This document shows, one piece after another, positions 1 through 63,522 of a stretch of 63,522 bases of DNA. A model generated the notes under the pieces. The model saw only the letters and a program-made list of their open reading frames with translations, ran no database searches and had not been told where the DNA came from. The stretch comes from Anaerolineae bacterium (lineage in GTDB: Bacteria; Chloroflexota; Anaerolineae; UBA4142; SHND01), in the NCBI GenBank assembly GCA_020851635.1, contig JADZCJ010000066.1:1-63522 (forward strand), in the 5' to 3' direction. Both the position numbers and the translations under genes were made by a program. Every line of letters begins with the position of its first letter. Within the stretch, counting starts at the first letter, position 1.

Positions 1-268
1 GAGATAAGGAACGCTCGTTCTGGTGACAACTTATCGAGACGCAGCAATTCAGGTTATTTGGCGCAAATTGCTGTGATTTCAAGCGAAATTTGACAAAAGC
101 ATGCCTTCCTTAACTTGTGACCAATGGTGTAAATTGTATCCCTCGAAATTGCCCGAGAATGAGCGCCGAGACCGTAATCGTCTCGAAAAAGGGTGATTCT
201 GTGACTCGAAACCCGCCCTTGCCGTTGAAATTTTTGCCCCCCCCATCGTCCATGCTATAATCGCGTCA
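1..268. other. Upstream intergenic region, no gene seen
   Basis: No convincing coding sequence lies here. The only clear signal is a perfect TATAAT at 256-261, just before the ATG at 269. A partial GGAACG...CGTTC motif near 8-20 resembles the palindromes described at 4032 and 32287 but is incomplete. Any reading frame crossing this segment on the minus strand is the shadow of the lipoprotein gene. Confidence 0.5.
256..261 (+). promoter_or_regulatory. -10 box, probable leaderless start
   Basis: A perfect TATAAT ends 7 bases before the ATG of the solute-binding lipoprotein gene. A start site at the usual distance falls on or next to the initiation codon, so the mRNA would have essentially no leader. 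No Shine-Dalgarno is visible. A good -35 hexamer is not evident. Confidence 0.5.
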
Positions 269-1573
269 ATGCGCGTGTGGTACGGTCTTGTGCCGGTTGG
301 AATTTGTGTCTGGCTGGTGGCGTGCGGCGCAAGCATCCCTCCTCCTATTGTTGCTGCTGGGTCCCCTTTTCCAACGCCGTTTGCCACAGCAATCGTCTCT
401 GAAACGCCGACCCCCGCTGCGCCGCCGACGCCGGAGGCGTCACCCGACACCCTACTGCCGATTTCACTTGAGCTGTGGGCACCCGAAGAGTTTGCGTCGG
501 GCGCCGAACACGGCGGCGAGGTGTTGGGGCGACAGATTGTCGAGTTTGAAACCGCGCATCCCAACATTCGGCTCGACTATGTGCTCAAAGCGCCATATGG
601 CAAAGGGGGCATGGTTGACTGGCTCGTGCAGCTGCAAGAGCTGATGCCGGACCGCTTGCCCGATGCGGCGATTGTGGACTCGCGCGAGCTGGATAGATTG
701 GAGAAACTGGGTCTGCTTCAGCCGCTGCAGCGCGGCTTGCCGGCGGGCGCATTTTGGGACTTGTTTCCGCCCGCGCAACAAATCGCGCGCCAAACCGGTC
801 AATGGAACAATCAACCGCTTGTTCTCGAAACCGAGCACCTGGTCTATGATACGCGTCGCGTGGCTGCGCCCCCGCTCTCATGGCAAGAGGTGCTCTCGGA
901 CACAACCCAGTTTGCTTTTGCGGCAGACAGCACCGAATCGTTTCTGTTTCACTATTTGCAGAACGGCGGGAAGCTCAACCCGCGCGAGCACTCGGCACAC
1001 GATACCGGTGTGATGCTGGATATCCTGGAATATTACCGGCAGGCGCGCGAAAATGGCAACCTGAACGATGACACGGCATTTCTCAATTCGGCACGCCAGA
1101 TCATGCCGCTTTTTCTCTCCGGGCAAACGCCCATGGCACAGGTGCGGGCGCGCGATTTTCTGGTCGAGCAGAGCCGGTTGCCCAACGCGCGGGTCGGCGC
1201 GATCCCCTCGCGAGATGGCAGTCCGGCGGCGCTGGTTTCGAGCTGGAGTTTTGTCGTGCTGACGGATGAGCCGGGCAAGCAGCGTGCGGCGATGGAATAT
1301 CTGGCATGGCTCGTTGACCCTGCGCGCATGGGAGAATGGTCCAATGCGGCGCGATTCCTTCCCGCGAGCTCGAGCGCGTTTGCACAATCGGTCCAGGAAC
1401 CTGCCTACTCGGATGTCGTATGGGGGCTGCTGCAAAATGCGTTGGTTGCGCCCGCTTTTACAGTGCAAGGACGATATGCCGAAGCGTGGCACAATGCGGT
1501 TACGGCTGTGATGAACGGACAACTTGCGCCGGCTGACGCAGCATTTCGCGCGGCGCAAGCCATTACACAATGA
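269..1573 (+). CDS. ABC-type sugar-binding lipoprotein (extracellular solute-binding protein)
   Basis: This 434-residue protein has a short lipoprotein signal with a lipobox ending VAC, Cys19 being the predicted lipidated residue. A Pro/Thr-rich linker follows, then a solute-binding fold of the family-1 sugar-binding type. Typical features are the N-terminal EFETAHPNIRLDYV segment and a C-terminal AMEYLAWLVDPARMGEWS segment. It should capture a sugar or oligosaccharide outside the membrane and deliver it to an ABC permease, but no permease or ATPase gene is nearby. The ATG follows a perfect -10 box by 7 bases without a Shine-Dalgarno. The substrate cannot be told. It is followed 41 bases later by a glycosyltransferase in the same direction. 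Confidence 0.85.
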   Translation: MRVWYGLVPVGICVWLVACGASIPPPIVAAGSPFPTPFATAIVSETPTPAAPPTPEASPDTLLPISLELWAPEEFASGAEHGGEVLGRQIVEFETAHPNIRLDYVLKAPYGKGGMVDWLVQLQELMPDRLPDAAIVDSRELDRLEKLGLLQPLQRGLPAGAFWDLFPPAQQIARQTGQWNNQPLVLETEHLVYDTRRVAAPPLSWQEVLSDTTQFAFAADSTESFLFHYLQNGGKLNPREHSAHDTGVMLDILEYYRQARENGNLNDDTAFLNSARQIMPLFLSGQTPMAQVRARDFLVEQSRLPNARVGAIPSRDGSPAALVSSWSFVVLTDEPGKQRAAMEYLAWLVDPARMGEWSNAARFLPASSSAFAQSVQEPAYSDVVWGLLQNALVAPAFTVQGRYAEAWHNAVTAVMNGQLAPADAAFRAAQAITQ

Positions 1574-1587
1574 TGTGTCCCTTGTAA

Positions 1588-1605
1588 GAACGATTTCATT
1601 CGTTC
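1588..1605. repeat. Short palindrome GAACGA-N6-TCGTTC
   Basis: Six-base arms surround a six-base loop (TTTCAT) between the lipoprotein stop and the next ATG. It looks like a degenerate member of the GGAACG...CGTTCC palindromes at 4032-4101 and 32287-32360, with the same 6-base spacing. It could be a weak RNA hairpin or a protein site. Confidence 0.35.
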
Positions 1606-1614
1606 CCAGGCATT

Positions 1615-2880
1615 ATGATAGAAACCTCTCTCCGTTTGGATGCGCAGCGTCGGCTTGCCGATGCGGGCACGACGGACGTTGTTGTCGGAATCCCCACGTA
1701 CAAACATGCGCGCACGTTGGCGCGCGTCATCAAAACCGTTGCCGAGGGCTTGGCACGCGACTTGCGCGGGCTTGGAACAATGCTTGCGATTGTGGACGGC
1801 GGTTCGCCCGATGACACTCTCGCGGTCGCAAATCAAACGCCGATCCCGTCCAATGTCAAACGGTTGGTGACAAGTTATCAGGGAGTGCAAGGCAAGGGCA
1901 GTGCGGTGCGCGGGATTTTTGAAATCGCGCGGGCGGTGCGAGCGCGCGTGATTGTGATCCTGGAAGCTGATTTGCAGTCCATTTCCCCCGATTGGGTCGA
2001 AAGACTCGCGCGGCCGATTCTCGAAAATCAATACCAGTTGGCGATTCCGCATTATTTGCGACCGCTGCCCGACGGCGCAATGACCGATTTGCTGGCATAC
2101 CCCATCACGAGGTTGCTGTATGGGGCGGATGTGCGACAGCCGATGGGCGGCGAATATGCGCTGAGCGCGGAACTGGCGCATCGGTTTGCCGCGCGTGATG
2201 TGTGGGAGACGGATGTCGCGCGGCATGGGGTGGACATCTGGCTGACGACGGTGGCGATCAATGAAAACGTCAAGGTGTGTCAGGTCCGGCTGGGCGTAAA
2301 ATTGGATGACAGTCGCGAGCTGCAATTGTCGTTTGACCCTACGTTTGTTCAAGCCATCGGCACCTTGTTCCGCATGATGGACATTTACAAGCGGCGCTGG
2401 CACCAAGCCCAGCAATCTCGCAACGTTCCATACTTTGGGAACGGGGCCGTCCGACAGCCCGCGACACCGTGGATCCCGAGTGTTTCGACGGCGGCGCTAA
2501 GTGACGCGTTTGTGGCGGGGTCGCGTCGCTATGCGCGCTTGTGGCGCACCGCGCTCACACCCTCGACTCGTAATGCCATCCGCGAGTTGAGCGAAGCGCC
2601 GGACGGCGCAACACGATTTGGCGCCAAGTTGTGGGCGCGCACGGTTTATGATTTTGCCACAGTTTATAACCAGGGCGAGGGCGACCCCGACAAGGTGGTC
2701 GCCGCGCTGCTCCCCCTGTATTTTGCGCGCTGCGCGACGATTATGCGCGAGACCGCGCTCGAGCCGAACGCCGTCGAACTGACGGTCCAGGAACAGGCAA
2801 AGCATTTTGCAATCGAAAAACCCTATCTCGTTCAATTGTGGGACACGTATGTGCCATGGGCGTGGGAGGGCGTGAGATAG
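1615..2880 (+). CDS. GT2-like glycosyltransferase
   Basis: This 421-residue cytosolic protein begins with a GT-A nucleotide-sugar-binding fold. VVVGIPTYKHARTL at about residues 22-35 is followed by IVDGGSPDD and by ILEADLQS, the probable DXD-like metal site. A DVRQPMGGEYALS motif near residue 170 recalls the RQPxGGE segment of mannosylglycerate and glucosyl-3-phosphoglycerate synthases. That family link is from memory and the substrate is not established. The C-terminal third is helical and less recognisable. An AGG lies 5 bases before the ATG. It sits between a sugar-binding lipoprotein and a cytochrome-maturation-like pair. A compatible-solute synthase or a cell-surface glycosyltransferase are both possible. 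Confidence 0.7.
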   Translation: MIETSLRLDAQRRLADAGTTDVVVGIPTYKHARTLARVIKTVAEGLARDLRGLGTMLAIVDGGSPDDTLAVANQTPIPSNVKRLVTSYQGVQGKGSAVRGIFEIARAVRARVIVILEADLQSISPDWVERLARPILENQYQLAIPHYLRPLPDGAMTDLLAYPITRLLYGADVRQPMGGEYALSAELAHRFAARDVWETDVARHGVDIWLTTVAINENVKVCQVRLGVKLDDSRELQLSFDPTFVQAIGTLFRMMDIYKRRWHQAQQSRNVPYFGNGAVRQPATPWIPSVSTAALSDAFVAGSRRYARLWRTALTPSTRNAIRELSEAPDGATRFGAKLWARTVYDFATVYNQGEGDPDKVVAALLPLYFARCATIMRETALEPNAVELTVQEQAKHFAIEKPYLVQLWDTYVPWAWEGVR

Positions 2881-2896
2881 CAATGTCGGATTACTG

Positions 2897-3403
2897 ATGA
2901 ACAAGCATTATCTCGTTGCATTGGGGATTTTTCTGGGACTGGGCGTCGTCCTGGCGGCTGCCCTAGTTTTGTTGCTCGCGCCGGTCGGCGGATATGCGGG
3001 GGTCGTTCCCGGCGCCACTCTGGATGAACAAACAATCAGCGTTGCCAAGGGATTGTATTGCCCCGTTTGCCCCGGTGTGCCATTGGATGTGTGTGATACG
3101 CAGGCGTGCGAACAATGGCGCGGCTTGATCAAAGAGCGCCTGAGTCAAGGTCAATCCGGAGAACAGATTGAAGCATATTTTGTCGAACAATATGGTGAGC
3201 GCGTGTTGGGCGCGCCTCGCCCACAGGGATTCAATTTGTTGATCTATGTGCTGCCCGCGTTTGCAGTTTCCGCGGGCGTGGCAGGGTTGTATATATTTGC
3301 GCAGCACCGGATGGGACGCTCACCGATGGTCCTCAATCCCGAGAGCGCGGCATCAAACCCCTATCGTTCCCGTATCGAACGCGAGTTACAAGAGAATGAC
3401 TGA
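2897..3403 (+). CDS. CcmH/CycL/NrfF-type cytochrome c biogenesis protein
   Basis: This 168-residue protein has an N-terminal membrane anchor (about residues 7-29) and a CPVC motif within LYCPVCPGVPL (about residues 53-63). A helical QWRGLIKERLSQGQSGEQI stretch and the YGERVL motif follow, both typical of the CcmH family. A second transmembrane helix lies near residues 113-135. In the family the CxxC pair reduces apocytochrome c before haem attachment. The gene overlaps the next (CcmG-like) gene by 8 bases, so the two are probably translationally coupled. No CcmF, CcmE or haem exporter gene is within the window. Confidence 0.85.
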   Translation: MNKHYLVALGIFLGLGVVLAAALVLLLAPVGGYAGVVPGATLDEQTISVAKGLYCPVCPGVPLDVCDTQACEQWRGLIKERLSQGQSGEQIEAYFVEQYGERVLGAPRPQGFNLLIYVLPAFAVSAGVAGLYIFAQHRMGRSPMVLNPESAASNPYRSRIERELQEND

Positions 3404-3980
3404 ATCGGTCGCTCAAGCTCCGCAAAAACGGCGCACTGTGTCGTTTTTGATTTTTGGAATAATCGGGGCGTTTATTATCGGCTTGTTGGTTGTGCTGGCG
3501 ATCGCGGTCCGGACGCGCGGCGCGCCGCCACTGGAATCGGGAGCCGCACCCGATTTTACGGTGACAACATTTGAAGGGGAAACATACAGTCTTGCGGACC
3601 TCAAAGGCAGACCTGTCGTCCTGAATTTTTGGGCTTCCTGGTGTATTCCGTGTCGTGATGAAGCTCCTGCCCTGCAGCGCGCCTGGGAGACGTACAAGGA
3701 CCGCGGTGTGATGGTGCTTGGTGTTGACTATGTTGATACCGAATCCGACGCCAAAAAGTTTATCGCAGAATTTCGGCAAACATACCCGAACGCTCCCGAT
3801 TTGGGGACGCGCATCTCGCAGGCCTTTCGCATTTCGGGCGTCCCTGAAACGTATTTTATTGACCGTGAGGGAAAAATGCTGCAGGGGATTGACGAGAACG
3901 GACGTGTGAAAGCAAATTGGATCGGACCGCTGCCCGAAGAGGTGTTGATTGCCCGAATAGAAGAACTGTTAAAGCAATGA
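3396..3980 (+). CDS. TlpA/CcmG-like membrane-anchored thioredoxin
   Basis: This 194-residue protein starts at an ATG inside the 3' end of the CcmH-like gene. An upstream in-frame extension would overlap that gene by about 150 bases and is rejected. One transmembrane helix (about residues 15-38) precedes a thioredoxin-like domain with WASWCIPC (Cys83 and Cys86). [14 protein letters not shown] is the cis-proline region, and the GVPET form is typical of CcmG/DsbE. The likely role is extracytoplasmic thiol reduction, giving electrons to the CcmH-like partner or apocytochrome c. A strong terminator follows 4 bases after the stop. Confidence 0.88.
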
Positions 3981-3984
3981 CGAG

Positions 3985-4009
3985 ACTCGCCGCAAGGCGA
4001 GTTTTTTTT
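3985..4009 (+). terminator. Rho-independent terminator
   Basis: Seven-base arms ACTCGCC/GGCGAGT enclose a GCAA tetraloop and are followed directly by a run of eight Ts. It ends the unit containing the CcmH-like and TlpA-like genes. Confidence 0.85.
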
Positions 4010-4031
4010 ACATGCGAGTTGAGGGAGTAGG

Positions 4032-4101
4032 GGAACGAAACGGCGTTCGTTCCTTACCGCCCAAAGGTGTGCTGCGCGGGGAACGAAACGGCGTTTGTTC
4101 C
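4032..4101. repeat. Two copies of a 22-bp palindrome
   Basis: Copy one (4032-4053) has arms GGAACGAA and TTCGTTCC around ACGGCG. Copy two (4080-4101) has the same left arm and centre, and a right arm TTTGTTCC that keeps pairing through a G-U. Short GC-rich flanks (TTACCG/TTGCCG) are also repeated. The pair lies between the TlpA terminator and the 3' end of the convergent YfhO-like gene. Related copies with different inner bases occur at 32287-32360. Confidence 0.7.
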
Positions 4102-4130
4102 TTGCCGTCCAGAATTGTGACGCTCATTCG

Positions 4131-6563
4131 TTACGAGCTGTTTCGCCGCGAGCTCGAAAGCCAGACAAACGCGCCAATGACCAGCAACAGTGTAACCCCG
4201 CTTATGATTGTCCCGAGCTTGAACGGCAAAGGGTCGTAGAGCATGTGAACCCGGTGTTGACCCGGAGTTATGGGGACTGCGCGAAACATGAAGTTGGCGC
4301 GAACGACGGGGACCTCCCGATCGTCCACAAAAGCGCGCCAGCCGGGGACAAACATCTCACTAAACAATACATAACCGTCCGCACGGGCGTCAGCCGTGCC
4401 GACGATCTCGTTTGGACCCAAGCCCGTGATCTCAAAGGGGTCAGTCGTCAAGAGATTGTCTTGACGGAGCTCGCGGGCGCCCTCGCCCGTGACCGCCGGT
4501 GAAAGGGAAAGGGGCAGCGGGATTTCCGGCAGTCCGCATGTTTCTGCCGCGAGTGGGACCAAAGGAATCTGCTGGTCGTCCGCCACTTTCGAGTTGTATA
4601 CGACCCACGCGCGGGGCATCAGACAGCTGTTTTCCCATACGGTAATGCCGCCTCCGCCTTGAAACGCATTCTTGAAATTGGAGGGCATGGGCGTGTCGCG
4701 CCCGGTCAAAACATATTTCACATTCAACATGCCATAGCCCACTTTATCGCGCCCACCGAGCGACTCCCAATAGGTATTGAACAGGTCGAGCATGAGCGGG
4801 TTGTCACCGTTTACGTCCTGCAAACCAGACAATAGCCCCGTGTCCGGTCGCCAGATGCCTTCGACATTCGTGCGCGAGTCAATGCGAGCCACTCCCGTGG
4901 TCGTTTTCAAGAAATCAATGATCTCGGTGCGCTGATAGCCGAGCGTTGGGTCGCTGCTGCCAACATCGAAATACGCGCCGAGCGAAAAGAGATCGAAAAA
5001 AATGAGGGCGAGTGCGAGCCAGGACCAGAGACGCGCCGAGAGCCAATTGCGCGCGGCGACAAACAAGAGCGCAAAGGAAAACCCGAGCAAAAGAACAAAG
5101 AAACCGATGCTGTTGGCGGCGTTGGCGATGCGTTGAAAAAGAGCGGGGTCTTGACCTTGCCCCAGAATGAGAATGCCCAGCGCGAGCGCGCCGCCTGCGA
5201 CCGCGAGGATGAGCGCGATCCAGGCGCTCGTGCGTACCGCCCGACGATAAAGCAGGCGTGTCGCGTCCGTCATGGGTGAAATGAGCGCATCAAAGCCGAT
5301 GGCGGCGAGGGCTGCCAGGCCAAAATCCATGAGGAGAATGAAACGGGCGGGGGCGCGGAGCTGTCCAAAGCCCGGCACGAATTGAAAAAGCCAGCCATGC
5401 AAGATCGCATAGCCGCCGAGAGCGAGGAGCAAGCCAACGATGCCGATCAGCACAAAAAACATGGTCCTGGTGTTGCGGCGCAAGAGGACCGCAAACGCTG
5501 CCAGGAGCAGGGGGAAGATGCCGATGTATCCCACTTCGACGCGCGCCCAGGGACCCCACGCGTTCAGCGGTCCGCGCCCAAAAAAGCCGGGGACCAGGAC
5601 GCCGACCAATTCGATGGGTGGAAGCGAATATTGCGCGGCATCCGCATAGGTAAATTCGCGGCGCACTGAAAGACCTGTCAATTCCAGGGCGGGCAGAAAA
5701 GTGATGGCGCTCAAACCGATGCCGATACCAATTGTGACGAGAAAAGCAGCCACAATGCTCTTCCATTTGGCGCGCTCGAGGAATATTGCGTATCCCGCAT
5801 AGAGTGCGAGGGTGAGGAGGATAAAGAGATACGGTTGGATGTGCCCGGCAAAGAATGAAACGGCGAGCGTGATGGCGGCTAGGAGGACAAAAGTCAGAGG
5901 GCGACGAATCGCATCCCTGCCCCAAAGCTCACCCGGCGCGGGCAGGGCGTCCAGTGCGCGCGAGAAAAAGAGCAAGATCAACGGCAGCCAGGCAGCGGAT
6001 GCGATCAGGTTTAGGTTTCCAAAATGCGTCACAAACAGATCAGAAAAAGCAAAGGCGATGGCTCCGGCGAACGCGGCGAAACGATTGAGCGGACGCGCGT
6101 CGGAGGTGATTCGCCCGTAGCGCAAGAGCGCAAACATGCCCGCGCCGGCGACATAAAAATGAAAAATCGCGAGATATTCAAGGTCGCGATATTGGAGCGG
6201 GTTCGAAACGAGATAGGTGACAAGATTGAACGGATAAAAGAGCGCAGACTGGATATCGCCGACGAATGGCATGCCGCCAAAAATGTATGGGTTCCACAGC
6301 GGAATAACGCCGCGCGTAAGCCATGTCTGGGCAAAATGGTAGGTGGGATATAGAAACCCGGCGAGATCGCCACCGCCTGCGGGGATGTAGGCATTGGGCG
6401 TAAAGAGGGCTTGCCAAAAAAAACCTGCGGTGAGCGCCCCCAGCGCGCCGAACGCAAACAGGTCGTATTGCATATTACGCCGCGTCTCGAGCCCGAGACG
6501 CGGCGTAATGGTGATAAACAGGACAATCAGCAGCCAGACGACTGCCGAGACAATGAGCAGCAT
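4131..6563 (-). CDS. YfhO-family large membrane protein
   Basis: This 810-residue polytopic membrane protein has roughly a dozen hydrophobic segments. The luminal-loop motif GGGDLAGFLYPTYHFAQTW near residues 63-81 and IPLWNPYIFGGMPF are typical of the YfhO/GT-C class. A C-terminal soluble domain follows, with the YVLFSEMFVPGWRAFVDDRE signature. Such proteins are thought to transfer lipid-linked sugars at the outer face of the membrane, for example in lipoteichoic acid glycosylation. The acceptor here is unknown. The ATG is one base downstream of the stop of the DUF4352-like gene, so the two are co-transcribed. Residues near 680-700 look like an in-frame translated repeat (PLPLSLSPAVTGEGAREL), which is odd for the family. 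Confidence 0.85.
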   Translation of the reverse strand: MLLIVSAVVWLLIVLFITITPRLGLETRRNMQYDLFAFGALGALTAGFFWQALFTPNAYIPAGGGDLAGFLYPTYHFAQTWLTRGVIPLWNPYIFGGMPFVGDIQSALFYPFNLVTYLVSNPLQYRDLEYLAIFHFYVAGAGMFALLRYGRITSDARPLNRFAAFAGAIAFAFSDLFVTHFGNLNLIASAAWLPLILLFFSRALDALPAPGELWGRDAIRRPLTFVLLAAITLAVSFFAGHIQPYLFILLTLALYAGYAIFLERAKWKSIVAAFLVTIGIGIGLSAITFLPALELTGLSVRREFTYADAAQYSLPPIELVGVLVPGFFGRGPLNAWGPWARVEVGYIGIFPLLLAAFAVLLRRNTRTMFFVLIGIVGLLLALGGYAILHGWLFQFVPGFGQLRAPARFILLMDFGLAALAAIGFDALISPMTDATRLLYRRAVRTSAWIALILAVAGGALALGILILGQGQDPALFQRIANAANSIGFFVLLLGFSFALLFVAARNWLSARLWSWLALALIFFDLFSLGAYFDVGSSDPTLGYQRTEIIDFLKTTTGVARIDSRTNVEGIWRPDTGLLSGLQDVNGDNPLMLDLFNTYWESLGGRDKVGYGMLNVKYVLTGRDTPMPSNFKNAFQGGGGITVWENSCLMPRAWVVYNSKVADDQQIPLVPLAAETCGLPEIPLPLSLSPAVTGEGARELRQDNLLTTDPFEITGLGPNEIVGTADARADGYVLFSEMFVPGWRAFVDDREVPVVRANFMFRAVPITPGQHRVHMLYDPLPFKLGTIISGVTLLLVIGAFVWLSSSRRNSS

Positions 6564-6564
6564 G

Positions 6565-7212
6565 TCAGCGCGTCAAACGCATGAGGCGCGTTTTGCCATC
6601 CGCCGCCGTCCATGCCAACTGGAATTCGGGCACATCGGAATAGACAAAGAAAATCAGGTCGCCTTTGACATTTTCGCCCGGTCCCACTTCGCCTGCAGTC
6701 AAATTCTCGCCCGTTGTGATGCCGCCAATATAGACCTCGTAGCGCTCGCCGTTCTCTGTTACCAGCGCAAAATCTTCCGGATCATATTTGAGAGGTGCGC
6801 CGGTTGTGCGTGAATTGTCAACGCGGACCGTAACGAGCACCAATTCCTGCCCATCGGGAATTTCGATACCTTCTGCCGGAAGTGGGCGCTGATACGCTGT
6901 GACCGTAACACGCTGACCGCTGTCACTGCGGACGGCGCGCCCAAAGGGCACCAGTGTGGGTTCACCACGCGCCGCGCGCGGGGTGGCGGTTGGTTCACCG
7001 CCAAAAATGCTGATTGCGCCGACATTTGCGAACGGATCAAATCCGGTTTGACTAAGGACCCCGGCGATACCGATGCAAAGGCATACGCAAAGCAGCAAAA
7101 CACCGCCTACGCCGAGTAACGCCAGGCGGTTTGCCGAGCGGCGTTCTTCCATGCGTATCTCGCGCCCGAGTTGAGCTTCACGCGGGACGCGATAACTTCC
7201 CAAATCGTCCAT
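6565..7212 (-). CDS. DUF4352-like membrane-anchored protein
   Basis: This 215-residue protein has a short charged cytoplasmic N-terminus and one transmembrane helix (about residues 31-53). A Thr/Pro linker follows, then a beta-rich extracellular domain. VLVTVRVDNSRTTGAPLKYDPEDFALVTENGERYEV matches the general DUF4352 pattern of an immunoglobulin-like domain. It has a strong Shine-Dalgarno (GGAGG) close before the ATG. It precedes the YfhO-like gene with a one-base gap, suggesting a joint role at the envelope. No catalytic residues are apparent. Confidence 0.7.
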   Translation of the reverse strand: MDDLGSYRVPREAQLGREIRMEERRSANRLALLGVGGVLLLCVCLCIGIAGVLSQTGFDPFANVGAISIFGGEPTATPRAARGEPTLVPFGRAVRSDSGQRVTVTAYQRPLPAEGIEIPDGQELVLVTVRVDNSRTTGAPLKYDPEDFALVTENGERYEVYIGGITTGENLTAGEVGPGENVKGDLIFFVYSDVPEFQLAWTAADGKTRLMRLTR

Positions 7213-7253
7213 TCATCCTCCAAAAAAAACGTAACTTGTGGGTGAGCGGCAAA

Positions 7254-9320
7254 TCACTTGATTTCAAATTGTTGAATGACCAGCGCGTCATTTTCGACGC
7301 GGCTGCCATCCCGACGAAACAACGGGAGTCGCTCGCCCGTCTCTAGCAAATACATGCCTACTTGAACTCGATACACACCCGGCATTGCCTGTGCGGGAAT
7401 TTTCAAATCAAAATGCTCTACAATCCGTTCGCCCGCGCGCCATTCATCGGTCGCATATGTGCCGTTTCCCGGCTGGCGGTCCTGCTGCGCCCAAACGGTC
7501 GAGTTTGTGGCGGGGTTGTTTGGACCGACCAACTGGACAAACGTCGTGTAGTGCTTGTCCGTCAGCTGTGTGGCGCGCCAAGCTAAATCGAGTTCAAGCG
7601 CTCCGCCCGGCTCGAATCTGCTCGCCTCGGCGAGCGCATAGCCAAAATCCGCCAGGTCGGCAAAACGATAGTCGCCGATTGACGCACCGATCGGCGACGT
7701 GGGAACCGGATCGAGTTGGAGTAGCGTGCTATATGACTGATTCTCGAGATCGGCAATAGACCGTAGCGTTTTTGTGCGATATTGTCGGATTCTCGGCAGG
7801 GTCTGCGGATCCTCTCGTGTAATAATACCATACGTCGCCGCGCGACTTGAATCCGGCAGCACAAGCACGCGTCGTCCATCAAACGAAGAGAGGGGGCGAC
7901 CGTCGAGCGCCCAGATTACCGTGTAATGTTCGTTGTAATCGGGCGTGAGGTAAATGGGTTCGTCTGCCGGACGAGCGGCGAGGGTGCGCGCGGTCTCCAG
8001 CAAACCGGCATCGAACGAGTAATAGAGACCCGAACTACCTGCCCAGTCAACAAAATAGGCGCGGGCGCTCCAAAATGCGGCAAGCGCGAGCAGAAACAAG
8101 AGCGCAAGCGCGGTCACAAGTGAGACTGGAGACCGCAGATCGATGATTTCCGATTTCCGAATTCCGGCTGTTGATTCGTCGGAACGGATTCTGGATGTCC
8201 GAGCTGTGATCCATTGCCAGACCCATTCGACGCCGAGGGCAATGAGGAGAATCATGGCAGGCATCGCGCCGATGGCGCGGCGAAAGTTCGGGGCAAATTC
8301 GGTGAGCGCGGATGGCAGGCACATGATCACGAACCAGATCAAAAGAAGCGCAAAAGGCGGTTTCCGCCCGCGCGCGATTGTCAGTGCCAGTCCAATGAGG
8401 AAAAATACGGCAAGAATGATATCCAGTGCGGGACGCCCGGGGAGATTGTCGCGCGGGTCGAGGTCGCCCGCAAAGAAAAACATGCCTGCCGTGCGAACGA
8501 GATTGACCAGAAAAATTTCGGGCGTGAAAACCGTGCCCGAACGACCGCTAAAGGCGACAGGGTTGGTGAGGAAAAAAAAGCCGAGAGGCAGCAGCGTCAG
8601 GCAAGCCACTGCGCCCATGACGATCCATTTGGTGAAATGTTCACGCACACCAGCGCGGTGAAAAATTACGAGGTAGAGGAACCAGAGCAGTATGGCGGGG
8701 AGCCACAAACGTGATGCGAGATAGGTATAGACCGTCGCGCCGATCAAAAACCCCGCGCCAATAACCCACCCCCACGTCATTTTGTGATAGGCGTGCGCGA
8801 GCGCGGCGGCGCTCAAGGTCAACAACATGGGCAATCCGATGGTCTCGATACCAATGCGCGAAAAATTGACTGCCCAATAGAGCGTCGCCGCGATCAAGGC
8901 GGCGACGATGGCAAGCAGGTCGGAACGGGGAAACATGCTCCTCGCAGCGGCATATACGGCTGCTACCAGGACAAGCCCGAATATCGCCGAGACAAGACGG
9001 ATTGTCCAGGGCGATTCACCCAAGAACGAGAACAAGAGCGCCTCGGTGTAAATGTGCAGGGGTTCTTCGCCAAAGTTTGGTGTAAAAAAGATTGGGCGAT
9101 TGATGCCGCGCAGCACTTGGCGCGCCATCGTGCCGTTGAACGCCTCGTCATAGTGGAGACCCGGCGGCAGCGTGTCCAATTGCCAGACGCGCAAAAAGAG
9201 CGCGAGCCAGAGAACCACAATCATGGCGAGCCAGCGACGGACGCGCGGGCGCGCCAAAAACGGCGCAAGAACTGCGCCGTCCCGGGTTTGCGGAGCGATT
9301 GAATTATCTTGTGGGGTCAA
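7254..9320 (-). CDS. GT39-type (ArnT/PMT-like) membrane glycosyltransferase
   Basis: This 688-residue protein has an N-terminal transmembrane segment near residues 32-46. The first outer loop LPPGLHYDEAFNGTMARQVL carries the Asp-Glu pair expected at the catalytic site of GT-C enzymes. About ten more hydrophobic helices follow, and then a beta-rich C-terminal domain of about 200 residues. The family transfers sugars from polyprenyl phosphate to lipids or proteins outside the membrane. The reading frame starts at TTG, 6 bases after the stop of the upstream gene. No in-frame ATG exists before the first transmembrane helix, so the start is tentative. It is part of the minus-strand glycan-related run from 12.2 to 4.1 kb. 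Confidence 0.82.
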   Translation of the reverse strand: MTPQDNSIAPQTRDGAVLAPFLARPRVRRWLAMIVVLWLALFLRVWQLDTLPPGLHYDEAFNGTMARQVLRGINRPIFFTPNFGEEPLHIYTEALLFSFLGESPWTIRLVSAIFGLVLVAAVYAAARSMFPRSDLLAIVAALIAATLYWAVNFSRIGIETIGLPMLLTLSAAALAHAYHKMTWGWVIGAGFLIGATVYTYLASRLWLPAILLWFLYLVIFHRAGVREHFTKWIVMGAVACLTLLPLGFFFLTNPVAFSGRSGTVFTPEIFLVNLVRTAGMFFFAGDLDPRDNLPGRPALDIILAVFFLIGLALTIARGRKPPFALLLIWFVIMCLPSALTEFAPNFRRAIGAMPAMILLIALGVEWVWQWITARTSRIRSDESTAGIRKSEIIDLRSPVSLVTALALLFLLALAAFWSARAYFVDWAGSSGLYYSFDAGLLETARTLAARPADEPIYLTPDYNEHYTVIWALDGRPLSSFDGRRVLVLPDSSRAATYGIITREDPQTLPRIRQYRTKTLRSIADLENQSYSTLLQLDPVPTSPIGASIGDYRFADLADFGYALAEASRFEPGGALELDLAWRATQLTDKHYTTFVQLVGPNNPATNSTVWAQQDRQPGNGTYATDEWRAGERIVEHFDLKIPAQAMPGVYRVQVGMYLLETGERLPLFRRDGSRVENDALVIQQFEIK

Positions 9321-9326
9321 CGAGAA

Positions 9327-10706
9327 TTATTTTTTGGCTCTGCGTTTGGGTTTCGCAGTGGCTTTTTTGCTCGCAGCGGAACGAGTTGATTTTTTGGTCT
9401 TGAGCGGCTTGCGTTTTTTGGCGGGCGCTTTTTTCTTTTTTGCAGGCGCCGAGAGAATGCCGATTGCCTGCGGTCCCGGCGATTGAAGCCATGTGAGGAC
9501 CTGCTCGTCAATGAGGGCGCGCGCTTGGTCGAACTGATTGGTCTCGATTCGGCGCACCGCTTCTTCGGCAAACCAACGCGCGGTCGTGTGCGCTTGTGCG
9601 TTCGCCAGGTCTGTCGAATTTTGCGGCGCGGTAGCATAGAACCAGGGAATGAGCGTGTTGGTGAGAATCTCGCGCGCGCCCTCGCCTTGTCCGGTTGCCA
9701 ATTGATCGCGCGCTTGTTTTGCCAGCCCAAATGCCTCAATCAAACGCAAGGGGTGTCCCGGCGCAGACGGCGGGGCGGCGCCAACGGGTGGCGGTTCGAC
9801 AATGACCGGCGTCTCGATCGGCGGAGTAGGGTTGGCAAGAATGTGCTCGCGCAAGACGCGCGTAAAATCGCCGGCAATGTCATAAGTCTTCCACCGCTTG
9901 TCGTCAATGCCGTAACAGTAAATCGTCGCGCCGACGACGTACGGGTCGCGCATCATCTCCCGGTCATACTGCGCCATCATGCTCATATAGCGCGGCACGC
10001 TGATTTTGTCTATGAATCCGTGCTCGCCGTTAAAGTCGGCGCCCGCCTCGGTGATTAACACGGGGCGGCGCGCGTCCTGGGGTATGCGTTCATAGGCGGC
10101 GCGATAGCGATTCAGCATGGTATCATTGAAATTGGTCCATTCGGCATTCGGCGCAATGTATTCATGTACGGCAAGATAATCACTCGCGCGCAGCCCGTCT
10201 ATCAACAGGTCCCACAATTCGACATGCACGGGATTACCGGTGCTGAACGAATACGCCGCATATTTCAGTCCGACCCCCTGCACCAGTTTCGCCAGTTCGA
10301 CCGTGAACGCGCTCAAGTTGCGGGCCTTTTGAAATTCGCGTTCGGTCAGCGGCGCGGGCGTGTCTATCGGGATTTCGTTATATCCCTCCCACACATCCAC
10401 CAGCCCGCGCAGTTTTTCCATGATGGGCTGCAACTGCGCGAACGCGTTGTGCGCGTCGGCGATGGGGTCATAGGTGAACACGGTATCCACCGGTTCACGC
10501 TCGTCGCGCTCGATTCCCTGTTCGGAGAAAAACATGCGTCCGATCACCAGCGTTGCGGGTGAGCGCAGTTTTGCCTCACGGATTTTGGTGTCATTCAAAC
10601 CGACATTGCCAAAGACCTTGATCAGCGGCGGGCGCGTCGCATCTACAAAATCAAAGACGAGGTCCGGGTCGAGCCAATCGCTGATGTGGAGTGAGAGTTT
10701 GCTCAT
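9327..10706 (-). CDS. GH-like TIM-barrel protein with lysine-rich tail
   Basis: The ATG at 10706 gives 459 residues starting MSKLSLHISDW. A TTG 60 bases upstream is possible but adds an unconvincing extension. The first about 290 residues look like a glycoside-hydrolase-type barrel. The segment VDVWEGYNEIPID has the N-E pair typical of an acid/base site, and RPVLITEAGADFNGEHG has a candidate nucleophile Glu. A helical region follows, then about 40 residues of Lys/Ala/Arg-rich repeats (KKKKAPAKKRK type) resembling histone H1 tails. No signal peptide is visible. A nucleic-acid- or polyanion-binding role for the tail is an inference. The substrate is unknown. Confidence 0.6.
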   Translation of the reverse strand: MSKLSLHISDWLDPDLVFDFVDATRPPLIKVFGNVGLNDTKIREAKLRSPATLVIGRMFFSEQGIERDEREPVDTVFTYDPIADAHNAFAQLQPIMEKLRGLVDVWEGYNEIPIDTPAPLTEREFQKARNLSAFTVELAKLVQGVGLKYAAYSFSTGNPVHVELWDLLIDGLRASDYLAVHEYIAPNAEWTNFNDTMLNRYRAAYERIPQDARRPVLITEAGADFNGEHGFIDKISVPRYMSMMAQYDREMMRDPYVVGATIYCYGIDDKRWKTYDIAGDFTRVLREHILANPTPPIETPVIVEPPPVGAAPPSAPGHPLRLIEAFGLAKQARDQLATGQGEGAREILTNTLIPWFYATAPQNSTDLANAQAHTTARWFAEEAVRRIETNQFDQARALIDEQVLTWLQSPGPQAIGILSAPAKKKKAPAKKRKPLKTKKSTRSAASKKATAKPKRRAKK

Positions 10707-10762
10707 AGCGAACAAGGGAAAAAGAATTTCCAAGCGCGGAAATTGTTCTCCCCGAATAGGAA

Positions 10763-12217
10763 TCAAACCGGGAATGGCGAACCCGAAGCCAGCAGCTGTT
10801 GAAATAGATTTTCCAACGCATAGCTGTCTGCCGCCTGCAAACGCGCGACGCGCGCGCCGCCGTCGCGCAGCCGTTGTTCGTCCTGCACGCTGACCGCGCT
10901 TGTCCCGCCGACGATGGTGACGCGCTCTGCGTTCAGCGCCTCGTCAATTGAAAAACCGACAACGGGCGCAAAGTGGACGATGTAATCGAGCGCCAGGATC
11001 AGATTTGTCATGGTCCCCGGCTGCGTGCCCGGACCAAACAACAAATAATGCTTGAACACCTTTTTGGCGGGCGGTGGGGCGGGCGGCGGATAGTCGAATG
11101 TGACGGATTGATTGGCAGTGATGTTGAGCGCGGGATTGATCACGCCGACGCCTGCGAGCTCGAGCGTGTACGAGCCGACGGGGACATTTGTGAAACTGTA
11201 AAGCCCATCAGAACCCACGAGGGCATCGAGCGTGCGGTTGAGCGACTTGAGCACCAATCGCGCCCCCGCTTGCGTATTCATGATGCGCCCGCGCAAATTT
11301 CCTGTGGGTGCAGGTGTGGTCGGCGGCGGCGTCGGCGCTGTCGGTGTCGTTGGTGTGGCTGTCGGCGGCGTGGGGACGGGAGCAGGCGCCGGGGCGGATT
11401 GTGAGGTAAATGTTGCGCGCCGATAGGTGAGAATGTATTGCACGTGCCGTTTCAAAGGCAAACCCATCCCCACAACCTGGTCGGATGGAAGCCCGTCAAC
11501 GAGCGCCGCGTATGGTCCATTCTCGCCGCGGTCGGGTGAAAACGAGGAATCACCCGACATGGGAAATTCGGCATGTCCACGTTCGTCCGTGATTGCCGTC
11601 GCCTGGTCGCCCGGAAATTTCTGGATAATGCGCTGTCCGGGAAGCGGTGCGCCGCGTTCGTCCTGCACAAAAACGATAATGTTGATATTACCGCCGGATT
11701 CGTCGGGGTCTTGATACTGCGCGGAAATCAGCTTCCAATATTTAGAGTCGGGCGCGGGCTGGGCAGATTTGACGCTCACGCGGACGAGGTCGGCGAGCCG
11801 CGGGTCGAGCTCGAGCTCGGGGGTGACCACGGGCGCATTCGGATCGTCGGGGCTGGCGGAACCTTTGGGCGCGGCGGTGACAATGACCCAACGCGCCTGC
11901 GCCGCCGGGAACGGAAAATGCAGAGGCGCGCTTTCCGGTGCACCGTCGTTCCCAAGCACCTGCACCCAAAAATCAAGGCGCTGGTCGGGCGCGCCGTTAG
12001 CGACAATGAATTGAATCTTGCCGTTGCCGTCCGAACGACGATTGGGATTGTTGGGGTCGTCGTCGACAAAATAAGGCGGCTCACCGGTCGGCGGGGGACC
12101 CGCATAGATTTTTACTTTTTTGTTCGGGGCAGGCGCGCCGTTGGCATCCTGCAAATAGAGAAACAGGATGCTCTCGGAATGCGGCTCGACGTTTCTATTG
12201 CGTTCGACAAACTCCAT
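10763..12217 (-). CDS. Multidomain beta-rich protein with CWB2-like C-terminus
   Basis: This 484-residue protein has a good Shine-Dalgarno (AGGAG) before its ATG but no signal peptide. The N-terminal half contains two Ig-like or Big-like segments (RNVEPHSESILFLYLQDANG and NINIIVFVQDERGAPLPGQ). A Pro/Thr linker follows, then a carboxypeptidase-regulatory-like domain (NLRGRIMNTQAGARLVLKSL to about residue 370). The last about 60 residues contain ERVTIVGGTSAVSVQDEQRL, which resembles a single putative cell-wall-binding repeat 2 motif. It lies 56 bases upstream of the GH-like gene and is probably co-transcribed with it. The function is not known. Confidence 0.55.
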   Translation of the reverse strand: MEFVERNRNVEPHSESILFLYLQDANGAPAPNKKVKIYAGPPPTGEPPYFVDDDPNNPNRRSDGNGKIQFIVANGAPDQRLDFWVQVLGNDGAPESAPLHFPFPAAQARWVIVTAAPKGSASPDDPNAPVVTPELELDPRLADLVRVSVKSAQPAPDSKYWKLISAQYQDPDESGGNINIIVFVQDERGAPLPGQRIIQKFPGDQATAITDERGHAEFPMSGDSSFSPDRGENGPYAALVDGLPSDQVVGMGLPLKRHVQYILTYRRATFTSQSAPAPAPVPTPPTATPTTPTAPTPPPTTPAPTGNLRGRIMNTQAGARLVLKSLNRTLDALVGSDGLYSFTNVPVGSYTLELAGVGVINPALNITANQSVTFDYPPPAPPPAKKVFKHYLLFGPGTQPGTMTNLILALDYIVHFAPVVGFSIDEALNAERVTIVGGTSAVSVQDEQRLRDGGARVARLQAADSYALENLFQQLLASGSPFPV

Positions 12218-12312
12218 TTTTTCGCTCCTCTGAGCCGAGGGGGGATTTGATTACTGCGTGTAGCGAACAGATTATAACACGGTCAGAAATTTCAACAGAT
12301 GGTGCGGTGAGA

Positions 12313-13248
12313 TTATTGGCGTTGGAGCGCGAGCAAGCCCAGAATCTCATAGCCGACGCGGGCGGCAAGAAGCGCGGTAATCCCTGCAGTGTCATAGGCG
12401 GGAGCCACTTCGACAATGTCCGCCCCGATGATGTTTAGCCCGCGCAGGCGATGCAAGAGTGCGATGATTTGCTGCGAGGTGAACCCGCCGATTTCAGGTG
12501 TGCCCGTGCCGGGCGCAAATGCCGGGTCAACGCTGTCCACGTCAAAAGTGATATAGACAGGGGTGTCACCGATGCGGGCATGAATGGCGTCCGCGATCGC
12601 TTGTATTTGCCAATCCACGATCGCATCCATCGGCAGGATTTCAAGCCCCAGGGCGCGCACATCTTGCATATCGTCGGGCGAAAAGAGCGGACCACGAATT
12701 CCGACCTGCAACGAGTGTCTCGCGTCCACCAGACCTTCTTCGATCGCGCGTTTCATGAAACTGCCGTGCGTATAGAGTGAGCCGAAATACGAATGCCATG
12801 TGTCGAGGTGCGCGTCCACCTGGAGCACGGCGACCGAACCGCGTGCAGCTGCGATGCCGCGCAGGACGCCGAGCGTGACAAGATGGTCGCCGCCAAACGA
12901 TAGGGGCGTGACCCGGGCACGGACAAGCGCCTGATAATATTGTGCTATCAGATTCAGCGATTCCATTGTGTTGAACGGATTGACGGGGCAATCGCCTACA
13001 TCGGCACAGTTGAGAATCTTGTATGGGTCAACATCCAGCACACGATTGAATGGACGCAATAGCGAGCTCATTTCGCGAATGGCGCGGGGTCCAAACCGAG
13101 CGCCCGGACGAAACGAAGCAGCTCCATCAAAAGGGATACCCTGGACCGCGACGTTGAGCGAAGCGAGGTCGGATTGGAAAGGCAATCGGAAAAAGGCCGG
13201 ACTGCCTGCAAAGCGCGGCGTGATTTGTGCGTCGAGTGGATAATTCAT
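12313..13248 (-). CDS. speB: Agmatinase/arginase-family ureohydrolase
   Basis: The 311-residue protein carries all ureohydrolase manganese motifs in order: SFGGDH, VLQVDAHLDTW and ITFDVDSVDPAFAPGTGTPEIGG. The N-terminal PFDGAASFRPGARFGPRAIR is typical of agmatinase. The enzyme would hydrolyse agmatine to putrescine and urea, although guanidinobutyrase or proclavaminate amidinohydrolase-like activity cannot be excluded. The ATG at 13248 is preferred over a TTG 54 bases upstream because the family N-terminus aligns there. It is divergent from NAD kinase, with about 120 bases between them. Confidence 0.88.
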   Translation of the reverse strand: MNYPLDAQITPRFAGSPAFFRLPFQSDLASLNVAVQGIPFDGAASFRPGARFGPRAIREMSSLLRPFNRVLDVDPYKILNCADVGDCPVNPFNTMESLNLIAQYYQALVRARVTPLSFGGDHLVTLGVLRGIAAARGSVAVLQVDAHLDTWHSYFGSLYTHGSFMKRAIEEGLVDARHSLQVGIRGPLFSPDDMQDVRALGLEILPMDAIVDWQIQAIADAIHARIGDTPVYITFDVDSVDPAFAPGTGTPEIGGFTSQQIIALLHRLRGLNIIGADIVEVAPAYDTAGITALLAARVGYEILGLLALQRQ

Positions 13249-13353
13249 ACCGTGAACGATAACAGGTTTTGCGAGAGATTTCAAGTTGGGGGCATGATAC
13301 AAATTGGGCGGGCTTTATCTCGCGGCGGTTACATGCCGCGCGGGCGTACATGT

Positions 13354-13359
13354 TATAAT
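13354..13359 (+). promoter_or_regulatory. -10 box, probable leaderless start of nadK
   Basis: A perfect TATAAT ends 8 bases before the nadK ATG with no Shine-Dalgarno between them. The arrangement closely resembles that at 256-261, so transcription would start at or within two bases of the ATG. No strong -35 element is seen. Confidence 0.5.
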
Positions 13360-13367
13360 CTCGCGCA

Positions 13368-14210
13368 ATGAATCGTATTGCTCTATTATTTCATCCGCAC
13401 AAGGAAATCGTGCACGAACTGGCAAACCAATGGCGCAAGGAAATTGTCCGGGCGGGCGCGCCGGAGCCGTTGATTGCGAACGCATGGGAAGAAACCGCGC
13501 TGGAGAACATCTGTTCAGTGGCGGACTTGATTTTGACGCTCGGCGGCGATGGGACACTGCTCCGAGCTGCGCGAGTCGCGGCGCTGTGCGGGGTGCCGGT
13601 GATGGGCGTCAAGCTGGGGACGGTGGGTTTTCTTTCGGGGCTTAGACCCGAAACGTTTTCGGAAAATTTGCCCCGTCTCCTCAATAGCGATTATTGGGTC
13701 GAGGAACGAATCATGGTGCAGGCGCGCTGGCTGCGCGGCGATCAGCAAATCGGCGTATTTGAGGCAATCAATGACGTCGTTGTGAGCCGCGGAAAACTGG
13801 CGCGAGTCATTCGCATCGAGACCATGATTGACGGCGCAGTGCTGCAGTTGTTTGCGGCGGATGGGGCGATCATTTCGACAGCAACCGGTTCGACCGCTTA
13901 TTCGCTTGCGGCGGGTGGTCCGATCCTTGCGCCCACCGTGCGAACAATGCTTTTGACGCTGATTTCACCCTACTTGTCCCCGATCAATTCGCTGGTCCTG
14001 CCGGAGGGAGCCACGGTGTCACTGCGAGTCCATTCGCAAAATCAGCCGATACTGACGGTGGATGGACAGACCGACCACGAGCTTCAGGATGGGGATGTGG
14101 TGGAGACGCAAGCCAGTCCCAATTTGGCGCGGTTTGCGCGATTGGAAGCCAAGACATATTTCTATCGAACGCTGGTGAATCGGCTGCGCGAGAGTGATGA
14201 CGGGACGTAG
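13368..14210 (+). CDS. nadK: NAD kinase
   Basis: This 280-residue enzyme phosphorylates NAD to NADP in the cytosol. Diagnostic motifs are LGGDGTLLRAA (about residues 58-68), AINDVVVSRG and the glycine-rich ISTATGSTAYSLAAGGPI near residue 165. The length is usual for bacterial NadK. It appears to be a single-gene unit with a -10 box directly before the ATG and a strong bidirectional terminator after it. Confidence 0.95.
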   Translation: MNRIALLFHPHKEIVHELANQWRKEIVRAGAPEPLIANAWEETALENICSVADLILTLGGDGTLLRAARVAALCGVPVMGVKLGTVGFLSGLRPETFSENLPRLLNSDYWVEERIMVQARWLRGDQQIGVFEAINDVVVSRGKLARVIRIETMIDGAVLQLFAADGAIISTATGSTAYSLAAGGPILAPTVRTMLLTLISPYLSPINSLVLPEGATVSLRVHSQNQPILTVDGQTDHELQDGDVVETQASPNLARFARLEAKTYFYRTLVNRLRESDDGT

Positions 14211-14235
14211 GACGAGAGATAGGCGGGACAACTAT

Positions 14236-14286
14236 CGAGTTGAAAAAAGGACGAGCTCGTTTGCAGCCCGTCCTTTTTTCAACTCG
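14236..14286. terminator. Bidirectional terminator between nadK and coaBC
   Basis: Long complementary arms (CGAGTTGAAAAAAGGACG and its complement) surround a 15-base loop. Each arm supplies A- or T-runs, so both strands can terminate. The right arm overlaps the coaBC stop codon on the minus strand. Confidence 0.85.
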
Positions 14287-15490
14287 GTAAAGTTTCGATC
14301 CGGTCAAAGATGACTGTGGCGAGATTTTCTTTGCTCATGGGCGCAAGGTCGAGTTCCTCATTATTCTTCAAGAGCAGTACAGCTTGAACATTTTCACTGC
14401 CAAAGGTCTGCGGGACCGGATTTGCGACGATCATGTCGAGATTTTTGCGCTCCAATTTGTCGCGCGCATTCAGGAGCAGGTCATTTGTTTCGGCAGCGAA
14501 ACCGACGACGATGCGCGGCGTTGTCGCCGGTGATGCTGCGCGCAATTCGGCTACCGCGCTCAGGATGTCGGGGTTCCGGACGAGGCGGATTGTAAGTTCG
14601 TCGGAATCTTCTTTTTTGATTTTGAGGTCGGCGGTCGTTTCGGGGCGAAAATCGGCAGGCGCAGCCGACATGACGAGCACATCCGCGCCGGAAATTTCCC
14701 GCATCACCGCATCAAGCAGGTCGCGCGTAGAAACAATCCGCGTAACCCGCGCGTCATACGGGACGGGCAGGTCGTCTATACTTGTGATGAGCGAAACATC
14801 CGCGCCGCGATCGAGCGCTTCCTGCGCGAGGGCATAACCCATCTTGCCCGACGAATGATTAGAGATCACGCGCACGGGGTCGAGCGCTTCGCGCGTGCCG
14901 CCCGCGGTAATGACCACGCGTTTGCCCGCAAGCGGACCCGATGAGGCAAAGAGACGCTGTGCCGCCGCAACGATTTTTTCCGGCTCTGCCATGCGGCCCT
15001 GTCCGATTGCCCCCGAGGCAAGATGTCCCGCTTCCGGATCAATGATGCGGATGCCGCGCCGTTTGAGCGTAGCGATATTCTCCTGCGTTGCCGCGTTTTC
15101 CCACATCCCCGACTCCATGGCAGGGGCAATTAGAATCGGCGCCCGTGTATCGAGGCAAATTGCCGCGATTACGTCGTCCGCAAATCCGTGCGCCAGTCGG
15201 GCGATGGTGGTGGCGGTCGCGGGAGCAATCAGGATGAGGTTGGCGCGCCCGGCAAAGGCGACATGTTCGATTTCGGCGTCCGCGCCCAGCGCAAGGACAT
15301 TACGCAATACGGGATTGTGTGTCAGCGCGGCAAAGGTGAGCGGTCCCACAAACTCTGCAGCCGCGTCGGTCATGGCGACATGCACGTTTGCGCCCAGCTG
15401 GCGCAGACGGCTGGCAATGGCTGCGGCTTTGTATGCGGCGATACTGCCCGTGACGCCGAGGACGATGGTTTTGTCGGCAATGAGGTTCAT
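14279..15490 (-). CDS. coaBC: Bifunctional phosphopantothenoylcysteine decarboxylase / phosphopantothenate-cysteine ligase
   Basis: This 403-residue protein joins an N-terminal flavin-dependent CoaC domain and a C-terminal CoaB ligase domain. The CoaC part has VLGVTGSIAAYKAA and LIAPATATTIARLAHG, with ending IAPAMESGMWENAAT. The CoaB part has VITAGGTREALDPVRVISNHSSGKMG near residues 193-215. The two activities convert 4-phosphopantothenate plus cysteine to 4-phosphopantetheine in CoA synthesis. It overlaps the upstream HAD gene by 4 bases and is in the same transcription unit as coaX. Confidence 0.95.
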   Translation of the reverse strand: MNLIADKTIVLGVTGSIAAYKAAAIASRLRQLGANVHVAMTDAAAEFVGPLTFAALTHNPVLRNVLALGADAEIEHVAFAGRANLILIAPATATTIARLAHGFADDVIAAICLDTRAPILIAPAMESGMWENAATQENIATLKRRGIRIIDPEAGHLASGAIGQGRMAEPEKIVAAAQRLFASSGPLAGKRVVITAGGTREALDPVRVISNHSSGKMGYALAQEALDRGADVSLITSIDDLPVPYDARVTRIVSTRDLLDAVMREISGADVLVMSAAPADFRPETTADLKIKKEDSDELTIRLVRNPDILSAVAELRAASPATTPRIVVGFAAETNDLLLNARDKLERKNLDMIVANPVPQTFGSENVQAVLLLKNNEELDLAPMSKENLATVIFDRIETLPS

Positions 15491-16113
15491 GTGCGTTCGG
15501 GTACAAGCGAAAATTTTTGCAACAAGGGCGCAAGAAGGTCAGGTGAGCTTAGGTGCAGAGCTTGGATCCCCAGGGCGAGGGCAGTTTCGACATTTTCGCG
15601 GCGATCGTCAACAAACAACACCTGGTCCGCAGAGACACTCGCAAGGTTGAGCGCCTGGTGGTAGATTATTGGATCGGGCTTGCGCGCGCCAATGACAAAG
15701 GAATAGTAACGCGCTCGAAACAAGCCCATCCACTCGAACGTCTGCTCAAGATACCGGGCGTGCCATGGGTTGGTGTTTGAGAGGGCATAGACGGGATACA
15801 GCTCTGCCACTTGACGAAAAAGCCGCACATTCTCGGGGAGTTCGGTAAAAATCTCGTTCCAATAGGTTTGGAATTCTCGTTGTGTGCCTGTGAAACCTGT
15901 CATGGCGCGCCCGCGCTCGAAAAACTCGTCGCCGGTCAGTTGATTGCGCTCAAAGTCGTCATGAAAAGGATGCGCCAAAAATTCCCGGATGCGTTCGGCA
16001 TCGCCGCCATTGTGCGCCGCCAAGCGCGGGATGGCAAACTCCCAGTCAAAGGTGACGAGGACCCGGCCCAGGTCAAAGAAAATGGCAGTTGGGGTTGATG
16101 TCTGACGGGTCAT
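15487..16113 (-). CDS. HAD-superfamily hydrolase
   Basis: The 208-residue protein has HAD motif I in a variant form (FFDLGRVLVTFD, with the second Asp replaced by Arg-Val). It also has motif II YALSNTNPW, motif III Lys in GARKPDPIIYH and motif IV VLFVDDRREN. Variant motif I is common in the YihX-like/epoxide-hydrolase-N branch. It sits between coaX and coaBC with an ATGA overlap on coaBC, so a phosphatase acting on a CoA-pathway intermediate is possible. That role rests on context only. Confidence 0.82.
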   Translation of the reverse strand: MTRQTSTPTAIFFDLGRVLVTFDWEFAIPRLAAHNGGDAERIREFLAHPFHDDFERNQLTGDEFFERGRAMTGFTGTQREFQTYWNEIFTELPENVRLFRQVAELYPVYALSNTNPWHARYLEQTFEWMGLFRARYYSFVIGARKPDPIIYHQALNLASVSADQVLFVDDRRENVETALALGIQALHLSSPDLLAPLLQKFSLVPERT

Positions 16114-16119
16114 GATTTG

Positions 16120-16902
16120 TTATGGGTTGTTCATTTCAAAGAGGATACGCAAGCCGTCCAATCCGAGCTCGCTATCTACGGTATCAATCGAAGGACAGTG
16201 CGGCGAAAGGATTTTTGACATGCCGCCGGTGGCTATGACCCGGGGCTCCGGTTCCTGCATTTCCTGTTTTAGCCGAGCCAGCATTCCTTCCACCAGACCG
16301 ACATAGCCGAAAAAGATGCCCGAGCGCAGAGCGTCGGTGGTGTTTGTAGCCAGCGCGTGCGACGGTGCAGCCACTTGAATCCGCGGGAGTTTGGCGGTGA
16401 ACTGGTGGAGCGCTTCGGCTGCCATGTTCATCCCGGGCGAAATTGCCCCGCCGATAAAATCACCGTGCGCGTCGAGCACATTAAAGGTGGTCGCCGTGCC
16501 AAAATCAATCACGATCAAAGGCGGACCGTATTTTTGTTTGGCGGCGACAAGAGAGACGAGGCGGTCGGCGCCCAGCGTGCGCGGGTCCTGATACTTGATA
16601 TGGATTCCGCTCTTGCTGCCCGGCGCGGCAACGAATGGCTCGATGCCGAGATATCTGGCGCACAGCTCGCAGAGGGTGTCGTTCAACGCGGGCACGACCG
16701 AGACGATGGCGGCCGTGCGAATTGATGCCGGCGCAATTCCCGAGTCCTCGAAAAAAGTCAAGAGCTGTACAGCATATTCGTCCGCGGTCTTGTCAGGCAG
16801 AGTTTCCACCCGCCAGTTGTGAATCAACCGGCTGGATTCAAACACGCCCAAGCCGATGTTGGTGTTGCCGATTTTGATGGCAAGAAGGCGCGATAGAGTC
16901 AT
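16120..16902 (-). CDS. coaX: Type III pantothenate kinase
   Basis: The 260-residue protein would phosphorylate pantothenate, the first step of CoA synthesis. It has the ASKHA fold motifs GADRLVSLVAAK and LIVIDFGTATTFNV and the glycine-rich GGAISPGMNM. The N-terminal phosphate motif reads AIKIGNTN rather than the usual DxGNT form, so the first Asp is Lys10 here. The other acidic residues are intact. It overlaps the upstream membrane-anchored protein gene by 4 bases. Activity is likely, but the substitution deserves attention. Confidence 0.88.
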   Translation of the reverse strand: MTLSRLLAIKIGNTNIGLGVFESSRLIHNWRVETLPDKTADEYAVQLLTFFEDSGIAPASIRTAAIVSVVPALNDTLCELCARYLGIEPFVAAPGSKSGIHIKYQDPRTLGADRLVSLVAAKQKYGPPLIVIDFGTATTFNVLDAHGDFIGGAISPGMNMAAEALHQFTAKLPRIQVAAPSHALATNTTDALRSGIFFGYVGLVEGMLARLKQEMQEPEPRVIATGGMSKILSPHCPSIDTVDSELGLDGLRILFEMNNP

Positions 16903-17717
16903 TGTGCTTTGGCGTCGGCGTAAATGTCAAACTGTGTAAAAAGCGCTTGGGCGCCCGGTTCATCCATTGTAAAGGCAATTACTCCCACGCGCCCATCCCA
17001 ATCGCGACGCACGCGCCATTCGTTAATGATGCTCGCATCTGTGTCGAGGACGAGCTCATCATTGACATAGGCGAGTATGCGACGCGGGTGCGCATCCACA
17101 CGGATTTTATTCAGAGAGCCGTCGAGATGAATCGCCTGCGTTTGCGCCATGGGGATAACATCTGTGAACTTGTAGGCGTTGGCGTCGTTCTCGTCGGCTG
17201 GCTCGTAGGATAACAAGCGGATGGTGGACCCGGACGAAATGGTAAAAGCGAGAAAACGCTCGCGCCCCTGTTCGTCCTCCCCGTGCCAAAACACAATGCC
17301 ATATTCGACCGGTCCCGAATTTTCGGCGGGAGCAGCCATCGCTTCGAGCGACAGATTCAAATATCCCGATTCCGTGAACTTTTGGTTGAGGGCACGGACA
17401 AAGCCGGGGTCGAGCGGGGGCGTGAGCAGGTAGCCGTCATCGGTATATTCATAGCCAAGCCGAACGCCGCGCGCATCCGGGAAACCTGTCCGGTCAGTGA
17501 AATCCTCCCGTAAAGCGAGCGGCGGAGTGGGCGGATAGGCGACCGGGGTAATCGTGGGTGGCGGCCGCCGGGTGGCGGTTGGAGTCGGCAAAAGCTGAGC
17601 CAAAGGACGCGGGGGGCGAAAGAGATCTAGGACGAGAATAGTCAGGCAGGTGACGAGGAAACCGACCAGAATAGCCAGGACAATTTGAACGAGCCGTGAA
17701 TCAAGCGCATTTCTCAT
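16899..17717 (-). CDS. Membrane-anchored beta-sandwich protein, unknown function
   Basis: The 272-residue protein has one N-terminal transmembrane helix (about residues 10-32) and a Pro/Thr-rich linker. A domain of about 200 residues follows, with a concanavalin-like/DUF1080-like pattern: LREDFTDRTGFPD, GIVFWHGEDEQGRERFLAFTIS and VNDELVLDTDAS. Such folds bind carbohydrates, but no ligand can be inferred. A TATAAT on this strand lies 14 bases before the ATG. It heads the coaX-HAD-coaBC operon through a 4-base overlap, and a functional link to CoA synthesis is not obvious. Confidence 0.6.
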   Translation of the reverse strand: MRNALDSRLVQIVLAILVGFLVTCLTILVLDLFRPPRPLAQLLPTPTATRRPPPTITPVAYPPTPPLALREDFTDRTGFPDARGVRLGYEYTDDGYLLTPPLDPGFVRALNQKFTESGYLNLSLEAMAAPAENSGPVEYGIVFWHGEDEQGRERFLAFTISSGSTIRLLSYEPADENDANAYKFTDVIPMAQTQAIHLDGSLNKIRVDAHPRRILAYVNDELVLDTDASIINEWRVRRDWDGRVGVIAFTMDEPGAQALFTQFDIYADAKAQ

Positions 17718-17731
17718 AGAGAACCCAATGG

Positions 17732-17737
17732 ATTATA
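17732..17737 (-). promoter_or_regulatory. -10 box of the CoA operon
   Basis: A perfect TATAAT on the minus strand lies 14 bases before the ATG at 17717. The predicted leader would be only about 7 bases and contains no Shine-Dalgarno. It is divergent from the TATAAT at 17789. Confidence 0.45.
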
Positions 17738-17764
17738 GCACGACCGCCCCCCACCTTTGGGGCG

Positions 17765-17794
17765 TTTCACGTTTAACGGGCAATCCGTTATAAT
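17765..17794 (+). promoter_or_regulatory. Promoter of the hydroxyacid dehydrogenase unit
   Basis: TTTCAC at 17765-17770, an 18-base spacer and a perfect TATAAT at 17789-17794 precede the ATG at 17836 by about 40 bases. The -35 match is weak. Confidence 0.45.
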
Positions 17795-17835
17795 CGTCAC
17801 GGAAGGCATTTTCTTCGGGAAACTGTGCGCGCGGC

Positions 17836-18855
17836 ATGAGTCAAACCATTCCTGTATTGATGACGATGCGGTTCAGCGATGCGCTGTTGGACCAAGTTGG
17901 CTCGGTGTCTCCTCGACTCGAAATTCGCCAACAATCGGTCCGCGAAGACCGCGACGACATCACCCCGTTTCTGGACGGCAGCGAAGAAATCATCTATTGC
18001 TTTACGCCGCCGCGCGACCTGACCAAAGCTCCGCGTCTCAAATGGGTCCAGCTGCACTCGGCAGGGGTTGACCATCTCCGCGGACATCCGATTTGGAATT
18101 CGGATGTTGTGGTGACGACGACCAGTGGGATTCACGCGGTCCCCATCGGCGAGTTTGCGTTTGCGCTGCTGCTCGCGCTCGCGCGCAAGATACCCAAGAT
18201 GGTGCGCCTGCAAGAGCGGGCGGAATGGCCCCGCAATCGTTGGGACCTTTTGAGCGGGCTGGAACTGCGCGGCAAGACTATCGGGATTGTGGGTTATGGC
18301 AGCATCGGCCGCGAAATCGGACGAATTGCGCGGCATGGCTTTAACATGCGCGTGGCGGCGATGCGCCGCACCGCGCAGGCGCCGCGGCGGCGCTATGTCG
18401 AGCAGGGTGTGGGTGATCCCGACGGACGGATTCCCGATATGTGGTTCCTGCCCAACGAGATCAATGCGATGGTGAGCGAGTGTGATGTGCTGGCGCTTGC
18501 TGCGCCTGCGACAGAGGAAACAAGGTCCATCATTGGCGAGGCGCAATTGCGCGCCATGAAGCCACATGCGCTGCTTGTCAATATTGCGCGCGGGGAACTG
18601 GTGGATGACCGGGCGCTCGTGACCGCGCTCAGGGAAGGATGGATCGCCGGCGCCGGGTTGGATGCCTTTGCGATAGAGCCGCTGCCGCGCGGGCATCAAC
18701 TTTGGCACATGGACAATGTAATCATTTCGCCGCACGTTGCCGGAGCGACCGGCAAGTATGATGAGCGCGCGGCGACATTGTTTGCGGAAAATCTGCGCCG
18801 TTACCTCTCGGGATTGCCATTGATGAACGTGGTGCCGCACGACCTACAATACTAA
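17836..18855 (+). CDS. D-2-hydroxyacid dehydrogenase family protein
   Basis: This 339-residue protein has the NAD-binding motif GIVGYGSIGREIGR (about residues 150-163). The catalytic triad regions are NIARGELVDD (Arg), AGLDAFAIEPLP (Glu) and NVIISPHVAG (His). It would reduce a 2-keto acid or oxidise a D-2-hydroxyacid with NAD(P). The substrate cannot be chosen among glyoxylate, hydroxypyruvate and phosphoglycerate types. An extra stretch of about 25 residues (around 190-215) separates the nucleotide fold from ALAAPATEETR. It lies about 100 bases upstream of a HAD hydrolase and the glycogen enzyme fusion. Confidence 0.85.
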   Translation: MSQTIPVLMTMRFSDALLDQVGSVSPRLEIRQQSVREDRDDITPFLDGSEEIIYCFTPPRDLTKAPRLKWVQLHSAGVDHLRGHPIWNSDVVVTTTSGIHAVPIGEFAFALLLALARKIPKMVRLQERAEWPRNRWDLLSGLELRGKTIGIVGYGSIGREIGRIARHGFNMRVAAMRRTAQAPRRRYVEQGVGDPDGRIPDMWFLPNEINAMVSECDVLALAAPATEETRSIIGEAQLRAMKPHALLVNIARGELVDDRALVTALREGWIAGAGLDAFAIEPLPRGHQLWHMDNVIISPHVAGATGKYDERAATLFAENLRRYLSGLPLMNVVPHDLQY

Positions 18856-18954
18856 TCTTGTCGTCGAGCGTGGTGGCGCAATTGACACGGGTCCGGCATA
18901 CGGACGACAACACATGAAAAAAAGAATTGCAGTGAAGATAATTTCAGGCATCCT

Positions 18955-19728
18955 ATGATACAGGGCATTATATTTGATCTGGGCAATACGCTGATGTATT
19001 TCACGGGCGACTGGGGCCGCACGAATGCCGATGGCGTCGAGCGGATGTGCAATTATTTGGCAGAACGCGGTTATCCGGTGCCCGTCTCTTTCGCAGAGAA
19101 TTTTATTCAGGTTCGCGAATCGGGGCGTCGGCAGGCGAACGACTCGAACGTCGAATACACCACCGAACAAGCGCTCAACGATACACTCGCCATGCACAAC
19201 ATCTGCTGGATTCCCGATGCCATTCTGCCGCACGCGGTCGCCAGGTTCTATGACGCAGAAGATGGGCAGTGGGTCGCCTATGCGGATGCGCGGGCAACGC
19301 TGCAAGAATTGCGGGACCGCGGACTGAAACTGGCATTGTTGTCTAACGCGATGGACCATGGGGCCGTCATGCGAATGGTCGAGCGGGGAAATCTGACAGA
19401 GTTTTTCGACCCGCTGATGAGCAGTGCGCAGCTGACTTGGCGCAAACCCGACCCGCGCGCCTTTCAGCCGATTCTGAACGCATGGCAGGTTCTGCCGAAC
19501 GAGCTTTTGATGGTGGGCGATGTATCGAGCTATGATATTGTGGGAGCGCATCGCTCGGGCATGTGCGGTGTTTTGATTCAAGACCGATGGGACACGCCCG
19601 TTGTGCCGCATGCGCCGATTCCCGAAGCGGAATTGAGACCCGATGCGGTGATTACGCAGCTATCTGAACTGCCTGCGTTGATTGACCGCTTGAATGCTCA
19701 AGTCGAACCTCACCAGAGGAATGATTAA
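18955..19728 (+). CDS. HAD-superfamily hydrolase
   Basis: This 257-residue protein has motif I IIFDLGNTLMYF (Thr-Leu variant), motif II LALLSNAMDHG, a conserved Lys in WRKPDPRAF and motif IV LMVGDVSSYDIVGAHRSG. It belongs to the HAD-IA phosphatase group and acts on a small phosphorylated metabolite that I cannot identify. Its TAA stop shares a base with the ATG of the glycogen synthase-phosphorylase fusion, so the two are translationally coupled. This suggests a sugar-phosphate substrate. Confidence 0.82.
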   Translation: MIQGIIFDLGNTLMYFTGDWGRTNADGVERMCNYLAERGYPVPVSFAENFIQVRESGRRQANDSNVEYTTEQALNDTLAMHNICWIPDAILPHAVARFYDAEDGQWVAYADARATLQELRDRGLKLALLSNAMDHGAVMRMVERGNLTEFFDPLMSSAQLTWRKPDPRAFQPILNAWQVLPNELLMVGDVSSYDIVGAHRSGMCGVLIQDRWDTPVVPHAPIPEAELRPDAVITQLSELPALIDRLNAQVEPHQRND

Positions 19729-22700
19729 TGCCGAATCCGACGCTCAAGATTTTATTGCTGGCTTCTGAAGTTTCGCCATTCGTCAAAACGGGCGGCATTG
19801 CCGACGTCGTGAGTCAGCTGGCGCGCGCACTAAAGGGGTTGGGGCATGACGTGCGCGTAGCATTGCCAAACTACCGGGTCATTTCGCCGAACGGCGCGCG
19901 GCGCGTGGTCGAGTCCTTTCGGGTTGATCTGGACGGAATGAGCGAAAATGCAAGCGTGATCGAGGGCACTTTGGGTGACAATGTGCCAGTGTATTTTATT
20001 GACAATCCGCATCTGTTTGATCGTGACGAGATTTATATGCACGCCGATGACGCGGAACGATTCTTGCTGTTTTCGCGCGCGGCATTGGACATGCTGCCGC
20101 TGCTGAACTGGCAGCCGAACATCATTCATGTGAATGATTGGCAGACGGCGCTCATACCCAACTGGCTCAAGACGCTGTACGCGGACAAGCCGTTTTACCA
20201 GAATATGGCGTCCGTCTATACGATTCACAACTTGTCATATTTTGGGTCGTTTGGGCAGCGGATTCTCGAAATTGCCGGACTGGCGCATTATGGTTTTCTG
20301 GCGCATCCGGGCGTATCGGACCAAATCAATCGCGAGCTCAATTTCATGGCGCGCGGGATCTTGTTTGCGGATGCAATCAATACCGTCAGCCCGACGTACG
20401 CGCAAGAGATACAGACTCCCGAATTTGGCGAGGGCCTGGAAGCGATCCTGAAAATGCGGTCGGCGCGGCTGCGCGGCATTCTGAACGGCATTGATTATGA
20501 CGAGACCGACCCCGCCCGGGACCCTGCGCTGGCAAGTCCTTTTGATGTTGACCATCTGGACGCGCGGACGCCCAACAAACGCGCACTGCAAAAGCAAGCC
20601 GGGCTGCCCGAAACAGATGTGCCGCTGCTCGCCGTGATTTCGCGTCTGAACGAGAACAAGGGCATTGACCTGGTCCTGGAGGTGATCGAGCCGGTGTTGG
20701 AGCTAGGCGCACAGTTTGTCATCATGGGCACGGGGGATGAAAAATACCAGAATGGCATCAAGGAAATCCAAGCCCGACACCCGCTTGGCGTGCATTTTTA
20801 CGAGACATTTGAAGAGAAATTGCGGCGACAGATTGCGGCGGGCAGCGATATGCTGCTCATGCCCTCGCGCGTCGAGCCGGGTGGGACGACGCAATTGCTG
20901 GCAATGCATTATGGCAGCGTGCCGATCGTGCATCACGTTGGCGGACTGGCGGATTCGGTCTCGAATTACGAGCCCCATCTCGCCACCGGCACCGGCTTTG
21001 TTTTTGAACATGCGAGCCAACTCGGATTGTATGGCGCCCTGGTGCGCGCGATAGAGACATTTGCGCGCCGAGAGGAATGGAGCACGCTCCAGCGGCGGGG
21101 AATGCGCCAGGATGTATCGTGGACGCATTCGGCGGCCGAGTATGTGGAAATGTACCGCTTTGCCTCTGAGGAAAAAACGCTCGTGACGGCACGCGCAGCA
21201 GTCCTCGCTCGCGAGATCGAGCGCACCAGAGAGATCATGAGCGCGCTGCCCGCGCGGATCAATGGGTTGGCAGAGTTGGTCTATAACCTGTGGTGGAGTT
21301 GGAACCCCGATGCCACCGCGCTGTTGGAGCGAATTGACCACCCGCTGTGGCACGAAACGGGTCACAATCCGGTAAAAATGCTGCGGAGCGTTTCGGCGGA
21401 CCGATTGCAGCAGCTGGCAGTGGCGCCCGATTTTCTGGAGCAGTATGATCGCGTGCTCGAGCGTTTCAATACATATCTGCGCGCAGAGAATACGTGGTTT
21501 GAGGCGCGTTATCCTCTGGCGATAGATAAATCGGTGGCGTATTTTTCCGCCGAGTTTGGTATTCATGAATCACTGCCGATCTATTCGGGCGGTCTGGGCA
21601 TTTTGTCGGGCGACCATGTCAAAGAAGCGAGCGATATGAACATCCCTCTGGTCGCGATCGGCTTTTTGTATCCGCAAGGATATTTTCGTCAGGAAATTGA
21701 CGCGCAAGGCAATCAAATCGCAAAATACGACAAGCTGGATTTTTCCGAATCGCCGGCGCTGGCAGCCAAAGACCAGAACGGCAATGACATTTTTGTCCAT
21801 GTGGAGCTTCCGGGACGCACAATCTATGCCAAGGTCTATAAGATTCAGGTCGGGCGTGTGCCGCTTTATTTGATGGACACGGATGTCGAGTTGAACGCCG
21901 AGAGCGACCGGAATTTGACGGCGCGGCTGTATGGCGGCGACCATGAGATTCGGATCAAGCAAGAGATTGTCCTGGGCATCGGCGGTGTGCGCGTGCTGCG
22001 GGCGCTGGGGCTGAAACCGACCGCGTTTCACATGAACGAAGGACATTCGGCATTTCTGGTCCTCGAATTGGCGCGCGAACTGGTTGCAAGCGGCATGTCT
22101 TTCGAGGATGCCAGGAAGGAGGTGGCGGAGCATTCGATCTTTACAACGCACACTCCTGTCCCGGCAGGAAATGATGCTTTTGGCTTTGATCTGATTGACA
22201 AGTATCTCGGCAAGTTCTATTCAGGCCTCGGCATCTCGCGCGAGAATTTTTTCAAGCTTGCGCAGGATGATGGCAAATTCAGCATGACCGTCCTGGGGAT
22301 GCGTTTTTCGAACCAGCGTAACGGCGTAAGCAAACTTCATGGAGACGTGTCACGCGGCATGTGGGCGCACATCTTTGGCACGTCCCCCAAAGAGACGCCG
22401 ATTGGGTATATCACAAACGGCGTTCACACAGCTACATGGCTCTCCCCCGAGCTGCACGCATTTTTTGATGAGGTGCTCGACGCGGACTGGTACTCGCGGC
22501 TGGATGATCCCAAGACTTGGGAGCCGGTGCGACGCGCGCCGGACGCCGGATTGTGGGCAATTCAACAAGAGCGCAAGCGAGCGCTGGTCAAGTTTTCGCG
22601 CGCGGTCCTGACAAGACAGTTGAGACGGCTCGGCGCAAGCGCGCAAGCGATCGAGCGCGCGCAAAACGCGCTCGATCCAAACGCCTTGACGATTGGTTTT

Positions 22701-23375
22701 GCTCGGCGGTTTGCCACGTACAAGCGCGCGACGTTATTCTTGTCCGACCCCGGGCGGCTCAAGCGCATTGTGAATAGCGCGGAAAAGCCGGTCCAGATCA
22801 TTTTCGCGGGCAAGGCACATCCCGCCGATGTGCCGGGTCAATCGTTTATCCGCGCCGTATTTGAGGCGACGCAGGACCCCGAGCTGGCAGGCAAAGTGGT
22901 ATTGTTGGAGGATTACGGGATTGACGATGCGCGGATGCTTGTGTCAGGCGTGGACGTTTGGCTCAATAACCCGCGCCGCCCGCAAGAAGCCAGTGGGACG
23001 AGTGGGGAAAAAGCCGCGCTGAATGGAGCCCTCAACTTTAGTATTCTGGACGGCTGGTGGGCGGAAGGATACAATGGCAAAAACGGCTGGGCAATCGGTG
23101 ATCCGGCAAAGCATTATTCGTCCGAAGCCGAACAGGATGCCGACGACGCGCGGTCGTTGTACGAGACGCTCGAAAACGAGATCGTGCCGTTGTATTATGC
23201 GCGCGACGCGAATGAGCTGCCGCGCGGCTGGCTCGAGAAAAGCAAAGAGAACATCGCGACTCTTGCGCCGGTCTATTCGACGCGCCGGATGCTGAGCGAT
23301 TATTGCGAGTACTATGTCCGCGCCATGTTTGCGGGACCGCTCGGCGTCGCGCAAAAGCCAGAGACGATGGATTAG
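19728..23375 (+). CDS. Fused glycogen synthase (GT5) and alpha-glucan phosphorylase (GT35)
   Basis: This 1215-residue protein joins two opposing enzymes. Residues 1 to about 490 are a GlgA-type synthase with VKTGGIADVV (Lys20), the GTGD motif and the C-terminal RVEPGGTTQLLAMHYGSVPI...GGLADS signature. From about residue 510 a DUF3417-like segment (ELVYNLWWSWNPDA) leads into a glucan phosphorylase. That part has YFSAEFGIHESLPIYSGGLG, HMNEGH and the pyridoxal-phosphate region EASGTSGEKAALNG, with Lys1095 the expected cofactor lysine. The synthase adds ADP- or UDP-glucose to glycogen, while the phosphorylase releases glucose-1-phosphate. A Shine-Dalgarno AGAGGA lies before the ATG, inside the HAD gene. 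Both halves look complete. Confidence 0.93.
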   Translation: MPNPTLKILLLASEVSPFVKTGGIADVVSQLARALKGLGHDVRVALPNYRVISPNGARRVVESFRVDLDGMSENASVIEGTLGDNVPVYFIDNPHLFDRDEIYMHADDAERFLLFSRAALDMLPLLNWQPNIIHVNDWQTALIPNWLKTLYADKPFYQNMASVYTIHNLSYFGSFGQRILEIAGLAHYGFLAHPGVSDQINRELNFMARGILFADAINTVSPTYAQEIQTPEFGEGLEAILKMRSARLRGILNGIDYDETDPARDPALASPFDVDHLDARTPNKRALQKQAGLPETDVPLLAVISRLNENKGIDLVLEVIEPVLELGAQFVIMGTGDEKYQNGIKEIQARHPLGVHFYETFEEKLRRQIAAGSDMLLMPSRVEPGGTTQLLAMHYGSVPIVHHVGGLADSVSNYEPHLATGTGFVFEHASQLGLYGALVRAIETFARREEWSTLQRRGMRQDVSWTHSAAEYVEMYRFASEEKTLVTARAAVLAREIERTREIMSALPARINGLAELVYNLWWSWNPDATALLERIDHPLWHETGHNPVKMLRSVSADRLQQLAVAPDFLEQYDRVLERFNTYLRAENTWFEARYPLAIDKSVAYFSAEFGIHESLPIYSGGLGILSGDHVKEASDMNIPLVAIGFLYPQGYFRQEIDAQGNQIAKYDKLDFSESPALAAKDQNGNDIFVHVELPGRTIYAKVYKIQVGRVPLYLMDTDVELNAESDRNLTARLYGGDHEIRIKQEIVLGIGGVRVLRALGLKPTAFHMNEGHSAFLVLELARELVASGMSFEDARKEVAEHSIFTTHTPVPAGNDAFGFDLIDKYLGKFYSGLGISRENFFKLAQDDGKFSMTVLGMRFSNQRNGVSKLHGDVSRGMWAHIFGTSPKETPIGYITNGVHTATWLSPELHAFFDEVLDADWYSRLDDPKTWEPVRRAPDAGLWAIQQERKRALVKFSRAVLTRQLRRLGASAQAIERAQNALDPNALTIGFARRFATYKRATLFLSDPGRLKRIVNSAEKPVQIIFAGKAHPADVPGQSFIRAVFEATQDPELAGKVVLLEDYGIDDARMLVSGVDVWLNNPRRPQEASGTSGEKAALNGALNFSILDGWWAEGYNGKNGWAIGDPAKHYSSEAEQDADDARSLYETLENEIVPLYYARDANELPRGWLEKSKENIATLAPVYSTRRMLSDYCEYYVRAMFAGPLGVAQKPETMD

Positions 23376-23432
23376 TCCAAACTCTTGGGTTCGTTTGGCG
23401 CGGCGGCACTGACTTGAGCGGACTCGAATAGA

Positions 23433-24392
23433 ATGCGACCGAACGGCTCGAGATCAAAGTTGAACAGGCGCAGAGCAATGGCAAGACCGCTTGAGAAACT
23501 GCAAATTCGGGTTGACGAGACCGTCGCGCGATGGAGCAAATCGCTGCGGCGGTTTTCTGTTTTTGCGTTGCTGCTGGACACGATTGATGCGTTCAATGCT
23601 AATGGCTTGTCCATGCTTGCCGCATCTCTGTCGTATTATTCCCTGTTGGCGATCTTTCCGCTGCTGCTGTTGTTGATTTCCATCGCGCCGCTCTTTATTT
23701 CCTCAGAGGACGCTTTTGAGGTCGTGCTTGAACTCGCGCGTCAATACGTGCCGGGGGCAGAAGCGGCGCTGCGAGGAGTTTTGCAGCAAGTGATAGACGA
23801 GCGCGGCTCAGCAACGGTCGTCGGGATTCTTGCGCTGATTTGGTCGGCGTCAGGCGTGTTTGACGTGCTCCAGGTCTCGTTTAACCGCGCGTGGCGCGTG
23901 GCTCAACCGCGCTCATTCTGGCTGCAGCGGCTGTTTTCGATAGCGGTCATCGGCGTCATGGGGGTGTTTTTTTTGGCGGCTGTGATCGCTTCTGCTTTTT
24001 CAGAGAGTCTTGTTTTTGGATTTTATGGCGATTGGCGCGGAGCGCGAGAATTGGTGACGTGGGGTGGGAGCGTGGTTGGAGCGTTCATTGCATTTTCCGC
24101 GTTCACGATGTTGTACAAGACGTTTCCGCACGCCCAAGTGCGCTGGAAACATGCCTTGCTGGGTGGCTTGGTGGCAGCGGTGCTCTGGCAGTCTGCCAAA
24201 TATCTCTACGAGTTGTATCTCGTACACTTTGCGCGCTTTAGTCTCATCTATGGCTCGGTCGGAGCGATCATTGGGCTGCTTTTGTGGGGCTATATTTCGG
24301 CGACGATTGTGTTATTGGGGGGACAGCTTGCGGCGACGATGGGGAAACTCCAAAATAGCGAAAATGGGGATTGGCGCTCCGGCGCCGGTTAG
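23433..24392 (+). CDS. YihY/BrkB-family membrane protein
   Basis: The 319-residue protein has about six transmembrane helices. The conserved NGLSMLAASLSYYSLLAIFPLLLLL segment and the LLWGYISATIVLLGGQ ending define the YihY/BrkB family. The name ribonuclease BN was an early misannotation for the family, and its real function is unknown. An alternative ATG 45 bases downstream (MARPLEKL) would remove a charged leader and cannot be excluded. Its TAG stop spans the boundary between a 6-bp duplication and the left end of a MITE-like element. Confidence 0.85.
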   Translation: MRPNGSRSKLNRRRAMARPLEKLQIRVDETVARWSKSLRRFSVFALLLDTIDAFNANGLSMLAASLSYYSLLAIFPLLLLLISIAPLFISSEDAFEVVLELARQYVPGAEAALRGVLQQVIDERGSATVVGILALIWSASGVFDVLQVSFNRAWRVAQPRSFWLQRLFSIAVIGVMGVFFLAAVIASAFSESLVFGFYGDWRGARELVTWGGSVVGAFIAFSAFTMLYKTFPHAQVRWKHALLGGLVAAVLWQSAKYLYELYLVHFARFSLIYGSVGAIIGLLLWGYISATIVLLGGQLAATMGKLQNSENGDWRSGAG

Positions 24393-24496
24393 TTTGCATC
24401 CGAAAAGCCCCAAAATCCAGTTTCTCTTGGTGAGCATCCGCCCAAAAGAGCCAGATTCGAGGTTGTCCGGGACCCTTTTCGGATACAAACCGGTTA
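24386..24496. mobile_element. MITE-like element with target-site duplication
   Basis: The 99-bp core (24392-24490) has 16-bp inverted ends, GTTTGCATCCGAAAAG and CTTTTCGGATACAAAC, with one mismatch. Perfect direct repeats CGGTTA flank it at 24386-24391 and 24491-24496. There is no coding capacity inside. It lies between the tail-to-tail genes for the BrkB protein and D-aminoacyl-tRNA deacylase. Each stop codon is rebuilt by one copy of the duplicated CGGTTA, so neither protein is changed. No second copy is visible in the window. Confidence 0.72.
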
Positions 24497-24949
24497 GGCC
24501 TTTATGAGCTCTGCGGTATCCAGCCAGATGGTGACGGGACCATCGTTCCAGATTTCGACGAGCATCTTTGCCTGGAATTGACCGCGTGCGACGCGCAGCC
24601 CCGTCGCCTCCAGTTCTCGCGCAAACGATTCGGCAAGCGGGGCGGCGATTTCGGGGCGCGCCGCCGCCATGAAATCGGGACGGCGCCCGCGCCGTGCATC
24701 GGCATAGAGCGTAAACTGGGAGACGACCAGCATCTCGGCGTTCACATCGAGCGCCGAAAGATTGAACTTGCCCGCCTCATCTTGAAAGATCCGCAGGTTT
24801 GCGATTTTTTGCGCGAGAAAAGCGGCATGTTCGGGCGTATCTGTGTGTGTGACTCCCACCAGAATGACCAGACCGCGCTCGATTTCGCCGACGGTTTCGT
24901 CCTCGACGCTGACGGCGCCGCGGGTCACGCGTTGGACCAGTGCGCGCAT
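24494..24949 (-). CDS. dtd: D-aminoacyl-tRNA deacylase
   Basis: This 151-residue protein clears D-amino acids mischarged on tRNA and also glycine from tRNA-Ala. Diagnostic motifs are [15 protein letters not shown] at the N-terminus, [10 protein letters not shown] in the middle and a C-terminal [11 protein letters not shown]. The length and start are standard. It is convergent with the BrkB gene and divergent from a small conserved-looking gene. Confidence 0.95.
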
Positions 24950-24991
24950 AGGTTTGCCAAATCCTCTTTCTTTTGCTAGAGTTGTTTCAAT

Positions 24992-25291
24992 ATGATCAAA
25001 CTTTTAATGTCCTGGGACATTCGGCAGGGTAAAGAAACAGAGTATTTTGAATTTACGGTGCAGGAATTTGGACCGAAACTTTTGCGTTTGGGGATTCAAC
25101 CGACCGAGGCGTGGTACACCGTGTACGGGAATGGTCCGCAAATCCTGGCGGGCGGCGTAGCCGAAGACCGCGTGGCATTGGACAAGATTCTTGCCGGTGA
25201 AGAGTGGGCGCGTTTGAAAAAGAAATTGTTGACGTATGTGACCAATTTCAGTTACAAGATTGTTCAGCACACGGGAAATTTCCAATTGTGA
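24992..25291 (+). CDS. Small hypothetical protein
   Basis: The 99-residue protein [20 protein letters not shown]... has the alternating pattern of a dimeric alpha-beta (ferredoxin-like) barrel, with no catalytic residues recognised. The ATG is preceded by TAGAGT 9 bases upstream and no Shine-Dalgarno, again hinting at a leaderless message. It is divergent from dtd by 42 bases and ends 35 bases before the convergent FmdB-type gene. Confidence 0.6.
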
Positions 25292-25325
25292 CACCGATTG
25301 CGGCGGCTGACTCGTCCGCCGCAAA

Positions 25326-25685
25326 TCAAGCGGAAGCTGTCTTGTTATCGCCACCGCCCGAGCCGGCAGAGGTGGACTTGGTTTCACTCTTGGACTCGGT
25401 CGAACTCTCTTTTTTCGCCTCTGTTTTGCCCTCGCTTTTTGCCTCGCCCCCCTCGCTTTTGGTCTCGTTCGTCGGAGCCGCTTTGTTTTCGCTTTTCGCT
25501 CCGCTTTCGTTCTTGCGGCTGTCGGTAATATACCAGCCCGACCCTTTGAAAATAATGCCTGCGGGATGCAAGATTTTGCGGACGGATGTGCCGCATTCCG
25601 GACATTCTTTGATCGGATCGTCCTTCATGGACTGCCATTTTTCAAAGCGGTGAAGGTTTTCGCATTCGTATTCGTAAATTGGCAT
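25326..25685 (-). CDS. FmdB-family zinc-ribbon protein
   Basis: The ATG at 25685 starts MPIYEYECENLHRFE, the family hallmark. Longer upstream frames are rejected. The ribbon uses CENLH and ECPECG, so its first knuckle is a Cys-His form instead of CxxC. After about residue 55 the 119-residue chain becomes a low-complexity tail rich in Lys, Glu, Ser and Thr. The family is often called a transcriptional regulator after FmdB, but its role is not established. Confidence 0.85.
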   Translation of the reverse strand: MPIYEYECENLHRFEKWQSMKDDPIKECPECGTSVRKILHPAGIIFKGSGWYITDSRKNESGAKSENKAAPTNETKSEGGEAKSEGKTEAKKESSTESKSETKSTSAGSGGGDNKTASA

Positions 25686-25807
25686 AGGACCTCGCGCCTC
25701 GCATATCGCGAATCGTGTTAGAGTCAAATGAATTTCATGCTCATACAGGAGCAATTCGGTAATTATACGCGACAAGAATGGTGCGCCCAAACTCTATTCC
25801 AATGTGG

Positions 25808-25813
25808 TAGAAT
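25808..25813 (+). promoter_or_regulatory. -10 box, probable leaderless start
   Basis: TAGAAT ends 8 bases before the ATG at 25822 with no Shine-Dalgarno, the same geometry as before nadK and the first lipoprotein gene. Confidence 0.35.
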
Positions 25814-25821
25814 TGCGCTAT

Positions 25822-26388
25822 ATGTCCGAACGCGACGATTTGAACCGTTTGGTGGCGAACCTGACTGATACGCAGGTGGCGCAGGTGTATGGGTATATTC
25901 AGCGACTGCTTGGCGCGGGCGAATCCGCCGACGCACACTGGACGTTTGATTTTGTGCAAGAATTCGGTCAAGCCGAGATTGGCGCGCAGCGTGACCGCGC
26001 AGGGATGGAGGTCTTGGCGGCAGAAGCAACGTGCGATGGTGTTGCCAAACCCGCGTTGTGGGAGCATCCCCCGCTTTCGGGGGCGGCGATTGTGAGTTAT
26101 GCGGTGCCGATCCCGCCGCAGCTGCGAACGTTGAAACTCAAATTCTTTGTGGGCATTCGTGACGGTTCCGAGCTGCCGCCGGACCGCTATATCGCTTTTC
26201 GTGTGATTGTGAATGGCTGGAAATTGTGGAGTGCGGTCAAGAACGAGCGCGCGTGGGACGAATACACGGTCAACATGCCCGAATTGGCATCCGATGTGGC
26301 GCGCATCGAATTTCAAACGGACGGGTTGGGCGACCACCGCTGGAACTGGGCGGTGTGGGGTGAGCCGCGTTTGATGGGTGATTTGTGA
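25822..26388 (+). CDS. Hypothetical protein with beta-rich C-terminus
   Basis: The ATG at 25822 gives 188 residues starting MSERDDLNRL. The first 45 residues are helical. The rest has a jelly-roll-like pattern: AIVSYAVPIPPQLRTLKLKFFVGIRD, AFRVIVNGWKLWSAV and WNWAVWGEPRL. It resembles NPCBM-type carbohydrate-binding domains, but the match is weak and I do not assign a function. A GTG 18 bases upstream is less likely because the -10 box would then overlap it. An acyl-CoA dehydrogenase gene follows after 54 bases. Confidence 0.55.
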   Translation: MSERDDLNRLVANLTDTQVAQVYGYIQRLLGAGESADAHWTFDFVQEFGQAEIGAQRDRAGMEVLAAEATCDGVAKPALWEHPPLSGAAIVSYAVPIPPQLRTLKLKFFVGIRDGSELPPDRYIAFRVIVNGWKLWSAVKNERAWDEYTVNMPELASDVARIEFQTDGLGDHRWNWAVWGEPRLMGDL

Positions 26389-26442
26389 TTTTTGATTGAC
26401 GACTAGAGACCCGAGACCAGAGACTGGAGACGATGTGGACCG

Positions 26443-27594
26443 ATGGATTTTGAGTTGAATCAAGAGCAGCGGGCGATTCGGGATTTGGCGCGCGTGTTCG
26501 CCGAAAAGGAAATTGCGCCGTACGCGAGCGAGTGGGATCAAACGCGCGAATTTCCCGCAGAGGTGTATCAGAAATTGGGGCGCGCGGGGTTGATGGGACT
26601 GCCGTTTCCCGAAGAGTATGGAGGCGGAGGCGCAGACGCGATTTCGCTGGCGCTGGCAATCGAAGAGCTCTCGAAAGCGGATGGGTCGGTTGGGCTGACC
26701 TATGCCGCACATATCGGGTTGGGCGCGGCGCCGATCGCGTTGTTTGGGAACGAGGCGCAAAAGCAAGCATGGCTTGCGCCTCTGGCAAAGGGGGAGGGTT
26801 TGGGGTCGCTGGCATTGACCGAACCATCGGGCGGAAGCGACCTGGCAGAGTCGGTCCGGACCACCGCGCAGCTCGACGGGGATGATTGGGTGCTGAACGG
26901 CTCGAAAATGTATGTCACTTCCGGAAAGGTGGCGCGCTCGATTCTGGTCTTGTGCCGAACCGAACAGGGACGCGGACATCGCGGTTTTTCTCTTATCATT
27001 GTTCCGCACGATGCGCCGGGCTTGGTGCTCGGCAAACTGGAACGCAAGATGGGTTTGCACACTTCGCTGACCACCCAGATATTTTTTCAAGATTGCCGGG
27101 TGCCGCGCGAAAATCTGCTCGGCGAACGCGGGGCGGGGTTCCGGCACACGATGCAGGTGCTGGACGGCGGGCGTATCGGCATCGGCGCGATGGCTTTGGG
27201 GCTGGGCGAAGCGGCGCTGAGTGCCTCGCTCAAGTATGCGCAGGAACGGTACGCCTTTGGAAAAGCGATTGCAGACTTGCAGGCGATTCAGCAAATGATC
27301 GCCGATATGGCGATGGAACTGCAAGCGGCGCGTTTGATGGTTTACAAGGCGGCGACGCTCAAAGATGAGGGCAAAAAATTCGGATTAGAAGCTGCGCAGG
27401 CGAAATTGTTTGCGACCGAAGCGTCGGACCGCGCCTGCTGGAAGGCGATCCAGATTCACGGCGGCGCGGGCTATCTCGCCGATTTTCCGGTGGAACGATA
27501 TTATCGCGACAACCGGCTGCTGCTGATTGGCGAAGGGACGAGCGAAATCCAGCGAATGATTATCGCGCGGGATTTGTTGACGACGATGTCATGA
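26443..27594 (+). CDS. Acyl-CoA dehydrogenase
   Basis: The 383-residue enzyme has the family motifs throughout. These include [17 protein letters not shown] for FAD binding, [46 protein letters not shown] and [21 protein letters not shown]. The catalytic base Glu lies in the IGEGTSEIQ signature near the end. It would oxidise a short- or branched-chain acyl-CoA, passing electrons to ETF. The exact chain preference is not visible. No other beta-oxidation genes are adjacent. Confidence 0.93.
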
Positions 27595-27624
27595 TGACGC
27601 ACTATATTGCGCCTCTATATCGGG

Positions 27625-27662
27625 ACAAAAATCCCGCGGTCATGTGACCGCGGGATTTTTGT
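27625..27662. terminator. Bidirectional terminator
   Basis: Arms of 18 bases (ACAAAAATCCCGCGGTCA and complement) around a 2-base loop provide A/T runs on both sides. It separates the convergent acyl-CoA dehydrogenase and SPFH genes. Confidence 0.85.
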
Positions 27663-27665
27663 TCA

Positions 27666-28883
27666 TCAGGGCGAGACACCCCCGTTTGTGTTGCCTGGGT
27701 TGGTTTTGTCCGGATTTGTGTTGATCGTTGGGACAATCCCCGGTCCGGGAAGAACGATGGTCGGGGCAGTGCCTTCCGGCGTAAAGATAATTTTGTCAGT
27801 CTGTTTGAGCGCCGCCGCATTCTGTGTGGCGATTTGCAGCTGCAGAAAGGTCGGGAATGAATCATACATTTCGGCGAGCGCCAGGTTGTTGGCGAGGTCA
27901 GCTTTGGCTTTTTCGGCTGCTGCCAAAGCCCGGGCGGTGTTGATTTCCAGATCTTTACGGGCGCCGAGCAGATCGTTCGCCTTTTGTGTCTCGATCACGG
28001 CGCTCTGCGCCAAGAGTTTATCTTTTTCCAACTGTGCCAGAACAGTCTGCTGTTTTGCTTCTTCCTGGATTCTGGCTTGCGCAACTGCCACTTCGCCGCG
28101 TTGTTTGGCTTGCTCGGCTAGCGCCTGAGCTTCGGCGCGCAAGCGATCCTGGTCGGCCTTTTCGGTCTCTAACCGGCTCTTGGTGATCTCATCCAACAAT
28201 CCTTGCACTTCGGGACTGAGAATGATGTTGGGCACGGTCACGTTGTTGATTTGGAGCGCATAGTTGGTGGCGAGTTTGCTCAACTCGTCGTCAATGCAGG
28301 TCCGCAGTTCGTCGCGGGCGGAGCCGATTACGTTGTTTTCAAAAGTGCGCTGACCGACACACACCTTCATCGCCTGGCGGGCGAGCGCTTCGACGCGCCC
28401 CTTGGCAGCGGTGTCGGAGATGTAAATGTCGGAATACGACGCCCAGTTTGAACGAATCAAGTCCGCCTGCGCAATGGTGGGGCGAAAAATATCGCCGTTC
28501 ACGATCACGCCGACGCGCTGTTTGTCACTGGTGATAATTTCATCGTCCTGCACGGTGAATGGAATCGAGCTCTGATTGATGGTCTTGAGTTCGACATATA
28601 ACCCTGCATCACTATACAGTCCCGGACCGACTACGGCAGCAATTTGTCCGTTGCGAAACTGCACACCGACCTCATTCTGTTCGACCGGAGCGAGAAAATA
28701 GAAAAAGCGACTGGCGATAAACAGCAGTATTCCCCCGATCACTACGATAGCCAGGATCGCAAATATAGAGCGTGGTGGGCGCATATCGAGTTTCTCCTTT
28801 CGACGCCACGGCACGTCCAGCTGCCTGTTTGAGCCGGAACGATCATCGGGTTCGCCCGCTTTGCGAGGCGGCAGGTTCTTCAT
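27666..28883 (-). CDS. SPFH/Band-7 (prohibitin-like) membrane protein
   Basis: The 405-residue protein has a cytoplasmic N-terminal stretch and a transmembrane helix (about residues 38-62). An SPFH domain starts at VEQNEVGVQFRNGQ and continues to about residue 240. A long Ala/Glu/Lys-rich coiled coil then precedes a Pro/Asn/Thr tail. The family organises membrane microdomains. An internal ATG at 28784 (MRPPRSIFAIL) has a very good Shine-Dalgarno (AAAGGAG). The first ATG also has GAGG, so both starts are credible. It is downstream of the EamA transporter on the same strand. Confidence 0.85.
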   Translation of the reverse strand: MKNLPPRKAGEPDDRSGSNRQLDVPWRRKEKLDMRPPRSIFAILAIVVIGGILLFIASRFFYFLAPVEQNEVGVQFRNGQIAAVVGPGLYSDAGLYVELKTINQSSIPFTVQDDEIITSDKQRVGVIVNGDIFRPTIAQADLIRSNWASYSDIYISDTAAKGRVEALARQAMKVCVGQRTFENNVIGSARDELRTCIDDELSKLATNYALQINNVTVPNIILSPEVQGLLDEITKSRLETEKADQDRLRAEAQALAEQAKQRGEVAVAQARIQEEAKQQTVLAQLEKDKLLAQSAVIETQKANDLLGARKDLEINTARALAAAEKAKADLANNLALAEMYDSFPTFLQLQIATQNAAALKQTDKIIFTPEGTAPTIVLPGPGIVPTINTNPDKTNPGNTNGGVSP

Positions 28884-28998
28884 GTTCTTACCTCATCAGA
28901 AATTTGCGGTGGATTCTATACGTTGTGAGATATACGTGCAAAGACAGAAAAGTTACAGCGCGCTGCCGGCTGCAATTTGATTTCACTCAAATAACCTG

Positions 28999-29991
28999 CT
29001 AGCGGTGAGCGGGTTTTGGTTCTTCGAGCGTCACAGTGGGGGTCCGCTCGGGTTCGACGGACGAAACCGGGACCAATTTTCTCGCGGCAGGGCGGCTGTT
29101 GAAATAGGTGATGATGGCTACTCCTGCGAGGATGATTGCCGAGGCAATAAAAGTGACGGGAGTAACGGGTTCAGCCAAAAGCGCCCAACCCAAAAAGACG
29201 GCGACAACGGGATTGACATACGCATAGGTGGAAACTTTGGCGGCTGTTGTGACGCCGAGCAAAAAGACATATGCCGTAAAGCCCAGAAACGAGCCAATCA
29301 GAATGAGATACGCAAAACCGAGCCAGGATGCGGCTGTAACCTGTGAAAATTCGAAACCGTTCCACTCGCCCAGCGCAAGCGACATGCCCAACAAAAACAC
29401 GCCGCCGAGCATCATCTCCATTCCGGTCAATAGCAGCGGCGAATCCGGCAGTTGGGCATGACGTGAATAGATTGACCCGAGCGCCCAGGTGAAGGATGCC
29501 ATCAACAGGATGGCGACGCCGACCAGATTCACCGGACTGCCCAGCCCCAATGTGCCGGGTCCGATCAGAACGACCATTCCCAAAATCCCTACCGCGACCC
29601 CGACAAAGGTTGCGACCCGCGGGCGGTTGCCGCCCGGGCGCAGCCAATCAAGCAAGACCATCCACAATGGGGTGATGGCGACAAATAGCGCGGCGAGACC
29701 CGTCGGGACCATCGTTTCCGCCCAGGCGACACTGCCGTTGCCCAAACCCAAGAGAAACACACCGATAATGAGCGCCGAGCGCCAGTGAATCAGCGTGGGC
29801 GATTTGACGCCGCGCCAGCGCATGAACGCATAGAGCACGACGCCGGAAACGACAAAGCGCAAACCCGCCATGATATGCGGCGGCATCGTTTGAACTGCAA
29901 AGCCGATGCCCAGATAGGTGGAACCCCAAATCAGATAGATAGCTGCAAATGCAAGGATGACCAACCAGCGCGGCGCGGTCTTGTTATTCAT
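28999..29991 (-). CDS. EamA/DMT-family transporter (YedA-like)
   Basis: The ATG at 29991 gives 330 residues starting MNNKTAPRWL. An upstream open frame of about 120 codons is poor protein and is excluded. Ten predicted helices form two EamA repeats. The first contains IYLIWGSTYLGIGFAVQ and PPHIMAGLRFVVSG, and the second LTGMEMMLGGVFLLG and YAYVNPVVAVFLGWALL. The family exports amino acids and related metabolites, and the cargo here is unknown. The C-terminal about 30 residues are soluble and Pro/Glu-rich. Confidence 0.88.
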   Translation of the reverse strand: MNNKTAPRWLVILAFAAIYLIWGSTYLGIGFAVQTMPPHIMAGLRFVVSGVVLYAFMRWRGVKSPTLIHWRSALIIGVFLLGLGNGSVAWAETMVPTGLAALFVAITPLWMVLLDWLRPGGNRPRVATFVGVAVGILGMVVLIGPGTLGLGSPVNLVGVAILLMASFTWALGSIYSRHAQLPDSPLLLTGMEMMLGGVFLLGMSLALGEWNGFEFSQVTAASWLGFAYLILIGSFLGFTAYVFLLGVTTAAKVSTYAYVNPVVAVFLGWALLAEPVTPVTFIASAIILAGVAIITYFNSRPAARKLVPVSSVEPERTPTVTLEEPKPAHR

Positions 29992-30149
29992 GATCGTAAG
30001 CTGTGGGCGATTGCTGCGGGATATGCGTCGTCCCCCGGCGTGACGAGGACGATTGTGGTGCGTGATACAGGTCGCAATAATTTTTCCGGCAATGGTTCCC
30101 GGCGTGGTGAGAACAGAGAGATTATAGACAAAAGCCGCGACTGGCAAAA

Positions 30150-30183
30150 AAGATGCCCCGAGGCAAATGCTTCGGGGCATCTT
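30150..30183 (-). terminator. Terminator of the DNA methyltransferase gene
   Basis: Arms AAGATGCCCCGA and its complement form a 12-bp stem, and the minus-strand copy runs into a T-run. It starts only a few bases beyond the methyltransferase stop. Confidence 0.8.
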
Positions 30184-30187
30184 GAAT

Positions 30188-31111
30188 TTACTCTGCCAGA
30201 GGGCGTTCGGATTTGCGCGGGCGACCGCGCTTGCGTTTGGGCGCCGTCTCGGATTTGGTGCGAGGTTCGAGATCCGGGATGTAGGGCTGTGGCGAGGTGT
30301 AGAGATTGATTCGCTCGTTCGCGATCTCAATATAGTCGGGCGAGATCTCGTAGCCGACATAATGTCGTCGGGTCAGGCGCGCGGCGATTGCAGTCGAGCC
30401 GCTGCCCATGAACGGATCGAGCACAATGTCATTGACGTTGGTATACAAGAGGATCAGGCGCAGCGGCAGGTCAAGCGGGAATGGGGCAGGGTGAGCGATC
30501 CCCTTTGCTTTTTGCTGGACTTTTTTGCTCTGCGTGCCAAAATGCCAGATGCTCCGCGCCGTGTCGCGGATCGCTTTTTTTGCAGTGCCGTTCTTGTGCC
30601 AAATGCTCCGCGTCCAATCAACAAATTCCTGGTTGGTGATGCCGGTGTGGTCTCCGTGCGTCCATTCCGCCTCCAGACGCATCGTATCCTTGCTAAATAC
30701 CATGATGTACTCGTGCGTATCGCGCAGGGTGGGATTGGATGCGCGCGCAAAACTGCCCCACGCCGTCGAGACGCCCGCGGTGGCGGACTTGTCCCAGAGG
30801 ATTTCACCGCGCATGATGAACTCGAGGTCTATACATTGTTGAATGATAAAGGCGTGCAGCGGGATATAGGGGTTGCGTCCCGTGTTGGCAATGTTGATAG
30901 CAAGCCGCCCACCGGGGACGAGGACGCGCCGACATTCCTGCCAGACGGTTTTCAAAAAGGCAAGATAATTGTCGAGCGGGGCGCGGTCCTGGTAATAGTT
31001 GTACTTTTTGCCAACGTTATACGGCGGCGAAGTTACAACGAGCTGCACCGAATTGTCGTCGAGCTCTTCCATCGCGCGACAATCGCTGTTGTATATGAGA
31101 TCGAGGTCCAT
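30188..31111 (-). CDS. Class-beta DNA methyltransferase (orphan)
   Basis: Starting from the ATG at 31111 (MDLDLIYNSDC), the protein has 307 residues. A GTG six codons upstream is possible. Catalytic motif IV LVVTSPPYNVG is near the N-terminus, and the AdoMet-binding motif DPFMGSGSTAIAA lies near residue 240. The order IV then I is class beta. The SPPY form occurs in N4-cytosine and N6-adenine enzymes, so the modified base is uncertain. The last about 30 residues are basic (KRKRGRPRKSER), with an AT-hook-like GRPRK. No restriction endonuclease is adjacent. Confidence 0.88.
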   Translation of the reverse strand: MDLDLIYNSDCRAMEELDDNSVQLVVTSPPYNVGKKYNYYQDRAPLDNYLAFLKTVWQECRRVLVPGGRLAINIANTGRNPYIPLHAFIIQQCIDLEFIMRGEILWDKSATAGVSTAWGSFARASNPTLRDTHEYIMVFSKDTMRLEAEWTHGDHTGITNQEFVDWTRSIWHKNGTAKKAIRDTARSIWHFGTQSKKVQQKAKGIAHPAPFPLDLPLRLILLYTNVNDIVLDPFMGSGSTAIAARLTRRHYVGYEISPDYIEIANERINLYTSPQPYIPDLEPRTKSETAPKRKRGRPRKSERPLAE

Positions 31112-31129
31112 GGCGTCATAGGGCGACAC

Positions 31130-31466
31130 AACTCAAAACGGCGGAAACCGGCGATTCCAAAACGGATGCGCGCTTGATAATGTCAAGCTGAATCCGAAAG
31201 CTGTTTTTGAGTTGTGTAGCGTGTTCGATAGAACGGGGCGACTGCAATGTCGGTCGTGGGGTGGCATTGCAGCTGTGGGCGCACTGCACAGACGTTAGTC
31301 TCCGCGCGCGAGAACGCGGCGTTTGTGGGAACGCCGCATTCTCTCAATGGGACCGCGCGCACGAGTACATCACATCTACGCGGATTCTAGCATAGCCGCG
31401 CGCGGGGCGCAATAGAAATTATGTTCTCGAATATTTCGTGAAACAAAAATAATAGCAACAAGACAA
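31130..31466 (-). promoter_or_regulatory. Promoter and long structured leader before the methyltransferase
   Basis: This 337-base gap has no convincing gene. Reading on the minus strand, TTGTTT (31441-31446), a 17-base spacer and CATAAT (31418-31423) form a plausible promoter. Transcription from it gives a leader of about 300 bases. Within the leader, 31310-31343 holds an inverted repeat with arms GAGAACGCGGCGTT and AACGCCGCATTCTC and a 6-base loop. A second potential stem lies near 31265-31290. I recognise no riboswitch family. Confidence 0.4.
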
Positions 31467-32261
31467 TCAGCCGCGAATGCGTGTGCCCCGGGCGAGTGTG
31501 GGCTGCGCAAGGGCAGTGTAGATCGAGTCGGCTTGAGAGCCCGTAAGGAGAATTTCGAGTCCGGGCATTTGTTGGGCGAGAGCCACAGCGCGCTCGAGCT
31601 TGTCCAACATGCCGCCCGTCACATCCACGCCATGTGAGCCGCCGACGCGTGCGCCAAGCCGCTCGAACGTTGCGGGCGTGATTTCGTCAATCCGTTCTGC
31701 GCCGGGATGTGTGATGGGGTCGGCGGTAAAAATGCCGCTGACTGCCGTTGTATAAATGATGCGCGACGGTTTCAAGAGGGGGGCGAGATAGCCAAAGATG
31801 GCGTCGGTGGAAATGATTGCCATGCCGCGCGCGTCGTCGAACGCGACATCGCCGTACACAAGGGGGAGTAGATTGTGCTCGAGCGCCGTTTGAGCGTTGG
31901 TCCAATCGAGCGCATACAACTCGCCGCCGCGCGTGCGCGCAGAAGCGGAAGGTTGAAGCGAGACGACAGGCACATTCTCGTCCAACATGATATCGGTGAC
32001 GATGCGATTCAGGCGCTGCGCGGACGCGCTCGTCTCGGCATAGGCGCGCCAATTGTCTCTTTGCCCGTAGCCGAATTTTTTGGCGGTAAAGTGTCCGAAC
32101 GAACCGCTGCCGTGTCCGAGCAAGATACGCAAGTCGGGAACCTGGTCACGCGCTTCACAAAGCGCCCGCGCGGCATCGCGAATGACATCGGGTTCCGGCG
32201 TTGTCTCGCGGGTCTTGTCGGTGATCGTAGAGCCGCCGAGTTTGAGAAAGATGAGGGGCAT
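31467..32261 (-). CDS. Isopentenyl phosphate kinase
   Basis: The ATG at 32261 gives 264 residues (MPLIFLKLGGSTITDK). It is an amino-acid-kinase-fold protein with LKLGGS, LLGHGSGSFGH (His57 at the position of the isopentenyl phosphate kinase histidine), YGDVAFDD, ISTDAIFGYLA and DVTGGMLDKL. It would phosphorylate isopentenyl phosphate to the diphosphate, a step of the alternative mevalonate route known mainly from archaea but also from Chloroflexota such as Roseiflexus. It is the last gene of a likely operon with upp and dCMP deaminase. Other amino acid kinases lack the SFGH histidine pattern. Confidence 0.85.
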   Translation of the reverse strand: MPLIFLKLGGSTITDKTRETTPEPDVIRDAARALCEARDQVPDLRILLGHGSGSFGHFTAKKFGYGQRDNWRAYAETSASAQRLNRIVTDIMLDENVPVVSLQPSASARTRGGELYALDWTNAQTALEHNLLPLVYGDVAFDDARGMAIISTDAIFGYLAPLLKPSRIIYTTAVSGIFTADPITHPGAERIDEITPATFERLGARVGGSHGVDVTGGMLDKLERAVALAQQMPGLEILLTGSQADSIYTALAQPTLARGTRIRG

Positions 32262-32286
32262 AGGGTTAGCTGTCAAGAACGAAATT

Positions 32287-32360
32287 GGAACGCTGCGGCG
32301 GGCGTTCGTGACGTGCGGTCAGGGAACGCTGTGGTCGAGGAACGCTGCGGCGAGCGTTCC
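32287..32360. repeat. Cluster of GGAACGCT palindromes
   Basis: A perfect copy at 32339-32360 has arms GGAACGCT and AGCGTTCC around GCGGCG. A slightly degenerate copy is at 32287-32308, and a half copy starts at 32323. The inner two base pairs differ from those of the copies at 4032-4101 but remain complementary. The cluster lies between the dCMP deaminase stop and the isopentenyl phosphate kinase ATG. Confidence 0.7.
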
Positions 32361-32864
32361 CTACTTGCTGTCAAAGACGCTGGGCGGTGGGGCAGGGGTG
32401 CGGTCGCCGAGGTCAAACGGGTCGAGCCGGATGCCCGCCAGGTCGAGATATTTCACGGCGAGTTCGTCGGGATATTTTCCCGCAAAAACAACACGGGTGA
32501 GACCTGCATTGATGATCATTTTGGCGCAAGTGTGACACGGCTGGTGTGTGATGAAAATGGCGCCGCCATCGAGCGAAACGCCGTACAGCGCCGCCTGCAT
32601 GATGGCGTTCTGTTCTGCATGCAGGGTGCGGACGCAATGCCCATTGACCATTTCGCAGCCCTCGTCGAGACAATGCGGCAAGCCCTTGGGCGCGCCGTTA
32701 TAACCCGTTGTCAGGATGCGACGGTCCTTGACAATGATTGCGCCCACCTGCGCGCGGAGGCATGTGGACCTTGTGGACACATCCAGCGCGATGCTCATAA
32801 AGTACTCGTCCCAGCTGGGGCGCACGCGAGGTTTAACCTGTTCCAAACTGCCGATCTCCTGCAT
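32361..32864 (-). CDS. dCMP deaminase (ComEB-type)
   Basis: The 167-residue zinc enzyme deaminates dCMP to dUMP for dTTP synthesis. It shows [21 protein letters not shown] at the start, [13 protein letters not shown] (zinc His and catalytic Glu) and [15 protein letters not shown] (zinc Cys pair). The ATG at 32864 overlaps upp by 32 bases. A TTG at 32846 has a better Shine-Dalgarno (AGGAG) and would keep all conserved residues, so the start is uncertain. The gene lies between upp and isopentenyl phosphate kinase. Confidence 0.9.
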
Positions 32865-33483
32865 CTCCCAGACCGGGCATGATGTAACCCGCCGGGAACG
32901 CATCTTCCTCGGTGGTCAGCCGCTCGTCAATTGCGCCGAGAAAGATATCAATGTCGGGATGCGCTTCGGTCAGCTTGGCGATCCCTTCGGGCGCGCCAAT
33001 CATGCCGACGAATTTTATGCGTTGCGCGCCCCATTTCTTCAAAAGGTTGACACATTCGACCGCCGAGCCGCCTGTCGCCAGCATCGGGTCGAGCACCACA
33101 CACACTTCGACCGTCGGCGAGACGGGGAGCCGATTGTAATAGGCGACGGGCTTGAGCGTGCGCTCGTCGCGATAAAAACCAATGTGCCATACTTCGGCGG
33201 GCGGCATCATTTCCCAAAACCCTTCGACCATGCCGAGACCGGCGCGCAAAATCGGGACAAGCCCGATTTTTTCTTTTAGACGATAGCCGGTAGTCTCTTG
33301 AAGGGGTGTGACCACCGTGTTTTCTTCGACAGCCAAGTCGGCGGTTGCTTCGTATGCAAGCAGGATGGCAATTTCGCGGATGAGCTCGCGGAATTTTTTC
33401 GGTTCGGTGTTAATATCCCGCAGTTTGGTCAATTTGTGCCGAATGAGAGGATGATTGGAAACATGGACGCGCGGGTTGTTCAT
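32833..33483 (-). CDS. upp: Uracil phosphoribosyltransferase
   Basis: This 216-residue enzyme makes UMP from uracil and PRPP. It contains [17 protein letters not shown], the PRPP-binding [10 protein letters not shown] and the C-terminal [17 protein letters not shown] signature. The ATG at 33483 follows a good Shine-Dalgarno (AAGGAG). A longer upstream frame would run into the gyrA terminator and is rejected. It is the first gene of the upp, dCMP deaminase, isopentenyl phosphate kinase unit. Confidence 0.95.
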
Positions 33484-33531
33484 TGCGACTCCTTGAGGGA
33501 GAATTGGTAAGCGTAGCCGGAGACTGCCGAT

Positions 33532-33537
33532 AGTATA
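33532..33537 (-). promoter_or_regulatory. Candidate -10 box for upp
   Basis: On the minus strand TATACT lies about 50 bases before the upp ATG and immediately after the gyrA terminator. A convincing -35 at proper spacing is not seen. Confidence 0.3.
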
Positions 33538-33541
33538 CAAG

Positions 33542-33584
33542 AAAACAGGTAAACAAGTAATCATCCTACTTGTCTACCTGTTTT
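33542..33584. terminator. Terminator between gyrA and upp
   Basis: Arms AAAACAGGTAAACAAGTA and a complementary copy with one G-U pair form an 18-bp stem with a 7-base loop and T-runs on both strands. It ends the gyrA transcript on the minus strand, 10 bases after the stop codon. Confidence 0.85.
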
Positions 33585-33594
33585 GTTTTCAAAT

Positions 33595-36417
33595 CTATTT
33601 TGCTTTTTTGGGCAATGGTTTGAATGAGGCGAGCGGGAGTTCCATTTGTTCGTCCTGGTCCTCGACGCGGCCTTTTTTCTCGCTGTGCCTGGTGGGCTTG
33701 GTTTTTTTTGTCTCTGCCTTTGGGGGCTTGGAAGCGGTCCGTTTCGCCGACGACCTCGTTTGGGTCCTTGGCGCGCCTGATTCTCGTGCCGTCTTTACTT
33801 TGGGCGCTGTAGTTGCCCCGGATGCCGCTTTTTGCTTGCGCTCTTTTTTGACCGCAGCTGTTTTTGACCCGGACTCTTTGGGCGCGGCGGATTTTTCGCT
33901 GCCGTTTTCCGATCCGTGTCGGTTGCTGCCCGACGGGACGGGTTCCGGTTTCTTGAGCTCTGGCTTTCGGTCCTCTGTCGCGCTCTCTGCTTGTCCGACG
34001 AGCGAGGTCATGCGCGCAATGACGTCACCCTCTTTGAGCGTGACAAAAGACTTGGCTTTGGCGGCGCGATTCCCCTTGGCAAGATTCTCTGCGCGCACGC
34101 GCACATTTAGTCCGCTGGCGGCAATCAACATCACATCCTCGTCCAGAGCAGCCAATCGCGCGACCGCAAGTTCGCCGGTCTTGGCATCGGGCGTCAAGAC
34201 GCCGACCCCGCCCGTGTGACGACCCTTGACCGGAAATTCTTTGAGCGCAACACGCTTGACAAAGCCATTCGCGCTGGCGATGACGAGCCACGTATCGGGT
34301 TGAACAACGTCCAGCGAAATCACCCTGTCATTTTCGGCGAGTTTGATCGCCCAAACGCCTGCTGCCGAACGTCCCTGCACGGGAACGGCATCCTGACTAA
34401 AGCGGAGCGCCTGACCTTGCGCTGTCGTGATGAGAAACTCGCCGCTTTCCCCGGTCAGATGCGCCCAGCCCAATTCTTCGCCCTCGGCAAGATTGATCGC
34501 TTTGGCGCCGCCTGCGTTGATGTTTGTAAATTCTTCGAGCGTCGTGCGCTTGATCTTGCCTTGCGCGGTCGCGAGCGTGACAAAGGTGTTGGCAGTTTCA
34601 CCGTTGAATGCGAGGACGCCGATAAACTTTTCGCCGCTTTCGAGTTGGTTTGCCAGAGAGATGCCGCCGGGATTGCGCGCGACATCGGGCACCTGGGTCA
34701 AGCGGGTCGGCAGGACGCGGCCCCGATTTGTGAACAGGATGAGATTGTCGGTCGTGCCCGCCGTGAGCATGGAAATGGTCGGGTCATCGCTTTTTTCCGT
34801 GACCCCGTTCACCGCATCACTGCGCGTGCGGCGATATTGTGATGTGGGGGCTTTACGCAGGACGCCGTCGCGCGAAAGCGTTACGAGCGCGATCCCTTCT
34901 TCCGCTCCGGCGATCTGCGCGCCCGCCTTGAATTCGGTTTCGCTGGTCTGGGCAATAAAGGTGCGGCGCGCATCGCCAAAGCGTTCCTTGAGGTCGGTGG
35001 ATTCTTGCTTGATGACGCCGAGGATTTTTTTCGGATGTGCCAGCAAGTCTTCGAGATAAGCGGTCCGCTTTTTCACCTCGGCGAGTTCGTCGAGAATCTT
35101 TTTTCGTTCCAACGCGGCAAGACGCCGCAGCTGCATGTCGAGGATCGCGGTCGCCTGAATTTCCGAAAACTTGAATTTCTTGATCAAGTTTGCGCGCGCG
35201 GTATCGGCATCCGCAGACTGACGAATAATGCGGATGACCTCATCCAGATGGTCGAGGGCGATCTTGAGACCTTCGAGGATATGGGCGCGCAGCTTGGCGC
35301 GTTCGAGTTCGTAGCGGGTGCGGCGCGTAATGACGCTCTGGCGATGCTGAACAAACAATTGGAGCGCCCGCTTGAGCGAAAGGACGCGCGGTTCCCCGTC
35401 CACCAGCGCGAGCATGTTGAGACTGAATGCAGTCTGCAGGGTGGTCAGTTTGAGCAGCGCGTTGACGACGGGCGTTGCATCTACGCCGCGCTTGAGCTCG
35501 ATGAGCAGACTCATCCCCTGACGGTCGGACTCGTCGCGCAGGTCGCCGATTTCTTCGATCTTGCGGTCGCGCACCAGTTCGGCGATCCGCTCGATCAGCG
35601 TGGTTTTGTTGACCTGATAGGGGATTTCGCTGACGACGATGCGCGTGCGTCCTCCGCTAATCGGTTCGGTATGCAGTTTGCCGCGCACAACGATGCGCCC
35701 GCGCCCGGTGGCGTATGCTTCCTGGATGCCATCCGTGCCGAGAATAATGCCCCCGGTCGGAAAATCTGGACCTTTGACAAACTGCATGAGGTCATCCGGC
35801 TCGATATCGTCTATGTCGTTCCAATGGTCAATAATATAGTTGATGGCATCGCAGATTTCGCTCAGATTGTGAGGTGGGATCAGGGTTGCCATGCCGACGG
35901 CGATGCCGTTGGCGCCGTTGATGAGCAGGTTTGGCACCTTGGCGGGGAGGACGCTCGGTTCCTTGAGCGAGTCGTCAAAGTTGGGTCTGAAATCAACCGT
36001 GTCCATGCCGATATCGGCAAGGAGTTCTTCAGCCAATTCGGTGAGCCGCGCCTCGGTATAGCGCATGGCTGCGGGCGGGTCGCCATCAATACTGCCAAAA
36101 TTTCCTTGTCCGTCCACCAGCGGGTAGCGCATGGTAAAGTCCTGCGCGAGCCGAACGAGTGCGTCGTAAATCGCCTCGCCGCCGTGCGGGTGAAAATGAC
36201 CCATCACATCGCCGACGATGCGCGCGCTTTTCCGATGCGGCACATTATGGCGCAAGCCCATCTCTTGCATTTGATACAAGATGCGCCGCTGGACGGGTTT
36301 CAATCCATCGCGCACGTCCGGTAGAGCGCGCGCCGTAATCACGCTCATGGCATAATCGAGATAGGCGCTTTGCATCTCGTCGCGGATTTCTGTCGGTTTG
36401 ATAGTGCCGATATCCAT
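33595..36417 (-). CDS. gyrA: DNA gyrase/topoisomerase IV subunit A
   Basis: The 940-residue protein has the breakage-reunion domain with [15 protein letters not shown] and the catalytic tyrosine in AMRYTEARL (Tyr120). The coiled-coil gate and a C-terminal beta-pinwheel (about residues 505-825) follow, with repeats such as [12 protein letters not shown]. The last about 110 residues are a Lys/Ser/Glu-rich tail. The GyrA box expected at about 529-537 (QRRGGKG type) reads RRTRSDAVN, so it is degenerate. This leaves open a ParC-like role. The quinolone-contact site equivalent to Ser83 is Glu81. It is followed by its own terminator. No gyrB is adjacent. Confidence 0.9.
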
Positions 36418-36765
36418 AAATCAACGGGGCGTGTGACAGGCAACGGGAGGATGCGAGTGTCGCGTGTCAAACGCGGGAGAGAATCATATTTTGCAAGAAA
36501 AATTTACCGCAGGGCATTATACATAAAAAAATGTTTCGCGCATGTTTTGGCAACATTTGTTCTATTACATCCTGCAATTTCACCCTCGAACCATCCATAC
36601 CCCAAATGGGCTATGCATGTAAAAACATCAATATGGCAAAATGCAGAGCGGATCGCATACAACTGCTCCAATCGCGCGCGTCAGTTGACAGCATTCTCAA
36701 TCACCGTATTATTGCGCCAACGCGTCTGCTCGAGCGAGCGCGCGGAAAGGGTGAGAGGCAAGAGA
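36418..36765. promoter_or_regulatory. Divergent promoter region of gyrA and the GH51-like gene
   Basis: This 348-base AT-rich gap contains no gene. On the minus strand a perfect TATAAT at 36516-36521 lies about 95 bases before the gyrA ATG. On the plus strand 36685-36712 holds a strong promoter (TTGACA, 16-base spacer, TATTAT), listed separately. A small inverted repeat AAATGTT/AACATTT sits near 36531-36560. Confidence 0.5.
36685..36712 (+). promoter_or_regulatory. Sigma-70-type promoter of the GH51-like gene
   Basis: Perfect -35 TTGACA at 36685-36690, a 16-base spacer and -10 TATTAT at 36707-36712. It predicts a leader of about 45 bases before the ATG at 36766. It is one of the best-matching promoters in the window. 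Confidence 0.65.
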
Positions 36766-38583
36766 ATGCAAATTAGCCGCATAAAATATGACATGAAAAA
36801 GTTTCGGTCGGAAATGTCCCGCCGCGCGCGCCTGCTGGGCGTCGTGCTATTGGCTCTGCCGTTTGTCTGTTTGTCAATCACAGGTGATCTGGCGTGGGGC
36901 GCAGACCCGGCGCTTGCCCAGAGCAGACCGGGACCGGCAGAGGCCGCCCCCGCGCAGGGACTTGCCCAAGCAGCCAAGCCAATCATCGCAGTTAACCTGG
37001 ACGAGCCACTGGGCAAGCTGCCCGCCAACGCATTCGGACTCTCGGTGGGTAATTCGGGGCATGATCGCCCGGGACCCATGTATCTGTACCGCACGTCGGA
37101 GGGCAAACTCAAGTCAACAGAGCTCGGCGCCAAGAATCTGGTTTACTCGGTTGATCTTGATGCCTGGTCCGCTTCGTACAATCCATTTAATGCGGCGCCG
37201 CGTTCGTTTCCCGATTGGATGGATACCGACGAGTTTGTCGCTCTCAATGCCGACTTGAACACGGCGCCGATTCTGGCGGTCAACATTACCATACAATGCA
37301 AGCAGGCAGACCTGAATTTGCCGCCGTCAACCTCGAATGTCACATGCAAAAAGACAAAGCCGTCTGATGCCGTCTCCTGGATGACCTATCTGAAAAGCAT
37401 AAACGCGCCCGTCAAAAATGTCATAATGGGCGGGGAACCCTATGCCGGGTGTATATATTGGATAAAGGGAATAAACTGTACGGACAGCGCGGGCCGTCAT
37501 CGTATCGCTCTGCCTCAGGCAGAGTATGCTGCGCGCGTGATCCAGTGGGCAAAAAAGATCAAAAAGGTGAATCCCAACGTGCGTATCGGCGCGCACCTCC
37601 AGCCCAACACGTTCTTGTGCAAAAATACGGCAACCCTTGCAGAGCAAGCTATCGAAACTGATGAGCTTGACCTTTCGAGCGAGGTGGCGTCAAGTTTGTG
37701 CGGCGGCAAGTCGTGGGACCAAACCGTCATGGAATTGGCGGGCGATTCGATTGACTTTTTCGTGGTCCACCAATATTTTGTGATTCGGGACCATCCGGAC
37801 ACGGAAGCCGATGCGCAAAAACTTTCGTATTATCCGGAACAGCTCAACATGCGTGTGGTCAAAAGCGGCGTCTCGGCGTTTCCCTCGCAAATCCGCAAAG
37901 AGCTGGCTCAATGGCTGCCCGAAAAAATCGGCGCGCCCATCGTCGTCGCCGAGTTTAATGCCTCGTATATTGACAAGGTGTCCGAAGCAGAAATGAACAT
38001 GTCTCGCCAGTCCATGTACACGGCGATGGCGGTGGGAGAACTGTTCCTTGACCTCCTCAAACCGGTCAAGACGCCGCTGGGTAAGCAGCCCGGCGCGGCA
38101 CATGTGGTTTTGCTCGGCATGTTTTTGCCACAGCTGACTCTAGCGCGGTTGGCTGACCCGCAAGACCCGGGTTCCATGATCACGATGCCTTCGTGGCATG
38201 TATTGTCCATGCTCAAGTCCATTCCGGGCAAGATGCTGGTCGAGACGAAAGTGACCAACAACCCCAAGACGGCAGTCAATCGCGCCGCGCTGAATGTTAC
38301 AGCTGTAAAAAAGGGCAATAAAGTTTACGTCGCGGTGTTTAATCATCATACCGCAGCGATCAAGGCGCACGTGACCTTGACGGGGTTCAGCGCGGTGAGC
38401 GCTACGGCGACGCAATTGGGACACAATGCATCGGGCTTTTTGGGCATGAACGACGAGTCTCAACCAGATGCCATCACACCCCAGACGAGCGCGATTCCTG
38501 CCGCGAGGGTCAAGCCGGGCAAACTCAGAGGGGTCAAGTTCCCTGCACATTCTTTGACTGTGCTTGAAATTGTGGGGCAATAG
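36766..38583 (+). CDS. Secreted GH51/alpha-L-arabinofuranosidase-like protein
   Basis: The ATG at 36766 gives 605 residues. A hydrophobic export signal (LGVVLLALPFVCLSI, ending AWGADPALAQ) lies near residues 25-55, and an alternative ATG is nine codons in. The mature part looks like a TIM barrel, with NVIMGGEPYAGC (possible acid/base Glu) and PIVVAEFNASYID (possible nucleophile Glu). A C-terminal beta domain follows (VYVAVFNHHTAAIKAHVTL). This order matches GH51-type and related enzymes. The substrate is unknown. It precedes a GT39 gene by 45 bases. Confidence 0.65.
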   Translation: MQISRIKYDMKKFRSEMSRRARLLGVVLLALPFVCLSITGDLAWGADPALAQSRPGPAEAAPAQGLAQAAKPIIAVNLDEPLGKLPANAFGLSVGNSGHDRPGPMYLYRTSEGKLKSTELGAKNLVYSVDLDAWSASYNPFNAAPRSFPDWMDTDEFVALNADLNTAPILAVNITIQCKQADLNLPPSTSNVTCKKTKPSDAVSWMTYLKSINAPVKNVIMGGEPYAGCIYWIKGINCTDSAGRHRIALPQAEYAARVIQWAKKIKKVNPNVRIGAHLQPNTFLCKNTATLAEQAIETDELDLSSEVASSLCGGKSWDQTVMELAGDSIDFFVVHQYFVIRDHPDTEADAQKLSYYPEQLNMRVVKSGVSAFPSQIRKELAQWLPEKIGAPIVVAEFNASYIDKVSEAEMNMSRQSMYTAMAVGELFLDLLKPVKTPLGKQPGAAHVVLLGMFLPQLTLARLADPQDPGSMITMPSWHVLSMLKSIPGKMLVETKVTNNPKTAVNRAALNVTAVKKGNKVYVAVFNHHTAAIKAHVTLTGFSAVSATATQLGHNASGFLGMNDESQPDAITPQTSAIPAARVKPGKLRGVKFPAHSLTVLEIVGQ

Positions 38584-38628
38584 CTCGAGACCGCGCTCCT
38601 GCGTCCCTTTTGGATCACCCGGCGTCTT

Positions 38629-40548
38629 ATGCGTATACCGGTTCTGGGAATCCTTTTGCTCGCCGCCCTCTTGCGGTTTTATGGGTTGGGCGACAAGAGT
38701 CTGTGGGGTGACGAGATTGCTCAGGCGGTCTGGTCCGCCTGGGACTGGCCCCAGCTGTGGCAAAAATTCCGCGCGCCTCCCGATTTCCTTTCGCATTTTG
38801 TCCTCGTGCATTTGGCGCACATGTTCGGAACCAACGAATTCTGGACGCGCCTTCCCTCTGCATTCACCAGTCTTTTGACAGTCCCACTTGCATATGTGCT
38901 GACGAAACGCTTGACCGACCGCGCGACAGCTCTGATTGCCATGCTTTTGGTGGCAGTCGCGCCCTACCAGATTTGGTATGCTCAGGAAGCCCGGATGTAT
39001 GCTGCCCTGGGTTGCTATGCCATTCTGGCATTGTACTTTATGGTCAGACTGGTGGCGCGAGATAGCGACACAGCCATTCGCGTCGGAATCGGCGGAGCGA
39101 TTCAGCATCTTGTGACCGGCGAATGGAAATTGGTCCTGGGCTTGGTGGTGGGAAATACGCTGGTGATCTATACTCACCTGTTTGGCGTGTTTCCAATTTT
39201 GGCAGAGGCGGTCATCGCTGCCGGGTTGTTGATCGCTTTGTGGATTCGCACGCGGCGGGTGACGATGCCGCGCTGGGCGGTCCCGCTGCTCATCGCCTTT
39301 GGGCTGACGATCCTGCTGGCTCTGCCCCTGGCAGGCGGGACCGTGCCCTATGTTTTGCAAGGCGGGAAACCTGCGTTGAACCAAGAGCTATTTCCTTCTC
39401 AGAGGTTCCAATTGACCCCGGCGATTGTGTGGGAGGTGCTCGGCGATATCGGACTGGGTGCGCGTGAACCCTGGCGCACAACGTTGTCTCTTGCGCTGGC
39501 GGTAATCGGGTTGGGTGTGTTGGCTGTGCGGAAACCGCGCGCCGGATGGATTGCCGCGGTCTGGCTTGTTCTGCCTTTTCTGCTTTTGGGAGTGGCGCAG
39601 CCGCGTCACACCGTCTCGGCGCGTTATTTGATTTTTCTACAGCCGGTCTATTTGATGCTGATTGCGTACGCTGTGGCGCAAGGGGCGAAAGTTCTGACGG
39701 GACGCTTGAGGGGAGAGACCAGAGACGCCAGGGCTTGGAATGTTTCACCGGTCACCGCGACGTTCGTCGCGGCGGGGCTTGTGTATTTGGGACTGATTGT
39801 CGTCCCACCATTGGTTGAACTGTATCCGCGCGCAAAATTGAACGACTGGCGCGCGCTGGCGCGATTTATTGAAGCGAATGGACGGGCAGGGGACCTGGTG
39901 TTTGGCGAACGCAACACGCCCAATATGAATGCGCTCACGTATTATTTGCCCAACCTGCTCCGATACCATACTCCGCCGACAAATGTGGAGCAGTTGGAGG
40001 GCGCGCTAAAGGAAAACCGCCGCGTCTGGTATGTTTCCGCAGGCGAATTTTTCGACCCGGAAGGCGAGGCGTGGGCTCGCGAGAATCTAGAGATCGTGCC
40101 CGTAAGCCAATGGGCTGAACCGACGCTGCGATATGCGCCCGAGAGCGCGTTCGAATACACCCAGTCGGAGCATTTGGCGACGCTGTATTTTCACGACGGG
40201 AATGTGCCCGCCGAGATTGTCTATATGGGCAGGCAGGGGTTCACCAGAGGGGAAATCGAACGCGTCAAAGTAAACCCCGGCGAGACGTTGGAAGCGGAAC
40301 TGGAGCTGAACGCGGGGAGCGGGCGGGATTTGGAATTTGAATTCTCGAGCAAAAAAGCGGCGGCGTTTGATGTGACGGTGAATGGGGCTTTGCTGGCGCA
40401 GGTGCGCGACATGGAAGCGGACAAAGGCGCAAGGACGGCGCAATGGCATCTGGCCGCAGGTGATGACACCGTTCAAGTGCGAGTGACGAACCGGAGCACA
40501 GAATTTCCACTGTTTATTATGCGGATTGCCTTGCGCGAGGCGCACTAG
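38629..40548 (+). CDS. GT39-like membrane glycosyltransferase
   Basis: This 639-residue protein has an N-terminal helix and then LGDKSLWGDEIAQAVWSAW, the acidic loop typical of GT-C transferases. About ten helices follow, including LIAMLLVAVAPYQIWYAQEARMYA, a hallmark of dolichyl-phosphate-mannose-type enzymes. The last about 230 residues are soluble and beta-rich. It likely moves a sugar from a polyprenyl phosphate carrier at the outer membrane face. It is downstream of the secreted GH51-like gene and convergent with an endonuclease/phosphatase gene. Confidence 0.82.
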   Translation: MRIPVLGILLLAALLRFYGLGDKSLWGDEIAQAVWSAWDWPQLWQKFRAPPDFLSHFVLVHLAHMFGTNEFWTRLPSAFTSLLTVPLAYVLTKRLTDRATALIAMLLVAVAPYQIWYAQEARMYAALGCYAILALYFMVRLVARDSDTAIRVGIGGAIQHLVTGEWKLVLGLVVGNTLVIYTHLFGVFPILAEAVIAAGLLIALWIRTRRVTMPRWAVPLLIAFGLTILLALPLAGGTVPYVLQGGKPALNQELFPSQRFQLTPAIVWEVLGDIGLGAREPWRTTLSLALAVIGLGVLAVRKPRAGWIAAVWLVLPFLLLGVAQPRHTVSARYLIFLQPVYLMLIAYAVAQGAKVLTGRLRGETRDARAWNVSPVTATFVAAGLVYLGLIVVPPLVELYPRAKLNDWRALARFIEANGRAGDLVFGERNTPNMNALTYYLPNLLRYHTPPTNVEQLEGALKENRRVWYVSAGEFFDPEGEAWARENLEIVPVSQWAEPTLRYAPESAFEYTQSEHLATLYFHDGNVPAEIVYMGRQGFTRGEIERVKVNPGETLEAELELNAGSGRDLEFEFSSKKAAAFDVTVNGALLAQVRDMEADKGARTAQWHLAAGDDTVQVRVTNRSTEFPLFIMRIALREAH

Positions 40549-40555
40549 CACATCA

Positions 40556-41356
40556 TTACCATCTCACCTGAATAATGAGCGCATTATGGTCGGTCAAAAA
40601 TCGTCGGAATGAGCGCGTCTGGTCCTCATCCGCAATTTCAACAATGTCGGCATGAATTTCCAGTTCGCGCGTCTTGGGCAGACGGACCAACACAAAATCA
40701 ATGGGGATTGTCCATTTGTCTTTGGAGATTAGCGGAAAGGGGCGATAGGTGGGACGCGGGTCCTCGGCGAGAGGGTCGTGCAATTGCCCGCGATTCATCA
40801 GCTCGTCATACAAGAACGTGCCGCGCGGAAAATTGAAATCGCCGCAGACGATGACCATCGCCTCATCCGGTTGTTCCTTTACCATTGCCGCCAGATGGAG
40901 GACCTGGTCGAGCTGGATACGCGACATTGCATTGTCCGGGTTCCAGACCCCCGCATAGTTGGCATGCAGATGCGTATTCATCGCGACGACCTTTTGGTTC
41001 TCGATCTCAAACTGGGACACCAGCACTCCCTTTTTGAGCACCCAATCGGCAAAGCCCGCACTCAGCAACTTGCCCCGATTCTCATACGCCACAAAGCGTT
41101 TGTTTGCAAGAGGCAGGCGCGCGGCAGTGAACAATCCACCTTTGGGCGCAAAAAAGCTTGTTTCAAACGCGCGGTGCGGGTAGTCGGGCAGTCCGCGATT
41201 CAAGAACGACACATAGGCGTTTTGTTGAATCTCTTGCAGGCAGAGAATCGAAGCGCCGAATCTGTCCAGCTGATTCGTTAAGCGCATCAAACGCCGCAAG
41301 CCCAAAAAGAGCGGCAAACCAAAGGTATTCAGACTCAAAAGAGAAAACTCTGCCAT
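40556..41356 (-). CDS. Endonuclease/exonuclease/phosphatase-family protein
   Basis: The 266-residue protein carries the EEP fold motifs in order: SLNTFGLP (Asn), LCLQEIQ (metal Glu), MNTHLHANY, VCGDFNFPRG and LTDHNALII (catalytic Asp-His). There is no signal peptide. The family includes nucleases, sphingomyelinases and inositol-phosphate phosphatases, and the substrate is not evident here. It ends the minus-strand run that starts with the PqqD-like gene. The gap to the preceding GT2 gene is 8 bases, so co-transcription is likely. Confidence 0.85.
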   Translation of the reverse strand: MAEFSLLSLNTFGLPLFLGLRRLMRLTNQLDRFGASILCLQEIQQNAYVSFLNRGLPDYPHRAFETSFFAPKGGLFTAARLPLANKRFVAYENRGKLLSAGFADWVLKKGVLVSQFEIENQKVVAMNTHLHANYAGVWNPDNAMSRIQLDQVLHLAAMVKEQPDEAMVIVCGDFNFPRGTFLYDELMNRGQLHDPLAEDPRPTYRPFPLISKDKWTIPIDFVLVRLPKTRELEIHADIVEIADEDQTRSFRRFLTDHNALIIQVRW

Positions 41357-41364
41357 CGCTGATT

Positions 41365-42051
41365 CTATCTCCGAGTCGCGCGTTTGCGAGACAAAACTGT
41401 ATTGAGGATGCGCGCAAAATCCTGCTGCCCGTCGGGATCACGCAGACTTGTATTGTTCAAATGAAGCCGTCTGCAAAGGACAACTTGCGGCACGACCACA
41501 TGCTTCAAACCAAGCGCAGTCGCGCGCTCCCACCACTCGATAAAACTCCCAACTCGCCACGCTTGTTCAAAAAAACCGACCCTCAGAAAATCTTGGCGTC
41601 TCTGTAAAAGAGTATAGTAACCGATTCCGGGCAGTGGGTCGGGCGGACAAATCACTCGCTCGCGAAAAGTCCGATCGGTCTCCGGGCTGTAAAAATTTTG
41701 CACATGCCCAAACACACATTCCGGCGCGTTTACAGACGAGAACGCGGCGAACCGATCTGCTAAGGAAGTCGCTGTCCACAAATCGTCCGCATCATGAAAG
41801 GCGAGCCATTCGCCGCGTGCGGCGCGGATTCCGCGATTGAGCGCCGTAAATATCCCCGCGTGTGCTTGGGAAAGCACGCTAATGCGCGAGTCCAGCGTGC
41901 GCGCCCGCGCAGCGGTCGCATCGGTAGAGCCGTCGTCAACGACAATGATCTCCATCGGCACATAATTCTGACACAGCACGCTTTCGAGCGCCTCGACAAT
42001 ATACGCCTCTGCATTGTAGGCGGGCATTACGACGCTCAGCAAATCACTCAA
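41365..42051 (-). CDS. GT2 glycosyltransferase
   Basis: This 228-residue GT-A enzyme has LSVVMPAYNAEAYIVEALESV, IIVVDDGSTDAT and LAFHDADDLW, the last holding the DXD motif. The frame begins at TTG, which overlaps the end of the upstream GT2 gene by 8 bases, and no ATG is available before the conserved VVMPAYN. It belongs to a run of three glycosyltransferase genes following a PqqD-like/kinase pair. The acceptor is unknown. A typical chain-elongating or decorating transferase is the simplest reading. Confidence 0.85.
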   Translation of the reverse strand: MSDLLSVVMPAYNAEAYIVEALESVLCQNYVPMEIIVVDDGSTDATAARARTLDSRISVLSQAHAGIFTALNRGIRAARGEWLAFHDADDLWTATSLADRFAAFSSVNAPECVFGHVQNFYSPETDRTFRERVICPPDPLPGIGYYTLLQRRQDFLRVGFFEQAWRVGSFIEWWERATALGLKHVVVPQVVLCRRLHLNNTSLRDPDGQQDFARILNTVLSRKRATRR

Positions 42052-42736
42052 TATACACGGCGCCCCTATTCCGTAGAATCCTGTTTCGCATAATCTGCAA
42101 CAGCTCGCGATTATAGTCGCTTGCCGATGACGGTACGGTCGAGAGATTTCCTGTGTGGAATCGCTTGGTCAAGAGCGTTTGTGGAAGAATGTGGATATTT
42201 TCGCCGGAATCCAGCAGGCGTCCGAGCCAGTCTATATCACTCGAGATGCGGTATTCGGTAGGAAAGGCGCCCAGCCGGTCAAAAAGACTCTGCCGCGCGA
42301 GCAGGTTTTCGGTCAAATACGCGGGGAACGGCTGCGCAAATAATTCGGGTTTCGCATCCGCGAGCGGAGAACCCGGCTCCAGCGCCAGATATCGCGCATA
42401 CGAAAATACGCAGGATGTTTCTGGATGGTCTCGAAGCCAGTCGTTCTGCAAGCGCAGCTTGTCCGGATGCCACAAGTCATCGCTCGACAAAAAAGCGACA
42501 GCATCCCCGCGCGCCAGGGCGAGACCCTCGTTCAACGCATTCCACATTCCGCTTCCCGATTGGCGTACATACCGCGCACGCGTATACGCACGCGCAATCT
42601 GCGGCGTTTCATCCATCGAGGGTCCGTCCACAATGATCACTTCGAACGACGCGAAGGTTTGGCTCGCCACACTTGCCAGGGCGTCGCTCAAAAAGCGAGC
42701 GCCGTTCAAGACGGGCATGATCACGCTAACCCGCAT
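42044..42736 (-). CDS. GT2 glycosyltransferase
   Basis: Starting from the ATG at 42736, the protein has 230 residues (MRVSVIMPVLNGARFL). Motifs include IIVDGPSMDETPQIA, GMWNALNEGLALARGDAVAFLSSDDLW (DXD-like) and SDIDWLGRLL. A GAGG lies about 10 bases before the ATG. The TTG upstream is less likely. It overlaps the GT4 gene's end by 11 bases and the next GT2 gene by 8, so the three are a translationally coupled block. Confidence 0.87.
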   Translation of the reverse strand: MRVSVIMPVLNGARFLSDALASVASQTFASFEVIIVDGPSMDETPQIARAYTRARYVRQSGSGMWNALNEGLALARGDAVAFLSSDDLWHPDKLRLQNDWLRDHPETSCVFSYARYLALEPGSPLADAKPELFAQPFPAYLTENLLARQSLFDRLGAFPTEYRISSDIDWLGRLLDSGENIHILPQTLLTKRFHTGNLSTVPSSASDYNRELLQIMRNRILRNRGAVYIE

Positions 42737-44156
42737 TATACGAGTCCTCAAAAGGCGTCTGGTGTGCCATCACCCGTTCCAGATACCCCTCCACACGGCC
42801 GGCGCCAAGCCCCAACTGTCTTGCCGCGACAAATTCGGCGGCAGCGAGAGCGTAACGTTTTTGCGTGCCCAGTGTCAGCCCCGCCCACATTCGGAGCAGC
42901 GGGTCCGCCGAATAGTGCATACGATAATCCAGGATGCCGCCCGCGCCTGCCGCTGATTCGAGCGGTGATGCGTTTGCAATTTGAAACTCGGCTGCGCGAG
43001 TCTGTGCACGGTCGGACACAGCAAGACTAGTTTGATACGGTCCGCCCCATTCGCCCAGGGCGCATATCAAGGCGGCAGCTCCCGGAAATCGCGCGCTGGC
43101 AAATTGCGGCGTATACTGCCGCTCGCGTTTTGATTGTTGCATCGCCATATCGTACAGCTGATGCACATCAGAGGCAACTCGGTCGGCGCCAAAATGCGCC
43201 CGCGCAAAGGCGCGAGCGTTGGCTCCCAACCGTCTCCGTTCGTCCGCGTCGTCGGCGAGTTGCCGCAACATCTCGCTGTACTCGGTCTCGTCTCGCGCAA
43301 CCATTCCTGTCTCTTGGTGTTGGACGAGATAAGGCAGTCCCCCCACCGCAAGGATGACCGGCGGCACTCCCAACCACATGGCTTGCTGCAAAATCAATTC
43401 ACTTGCCGCATAGGTGTAGCGCGCGAGGGGGTAGCCAAAGATGTCGCAAGAAGCGAGAAACTCGAGCACATGCTCCAGATAGCCAGGAAAATCGAAACGG
43501 ACGTGAGGATACTCTTTCGCCTGCCGTTTCAGGGTCTTGACGGCGGTTCCGTCTCCTGCCACGAAAAAGGTGATGTCGGGCTTGGCGCCATCGGCGCAGA
43601 GTTGGACGAAACGCGGGTGCATTTTGACAAAATCAACTGTGCCCGCGTATCCGATGCGCACACCTGTATGCGGCGGCGCGACGATTTCGTTTGTCGGCAT
43701 GAGGGTGGAATCGAGGACGACGTGCACACGGTCCGGCCGCGCCCGGAGTTGTTCCCGGAACGATGGCAAAGTCAGAGAATGCGGTGTCGCGGCAATGACC
43801 CAATCAGCAAAATTCAACAGGTCAAGGGTTGCGACCTGTGCGGGGTACTCGCCCGCGACATGCAGTGTCATGACGAGCCGCATAGGCGGCAGTGGTGACG
43901 CGAGCCACGCGTACAGTTCGGGTGTGTTCCACGCCGCGAGATGCACAATATCAGCATCGTTCAACGCGTCTGTCAGCCGAGCTGTGTCGTTGCGGTCAAT
44001 CACGTCAAACCCGGCATCCACTGCCTGGCGGACTGCGGCGGGCTCGGTCGCTCCCAGCGAGACGATGCGGTGTCTGTCGTTCAGATACGTCATCTGGGCG
44101 CTTGCCACATCGAGCGTCGAGCGTAGTGCCCCGCCGCGCACCAAGCGAGGAATCAC
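42726..44156 (-). CDS. GT4-like glycosyltransferase
   Basis: This 476-residue protein has a GT-B fold: N-terminal IPRLVRGGALRSTLDVASAQ, middle VRIGYAGTVDFVKMHPRFVQL, and the donor-binding YAASELILQQAMWLGVPPVILAVGG with Glu in the usual place. The last about 130 residues are helical with an Arg/Ala-rich end. The listed start is GTG, but the natural family start HVIPRLV lies two codons earlier. A plausible Shine-Dalgarno (AGGTG) then points to an AUC codon at 44171. No ATG exists between that point and the upstream stop. It follows the HprK-like gene by 44 bases. Confidence 0.8.
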   Translation of the reverse strand: MIPRLVRGGALRSTLDVASAQMTYLNDRHRIVSLGATEPAAVRQAVDAGFDVIDRNDTARLTDALNDADIVHLAAWNTPELYAWLASPLPPMRLVMTLHVAGEYPAQVATLDLLNFADWVIAATPHSLTLPSFREQLRARPDRVHVVLDSTLMPTNEIVAPPHTGVRIGYAGTVDFVKMHPRFVQLCADGAKPDITFFVAGDGTAVKTLKRQAKEYPHVRFDFPGYLEHVLEFLASCDIFGYPLARYTYAASELILQQAMWLGVPPVILAVGGLPYLVQHQETGMVARDETEYSEMLRQLADDADERRRLGANARAFARAHFGADRVASDVHQLYDMAMQQSKRERQYTPQFASARFPGAAALICALGEWGGPYQTSLAVSDRAQTRAAEFQIANASPLESAAGAGGILDYRMHYSADPLLRMWAGLTLGTQKRYALAAAEFVAARQLGLGAGRVEGYLERVMAHQTPFEDSYNAG

Positions 44157-44200
44157 ATGCGTGATGTTGATTAGTTCACCTGTGACAGTAACCTATACTC

Positions 44201-45268
44201 TCAGCTTGCATGGAGTGGTTGTTCGAGCAGTCGTGCGATGGTCGTCGGAATCTGCTTTATTTCGACGCCGAGTTCCAAATTCCAGCAAGGGACACGGCGC
44301 ACCAGTTCGGCGAGCCGTTTCAATACCTGCCCGTCGGCGGTTGCCAGTTGTGACATTGTGCTGGGAGCCAACGCAAGCAGTGCCGTGCGCGGTAAAGCGG
44401 GGGTGACACGGCAAGCGCGCTCGCCCGTCACGCGCGGGATCAAGATTGCGCGGAGCGGAAATTCTCTGATCAACTTGCTTGGCAGAGTCTCGTTAAAGAA
44501 AAAGATTGCCTTGCCGGACCCGCCCTTGTCCCAAAAGCGAATGTGCGACTCCAGGAACGGGAGGCGCGCTATCGTTTCGTCGCTTGCTTTACCGCTACTG
44601 TAAAGACTGTAGATGCGAGGATTGTCATCTATGCGGATCGCGCAGTAATCGTCGCCCGCAAAGAGAAGTTCCGAATCGAGACACGCGAGCGAGGTGGTAG
44701 ATTTTCCCGCACCACTTTTGCCGACCAAAAGTGCCCCGCCCGCGGGCAATCCGACGGCGGCGGCATGCACATATTGTGCGTTGAACGTGGCAAGCCAGGG
44801 AAAGAGAATCGGGCGAAGCGGCGAGGCGCGCTCGTATGCGGGGAGCGCTTGTTCGCCAAAGACACAAACATATGCGTGCCCGCGCGCTGCGTCGTACAAA
44901 AACAGTGTGCGGCTGTCGGGGTGATAGAGGGTGAACCGCGTCCCATCATTGAACCCTTGGATTTCGCCGCGCCGCAGATACGCATCAAGGTCCCAGCGCG
45001 GACGCGGCAGCATGACGCCTGTCTCGGCAATTTCCCAGAGATGAACATGCAGGTCTGCCGCGGGACGTGCCGGGGTCTCCAGATGAGCAATCGCGCGCGT
45101 AAACGCCTCTCTCAGCGCGTCTCCTGCAAACTCGAGGCGCATGATGCGACTGCCTACAAGATAATCAATCGTTCGGGTGCCCGCGCGCTCGGCGGCGCAG
45201 GCAAACGCGGCAGCTACGTCCGAGAAAAATGTGCGGATTTCGTCGGCAGCAATGGGATCAGCGCGCAT
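44201..45268 (-). CDS. HPr-kinase-like ATPase (PqqD-associated)
   Basis: The ATG at 45268 gives 355 residues. A TTG 33 bases upstream is possible. The C-terminal half has the P-loop ALLVGKSGAGKSTTSLACL and then ELLFAGDDYCAI, as in HPr kinase and PEP-carboxykinase-like folds. The N-terminal about 150 residues are unlike HPr kinase. Related kinases accompany PqqD-like proteins in lasso-peptide and other clusters, where one type phosphorylates a peptide C-terminus. No lasso protease or cyclase is found here. It overlaps the PqqD-like gene by 11 bases. Confidence 0.75.
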   Translation of the reverse strand: MRADPIAADEIRTFFSDVAAAFACAAERAGTRTIDYLVGSRIMRLEFAGDALREAFTRAIAHLETPARPAADLHVHLWEIAETGVMLPRPRWDLDAYLRRGEIQGFNDGTRFTLYHPDSRTLFLYDAARGHAYVCVFGEQALPAYERASPLRPILFPWLATFNAQYVHAAAVGLPAGGALLVGKSGAGKSTTSLACLDSELLFAGDDYCAIRIDDNPRIYSLYSSGKASDETIARLPFLESHIRFWDKGGSGKAIFFFNETLPSKLIREFPLRAILIPRVTGERACRVTPALPRTALLALAPSTMSQLATADGQVLKRLAELVRRVPCWNLELGVEIKQIPTTIARLLEQPLHAS

Positions 45269-45701
45269 CTGCCCTGGTCGCGGGCCATCCGCTTGCGTCA
45301 ACCTGGTGAATTGGGTCGAGCAGCAATAATGCCTGCATGTCGGTGTATTTCTCGATGTGCGGGACGAGATACTCGCGCCGCACTGATGGCGCTGCCCCGG
45401 GGAGGTCAGATGCGGGATTGGAGCCGCCGGTTTCAGGGACTACAAGCTGCTCTTGAAGTAATTCCGTGAGCATGTCGTCAAAATCGGCGGCAATTCGAGC
45501 CGGGTTGGCATCGTACAACAGCTGCATCCGTTCAAGAATCTGTGCGCGTGACAAGGATTGATTCAAGAGGTCCCACATTTCGGCGGCGGTGTGACTGAGA
45601 CCATAGTATGTGCCGGTCCGAAGATTCACCAATACGTATTCGTCGTCAAACTGCTCATCAATGACGTCCGGCCGGTTTGCGCGATAGTGTTGCGCGTTCA
45701 C
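45258..45701 (-). CDS. PqqD-family protein with C-terminal peptide-like tail
   Basis: The 147-residue protein starts at GTG with an ideal Shine-Dalgarno (AGGAGG, 6-base spacing). Residues 1 to about 90 form a PqqD-like RiPP-recognition winged helix, with DDEYVLVNLRTGTYYGLS, AAEMWDLLNQSLSRAQILERM and DDMLTELLQEQLV. After a Gly/Pro/Ser linker, the C-terminus (110-140) reads EYLVPHIEKYTDMQALLLLD followed by PIHQV and GWP. That tail is a compact motif I believe recurs in this family. In characterised systems PqqD domains bind a precursor peptide's leader. The partner peptide is not identified. Confidence 0.78.
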   Translation of the reverse strand: MNAQHYRANRPDVIDEQFDDEYVLVNLRTGTYYGLSHTAAEMWDLLNQSLSRAQILERMQLLYDANPARIAADFDDMLTELLQEQLVVPETGGSNPASDLPGAAPSVRREYLVPHIEKYTDMQALLLLDPIHQVDASGWPATRADAR

Positions 45702-45723
45702 AAGAAACCTCCTAAATATACGG

Positions 45724-45743
45724 GATTACAATTCGATTACAAT
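45724..45743. promoter_or_regulatory. Tandem 9-bp direct repeat before the PqqD-like gene
   Basis: GATTACAAT occurs twice, exactly 11 bases apart, on the same face of the helix and 22-42 bases before the PqqD GTG. This looks like a binding site for a regulator acting on the cassette. It is too short to be a repeat array. Confidence 0.45.
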
Positions 45744-45890
45744 ATCGGGCCCGTTCAATGCGATGCTCTGTGTGCACCCGTAATAAATAAAACAGTGTTT
45801 TTATACCTGATTGAGAATTTGGCGCAATTCTAACCATTATTTGACACGGTTGTCCTGGGCTGATTGTAACTGGATTGAAAGAAATATTTG

Positions 45891-45920
45891 TTGACTGTCA
45901 GGGGTGTCGAATGGTATCCT
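45891..45920 (+). promoter_or_regulatory. Promoter of the 68-residue gene
   Basis: TTGACT at 45891-45896, an 18-base spacer and TATCCT at 45915-45920. A second weaker candidate starts with TTGACA at 45841. The leader to the ATG at 45989 is about 60 bases and includes a run of Gs (GGGGGG). Confidence 0.5.
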
Positions 45921-45988
45921 CGCATAGTCATAAATCCGGGGGGAGACACAATCAAGCGCTGTCAAGTTGGGTCACCCAGGAGTAAAGT

Positions 45989-46195
45989 ATGGACATCGAG
46001 TTGAACGCCTTGCGGCGGGTCGCGAAAGCAGCCAAGAGATATCAGGACAAGGTCATCCAAAAACGCGCGATGCAGGTGACCTCGGACAAAGAGATTATCG
46101 CTGCTCCTAAAGAAGGGTTTGAGATTGGCTCTGCCGAATTCGAGCTCTCTGAAGCCCTGAACGCCTGGTTCCGCCTGCAAGAAACAACAAGCTAG
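45989..46195 (+). CDS. Small protein, unknown function
   Basis: This 68-residue protein has a good Shine-Dalgarno (AGGAG, 6-base spacing). A promoter upstream and a strong terminator downstream make it a self-contained unit. It is charged and probably helical at the N-terminus (ELNALRRVAKAAKRYQDKVI). A Pro/Gly break (APKEGFEIGS) and a short C-terminal helix (ELSEALNAWFRL) follow. It has no Cys, no signal peptide and no recognised family. Its place next to the divergent PqqD-like/kinase cassette makes a precursor or regulator possible, but nothing in its composition proves it. Confidence 0.7.
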   Translation: MDIELNALRRVAKAAKRYQDKVIQKRAMQVTSDKEIIAAPKEGFEIGSAEFELSEALNAWFRLQETTS

Positions 46196-46215
46196 ACTTG
46201 GACTGAGCTAAAGTC

Positions 46216-46297
46216 GTGCTGTCAATAATACAGCACAATTCCTCAAAAGCAGAGCAGCCCTCTGCGTCAAGGCGCGTGCCGGACGCAGAGGGTTTTA
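46216..46297 (+). terminator. Hairpin plus rho-independent terminator
   Basis: The first hairpin (46216-46236) has arms GTGCTGT/ACAGCAC with a 7-base loop. The second (46258-46292) has arms CCCTCTGCGTC/GACGCAGAGGG and is followed by TTTTATTTT. The T-run overlaps the TAA of the convergent glucosaminidase-like gene. Confidence 0.85.
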
Positions 46298-47350
46298 TTT
46301 TCGCTCTCTCCGCTGATAGAATAGCCACCCCGCGCTGACAAACACAATCGCAAGTGCCACTGCGCCTGCCAAGAACCATCCCGACTGCGTGGCGGGAGCT
46401 TTAACGATTACTCGAGTCTTGAGCTCGCGTCCGACGTTGTTGCCCCCATGTTTGACCTGCCAAGCGGTGGAATAGGTCCCCGGCATGGTGGGAGCAACCA
46501 TCGTAAGCGCCCAGCGTTGGATATGCTCCGGTGGGACCAGCTGCTGCAACTCGAGTCGTGACGCGGCGCCAAAGCGGTTCTCGTTTGCGCTCACCAGGTA
46601 ATAATCCGCCGCCGGACTCCACGTGCCAAACCCCGTATTCTTGACATCGAAAAAAATTTGAAAAATCTCACCCGCGTTCACCTCAGTCGGGTCAGACTGT
46701 GCTACGATTTCCAGATCGTTGCGCGGCAAATCATACTGATACAGGTTTTCGGCATCCATCAACCGAATCAAGTCCGCAGCGTAGGTGGGCGAGGTCGCAT
46801 AGCCCGCCGCGGCGATGCGACGCGCAAATTCGCGCGGGTCGTCCACCGCCTGCATTGCGTTCGCGTAGCGGGGGGCGGTTGCGAGCAACAAACCGTGGTC
46901 ACGGAACGAATCTTCCATGCTGGCGTATTTGCGAAAACGCTCACGGCGTTCCACATATCGCACGCCGTTCCATTCTTTGGTCATTGCCCAAACCCAGCCC
47001 GTAGCAATGGGACCGAGCACGAGGTTCTCACCCGATGCTGACCCCGCCTTGATGCCAAAATAGTTGTTGGCGTCTGCAATCGGGTGCTTGCCGCGCCCTG
47101 TTTCCCACATGGCTTGAGCCAGTGTCACAGAAGCGGGCACGGTGGTGGAGCGCTGGGATTTGATGGCGAGTGGAATGGCGCGTGCCATAAAATCGGCGTC
47201 TGCCTGCGCATATGCCGGAGGAATAAAGAACAACGCAGCGAGGCAAACGCCGAGGATTGTCAAACTCAGGACTTGTACGAACATGGATTGGGTTCTGACC
47301 AAACAAGACTTGCCAATCTGCCCCGCTCGGTTACAATTCTGCCGACGCAT
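46295..47350 (-). CDS. Glucosaminidase-domain exported protein with NBR1-like Ig domain
   Basis: The ATG at 47350 gives 351 residues. An internal ATG at 47284 would start directly at the hydrophobic signal (FVQVLSLTILGVCLAALFF). After the AQA cleavage region comes a mannosyl-glycoprotein endo-beta-N-acetylglucosaminidase/FlgJ-like domain, with VTLAQAMWETGRGKHPIADANNYFGIKAG. A beta-sandwich resembling the NBR1 central domain (EIFQIFFDVKNTGFGTWSP, WQVKHGGNNVG) and a C-terminal transmembrane helix follow. It should cut peptidoglycan glycan strands at the cell surface. It is adjacent to an RDD gene. Confidence 0.82.
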   Translation of the reverse strand: MRRQNCNRAGQIGKSCLVRTQSMFVQVLSLTILGVCLAALFFIPPAYAQADADFMARAIPLAIKSQRSTTVPASVTLAQAMWETGRGKHPIADANNYFGIKAGSASGENLVLGPIATGWVWAMTKEWNGVRYVERRERFRKYASMEDSFRDHGLLLATAPRYANAMQAVDDPREFARRIAAAGYATSPTYAADLIRLMDAENLYQYDLPRNDLEIVAQSDPTEVNAGEIFQIFFDVKNTGFGTWSPAADYYLVSANENRFGAASRLELQQLVPPEHIQRWALTMVAPTMPGTYSTAWQVKHGGNNVGRELKTRVIVKAPATQSGWFLAGAVALAIVFVSAGWLFYQRRERK

Positions 47351-47355
47351 CAAGC

Positions 47356-48141
47356 TCAACCGCGCGGCGCGCGATACGCGGCAACGGTATCGCGCAGAAA
47401 CGCGACCGCAGCGGTGGGTGTTGTCGGAGTCGCTTCTGCCGTCAGTTTCATTGCGGCGGCGAGGCGTCGAGCGATCTGCATGCTCAGCGCCTCTTGATTC
47501 GAAAATTGGGAGCGCCGGTTCAAAAACGATTCTGCCAACTCGACATCGCTGATGGTCAATCCTGCAACGCTGGGCGGAGCGTTCAGCGGCGCGGGCGCAC
47601 CCGCGGTGGCTGCCGGCAGGATTTGGCCAAGTCGCACCTCATCCCGCATTTTGACCACAATCGTTCCTGCGGCAAAATCTCCGAGCCGTTTGGCGCGCTT
47701 GTTGGAAAACATGGTAACGACACCTATCCCGTAGGCGAATGGGAAAAAATCAATGATGCGAACGAGATTGCGAATAATTGAATCAAGCGCCGTCATCGGG
47801 TACCCATTTTCGCGAATAACGCGCAGGTGAAACAATCGTTTGCCCGGCGTTTGTCCGTTCATAAAGATTTCGAGAAATATAAAATAGCCGAACTGGATAA
47901 AAAAGAGCATTAGGATAAAGACAATGCCCAGACCATCGCTGACAGAGCGCGGCAAGTCCACGTTCGAGAGCTGTGCCCCAACCAGAGCAACGGCAACAAA
48001 AATCAGGACATAGATTACCCCCTGAATGAGAGAGTCAATCAAGATTGCCAGAAACCGCGAGCCGATATCAGCCACATCATAGCCAAAACGTATGTTTTCG
48101 GGTGTCTCGACAATAAATAGATCCGGAGGCGCTGTTTCCAT
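47356..48141 (-). CDS. RDD-family membrane protein
   Basis: The ATG at 48141 gives 261 residues. The family Arg-Asp-Asp region appears as SRFLAILIDSLIQGVIYVLIF (variant R...D), with further helices at LGIVFILMLFFIQFGYFIF and RNLVRIIDFFPFAYGIGVV. MNGQTPGKRLFHLRVIRENG is a second conserved block. The last about 100 residues are soluble. RDD proteins are membrane proteins of mostly unknown function. The neighbourhood (SpoIIM-like, DUF58, MoxR) is a recurrent set. Confidence 0.88.
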   Translation of the reverse strand: METAPPDLFIVETPENIRFGYDVADIGSRFLAILIDSLIQGVIYVLIFVAVALVGAQLSNVDLPRSVSDGLGIVFILMLFFIQFGYFIFLEIFMNGQTPGKRLFHLRVIRENGYPMTALDSIIRNLVRIIDFFPFAYGIGVVTMFSNKRAKRLGDFAAGTIVVKMRDEVRLGQILPAATAGAPAPLNAPPSVAGLTISDVELAESFLNRRSQFSNQEALSMQIARRLAAAMKLTAEATPTTPTAAVAFLRDTVAAYRAPRG

Positions 48142-48156
48142 CGGCGTCAATGACCT

Positions 48157-48181
48157 CTGTCACAGTATGTTGCTGTGACAG
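48157..48181. promoter_or_regulatory. Palindromic site between the RDD and SpoIIM-like genes
   Basis: Arms CTGTCACAG and CTGTGACAG enclose a 7-base centre in the divergent promoter region, 15 bases before the RDD ATG and about 105 before the SpoIIM-like ATG. A dimeric regulator site or an RNA hairpin would both fit. Confidence 0.4.
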
Positions 48182-48285
48182 TGAATCAGTCCTATCGCAT
48201 CATTAACCAGCTCGCCAGACGTCCTTGCCGAGACACGCCCGATGACGGGCGCATCCGGCACAGTCCATGCAAAAGAGCTTGATTC

Positions 48286-49284
48286 ATGATGCGCTATCTC
48301 TATATGCAATATCAGCAATTGGTGCAGCAGCGCAGACTCGGCTGGGAACGACTGGAGAATTACCTGCGCCGCATCGAACGAGACCAAATCAAATCGCTGT
48401 CGCAAGCCGAGCTTGTCGAATTTGGGCAATTGTATCGCAGCACGACATCGGACCTGGCGATCGCGCAGCGCGATTTTCCGCGTCATGACGTGACGGCGTA
48501 TCTGAACCAGTTGGTTGGGCGCGCGCACCCCGTCGTCTATCGAGGAGAACCACTCGTCTTGAAGCGATTGGTCAATTTTTATCTGCGCGACCTGCCTCGA
48601 TTATATCGCGAGACGCTGCCCTTTATCGGCGCGGCAGCTCTATTGTTGTTTGGGCCCGCAGTCATCGCTTATGTTGTCATGGTGCACAACCCGGCGGCGG
48701 CGACGCTTGTCCTGGACCCCGCGACGATTGGGATGATCGAGAGCGGCGATCAATGGTGGAAAGAGTTGAACGAGCGCAACCAAGTGGGGTCCGCCTTTCT
48801 CATGACGCATAATCTGGGCATTGCGTTCCTTGCATTCGCCGGGGGGATGGTCCTTGGGCTTGTGACCCTCTATGTGCTGGTCTTGAACGGCATCAACATT
48901 GGTTCGGTACTGGGACTGCTGCATGCGTACGGCAACGCCGGACCTCTCTGGGAATTTATCGCGGGTCACGGCGTGCTGGAGCTCAGTGAAATCACCATCG
49001 CGGGCGGCTGTGGGCTGATGCTTGGCTATGCCATGCTGCGTCCGGGGCTGCTCTCGCGGCGCGATGCGGTGGGAATTGCGACACAAAAATCCGTTCGGTT
49101 GCTTCTTGGCACCGCGCCGATCCTGGTGATCGCCGGAATCATTGAAGGCATGATTTCACCCCAGGATGTTCTTCCCGCTTTTGTGAAATTTGGGGTTGCG
49201 ATTATCACGGGACTTTTGCTTTACGGCTATCTGTTGTTGACGGCGCGCAGCCGACAAGAGGACGAGATGCGGACGCGCGCTTAA
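48286..49284 (+). CDS. SpoIIM/DUF95-type membrane protein
   Basis: The 332-residue protein has a helical cytoplasmic start (RRLGWERLENYLRRIERDQ) and YRSTTSDLAIAQRDF, conserved in the family. Four to six transmembrane helices follow, with the glycine-rich NGINIGSVLGLLHAYGNAGPLWEFIAGHGVLELSEI block. SpoIIM of Bacillus acts in engulfment. In non-sporulating bacteria this homologue usually occurs with RDD and MoxR-DUF58 genes, and no sporulation is implied. It ends overlapping the next minus-strand gene by 4 bases. Confidence 0.87.
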   Translation: MMRYLYMQYQQLVQQRRLGWERLENYLRRIERDQIKSLSQAELVEFGQLYRSTTSDLAIAQRDFPRHDVTAYLNQLVGRAHPVVYRGEPLVLKRLVNFYLRDLPRLYRETLPFIGAAALLLFGPAVIAYVVMVHNPAAATLVLDPATIGMIESGDQWWKELNERNQVGSAFLMTHNLGIAFLAFAGGMVLGLVTLYVLVLNGINIGSVLGLLHAYGNAGPLWEFIAGHGVLELSEITIAGGCGLMLGYAMLRPGLLSRRDAVGIATQKSVRLLLGTAPILVIAGIIEGMISPQDVLPAFVKFGVAIITGLLLYGYLLLTARSRQEDEMRTRA

Positions 49285-49850
49285 TGAATCGAACTCAGGA
49301 ATTCGCGCATCAACGCATCATCCCAACCGGTTGCATCTCCCATAATCATCACGACGACCAACCCATTTTTTCCTTGAAACGTTCCAATCGCCTGCCTCAT
49401 GCGCGGCGAGTTTTCGCTCTCGGCAATCGTAAAGACCGTGTCCTCGCCGCGAATGGTGAAATGTTCCTCTCCCACCACGCGCATCCCGCCGCCACTGCGG
49501 TTGAATTGCTGTTGAAACGACTGCCGCATCTGTTGTTCCATTTGTGCGCGGCTCACGCCCGGTGTCCGCGTCCCCATTAACATGAACAACATGCTGTCGT
49601 CCGCGCGAGACTCGGGCGCCAGCACAACCATCTGATAGATGAACAGGTTCATGCCCATTTGTTCCGTATAGCCAGTCGGCACGGTATAATCCGCAATCTC
49701 GTCGCCCACGCCTCCGGCGCCGCCCGGAGTTGTAGACACGATACTTTCGGCAAAGCGCGGCAGCAACAGGTAACCGATGGCGCAGACTCCGAGACACACG
49801 ACGACCAACGACCCGACCACAATCAGGGCGATTTTCGAGTTGCGACTCAT
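49281..49850 (-). CDS. Hypothetical membrane-anchored protein
   Basis: The ATG at 49850 has a good Shine-Dalgarno (GGGAGG) and gives 189 residues. One helix (about 7-29, ALIVVGSLVVVCLGVCAIGYLLL) precedes a Gly-rich segment and a compact domain. The recurring motifs are NLFIYQMVVLAPESRADDSMLFMLMG and GEDTVFTIAESENSPRMRQAIGTF. I do not recognise the family. It lies 17 bases after the DUF58 gene on the same strand and is likely the last gene of the MoxR unit. Confidence 0.6.
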   Translation of the reverse strand: MSRNSKIALIVVGSLVVVCLGVCAIGYLLLPRFAESIVSTTPGGAGGVGDEIADYTVPTGYTEQMGMNLFIYQMVVLAPESRADDSMLFMLMGTRTPGVSRAQMEQQMRQSFQQQFNRSGGGMRVVGEEHFTIRGEDTVFTIAESENSPRMRQAIGTFQGKNGLVVVMIMGDATGWDDALMREFLSSIH

Positions 49851-49867
49851 TTTTCCTCCCAACGAAT

Positions 49868-51262
49868 CTATATTCTGCCCCGCGCTTTGAGCTCCAGATA
49901 CTTGTTCACCACCGCGACCGTCAACTGATTCGCCGGCACATCCAGGGTCAGCACCCCGCGCTGCCGCAACTTGTCAAGAATCAATGCGCGTTCATCTATC
50001 AATTGCTCGGCAACGGCGCGTTCATAGACGCCGACCGAATCACGCGGGAGCTGCCGCGCGATTTGCACGACGGTTGGGTCGCTGATGGCGACGAGCAGCG
50101 GCACGTGGCGCGGCGAGAGCGGCGCGATTTGTCGGACCAGGGTTTCGGCGGCGATGCCGGTGGCAATGTCTGAAAAAATCACCACCAGCGACCGCTTTTT
50201 GTGTTTTGCGCCGAGATACGAAAAGGCGCGCACAAAATCTGATTCAACGGGCTGTGACTCAACCGCATACAATGACGCAAGCATTTTGTAAAACTGGCCA
50301 CGCCCCGCCCTCGGCGCGAGATAACTCGTGATATCGTCAGCAAAGGCGAGCAACCCCACGCGGTCCCCGCGCAGCCCTGCCACGTACGAAAGCATCAGGA
50401 CGGCGTTGACAGCATAATCCAATTTCGCGAGCGCGTGTCCCGATTGATTTGCCGCGTCACTCACAGGCGGGCGCATCAAGCGTCCCGTATCCAGCAGGCA
50501 CATGATTGTCTGGCTTTTTTCGGTCTCGAATTCGCGAGTGACTGGTTTGCCGCGCCGCGCGGTGGCTTTCCAGTCAATTTTGCGAAACTCGTCATCCATC
50601 TGGTATTCGCGCAGACGCTCAAACTCGGTACCGCTGCCCAGCATCCGCGCCTGGCGGAGCCCGATTTCCTGAAGCCTGCCTTTGCGCGCCTGGAGCTCGT
50701 ATTTGCGAATGTCCAACAGATTGGGATAGACCTTGACAGGTTCCGCCGCAGGATAGCGCGCCTGACGAATAACGAGTCCAAGAATTCCCCCCCAGCGCAA
50801 ATTCAAATCCCCAAATTGAAAGTCCCCGCGGCGCGGCGGATTCACGTAATATGCGAGTCGAGCAGTCTCACGCGGGCGGACAGTGATCGGGCGTTCGGCG
50901 CCGGACCGAGTTTGCGTGGTTTCGGTGGCGCTGACCAACGCGTTGGCGTCCAGCACAATCACTTTGGCGCGAAACTGCGGGGGATACTCGTCACGCGCGA
51001 GGGCGCGCACCGTGTGCCGACCGGTGTTGGTGATGGATACGATGATCCTGTTTTGTGCGCCGAGCGAAAGGCGCGAATCGTGTTGTCGTTTCAGCTCAAA
51101 TTCGCGCGGTTGTGGGGAGAGCAGGCGGTCCGCCGCAATCATGGCAATAACGAGCGCCAGATACGCGAGCGCCACATACAACATGCCCGGCGCTATAGTG
51201 CCGAGCGCCATGAGAGGCGTTGTCAAGAGGAGCAGGAGCAATGCGCGACGAGTAAAAAGCAT
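49868..51262 (-). CDS. DUF58-domain membrane protein
   Basis: The ATG at 51262 (MLFTRRALLLLLL) gives 464 residues. Longer frames are possible but add a non-hydrophobic start. Two N-terminal helices are followed by a beta domain. The DUF58 signature region follows, FERLREYQMDDEFRKIDWKATARRGKPVTREFE, leading into a VWA-like fold (MCLLDTGRLM). Together with a MoxR ATPase it usually forms a complex-assembly or chaperone pair. The gene is directly downstream of the MoxR gene. Confidence 0.88.
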   Translation of the reverse strand: MLFTRRALLLLLLTTPLMALGTIAPGMLYVALAYLALVIAMIAADRLLSPQPREFELKRQHDSRLSLGAQNRIIVSITNTGRHTVRALARDEYPPQFRAKVIVLDANALVSATETTQTRSGAERPITVRPRETARLAYYVNPPRRGDFQFGDLNLRWGGILGLVIRQARYPAAEPVKVYPNLLDIRKYELQARKGRLQEIGLRQARMLGSGTEFERLREYQMDDEFRKIDWKATARRGKPVTREFETEKSQTIMCLLDTGRLMRPPVSDAANQSGHALAKLDYAVNAVLMLSYVAGLRGDRVGLLAFADDITSYLAPRAGRGQFYKMLASLYAVESQPVESDFVRAFSYLGAKHKKRSLVVIFSDIATGIAAETLVRQIAPLSPRHVPLLVAISDPTVVQIARQLPRDSVGVYERAVAEQLIDERALILDKLRQRGVLTLDVPANQLTVAVVNKYLELKARGRI

Positions 51263-51355
51263 CGTATCAACGCGGCAGAGCGGGCATCTCGTTGGGTGCG
51301 CCGCAGTTCGCGCCATCAAGGTCGGATGTGGTGGTAGACATTCACGAATGACCGC

Positions 51356-52303
51356 TCAGCGCGGAACCTCAACCGAGGCGAGAATGCGTTGAATGATTCC
51401 GTCTGCGTCCAGACCTTCGATTTCCGCTTCCGGTTTCAGCATGATGCGGTGACGCATGACGGGCAGGGCAATCGCTTTGATATCATCGGGCACCACATAA
51501 TTGCGCCCCTGCATCGCCGCATATGTTTTGGAGGCGAGCAGCATTGCGATCGAGGCGCGAGGACTTGCGCCGAGCGCGAGATCAACGGCGCGTCGTGTGA
51601 CATCCGACAATTTGGTAATGTATGCCAGAATGCCTTCTTCAACCGTAATCGTGTTGATTTCGGCGCGCAGCGCGGTGAGATCATCGGGTGAGAGAACCGG
51701 TGTGAGCCCCGCTTGCGACAGCTGGTGCGCATCGAACCCTTGATGATAGCGGCGCAGAATGTCGGTTTCCGCGTCTGTGGATGGATATTTCACAATGGTC
51801 TTGAACAAAAAGCGGTCGAGCTGCGCCTCCGGCAGTGGGTAGGTGCCCTCGTACTCGATGGGGTTTTGAGTCGCCAGCACCATGAATGGCTCGGGCAGCA
51901 AGTGTCGTTCGCCCTCAATGGTCACCTGCCGTTCCTCCATCGCTTCAAGCAGCGCGGCTTGCGTTTTGGCGGGGGCGCGATTGACCTCGTCCGCGAGCAC
52001 CAGGTTTGCAAACACGGGTCCGCGCCGCAAATAGAATTTGCTGTTGTTTACGTCAAAGACCTGTGTGCCGACAATATCGCTGGGCATCAAATCGGGTGTG
52101 AATTGCACGCGTCTGAATTCGGCGCGCACGAGATGGGCAAGCGTCTTGGCGGCGAGTGTTTTCGCCGTGCCGGGAACGCCTTCGAGCAGCACGTGTCCGC
52201 GCACAAAAAGCGCAATCACCATCTGTTCAAAGACAGCTTCCTGTCCGACGAGCGTTTTTTTAGATTCGGCAGCGAGCGCATGAAAAGCGGATTGTATGTT
52301 CAT
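51356..52303 (-). CDS. MoxR-family AAA ATPase
   Basis: The ATG at 52303 gives 315 residues ([16 protein letters not shown]). The Walker A is [15 protein letters not shown], the Walker [24 protein letters not shown], and sensor motifs include [26 protein letters not shown]. MoxR ATPases act as chaperones for VWA/DUF58 proteins, consistent with the downstream DUF58 gene. A TTG-initiated extension of 28 codons is unlikely. Confidence 0.93.
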
Positions 52304-52352
52304 GTTTCCAAATGAGAGAGAACTGTGATTGGGGTGGCAAATGACGCCCGAT

Positions 52353-53540
52353 TCAACGGTTCGTGGAGCCCGGTCCGCGAACCCCAAAATTGACAGCTTG
52401 TTCGATCGTCCTTACGAGGTCTGCCTCGGTAGTGTCCGTTTGGCGCAGCGAATTGAGCAGGCGGGCAAGTTCCGCGCGGTCCAGTTCGGGACGCAGGCGT
52501 TCGAGCATCTCGACATATCGGCTGTCTTCCAATTCGGGATTTAGATGAAAGGGACGACCCAGCCGCCGTTTGAGCGAGTGGCGGTAGTGTTGGAGAACCA
52601 TCCCCCGCTTGTCGGCGCGGCGAAATAGATTTGCCATCGAGGTGACATATTCGCTCGGACTGCGTCGCGCAAGTGCTCGGGGCACGGGCAGAATGCGACC
52701 GAATCGCTGTCCGTTGAGCGCCAAATACCCGAATATGACGAGCATGGCAAAAATCAATCCCCAGCCCCAGGGCGTGTTAAAGATTACGGCGCTCAGGGAT
52801 GTTTCGTCATCGGCTTTGAACCCAAGATGGTATTCGTCAAATGCAATCTCGCTGCCTTTTGGCAAATCTGCAATCAGAGCGGCAGCAAACCCGGCGTTAT
52901 CTTCGTCGCGCAGGTTTTCATTGGTAAAGAGCTGCGGCGCTGTCGTAAGCCATATTGTCCCACCGCCTCGCTGCATCCGCGCCAGAATAGGTTTGTCTTT
53001 GCCCGTGGCATAGACGACAAATTCGGGAGTGTTGAATTCGAGCGCGCTTGCCGTGCCTGCGCTCAGTTCGCCGATCTCTGCATCCGCCAATGGCTGCGAC
53101 AATTGCGCCGCGTTCCGTCGTGATTCAAAACTCGCTGATACATCCAGGGCGCTGAAAAGCTCATTTTTCGAGAATACGCTGTCCTCTGCAAAAATCAATG
53201 TGTTGCCGCGCTCTACCCAATTCAAAATATAAGATGCCTCGTTGCGCGAGATCGTTTCGGTGGGTCCCAACACGAACAACATGCGCGTCTTGTCGCCGAT
53301 CTCAAAATCACCGTTTTCGATCCGCGTGGTCCGATAACCGATTTGCTCCAGCCATTGGTACAACCCCAACGCGCCGCGCTCGTTTGAAGAATGGGTCGAA
53401 AAGGGCGTGAAAACCTGTCGCCCCTCCTCGATCTGGTTGTTTCGCCACGCGACAAACACGCTGAACCCCCCAATCAGGACGAGAAGGAGAACCAGCAGCA
53501 CACTGTCGCGTGTTAAGCGGATACGGCGCAGCGCTTGCAT
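52353..53540 (-). CDS. DUF4350-domain membrane protein
   Basis: The 395-residue protein has one N-terminal helix (about 14-31) and a periplasmic-type domain. That domain contains [26 protein letters not shown] and [33 protein letters not shown], the GATase-like core of DUF4350. A second helix lies near residues 263-283, followed by a cytoplasmic end. It is part of the MoxR-DUF58-DUF4129 cluster, where it is commonly encoded. The function is unknown. Confidence 0.82.
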
Positions 53541-53545
53541 TTTGT

Positions 53546-54493
53546 CTAGAGACTCTTGATTCGTTCGACGCGCTGACGGTACTCGTCAAAGTCCCGTGCG
53601 GAAATGGGTTCGAACCCGTACCAGGTCCGGTCAAAGGTTTCGACGATCGGCCAGAGCGCGGCGATGGCGCGCGGGTCGTTTTGAGTCTGCCGCAAATACT
53701 CGCGATTGGTCAGAGTAGGAATATATTTGATTCGCCCGCGCTCATCAAGCAGAAACAGCGTCGCCAAATACAACTGGCGCACGGCAGAGCGATAGTCTCC
53801 CGCATTGGCATATCGTTGGGCGTGGTCGAATGCTTCGCCGGGCGTGCGCGCGTCCTGAGGCGTCAGTTCGCGCGCAAGTGTTTCTTCGGAGACAAGGTTT
53901 CGTCGCAAATTTCGCACAAAATAAACAAGCACGCCAATCACCACGACTCCAGCCACAAGGACCAAAAGATCGCGCACATCAAAAACACCCTGCGCCGTGT
54001 TTTCAACCAGCCGATCAAAGAAATTCAAGATCCGCAGCAGGATTTCCATCCACCAAGGCGTTGTTGTTGATTGCACAAAGGGAGGACGGTTCAACAGGTC
54101 CCGGAGCGCGCCAAGTTCGGCGGGCACAAGCAGCGGCAGTGGTTTGGCAAGCGCAAATTCCAGCGCGCTCAGGCGCGCAACCACATCCTCAGTTTGCTGT
54201 GGATCACGAATGAGACCGACGAGTTCGGCGTTATTGACCTCAACCAGCGCACCCGAGGGCGTTTGCACTTGGTGGACCGCAGCCAGCGCGTCGGCGGCTC
54301 GATTCAACCGGGACACGCGTTCTGCGGGGTCTGTGGCTTGTGTCTGCCTCACCAGCGCGAGAGTTTGCGCGATGATGTTGCGATATTCGTCAAACGTGAT
54401 GGGAGCTTGCGCGTTGAGCGGTGTGACAGCGCCGGACCAAAATGCTGCCAGACTTGATGCGACGAGAAACAGCACAAGACGGGAGACGCGCAT
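53546..54493 (-). CDS. DUF4129-domain membrane protein
   Basis: The 315-residue protein has a cleavable or anchoring N-terminal helix. A helical outer domain of about 140 residues follows, then a transmembrane segment (LLVLVAGVVVIGVLVYFV) and the C-terminal DUF4129 domain. That domain has ALFLLDERGRIKYIPTLTNREYLRQ and WYGFEPISARDFDEYRQR. In some families this domain is fused to transglutaminases. Here it stands alone in the MoxR cluster. It overlaps the next upstream gene by one base. Confidence 0.82.
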   Translation of the reverse strand: MRVSRLVLFLVASSLAAFWSGAVTPLNAQAPITFDEYRNIIAQTLALVRQTQATDPAERVSRLNRAADALAAVHQVQTPSGALVEVNNAELVGLIRDPQQTEDVVARLSALEFALAKPLPLLVPAELGALRDLLNRPPFVQSTTTPWWMEILLRILNFFDRLVENTAQGVFDVRDLLVLVAGVVVIGVLVYFVRNLRRNLVSEETLARELTPQDARTPGEAFDHAQRYANAGDYRSAVRQLYLATLFLLDERGRIKYIPTLTNREYLRQTQNDPRAIAALWPIVETFDRTWYGFEPISARDFDEYRQRVERIKSL

Positions 54494-55461
54494 TATTGCA
54501 CAGAGCTCGAATAGAGAGGGGGCAAGTTTATCGGCGCCGGGTCTTGCAACTGTAGCTCAAGGTCAAAGCCCTCTTTGCGGATCTTGAGGTCGTAAAAGAG
54601 GATCGTGAGCACGGCAAATTGAAGTGGCGTTACGATCAGAGTGATGATGCTCGTAGCCAGCGTCTGCACGATCGCGCCTAACGCGGGGGAGGGCAACAAG
54701 ATAGAAACAAAGGTCACCAGAAGAATAGGTCCTGCCGAAAAGAACGACACAAGAACATAAAGAATGATGTTAAAGCCAAGGACCCGCAAGAACGTGCCTC
54801 GGGTCAGTTTCCAACTACGACCCATTCCGCCGGTGCTGTTATAGTTTTCGAGAACGATCGCTTGTGTCCAAAAGGTCCAGCGTGTATACAAGAAAAGGGC
54901 GCAACCACCGACAGGAATAAAGAGCACACAGAGGCACAATGTGACCAAGCCAAGGATGGCGTCGCTTGATCCGTCACCTGCGCCCATTGCCGTGGCGGCA
55001 GCGATCGGCACAATGCCTGCGCCAATCAGAACCAAGAATAATCCACCGATTGCCAGCCCGAGCAAGAGCGCGGCAACCAGCAATGAAAGCCAGCGGCGAA
55101 ACGCGCTCGCATACGCCCGACGAATTGTCGCCTCGCGCCCGAGAAACCGTTCCGAAACGAACCAGGCAAGCGCGGCGTTTTGAAAGATGACCAGGATGCC
55201 ACCCAGAACGCTGGCGCCATAAGTGAAAATCCCAATCCCCAGCAAGGTTGTAGGGTCATTCCCAATGTTGGGCAAAGCATCTGAGCCAAGTGAAAACGGA
55301 AACAGGAGCGCGATAAAGAGCACCTGGAACAAAATGACCGGCAGACTGACGATGGCGACAATGGTGACCAACGGCACAAAATTGTGGCGATAAATGCGAA
55401 TCGCCAGATCCAGAATATCGCCGGCGGTCATCGGTTTGAGTTGCGGAGCGAGTGAGGACAT
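54493..55461 (-). CDS. GDPD-type membrane-domain protein
   Basis: This 322-residue protein has about six helices. The N-terminal pattern LKPMTAGDILDLAIRIYRHNFVPLVTIVAIVSLP and RSWKLTRGTFLRVLGFNIILYVL match the glycerophosphodiesterase-associated membrane domain. The catalytic phosphodiesterase part is absent. It heads the minus-strand cluster with DUF4129, DUF4350 and MoxR-DUF58, so it likely works with them in the membrane. The function is unknown. Confidence 0.75.
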   Translation of the reverse strand: MSSLAPQLKPMTAGDILDLAIRIYRHNFVPLVTIVAIVSLPVILFQVLFIALLFPFSLGSDALPNIGNDPTTLLGIGIFTYGASVLGGILVIFQNAALAWFVSERFLGREATIRRAYASAFRRWLSLLVAALLLGLAIGGLFLVLIGAGIVPIAAATAMGAGDGSSDAILGLVTLCLCVLFIPVGGCALFLYTRWTFWTQAIVLENYNSTGGMGRSWKLTRGTFLRVLGFNIILYVLVSFFSAGPILLVTFVSILLPSPALGAIVQTLATSIITLIVTPLQFAVLTILFYDLKIRKEGFDLELQLQDPAPINLPPLYSSSVQ

Positions 55462-55476
55462 GGTGAGGTTGCAAAG

Positions 55477-56253
55477 CTAGCTGGCGTTCGGCAAAAGCAG
55501 TTTCAGTTGACGCGCGGTGTCAATCCCCTGCGCCCGATAGTGATTGTTTGAAAACACAAGAGTATTCTCAGCCAGGGCGTCCATCCGCTCGATTTTGGGA
55601 GCCCACTCTCGCAGCTCTTCCGGCTTGTATGTGTAATCGTAACGTTCCCATGCGTGTTCGTGCTTCCACCATTTTTGATAATTGCGTCCGTGAAAACGCA
55701 CATATGCCGTGTCGGATGTCACCTCGACCACACGCGGGAAAAACGGTTCATCCACACAGCAAAAGCCGAGATTGTTTTCGCGCAAGAGTTCGAACGTTGT
55801 CTGCGCGCGCGTCTCGTCCAGCCATTCCTTGTGCCGAAACTCGATGACCACAGCCAGATCGGGCAGTCGGGCGCGCAGATACCGGATATAGTCGTATCCC
55901 TCCTGGTTTGCTCGAAACGAATTTGGAAATTGGGCGAGGATGGGACCCAGTTTGTTTTGCTCGCGCAAAGGGGTAAGCGCGTTGCGGAATTGTTCAAAGA
56001 GCTTGTCCTCGCGTTCCCGCGCATGAGTCATTTCACGAGTCGCTTTGACGGCGAACAAAAAGTTGTCGGGGACCTTGCGCGCCATACCTGCAAACCCGCG
56101 CGCGGTGGGCATGCGATAGTATGTGAAATTGACTTCGAGAGCGTGAAACTCCTGCGCATAAAACGAGAGCCATTGCTCTTGTGGCAACCCTTCCGGATAG
56201 TAGGGTCCGACCCAATCGTCATATTGAAAACCACTTGTGCCGAGGTGAATCAT
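55477..56253 (-). CDS. DUF72-family TIM-barrel protein
   Basis: The 258-residue protein starts IHLGTSGFQYDDWVGPYYPEGLP, the family hallmark, and continues with EVNFTYYRMPTARGFAGMA and FAVKATREMTH. YVRFHGRNYQKW and VFSNNHYRAQG mark the C-terminal part. The fold is a TIM barrel whose biochemical role is not established, and a nuclease link has been proposed for some members. It lies 31 bases after guanylate kinase on the same strand. Confidence 0.92.
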   Translation of the reverse strand: MIHLGTSGFQYDDWVGPYYPEGLPQEQWLSFYAQEFHALEVNFTYYRMPTARGFAGMARKVPDNFLFAVKATREMTHAREREDKLFEQFRNALTPLREQNKLGPILAQFPNSFRANQEGYDYIRYLRARLPDLAVVIEFRHKEWLDETRAQTTFELLRENNLGFCCVDEPFFPRVVEVTSDTAYVRFHGRNYQKWWKHEHAWERYDYTYKPEELREWAPKIERMDALAENTLVFSNNHYRAQGIDTARQLKLLLPNAS

Positions 56254-56284
56254 GGTTTCCTGTCCCCGTGCCCGGGCTCCGCGC

Positions 56285-56902
56285 CTACTTGAAGGTCACG
56301 CGATTCGGGTGTGTTTTGAGTTTTTCCGCGCGCATGATCGCAATAATGTCGTCAACGGTTCTTTCCAAATGGGTGTCATGATTTGGCAGACAATAATCGA
56401 AATGGGCGAGTTCCTGCATTTCCAGGGCGGCACGGTCCAGACGAACCCTGAGCGCTGTCTCGCTTTCGGTCTTGCGCGCCCGCAAGCGCGTTTCCAGTTC
56501 CTGAAGGGTCGAATACAAAAAGATGAAAATCGCGCCGTCCACTCTGGTCCGAATAGTCGCAGCGCCCTGCACGTCAATTCGCATCAGCACATCCGTCCCC
56601 CGCGCCAGCGCCGCTTCAATTTCGCTGCGCGAATTGCCATACAGGTTGCCATACACTTTGGCGTGTTCGAGAAACTCGCCGCGCTCGAGTTTGGTTTGAA
56701 ATTCCTCCTGACTGGCGAAATGATAGTCAATGCCTTCGACTTCGGAGCTGCGACGCTCGCGTGTGGTCGTCGTCACCAGAAAATGAAATGGCATGTTACG
56801 CGCCTGCATGCGCTTGAGGGTCGCGTCTTTGCCTACGCCGCTCGGGCCCGAGACGACGACGAGGAGAGGTGAGGGAGTGGGCAGAGCGATAAATTGGGTC
56901 AT
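56285..56902 (-). CDS. gmk: Guanylate kinase-like protein
   Basis: The 205-residue enzyme should convert GMP to GDP. It shows the P-loop LVVVSGPSGVGKDATLKRM, HFLVTTTTRERRSSEVEGIDYHF and YGNLYGNSRSEIEAAL, then VLMRIDVQGAATI. The GKDA form of the P-loop (rather than GKST) is what I recall from Chloroflexota guanylate kinases. Length and order are standard. It overlaps the nucleotide-sugar dehydrogenase gene by 4 bases, an unusual partner suggesting a shared operon. Confidence 0.9.
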   Translation of the reverse strand: MTQFIALPTPSPLLVVVSGPSGVGKDATLKRMQARNMPFHFLVTTTTRERRSSEVEGIDYHFASQEEFQTKLERGEFLEHAKVYGNLYGNSRSEIEAALARGTDVLMRIDVQGAATIRTRVDGAIFIFLYSTLQELETRLRARKTESETALRVRLDRAALEMQELAHFDYCLPNHDTHLERTVDDIIAIMRAEKLKTHPNRVTFK

Positions 56903-58305
56903 GCCGAACCGTTCGCTCCCGGCATGGGGGCATGCGCCGGCATCGGCGCGCCAAGACGAAGCACACTGGCGCTGCCCTGCAGGTGCGCGGTCACACTGGT
57001 CGTGTCAACCACGCGCCTCGCATTTGCCAACACCATGCCATAGTCCACGATCTTGTGTCCTGTCACGATCACCACAACATCCGCCCCCCTTAATGTCTCG
57101 GCGGTCAACGGCACCCCTTGCAGCACGTGCGGTTTGCGATGAAACACATTATCGCCGATTTGAAACCGAGTCACATAGGGGTCGTGAAACGAGACGTTGG
57201 CGTGATGCGCGATCAACAATTCAATGATGCGTTCGGCAGGCGAATTGCGCGCATCGTCAATGTCACGTTTGAACGCGACGCCGAGCACCAGCACATTGGC
57301 TCCATCGAGCGCCCTGCCGTCCCGGTTTGCAGCTTCAGTGATGAGATCTACTACGTGAAAGGGCATGGATTGGTTAACTTCGGCTGCCAGCTCGATGAAT
57401 TTGGTGTAGAAATCAAACTCGCGCGCTTTCCAAGAGAGATAATACGGGTCTACCGGGATGCAGTGCCCTCCCACCCCGGCTCCCGGATAAAACGGCATAA
57501 AACCGAACGGCTTGGTCCTGGCAGCATCTATCACTTCCCAAATGTTAATGTCCATTCGCTCGCACAAGAGCGCGAGCTCATTCACCAGCGCAATCTTTAC
57601 GCTGCGGACAATATTTTCGAGCAGTTTGGTCATTTCCGCGGCGCGCGGTGAAGAAACGAGATGTACCTGCGGCGTCAGCGCAACGAGCAGCTTGTGCGCC
57701 AACTCGGTCGAGCGCGGCGTAAGCCCACCCAGGACCTTGGGCATGTTGTGTGCGCTCCAATCCTTGTTGCCGGGGTCAATCCGTTCCGGAGAGAATGCCA
57801 AATAGAAATCCTGACCTGCTTTTAGCCCACTCTTTTCCAGGATGGGCAAAACAAACTCTTCGGTCGTGCCGGGGTAAGTGGTGCTCTGCAAAATCACCAG
57901 TTGTCCCGCGCGCAGATTGCGTGCGATGCTTTCGCTCGCGCTCTGAATCATGCCGAGGTCGGGCGCCTTCATGCGGTCAAACGGCGTTGGCACACAAATA
58001 AAGATAACATCCGCGTCCTTCAAGACCTGTTCGTTGGTTGTTGCGCTCAGCGTTTTGTTCTGCACCAATTGGGTGACGAGTGCGGTTTCCACATCGGGGA
58101 TATACGATTCGCCGCGTTGGATCGCTTCGACTTTGCGCGCATCCAAATCCATCCCGATGGCGCCAAAGCCCGCTTCGGCGAATGCCACGACCAGCGGCAG
58201 ACCTACGTATCCAATGCCGATGACGGTGATGCGCGCCGTGCGTTCTCGAATTTTCTGTTCCAAAACCTGATCGAGCGATAGAGACAAGGTAGTCATAGGG
58301 TTCAT
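56899..58305 (-). CDS. Nucleotide-sugar dehydrogenase (WecC/UDP-ManNAc-type)
   Basis: The ATG at 58305 (MNPMTTLSLS) gives 468 residues and overlaps the WecA-like gene by 4 bases. A longer upstream frame of about 100 codons is shadow sequence. Motifs are ITVIGIGYVGLPLVVAFAEAGF for NAD binding, LVILQSTTYPGTTEEFVLP and the catalytic cysteine in GAGVGGHCIPVDPYYLS. It oxidises a UDP-sugar C6 to the uronate, probably UDP-ManNAc or UDP-GlcNAc. It belongs to the surface-polysaccharide block. Confidence 0.92.
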   Translation of the reverse strand: MNPMTTLSLSLDQVLEQKIRERTARITVIGIGYVGLPLVVAFAEAGFGAIGMDLDARKVEAIQRGESYIPDVETALVTQLVQNKTLSATTNEQVLKDADVIFICVPTPFDRMKAPDLGMIQSASESIARNLRAGQLVILQSTTYPGTTEEFVLPILEKSGLKAGQDFYLAFSPERIDPGNKDWSAHNMPKVLGGLTPRSTELAHKLLVALTPQVHLVSSPRAAEMTKLLENIVRSVKIALVNELALLCERMDINIWEVIDAARTKPFGFMPFYPGAGVGGHCIPVDPYYLSWKAREFDFYTKFIELAAEVNQSMPFHVVDLITEAANRDGRALDGANVLVLGVAFKRDIDDARNSPAERIIELLIAHHANVSFHDPYVTRFQIGDNVFHRKPHVLQGVPLTAETLRGADVVVIVTGHKIVDYGMVLANARRVVDTTSVTAHLQGSASVLRLGAPMPAHAPMPGANGSA

Positions 58306-59300
58306 CCGGGCGTTTTCCTTTCCAGGAGGATAATAATGACTAGACCAAGAGCGAGCGCCAAGCCAAACACCAGATAAGCGAGCGATGGGGGCAAATATTG
58401 CACGCCAAACCCGAGGGCGCCTGCAACCAGACAGAGACCATAAATGGTGAGCACCGCCTGTCGCTGGTTCATGCCCAGTCTTGCAAGACGATGTGAGAGA
58501 TGGTCCTTGCCGGCAGTGGTCCAGGGATTCACATGACGACGCAGGCGCGAGACGGTTACCAGCGTCATATCGAGGACGGGGATTCCCAACACGAGCACGG
58601 GAATCATCCACGTGACGGCGTCCGGCTGTCCGGGAAAACGCAGCTTAAGTCCAACGGCGGCGAGCATGAAACCCAAAAATAAACTTCCCGCGTCGCCCAT
58701 AAAGATGCGCGCGGGGTTGAAATTATACACCAAGAACCCGAGCGAAGCCCCTAACAGGGCGGCGGCGAACGGCGCGACCAGAATCTGGCCGTTTGTGATG
58801 CTCAAAAGCAGAAACCACCCGGCAGCGATAGCTGCAACACCGCCCGAAAGCCCGTCCATATTGTCCAAAAAATTCACCGCGTTGGTGATTCCAATCACCC
58901 ACGCGGCGGTTATGAAAATGTTCAAGAATGGATTTCGCAGAAACTCTACCTGGACGCCCGTCACGATCAGAATAAGAATGGCAAACAGCTGTCCGCCTAA
59001 TTTGATGACAGGTCGCAGCGTTTGCCAATCGTCCCAGATGCCGAGAAACGAAACCCATGTTGCCCCAAGCAAAATGCCGATCACCTGGTTCACATAAAAT
59101 GCATCGCTAAACAGCAGCAGCGCGCCGACGAACGCGAGATAGATCGCCACGCCGCCGAGCAAGGGAACGGGTGACGTGTGCAGCTTGCGCGCGCTCGGCC
59201 GGTCTATGATGCCCAAACGAAAAGCCACGCGACGCGCGAGGGGAGTGGCGCCCATCGCAAGTAAAAGCGAGGCGAAAAAGATGAGCAAAAGGGTTGGCAT
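58302..59300 (-). CDS. WecA/MraY-family polyprenyl-phosphate sugar-phosphate transferase
   Basis: The 332-residue protein has about ten helices and the family metal and lipid motifs. VNFLDNMDGLSGGVAAIAAG and ARIFMGDAGSLFLGFMLA are central, and DHLSHRLARLGMNQRQAV is near the C-terminus. It loads a sugar phosphate, probably GlcNAc-1-P, onto undecaprenyl phosphate to start glycan synthesis. It is overlapped by the sugar dehydrogenase gene downstream and preceded by the O-antigen ligase-like gene. MraY itself is less likely because the DHLSH motif is the WecA form. Confidence 0.9.
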   Translation of the reverse strand: MPTLLLIFFASLLLAMGATPLARRVAFRLGIIDRPSARKLHTSPVPLLGGVAIYLAFVGALLLFSDAFYVNQVIGILLGATWVSFLGIWDDWQTLRPVIKLGGQLFAILILIVTGVQVEFLRNPFLNIFITAAWVIGITNAVNFLDNMDGLSGGVAAIAAGWFLLLSITNGQILVAPFAAALLGASLGFLVYNFNPARIFMGDAGSLFLGFMLAAVGLKLRFPGQPDAVTWMIPVLVLGIPVLDMTLVTVSRLRRHVNPWTTAGKDHLSHRLARLGMNQRQAVLTIYGLCLVAGALGFGVQYLPPSLAYLVFGLALALGLVIIILLERKTPG

Positions 59301-59317
59301 ATTGTGTGTTTGCGATA

Positions 59318-62300
59318 CTAACCCGCGCCGCCCAGTTTTTCCGCCAATTTGCGCAGCGCGCTGACCAGCGCAAAATCTTGCGCGTTTGCGCCCCGCAAAA
59401 GCTCTTTCAGTTGGCTTGACGCCTGTTCCGTTTTCCCGCTCTGGATTTCGGTCACAACCGTATTCAACTGTGCCCAGAATGTCTTGTCCGCATCGGGCGC
59501 CAGTTGCTGTGCCAACGCGATTTGTTGCGCGACGGACGAGAGCTGGTCGGTGGCGATGAGCAAAAGCGCAATGTTTCTTTGCGCCGCATAATCATCGGGC
59601 TTGAGCGCGGCGACCTTTTGATACGCGGGCAAGGCAAAACCGGGCTGCCCCCGCGCCAACCATTGTCGCGCCACTTCTGTCGCGAGCGCGGGATCGGTCG
59701 GGGACGCGCTCGCGGCTTCGAGGGCTTTGTTCAATTCAACGAGTGTAAAGCGAAAATCCTGATAGCGCTGGCGAGTTGTGCTGTCACTTGCCGGGATATT
59801 GGTGAGCGCGCTGTCAATCGCTGTAATTGCGTCCGGCACGCGTCCCAGTTTCGAGTAGAAATTCGCGAGGACGGTGTATGTTTCGAGGGTTGGATTCGAG
59901 ACAGCTGCCTGGGTGAGAAGGGTCTCGAACCGGGCTGCCTCAGTCGCCGCGATCGCTTCATCTGCCGCGCGGGTCAGTTCGCTGACGGCGAGCCCCAATC
60001 CCTCCGGACGAAAAACATCGCCGCACTGTGGCGCATATCGGATCGCGTCCAGCGCATCCATCGTGCGCTCGCGCCAGTGGGTTTCTGCCTGTGCGCGCAC
60101 GGCAAATGTAAAGCAAAAGGTCGGGTCAACCTGGAGCGAGTGAAAGATTAGTTCGTGCGCTCGCTCGCGTTCGGCATCCGCTTCTTGTATATTGCCCTGG
60201 TCTGCCAGGACTTGAGAATACTCGAGCAGCGCCTGGGCATGTTGGTTGTAAAGATGCGCCGTGTTGGGACTGAGGCGATGAGCATGGTCAAAATACACCA
60301 TCGCCTGCTTGTAGGCGTCAATTTTTACTGCCGGGTCGTTCGACAGCGCGCCGCGCGCCTGCGCCAGACGCGCCAAATTCGCGGAATGATCGGTGTTGTA
60401 AGGATTGATGGCGCGGGCGCGTAATAACGCCTCTTGCGCGCGATCCAGTGCGTCCATCTGCGCCGCCACATCCGTTGCGGACTTGGCTTGGTCCAAATAC
60501 GCGCGCCCCAGAAACAGATCGTAATAGTCCTGTTGGGGCTGCATTGCGAGCGCGCGCTGGAATAATTGAACGGCAGTCGCGGTGTTTTCGCCGGTGAGCG
60601 AAGCTGCCTGCTTGTAGAGCATGTCGGCGCGAATCGGTTCGATATTGGTGGCGAAAATCAACAAAAAAGCAACGATCGCGAGGACGGGAGCGACCACATA
60701 GTTTGTCGTCCGATTGACCCACGCCGCAGGCAAGGTCTCGTCAAAGAGCATGGTGATGGCGCACATCACCGCCACGAGCAGGGTAAAGACGCTAAAGAGA
60801 ATGACCGCCGTGAGCAGCGCGTCAAGCACCGTCGCTCCCACCGTGGCGATCAAGAGAACGTGATAAAAGACAAGCCCGGAAAAAATGGCGAACGCGAGTA
60901 CGACAAACAGAATACATGCCACGAACCAATCCCGCGCGCCCAAGCGAAATGTGTGACCCCATTCGCTCGCGCAAATGCCGAGTCCGACCAGCAAAGTTGT
61001 TACAAACAGCCACAACATGGTGTACGAGGTCATTAACCCCGTCGTGGTGTTTTTGCCCGTCAGCGCGCTGATCACAACACTCAGCCCGCTCACCGCTTGT
61101 CCGCCCGCAGTGCCGAGATTGTTCGTGGTGATATAGTCATAGCCCATCACGGCGAGCACGAATCCAACCAGAAAGGCATATAGAATCAAGGGGGCGCTGG
61201 AAACACGACGTGGCGCGCTCTCGGACTTGGATTTGGCGGTTGGAGCAGTGACGGCTGACACGCGTTTGCGCTTGCCCACAGCCGCGGCGGGCGCCGGTTC
61301 CGCAGTCGGCTTGTTCTCGATTGGCGGAGCGGATTCGGTATCTGCGCCCATTTGCACGCGTCCCGTCCCGATCACCACAAAGACTGCGGCAAAAAACCAG
61401 AAATAGAGGCGGGAGGAAACAATCGCAATCCCGAAATGGATTTCGATAAAGTGCGCGACAAAGAGAGCGACAAGCGCGACAAGCCAAAGCGCATTCGGCG
61501 ATCGAGTCAGACTAAAAGGACCCGCGCGAAGCGCTACCGCGACCAGATACACAAACATACCCAGGATCATGCCGCCGGGCAATGCCACACCGATAAACTC
61601 CCATCCAAACACCAGACCAAAGACCGCGGCGAGCAAGAGACCCCCTCCGAACCACAATCCGAGAAACAGATTGCGGGCGCGCAACGAGGGCATCAAGCCG
61701 AGCCATTTCATTGCCAAATACAAGACGACCAAAAACAAGATATTTTCGGCAACAAAGCCCAAGAGACCGGTCGTTACGAGCGCGTCAAACGTTTCATTGT
61801 GTGACCGATCGGGCGTGGCATTACGTGATTCGAGATTGCCGAGTTCGGGCGGGTAATACCGGTTGTAGGAAACATACATCGTTTCCGGACCGTAACCGAC
61901 GAGAGGGCGAAGCGCGTTGAATGGATCGTCCCCGTTGACCGGCGACCAGAGTGGTTCATGCAGAACGACGAGTTGGAGCGCACCCTGCCAGATCAACACA
62001 CGCACGCGCCCCGTGCCGCCCTCCAACTCAAATACGCGTCCCATGCGTCCGAAATATGGAAGTTGACGCAAGGACGCGAACGGCGAATCGGGGATATTCA
62101 ATAGCGCGAGAAACACGAACAAGAGCGCCGCCGCGCCGACCGCGCCCAGCGCGAGCTTGCGCGCGCCGCGCACCAGCGCCAAGAGCACGCCGAACGTAAA
62201 CAGTCCGCCCAGAATGCCGAGCAGAGGACCGCGACTTTGTGTAAAAAGCAGGGCGATGAACTGTACCGCGAGCAGCGAGGCGTATAGCGCGGGCAAAAGG

Positions 62301-63223
62301 AAATCGGCAGCGCGCTGCTTGAATACAAAAGCTGCGCCCCACCAGAGCAGAATAACGGCGAACGAGAGCAAGAGCGCGAGATTGAATGCGCCGGATGCCA
62401 GGTTCAATTGTTCGGGCGTCACAATACCGCTATAGTTTGATTCGATGATGGATTTGGCGCCGAGGTCAAAAGTCAACCCCCAGATGGCTGCCATGCCCAG
62501 AAAAGTGACGACGGCGGCGAGATAAACGAGGGGGGGGCGCGCTGTGCGCACGGCGGCGCGTTTGCCCGTTTGCAACAGCCGCGCCAGCGCGAGCGGGATC
62601 GTCAAGATCAAGAACGCACCGATAAAAATAGAATTGCCCAAACTGGAAGCGACGCGCGTGGTGACGTCACCGACCCAAGGCAGGGGGTCGAGGTAATAGT
62701 GTTGAATGATTGCGTAAAAAGCAACCGGAAAACTCGCGACGAGCGCGATGGTGATCGCGCGCTCCACATCGGCGCGCGTTTTGATTCGACTGGCGGCGAG
62801 AAAAAAAATGACGAGGTAAGCGGAAAAGGTATACAAGCCCTGCAGACGTTGATACGAGCCAAAAAAGGAGACGGTGGGCGAGAGCGAAAGCAGAGTGCTG
62901 AGGACATATGCCGCGAACAAGAGCGCGACAGGAATCGTCAGCGGATTTTCCTCCGATACGCTCGCTAACCACGCGCGCGCGCGCTGAAGCGGCGGCAGCA
63001 CATTCGCACGCGTAGGGCGTCCACCGCGTCGCCGCTCCGAACGCAGAATGAGCCACATTGCGCCCATGGCGAGCGCCAGGGTGCGAATCAGGGTGATTTT
63101 GTCGGGTTCAAAGACGCGACTGGAATAGATGTTGAAATAAAGCGGCGCAATGATGAGCGCAATGAGCCAGCACGCCTGGATGAATTTTTCGGAAAACAGG
63201 GCAAGTCGAGAAGGTGGATACAT
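59318..63223 (-). CDS. O-antigen ligase-like membrane protein with TPR repeats
   Basis: This 1301-residue protein has about a dozen helices in the first half. The Wzy_C/O-antigen ligase region has RVLIWQGALQLVV and RSHNETFDALVTTGLLGFV (about residues 410-495). A Lys/Ala/Pro-rich loop separates a second set of helices (about 680-880). From about residue 900 to the end there are tandem tetratricopeptide-like helices (AVQLFQRALAMQPQQDYYDLFLGRAYLDQA). It probably joins polymerised glycan to a carrier or polymerises it at the cell surface. A TATAGA-type -10 lies about 25 bases before the ATG. Confidence 0.85.
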   Translation of the reverse strand: MYPPSRLALFSEKFIQACWLIALIIAPLYFNIYSSRVFEPDKITLIRTLALAMGAMWLILRSERRRGGRPTRANVLPPLQRARAWLASVSEENPLTIPVALLFAAYVLSTLLSLSPTVSFFGSYQRLQGLYTFSAYLVIFFLAASRIKTRADVERAITIALVASFPVAFYAIIQHYYLDPLPWVGDVTTRVASSLGNSIFIGAFLILTIPLALARLLQTGKRAAVRTARPPLVYLAAVVTFLGMAAIWGLTFDLGAKSIIESNYSGIVTPEQLNLASGAFNLALLLSFAVILLWWGAAFVFKQRAADFLLPALYASLLAVQFIALLFTQSRGPLLGILGGLFTFGVLLALVRGARKLALGAVGAAALLFVFLALLNIPDSPFASLRQLPYFGRMGRVFELEGGTGRVRVLIWQGALQLVVLHEPLWSPVNGDDPFNALRPLVGYGPETMYVSYNRYYPPELGNLESRNATPDRSHNETFDALVTTGLLGFVAENILFLVVLYLAMKWLGLMPSLRARNLFLGLWFGGGLLLAAVFGLVFGWEFIGVALPGGMILGMFVYLVAVALRAGPFSLTRSPNALWLVALVALFVAHFIEIHFGIAIVSSRLYFWFFAAVFVVIGTGRVQMGADTESAPPIENKPTAEPAPAAAVGKRKRVSAVTAPTAKSKSESAPRRVSSAPLILYAFLVGFVLAVMGYDYITTNNLGTAGGQAVSGLSVVISALTGKNTTTGLMTSYTMLWLFVTTLLVGLGICASEWGHTFRLGARDWFVACILFVVLAFAIFSGLVFYHVLLIATVGATVLDALLTAVILFSVFTLLVAVMCAITMLFDETLPAAWVNRTTNYVVAPVLAIVAFLLIFATNIEPIRADMLYKQAASLTGENTATAVQLFQRALAMQPQQDYYDLFLGRAYLDQAKSATDVAAQMDALDRAQEALLRARAINPYNTDHSANLARLAQARGALSNDPAVKIDAYKQAMVYFDHAHRLSPNTAHLYNQHAQALLEYSQVLADQGNIQEADAERERAHELIFHSLQVDPTFCFTFAVRAQAETHWRERTMDALDAIRYAPQCGDVFRPEGLGLAVSELTRAADEAIAATEAARFETLLTQAAVSNPTLETYTVLANFYSKLGRVPDAITAIDSALTNIPASDSTTRQRYQDFRFTLVELNKALEAASASPTDPALATEVARQWLARGQPGFALPAYQKVAALKPDDYAAQRNIALLLIATDQLSSVAQQIALAQQLAPDADKTFWAQLNTVVTEIQSGKTEQASSQLKELLRGANAQDFALVSALRKLAEKLGGAG

Positions 63224-63490
63224 AAGTCGTGGTCGAGCGGCAGAGATTCTATAACGGGTGTTTCATTAGCGCAAAAGCCGCTCAAATTCCAAACCCAGGA
63301 TGCCTCCCACCGACCGCGATCTGGCATCAAGAATCTTTTATACCCTCTTTACCATAGTTGACACCTCTCCGTTTCGGTTTTTGGGTTAAGAAACCTTAGC
63401 CTGTATTCAAGGGTTGATGAAATCTAATTGCACCTTGACAACCAAATCGCATCGACGTAGGGTACATCTCATCTTTGCCTGCTGAGGTGT
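63224..63490. other. Intergenic region before the window end
   Basis: I see no complete gene. TTGACA at 63358 lacks a matching -10. A second TTGACA at 63435-63440 with a 17-base spacer and TAGGGT at 63458-63463 may drive the truncated gene at 63491. No terminator is evident. Confidence 0.4.
63435..63463 (+). promoter_or_regulatory. Candidate promoter of the truncated last gene
   Basis: TTGACA, 17-base spacer, TAGGGT. The predicted leader is about 20 bases with GAGG before the ATG at 63491. Confidence 0.4.
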
Positions 63491-63522
63491 ATGATGAATT
63501 CAACGCAAGCCGAACTGTTCGC
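63491..63522 (+). CDS. Start of a gene cut by the window end
   Basis: An open frame starts with ATGATG after GAGG and a plausible promoter, encoding MMNSTQAELF before the window stops. Ten codons are too few to identify it. Confidence 0.35.
   Translation, partial: MMNSTQAELF

Follow-up and report, generated by a model that had tools for sequence, protein, structure and literature searches.

The operon examined here raises the question of what a PqqD-type recognition protein, an HprK-like kinase and several glycosyltransferases act on, and whether it is a peptide. The window, a 63,522-nt stretch of contig JADZCJ010000066.1 from an Anaerolineae bacterium, carries five overlapping or closely packed minus-strand ORFs, whose positions in the preliminary description were confirmed. 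A PqqD/RRE-domain protein of 147 aa with a fused C-terminal tail (45258..45701; PF05402, E=1.7e-14) is accompanied by a 366-aa HprK-like kinase of the RiPP peptide-kinase type (44201..45301), a GT-B (GT4-like) glycosyltransferase (42726..44156; PF00534, Glycos_transf_1, 2e-16) and two GT-A (GT2) glycosyltransferases (42044..42751 and 41365..42051; PF00535, Glycos_transf_2, 9.3e-26 and 5.7e-29). The latter two share 58% and 60% identity, respectively, with their orthologues in a syntenic locus (L042). A minus-strand gene of the endonuclease/exonuclease/phosphatase family (40556..41356) forms the insertion flank and lies outside the cassette. No asparagine-synthetase-like cyclase was present among the cassette ORFs, and no Rfam element was detected in the 40–48 kb region of the window. 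Only the kinase and the three glycosyltransferases adjoin the PqqD gene, with no NTP transferase or exporter beside it; an exporter/nucleotidyltransferase pair related to the versions found in other cassettes is located elsewhere, on contig C46 of the same genome.

A candidate ligand was found at the C-terminus of the PqqD protein itself, in a conserved tail (nt 45282-45371, minus strand) that the preliminary description does not mention and that proved the most informative element of the operon. The consensus of this tail is [FYW]xxPx[LIVMF]xKY[TS]DMxDLLLLDPIHxVxxxGWP. Its leader-like segment YLVPHIEKYT (residues 111–120; 45342..45371, minus strand) fits the motif [FYW]xxPx[LIVMF], in which the F/Y/W, P and hydrophobic positions were each conserved in 77/77 sequences (alignment A2). 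The published motif for leaders of discrete lasso RREs is [Y/W]xxPx[L/V/I/A/F/Y], so that, by sequence, the first ten tail residues are a match to the lasso/LPP leader motif. The following segment DMQALLLLDPIHQVDASGWP (residues 121–140; 45282..45341, minus strand) was invariant at D121, M122, D129, P130, H132, V134, G138, W139 and P140 in the same 77 sequences, and GWP was retained in all of them even though it was not part of the search patterns. The tail was carried by 10/10 close PqqD relatives in a whole-protein BLAST, and a genome scan detected tail-bearing PqqD loci in more than a dozen phyla. All 121 tail ORFs contained a fused PqqD domain, none being a stand-alone tail peptide; no viral copies were found, and the tail sequence was absent from the literature searched. 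The hydroxyl residue T/S120 was replaced in 8/86 tails, all 8 in kinase-bearing loci, and was kept in 27/27 tails from loci without a called kinase. One kinase-bearing locus (L116) has no Ser or Thr in its whole tail. This indicates that phosphorylation of a tail Ser/Thr is not universal, and T/S120 is disfavored as a universal kinase target, since its association with the kinase runs in the wrong direction (Fisher p=0.05).

The PqqD profile matched the lasso RRE TbiB1 in the PDB (6.8e-18), and the AF2 model of the protein gave a Z of 14.0 to 5v1v, the TbiB1 structure solved with its leader. Its best fold matches were lasso RREs whose leaders are included in the structure. Residues 111–120 were predicted to be ordered (pLDDT 96) with a strand at 116–119, while the tail after residue 120 appeared flexible and not ordered alone (pLDDT about 59). 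Motif conservation, together with the pLDDT and secondary structure, supports a model in which the opening stretch of the tail occupies the groove of its own RRE. The preliminary description had proposed that PqqD presents a peptide; this would hold in substance, only not as a separate peptide, since the candidate is fused to PqqD itself. In a tree calculated without the tail region, all tail-bearing PqqDs fell on one side of a branch whose SH-aLRT support of 74% leaves it unresolved. Tail presence required one change of state on this tree, and 0/500 shuffles were as low. The tail-bearing PqqDs may share a single origin.

PEPCK and HprK share a common fold, and this fold was assigned to the AF2 model of the kinase (pLDDT 94; Z of 17.6 and 14.1, respectively). 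The fold search ranked PEPCK above HprK, and the sequence profile favored HprK. The P-loop reported earlier is intact (GKSGAGKS), and H179-G194-G197-G199-K200-S201-D217-D218 reproduces the complete BsfK catalytic motif (PMC10368454) in residues and spacing. Assignment as an HPr kinase/phosphorylase proper was rejected, as HPr_kinase_C (PF07475; E=1e-3, 19.1 of 33.3 bits) and TIGR00679 (20.7 of 240 bits) both scored under their cut-offs, leaving only the fold in common.

Neighbors were counted at the 64 tail-bearing loci with enough flanking sequence. The most constant was GT2 (60/64, about 2.5 per locus), followed by the PF14907 nucleotidyltransferase NTP_transf_5 (44/64), a peptide-kinase-type HprK (43/64) and an MsbA-like ABC exporter (36/64); the kinase or NTP_transf_5 was encoded at 58/64. 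Control tail-less PqqDs mostly had none of these neighbors, and tail-less PqqDs located beside related kinases were separated from them by a gene for a YxxPxL peptide. No convincing stand-alone YxxPxL precursor ORF was found at the tail-bearing loci. The joint recurrence of PqqD, kinase and glycosyltransferases across phyla without a lasso protease or cyclase therefore bears out the earlier proposal of a distinct system.

We consider it somewhat probable (roughly 55%) that the operon is one case of a widespread cassette, in which an RRE with its own leader fused in cis gathers enzymes on a phospho-glyco product. The segment [FYW]xxPx[LIVMF]xKY is predicted to bind the RRE groove in cis, in the manner of a free RiPP leader acting in trans, which would hold DMxDLLLLDPIHxVxxxGWP out toward the partner enzymes. 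These partners would be the peptide-kinase-type HprK, the PF14907 nucleotidyltransferase, the MsbA-like ABC exporter and several glycosyltransferases, of which the first three correspond to the accessory set of paeninodin-type lasso and LPP pathways. Together they could build a product carrying phosphate and sugar, either on the tail or on an acceptor brought there, and export it. A narrower version, which we hold as a rather speculative idea, treats the tail as an encoded carrier: a phosphoglycan would be begun and extended on DM...DPIHxVxxxGWP, whose base the RRE would keep bound in cis, and the MsbA-like transporter would export either the product or the conjugate. If true, this would amount to a conserved, cross-phylum way of assembling glycans on a peptide carrier. 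Several observations run counter to a cis-presented product. Past its docked part the tail is very short, and it hardly varies, unlike most RiPP cores; furthermore, no leader peptidase was recognized by motif scan, and about a third of the loci are kinase-free.

The presented peptide was originally sought in a 68-aa protein encoded divergently beside the cassette (45989..46195, plus strand), which the kinase and glycosyltransferases were supposed to modify. The gene does adjoin the operon and, as had been stated, possesses a promoter-like site and a terminator-like stem of its own: a sigma-70-like site (TTGACT-18-TATCCT) lies at 45891-45920, in a 750-bp region where 5 such sites were found against 0.4 expected, and an 11-bp perfect stem plus TTTTATTTT lies 3' of the gene at 46258-46301, read straight from the letters because its 13-nt loop exceeds the scanner's limit. 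However, it is a genus-core gene outside the cassette, occurring once per genome in six congeners (G000-G005), including one without any PqqD match (G001). In three of them (G001, G002 and G004) it sits between the same flanking genes, adjoining the endonuclease/exonuclease/phosphatase-family gene, with the cassette missing. It was not found at the PqqD loci of other taxa, and the protein has no YxxPxL motif. A partnership with PqqD is hence scarcely credible. The preliminary description had named, as a refuting finding, a PqqD–kinase pair that occurs in relatives without its neighbors; this applies to the small gene, and it does not apply to the glycosyltransferases, given the GT2 frequency above. 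The 68-aa protein also gave a weak Asn_synthase hit (0.041), which fell under the cut-off and was discounted.

A different possibility, which we take seriously without favoring it, is that the tail is a leader-mimic activator and no substrate at all, keeping leader-dependent enzymes on or recruiting them while they act on a glycan, lipid or sugar phosphate; the locus would then be of the EPS/surface-glycan kind, equipped with enzymes borrowed from RiPP pathways. The near-invariance of the tail, the lack of a recognizable peptidase, the lack of a Ser/Thr common to all tails and the constancy of GT2 are all consistent with this. So is the glycosyltransferase content of this site, which varies among three congeners as it does in glycan loci, one of them (G005) having the kinase and glycosyltransferases there without PqqD; BsfB1 is moreover known to accelerate its kinase. 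Against it, the characterized kinases of the RiPP peptide-kinase type phosphorylate peptides, and conservation runs 20 residues past the docked strand, beyond what docking needs. A genuine LPP or lasso cluster, with its precursor and peptidase elsewhere in the genome and the tail serving as a pseudo-leader displaced by the real precursor, would explain the enzyme set in common with LPP and paeninodin clusters. This is improbable, as the source genome contains no PF13471 lasso leader protease, the tail-bearing loci offer no convincing separate precursor, and tail-bearing PqqDs are separated from tail-less ones on the tree.

RREs are the standard handle for RiPP pathway discovery, and a precursor peptide encoded separately is usually expected alongside. 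A family whose RRE has its own leader-like ligand would escape precursor-based searches. The evidence points to the cassette as a relative, so far undescribed, of the RiPP pathways that yield phosphorylated and glycosylated peptides, and suggests that the family either makes phospho-glycopeptides on an invariant tail or has redirected leader-dependent RiPP enzymes to glycans. The role of HprK-like kinases and PF14907 nucleotidyltransferases in surface-glycan loci is now directly testable, because a defined stretch of about 30 residues can be named as candidate substrate or activator.

No description of this cassette was found in the searched literature on PqqD/HprK/GT/nucleotidyltransferase systems. 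HPr-rel-A (TIGR04352/TIGR04353) likewise places a PqqD-type protein beside an HprK-related kinase, but the window proteins score far below what its models require (16.5 bits against a cut-off of 200, and 19.6 against 35), and assignment to a named PqqD/HPr-rel-A or lasso-PqqD subfamily was rejected for scores below cut-offs. TbiB1 and TfuB1 (PDB 5v1v, 5v1u, 6jx3) share the fold of the window PqqD and bind their leader in the way expected for it, whereas their leader is a separate chain and the ligand of the window PqqD is fused. Paeninodin/pseudomycoidin/Bsf-type lasso clusters (B1, K, N and D genes) share with the family the RRE fold, leader motif, complete kinase motif, nucleotidyltransferase and ABC exporter, and phosphoglycosylated pseudomycoidin provides a precedent; in contrast, the present cassette has no B2 protease, cyclase C or separate precursor, and has glycosyltransferases in addition. 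The closest known system is that of the linear polyphosphorylated peptides (LPP; Popov et al. 2026, PMC13381572). Both have a discrete RRE (here PF05402 with a lasso-RRE fold), an HprK-like peptide kinase (here with a complete motif and the PEPCK/HprK fold) and a YxxPx-type RRE ligand, and both lack a cyclase and are set among glycosyltransferases. The NTP transferase and MsbA-like exporter of LPP clusters recur at many family loci, as counted above, but not at the window copy. An SpI-like leader peptidase belongs to LPP clusters, while a motif scan recognized none among the genes of the tail-bearing loci. LPP precursors are separate peptides (YxxPxVLxHQxIxFETxxS) with a variable C-terminus and are described as Bacillota-restricted, whereas the tail-bearing family spans its many phyla with an invariant ligand fused to the RRE.

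The five minus-strand genes (approximately 45.7–41.4 kb) and the divergent plus-strand 68-residue ORF (45989–46195) were all found where the preliminary description had placed them. The PqqD domain and three glycosyltransferases (GTs) are securely identified; the kinase is only distantly related to HprK, falls under the Pfam cut-off and retains an intact P-loop. The 68-residue gene is preceded by a promoter-like site and followed, on direct reading of the sequence, by an 11-bp stem and then TTTTATTTT (46258–46301). It had been proposed as the peptide partner of the cassette and proved to be a bystander: the six congeneric genomes sampled, one of them (G001) without any PqqD match, each contain exactly one homologue, and the order glucosaminidase, 68-residue gene, endonuclease/phosphatase is unbroken by any cassette in G001, G002 and G004. 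A PqqD cassette occupies the adjoining site in the window and G003; the same site in G005 holds a kinase and two other genes (one a GT) without PqqD, and GT content differs among the three. Because the flanking order is intact without the cassette and GT content varies, the cassette is an insertion, mobile or variable, next to a core gene of the genus. Genes for a PMT-like protein (38629–40548), a UDP-glucose/GDP-mannose dehydrogenase (56899–58611) and an O-antigen-ligase-like/TPR protein (59318–63223) lie approximately 18 kb or less away, a possible surface-glycan context.

Contig C96 of this genome holds a second, paralogous PqqD-kinase pair, which has in common with the window pair, beyond the PqqD domain, the tail KYTDMQ[AS]LLLLDPIHxVD..GWP. 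This second copy (locus L003, 2000–9100) adjoins an adenylate-cyclase-like/ATPase/anti-sigma-factor signalling block, also conserved in G004 (L049, G004:C78). The tail was present in 10/10 close relatives obtained from related genomes by whole-protein BLAST, a set not selected by tail. A scan across 84,980 species genomes gave 195 matching stretches, and 181 of these code for a relative; the 80 loci that were retained carry the tail in their ORFs. Their hosts are Chloroflexota, Cyanobacteria, Nitrospirota, Bacteroidota, Acidobacteria, Verrucomicrobia, Lentisphaerae, Planctomycetes, Ignavibacteria, Gemmatimonadetes, Sumerlaeota, Bipolaricaulota, Aminicenantes, and MAGs of Actinobacteria, Bacillota and delta-, beta- and gamma-proteobacteria. 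P114, D121, M122, D129, P130, H132, V134, G138, W139 and P140 are invariant in 77 aligned proteins, every one of which has F, Y or W at position 111; this conservation is partly built in, since the scan patterns were tail peptides, with GWP and the aromatic position outside them. A tail profile found 121 tails in 35,394 ORFs; all of them are fused to PqqD domains, and no tail stands apart from one. Within Chloroflexota the distribution is patchy, 10 of 400 genomes matching at E ≤ 1e-15, three of them over the domain part only. In a tree built from the PqqD domain alone, one branch separates 94 tail-bearing from 35 tail-less proteins (1 change; shuffles average 31), which is compatible with a single origin at a branch support of only 73.9.

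The GWP element is repeated or nearly so at the tail ends of L060, L078, L093 and L124 (examples, SGWPNVDDKKGWPTRNPD and AAGWPMPKGETAAWPAPK), which suggests a functional unit. Internal TGA codons in the PqqD-tail genes L043 (G005:C229), L197 and L198 (genomes G005, G393 and G399) may reflect pseudogenes, frameshifts or assembly errors. The window's genome also encodes five PqqD-domain proteins (L008–L012; two on C46, one on C44, two in tandem on C124) in which an internal twin-arginine-like signal (SRRQFLKRAGIVAGAA...APTPAHAQ) precedes a cysteine-rich C-terminus such as ICCVCNDGFFDVQPGCADCATVCAAHAGVNACDPVTSCTN; this second type of PqqD fusion could be an RRE, the PqqD-type RiPP recognition domain, joined to an exported core.

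Partner genes were called and clustered with a simple in-house script, with families checked against Pfam, at 64 distinct loci whose downstream flank is 6 kb or longer. GT2 enzymes occur in 60 loci (about 2.5 each), the nucleotidyltransferase NTP_transf_5 (NTP5) in 44, the HprK-like kinase in 43 and an MsbA-type ABC exporter in 36; 58 have the kinase or nucleotidyltransferase. One common order is PqqD-kinase-GTs-ABC-NTP5, and PqqD-NTP5-ABC-GTs is common in Bacteroidota and Nitrospirota. Beside control tail-less PqqDs, GT2, kinase, NTP5 and ABC genes are mostly absent. A cyanobacterial plasmid carries the set under the RefSeq names PqqD family protein, nucleotidyltransferase, HPr kinase, methyltransferase, GT-A and ABC transporter.

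When, as an independent check, the kinase served as query and PqqD was unused, 7 of 10 strong matches adjoined a tail-bearing PqqD. Weaker relatives adjoin tail-less PqqDs (G074, G101, G124, G143 and G049), and these loci encode, at the same place, a separate 39–55-residue leader-motif peptide (e.g., MNQSTPAKKTYQTPTLTKHQRLQKVTLGTVSRPGNGDWLLPGN) that resembles the tail in the leader motif only, the remainder being unlike. The same test at tail-bearing loci returned unconvincing ORFs only. The window kinase has the PEPCK/HprK fold, and its H179-G194-G197-G199-K200-S201-D217-D218 reproduces, with identical spacing, the motif of the lasso peptide kinase BsfK, whose importance was demonstrated by mutation (PMC10368454). 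Exact spacing is kept in 42/47 kinase relatives, and nearly all have the motif by alignment.

The tail starts with [FYW]xxPx[LIVMF], which parallels the [Y/W]xxPx[L/V/I/A/F/Y] leaders recognised by discrete lasso RREs (PMC13381572) and the YxxPxL at −17 to −12 of Bsf-type leaders (PMC10368454). AlphaFold modelled the window PqqD protein as an RRE fold, a low-confidence linker and the tail, of which residues 111–120 reach pLDDT 96 with a strand at 116–119 and residues 121–147 about 59. Its nearest solved structures are TbiB1 and TfuB1 (Z 14.0, 13.6 and 11.8), lasso RREs crystallised with their leaders. The simplest reading of the model is that the first part of the tail sits in the RRE groove in cis, in a pairing inferred from pLDDT and secondary structure, and leaves the invariant remainder free.

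Joining this modelled docking to the observed gene order, family links, tail conservation, fusion and catalytic motif, we favour, at a probability of roughly 0.55, an RRE whose cis leader gathers phospho-glyco enzymes. Docking would present the DM...GWP stretch to shared partner enzymes; the kinase and nucleotidyltransferase would act as in pseudomycoidin, where phosphate is added first and hexoses next (PMC8498205); GTs would extend the product and the ABC protein would export it. A tail Ser/Thr as the kinase target is disfavoured: the position-120 hydroxyl is missing in 8/86 tails, all eight at loci with the kinase, it is kept in 27/27 tails whose loci have no called kinase, and the L116 tail contains no Ser/Thr at all. 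Therefore, either a different residue serves as acceptor, or the kinase acts on something else and the tail is a built-in activator. We rate the purely activating version as less likely than the general cis-leader reading.

The tail sequence did not turn up in any paper of the literature searched. The window proteins fail the models of HPr-rel-A. Lasso peptide systems differ in that the cassette has no cyclase and no separate precursor, and PF13471 lasso protease is absent from the window's genome. The nearest described system is that of the linear polyphosphorylated peptides (LPP; Popov et al. 2026), which has in common with the tail family an RRE, an HprK-like kinase, an NTP transferase and an MsbA-like exporter amid glycosyltransferases. 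LPP-like clusters with a tail-less PqqD, a 39–55-residue YxxPxL peptide and an HprK-like kinase occur in Chloroflexota (L177, 8149–8280; L179, 7392–7517; L185, 7208–7327; L178), and in L177 a B12-binding radical SAM gene adjoins the kinase. The published description confines LPP to Bacillota. Unlike LPP, the cassette described here has its ligand fused to the RRE, an invariant tail and no separate precursor, and it spans more than a dozen phyla.
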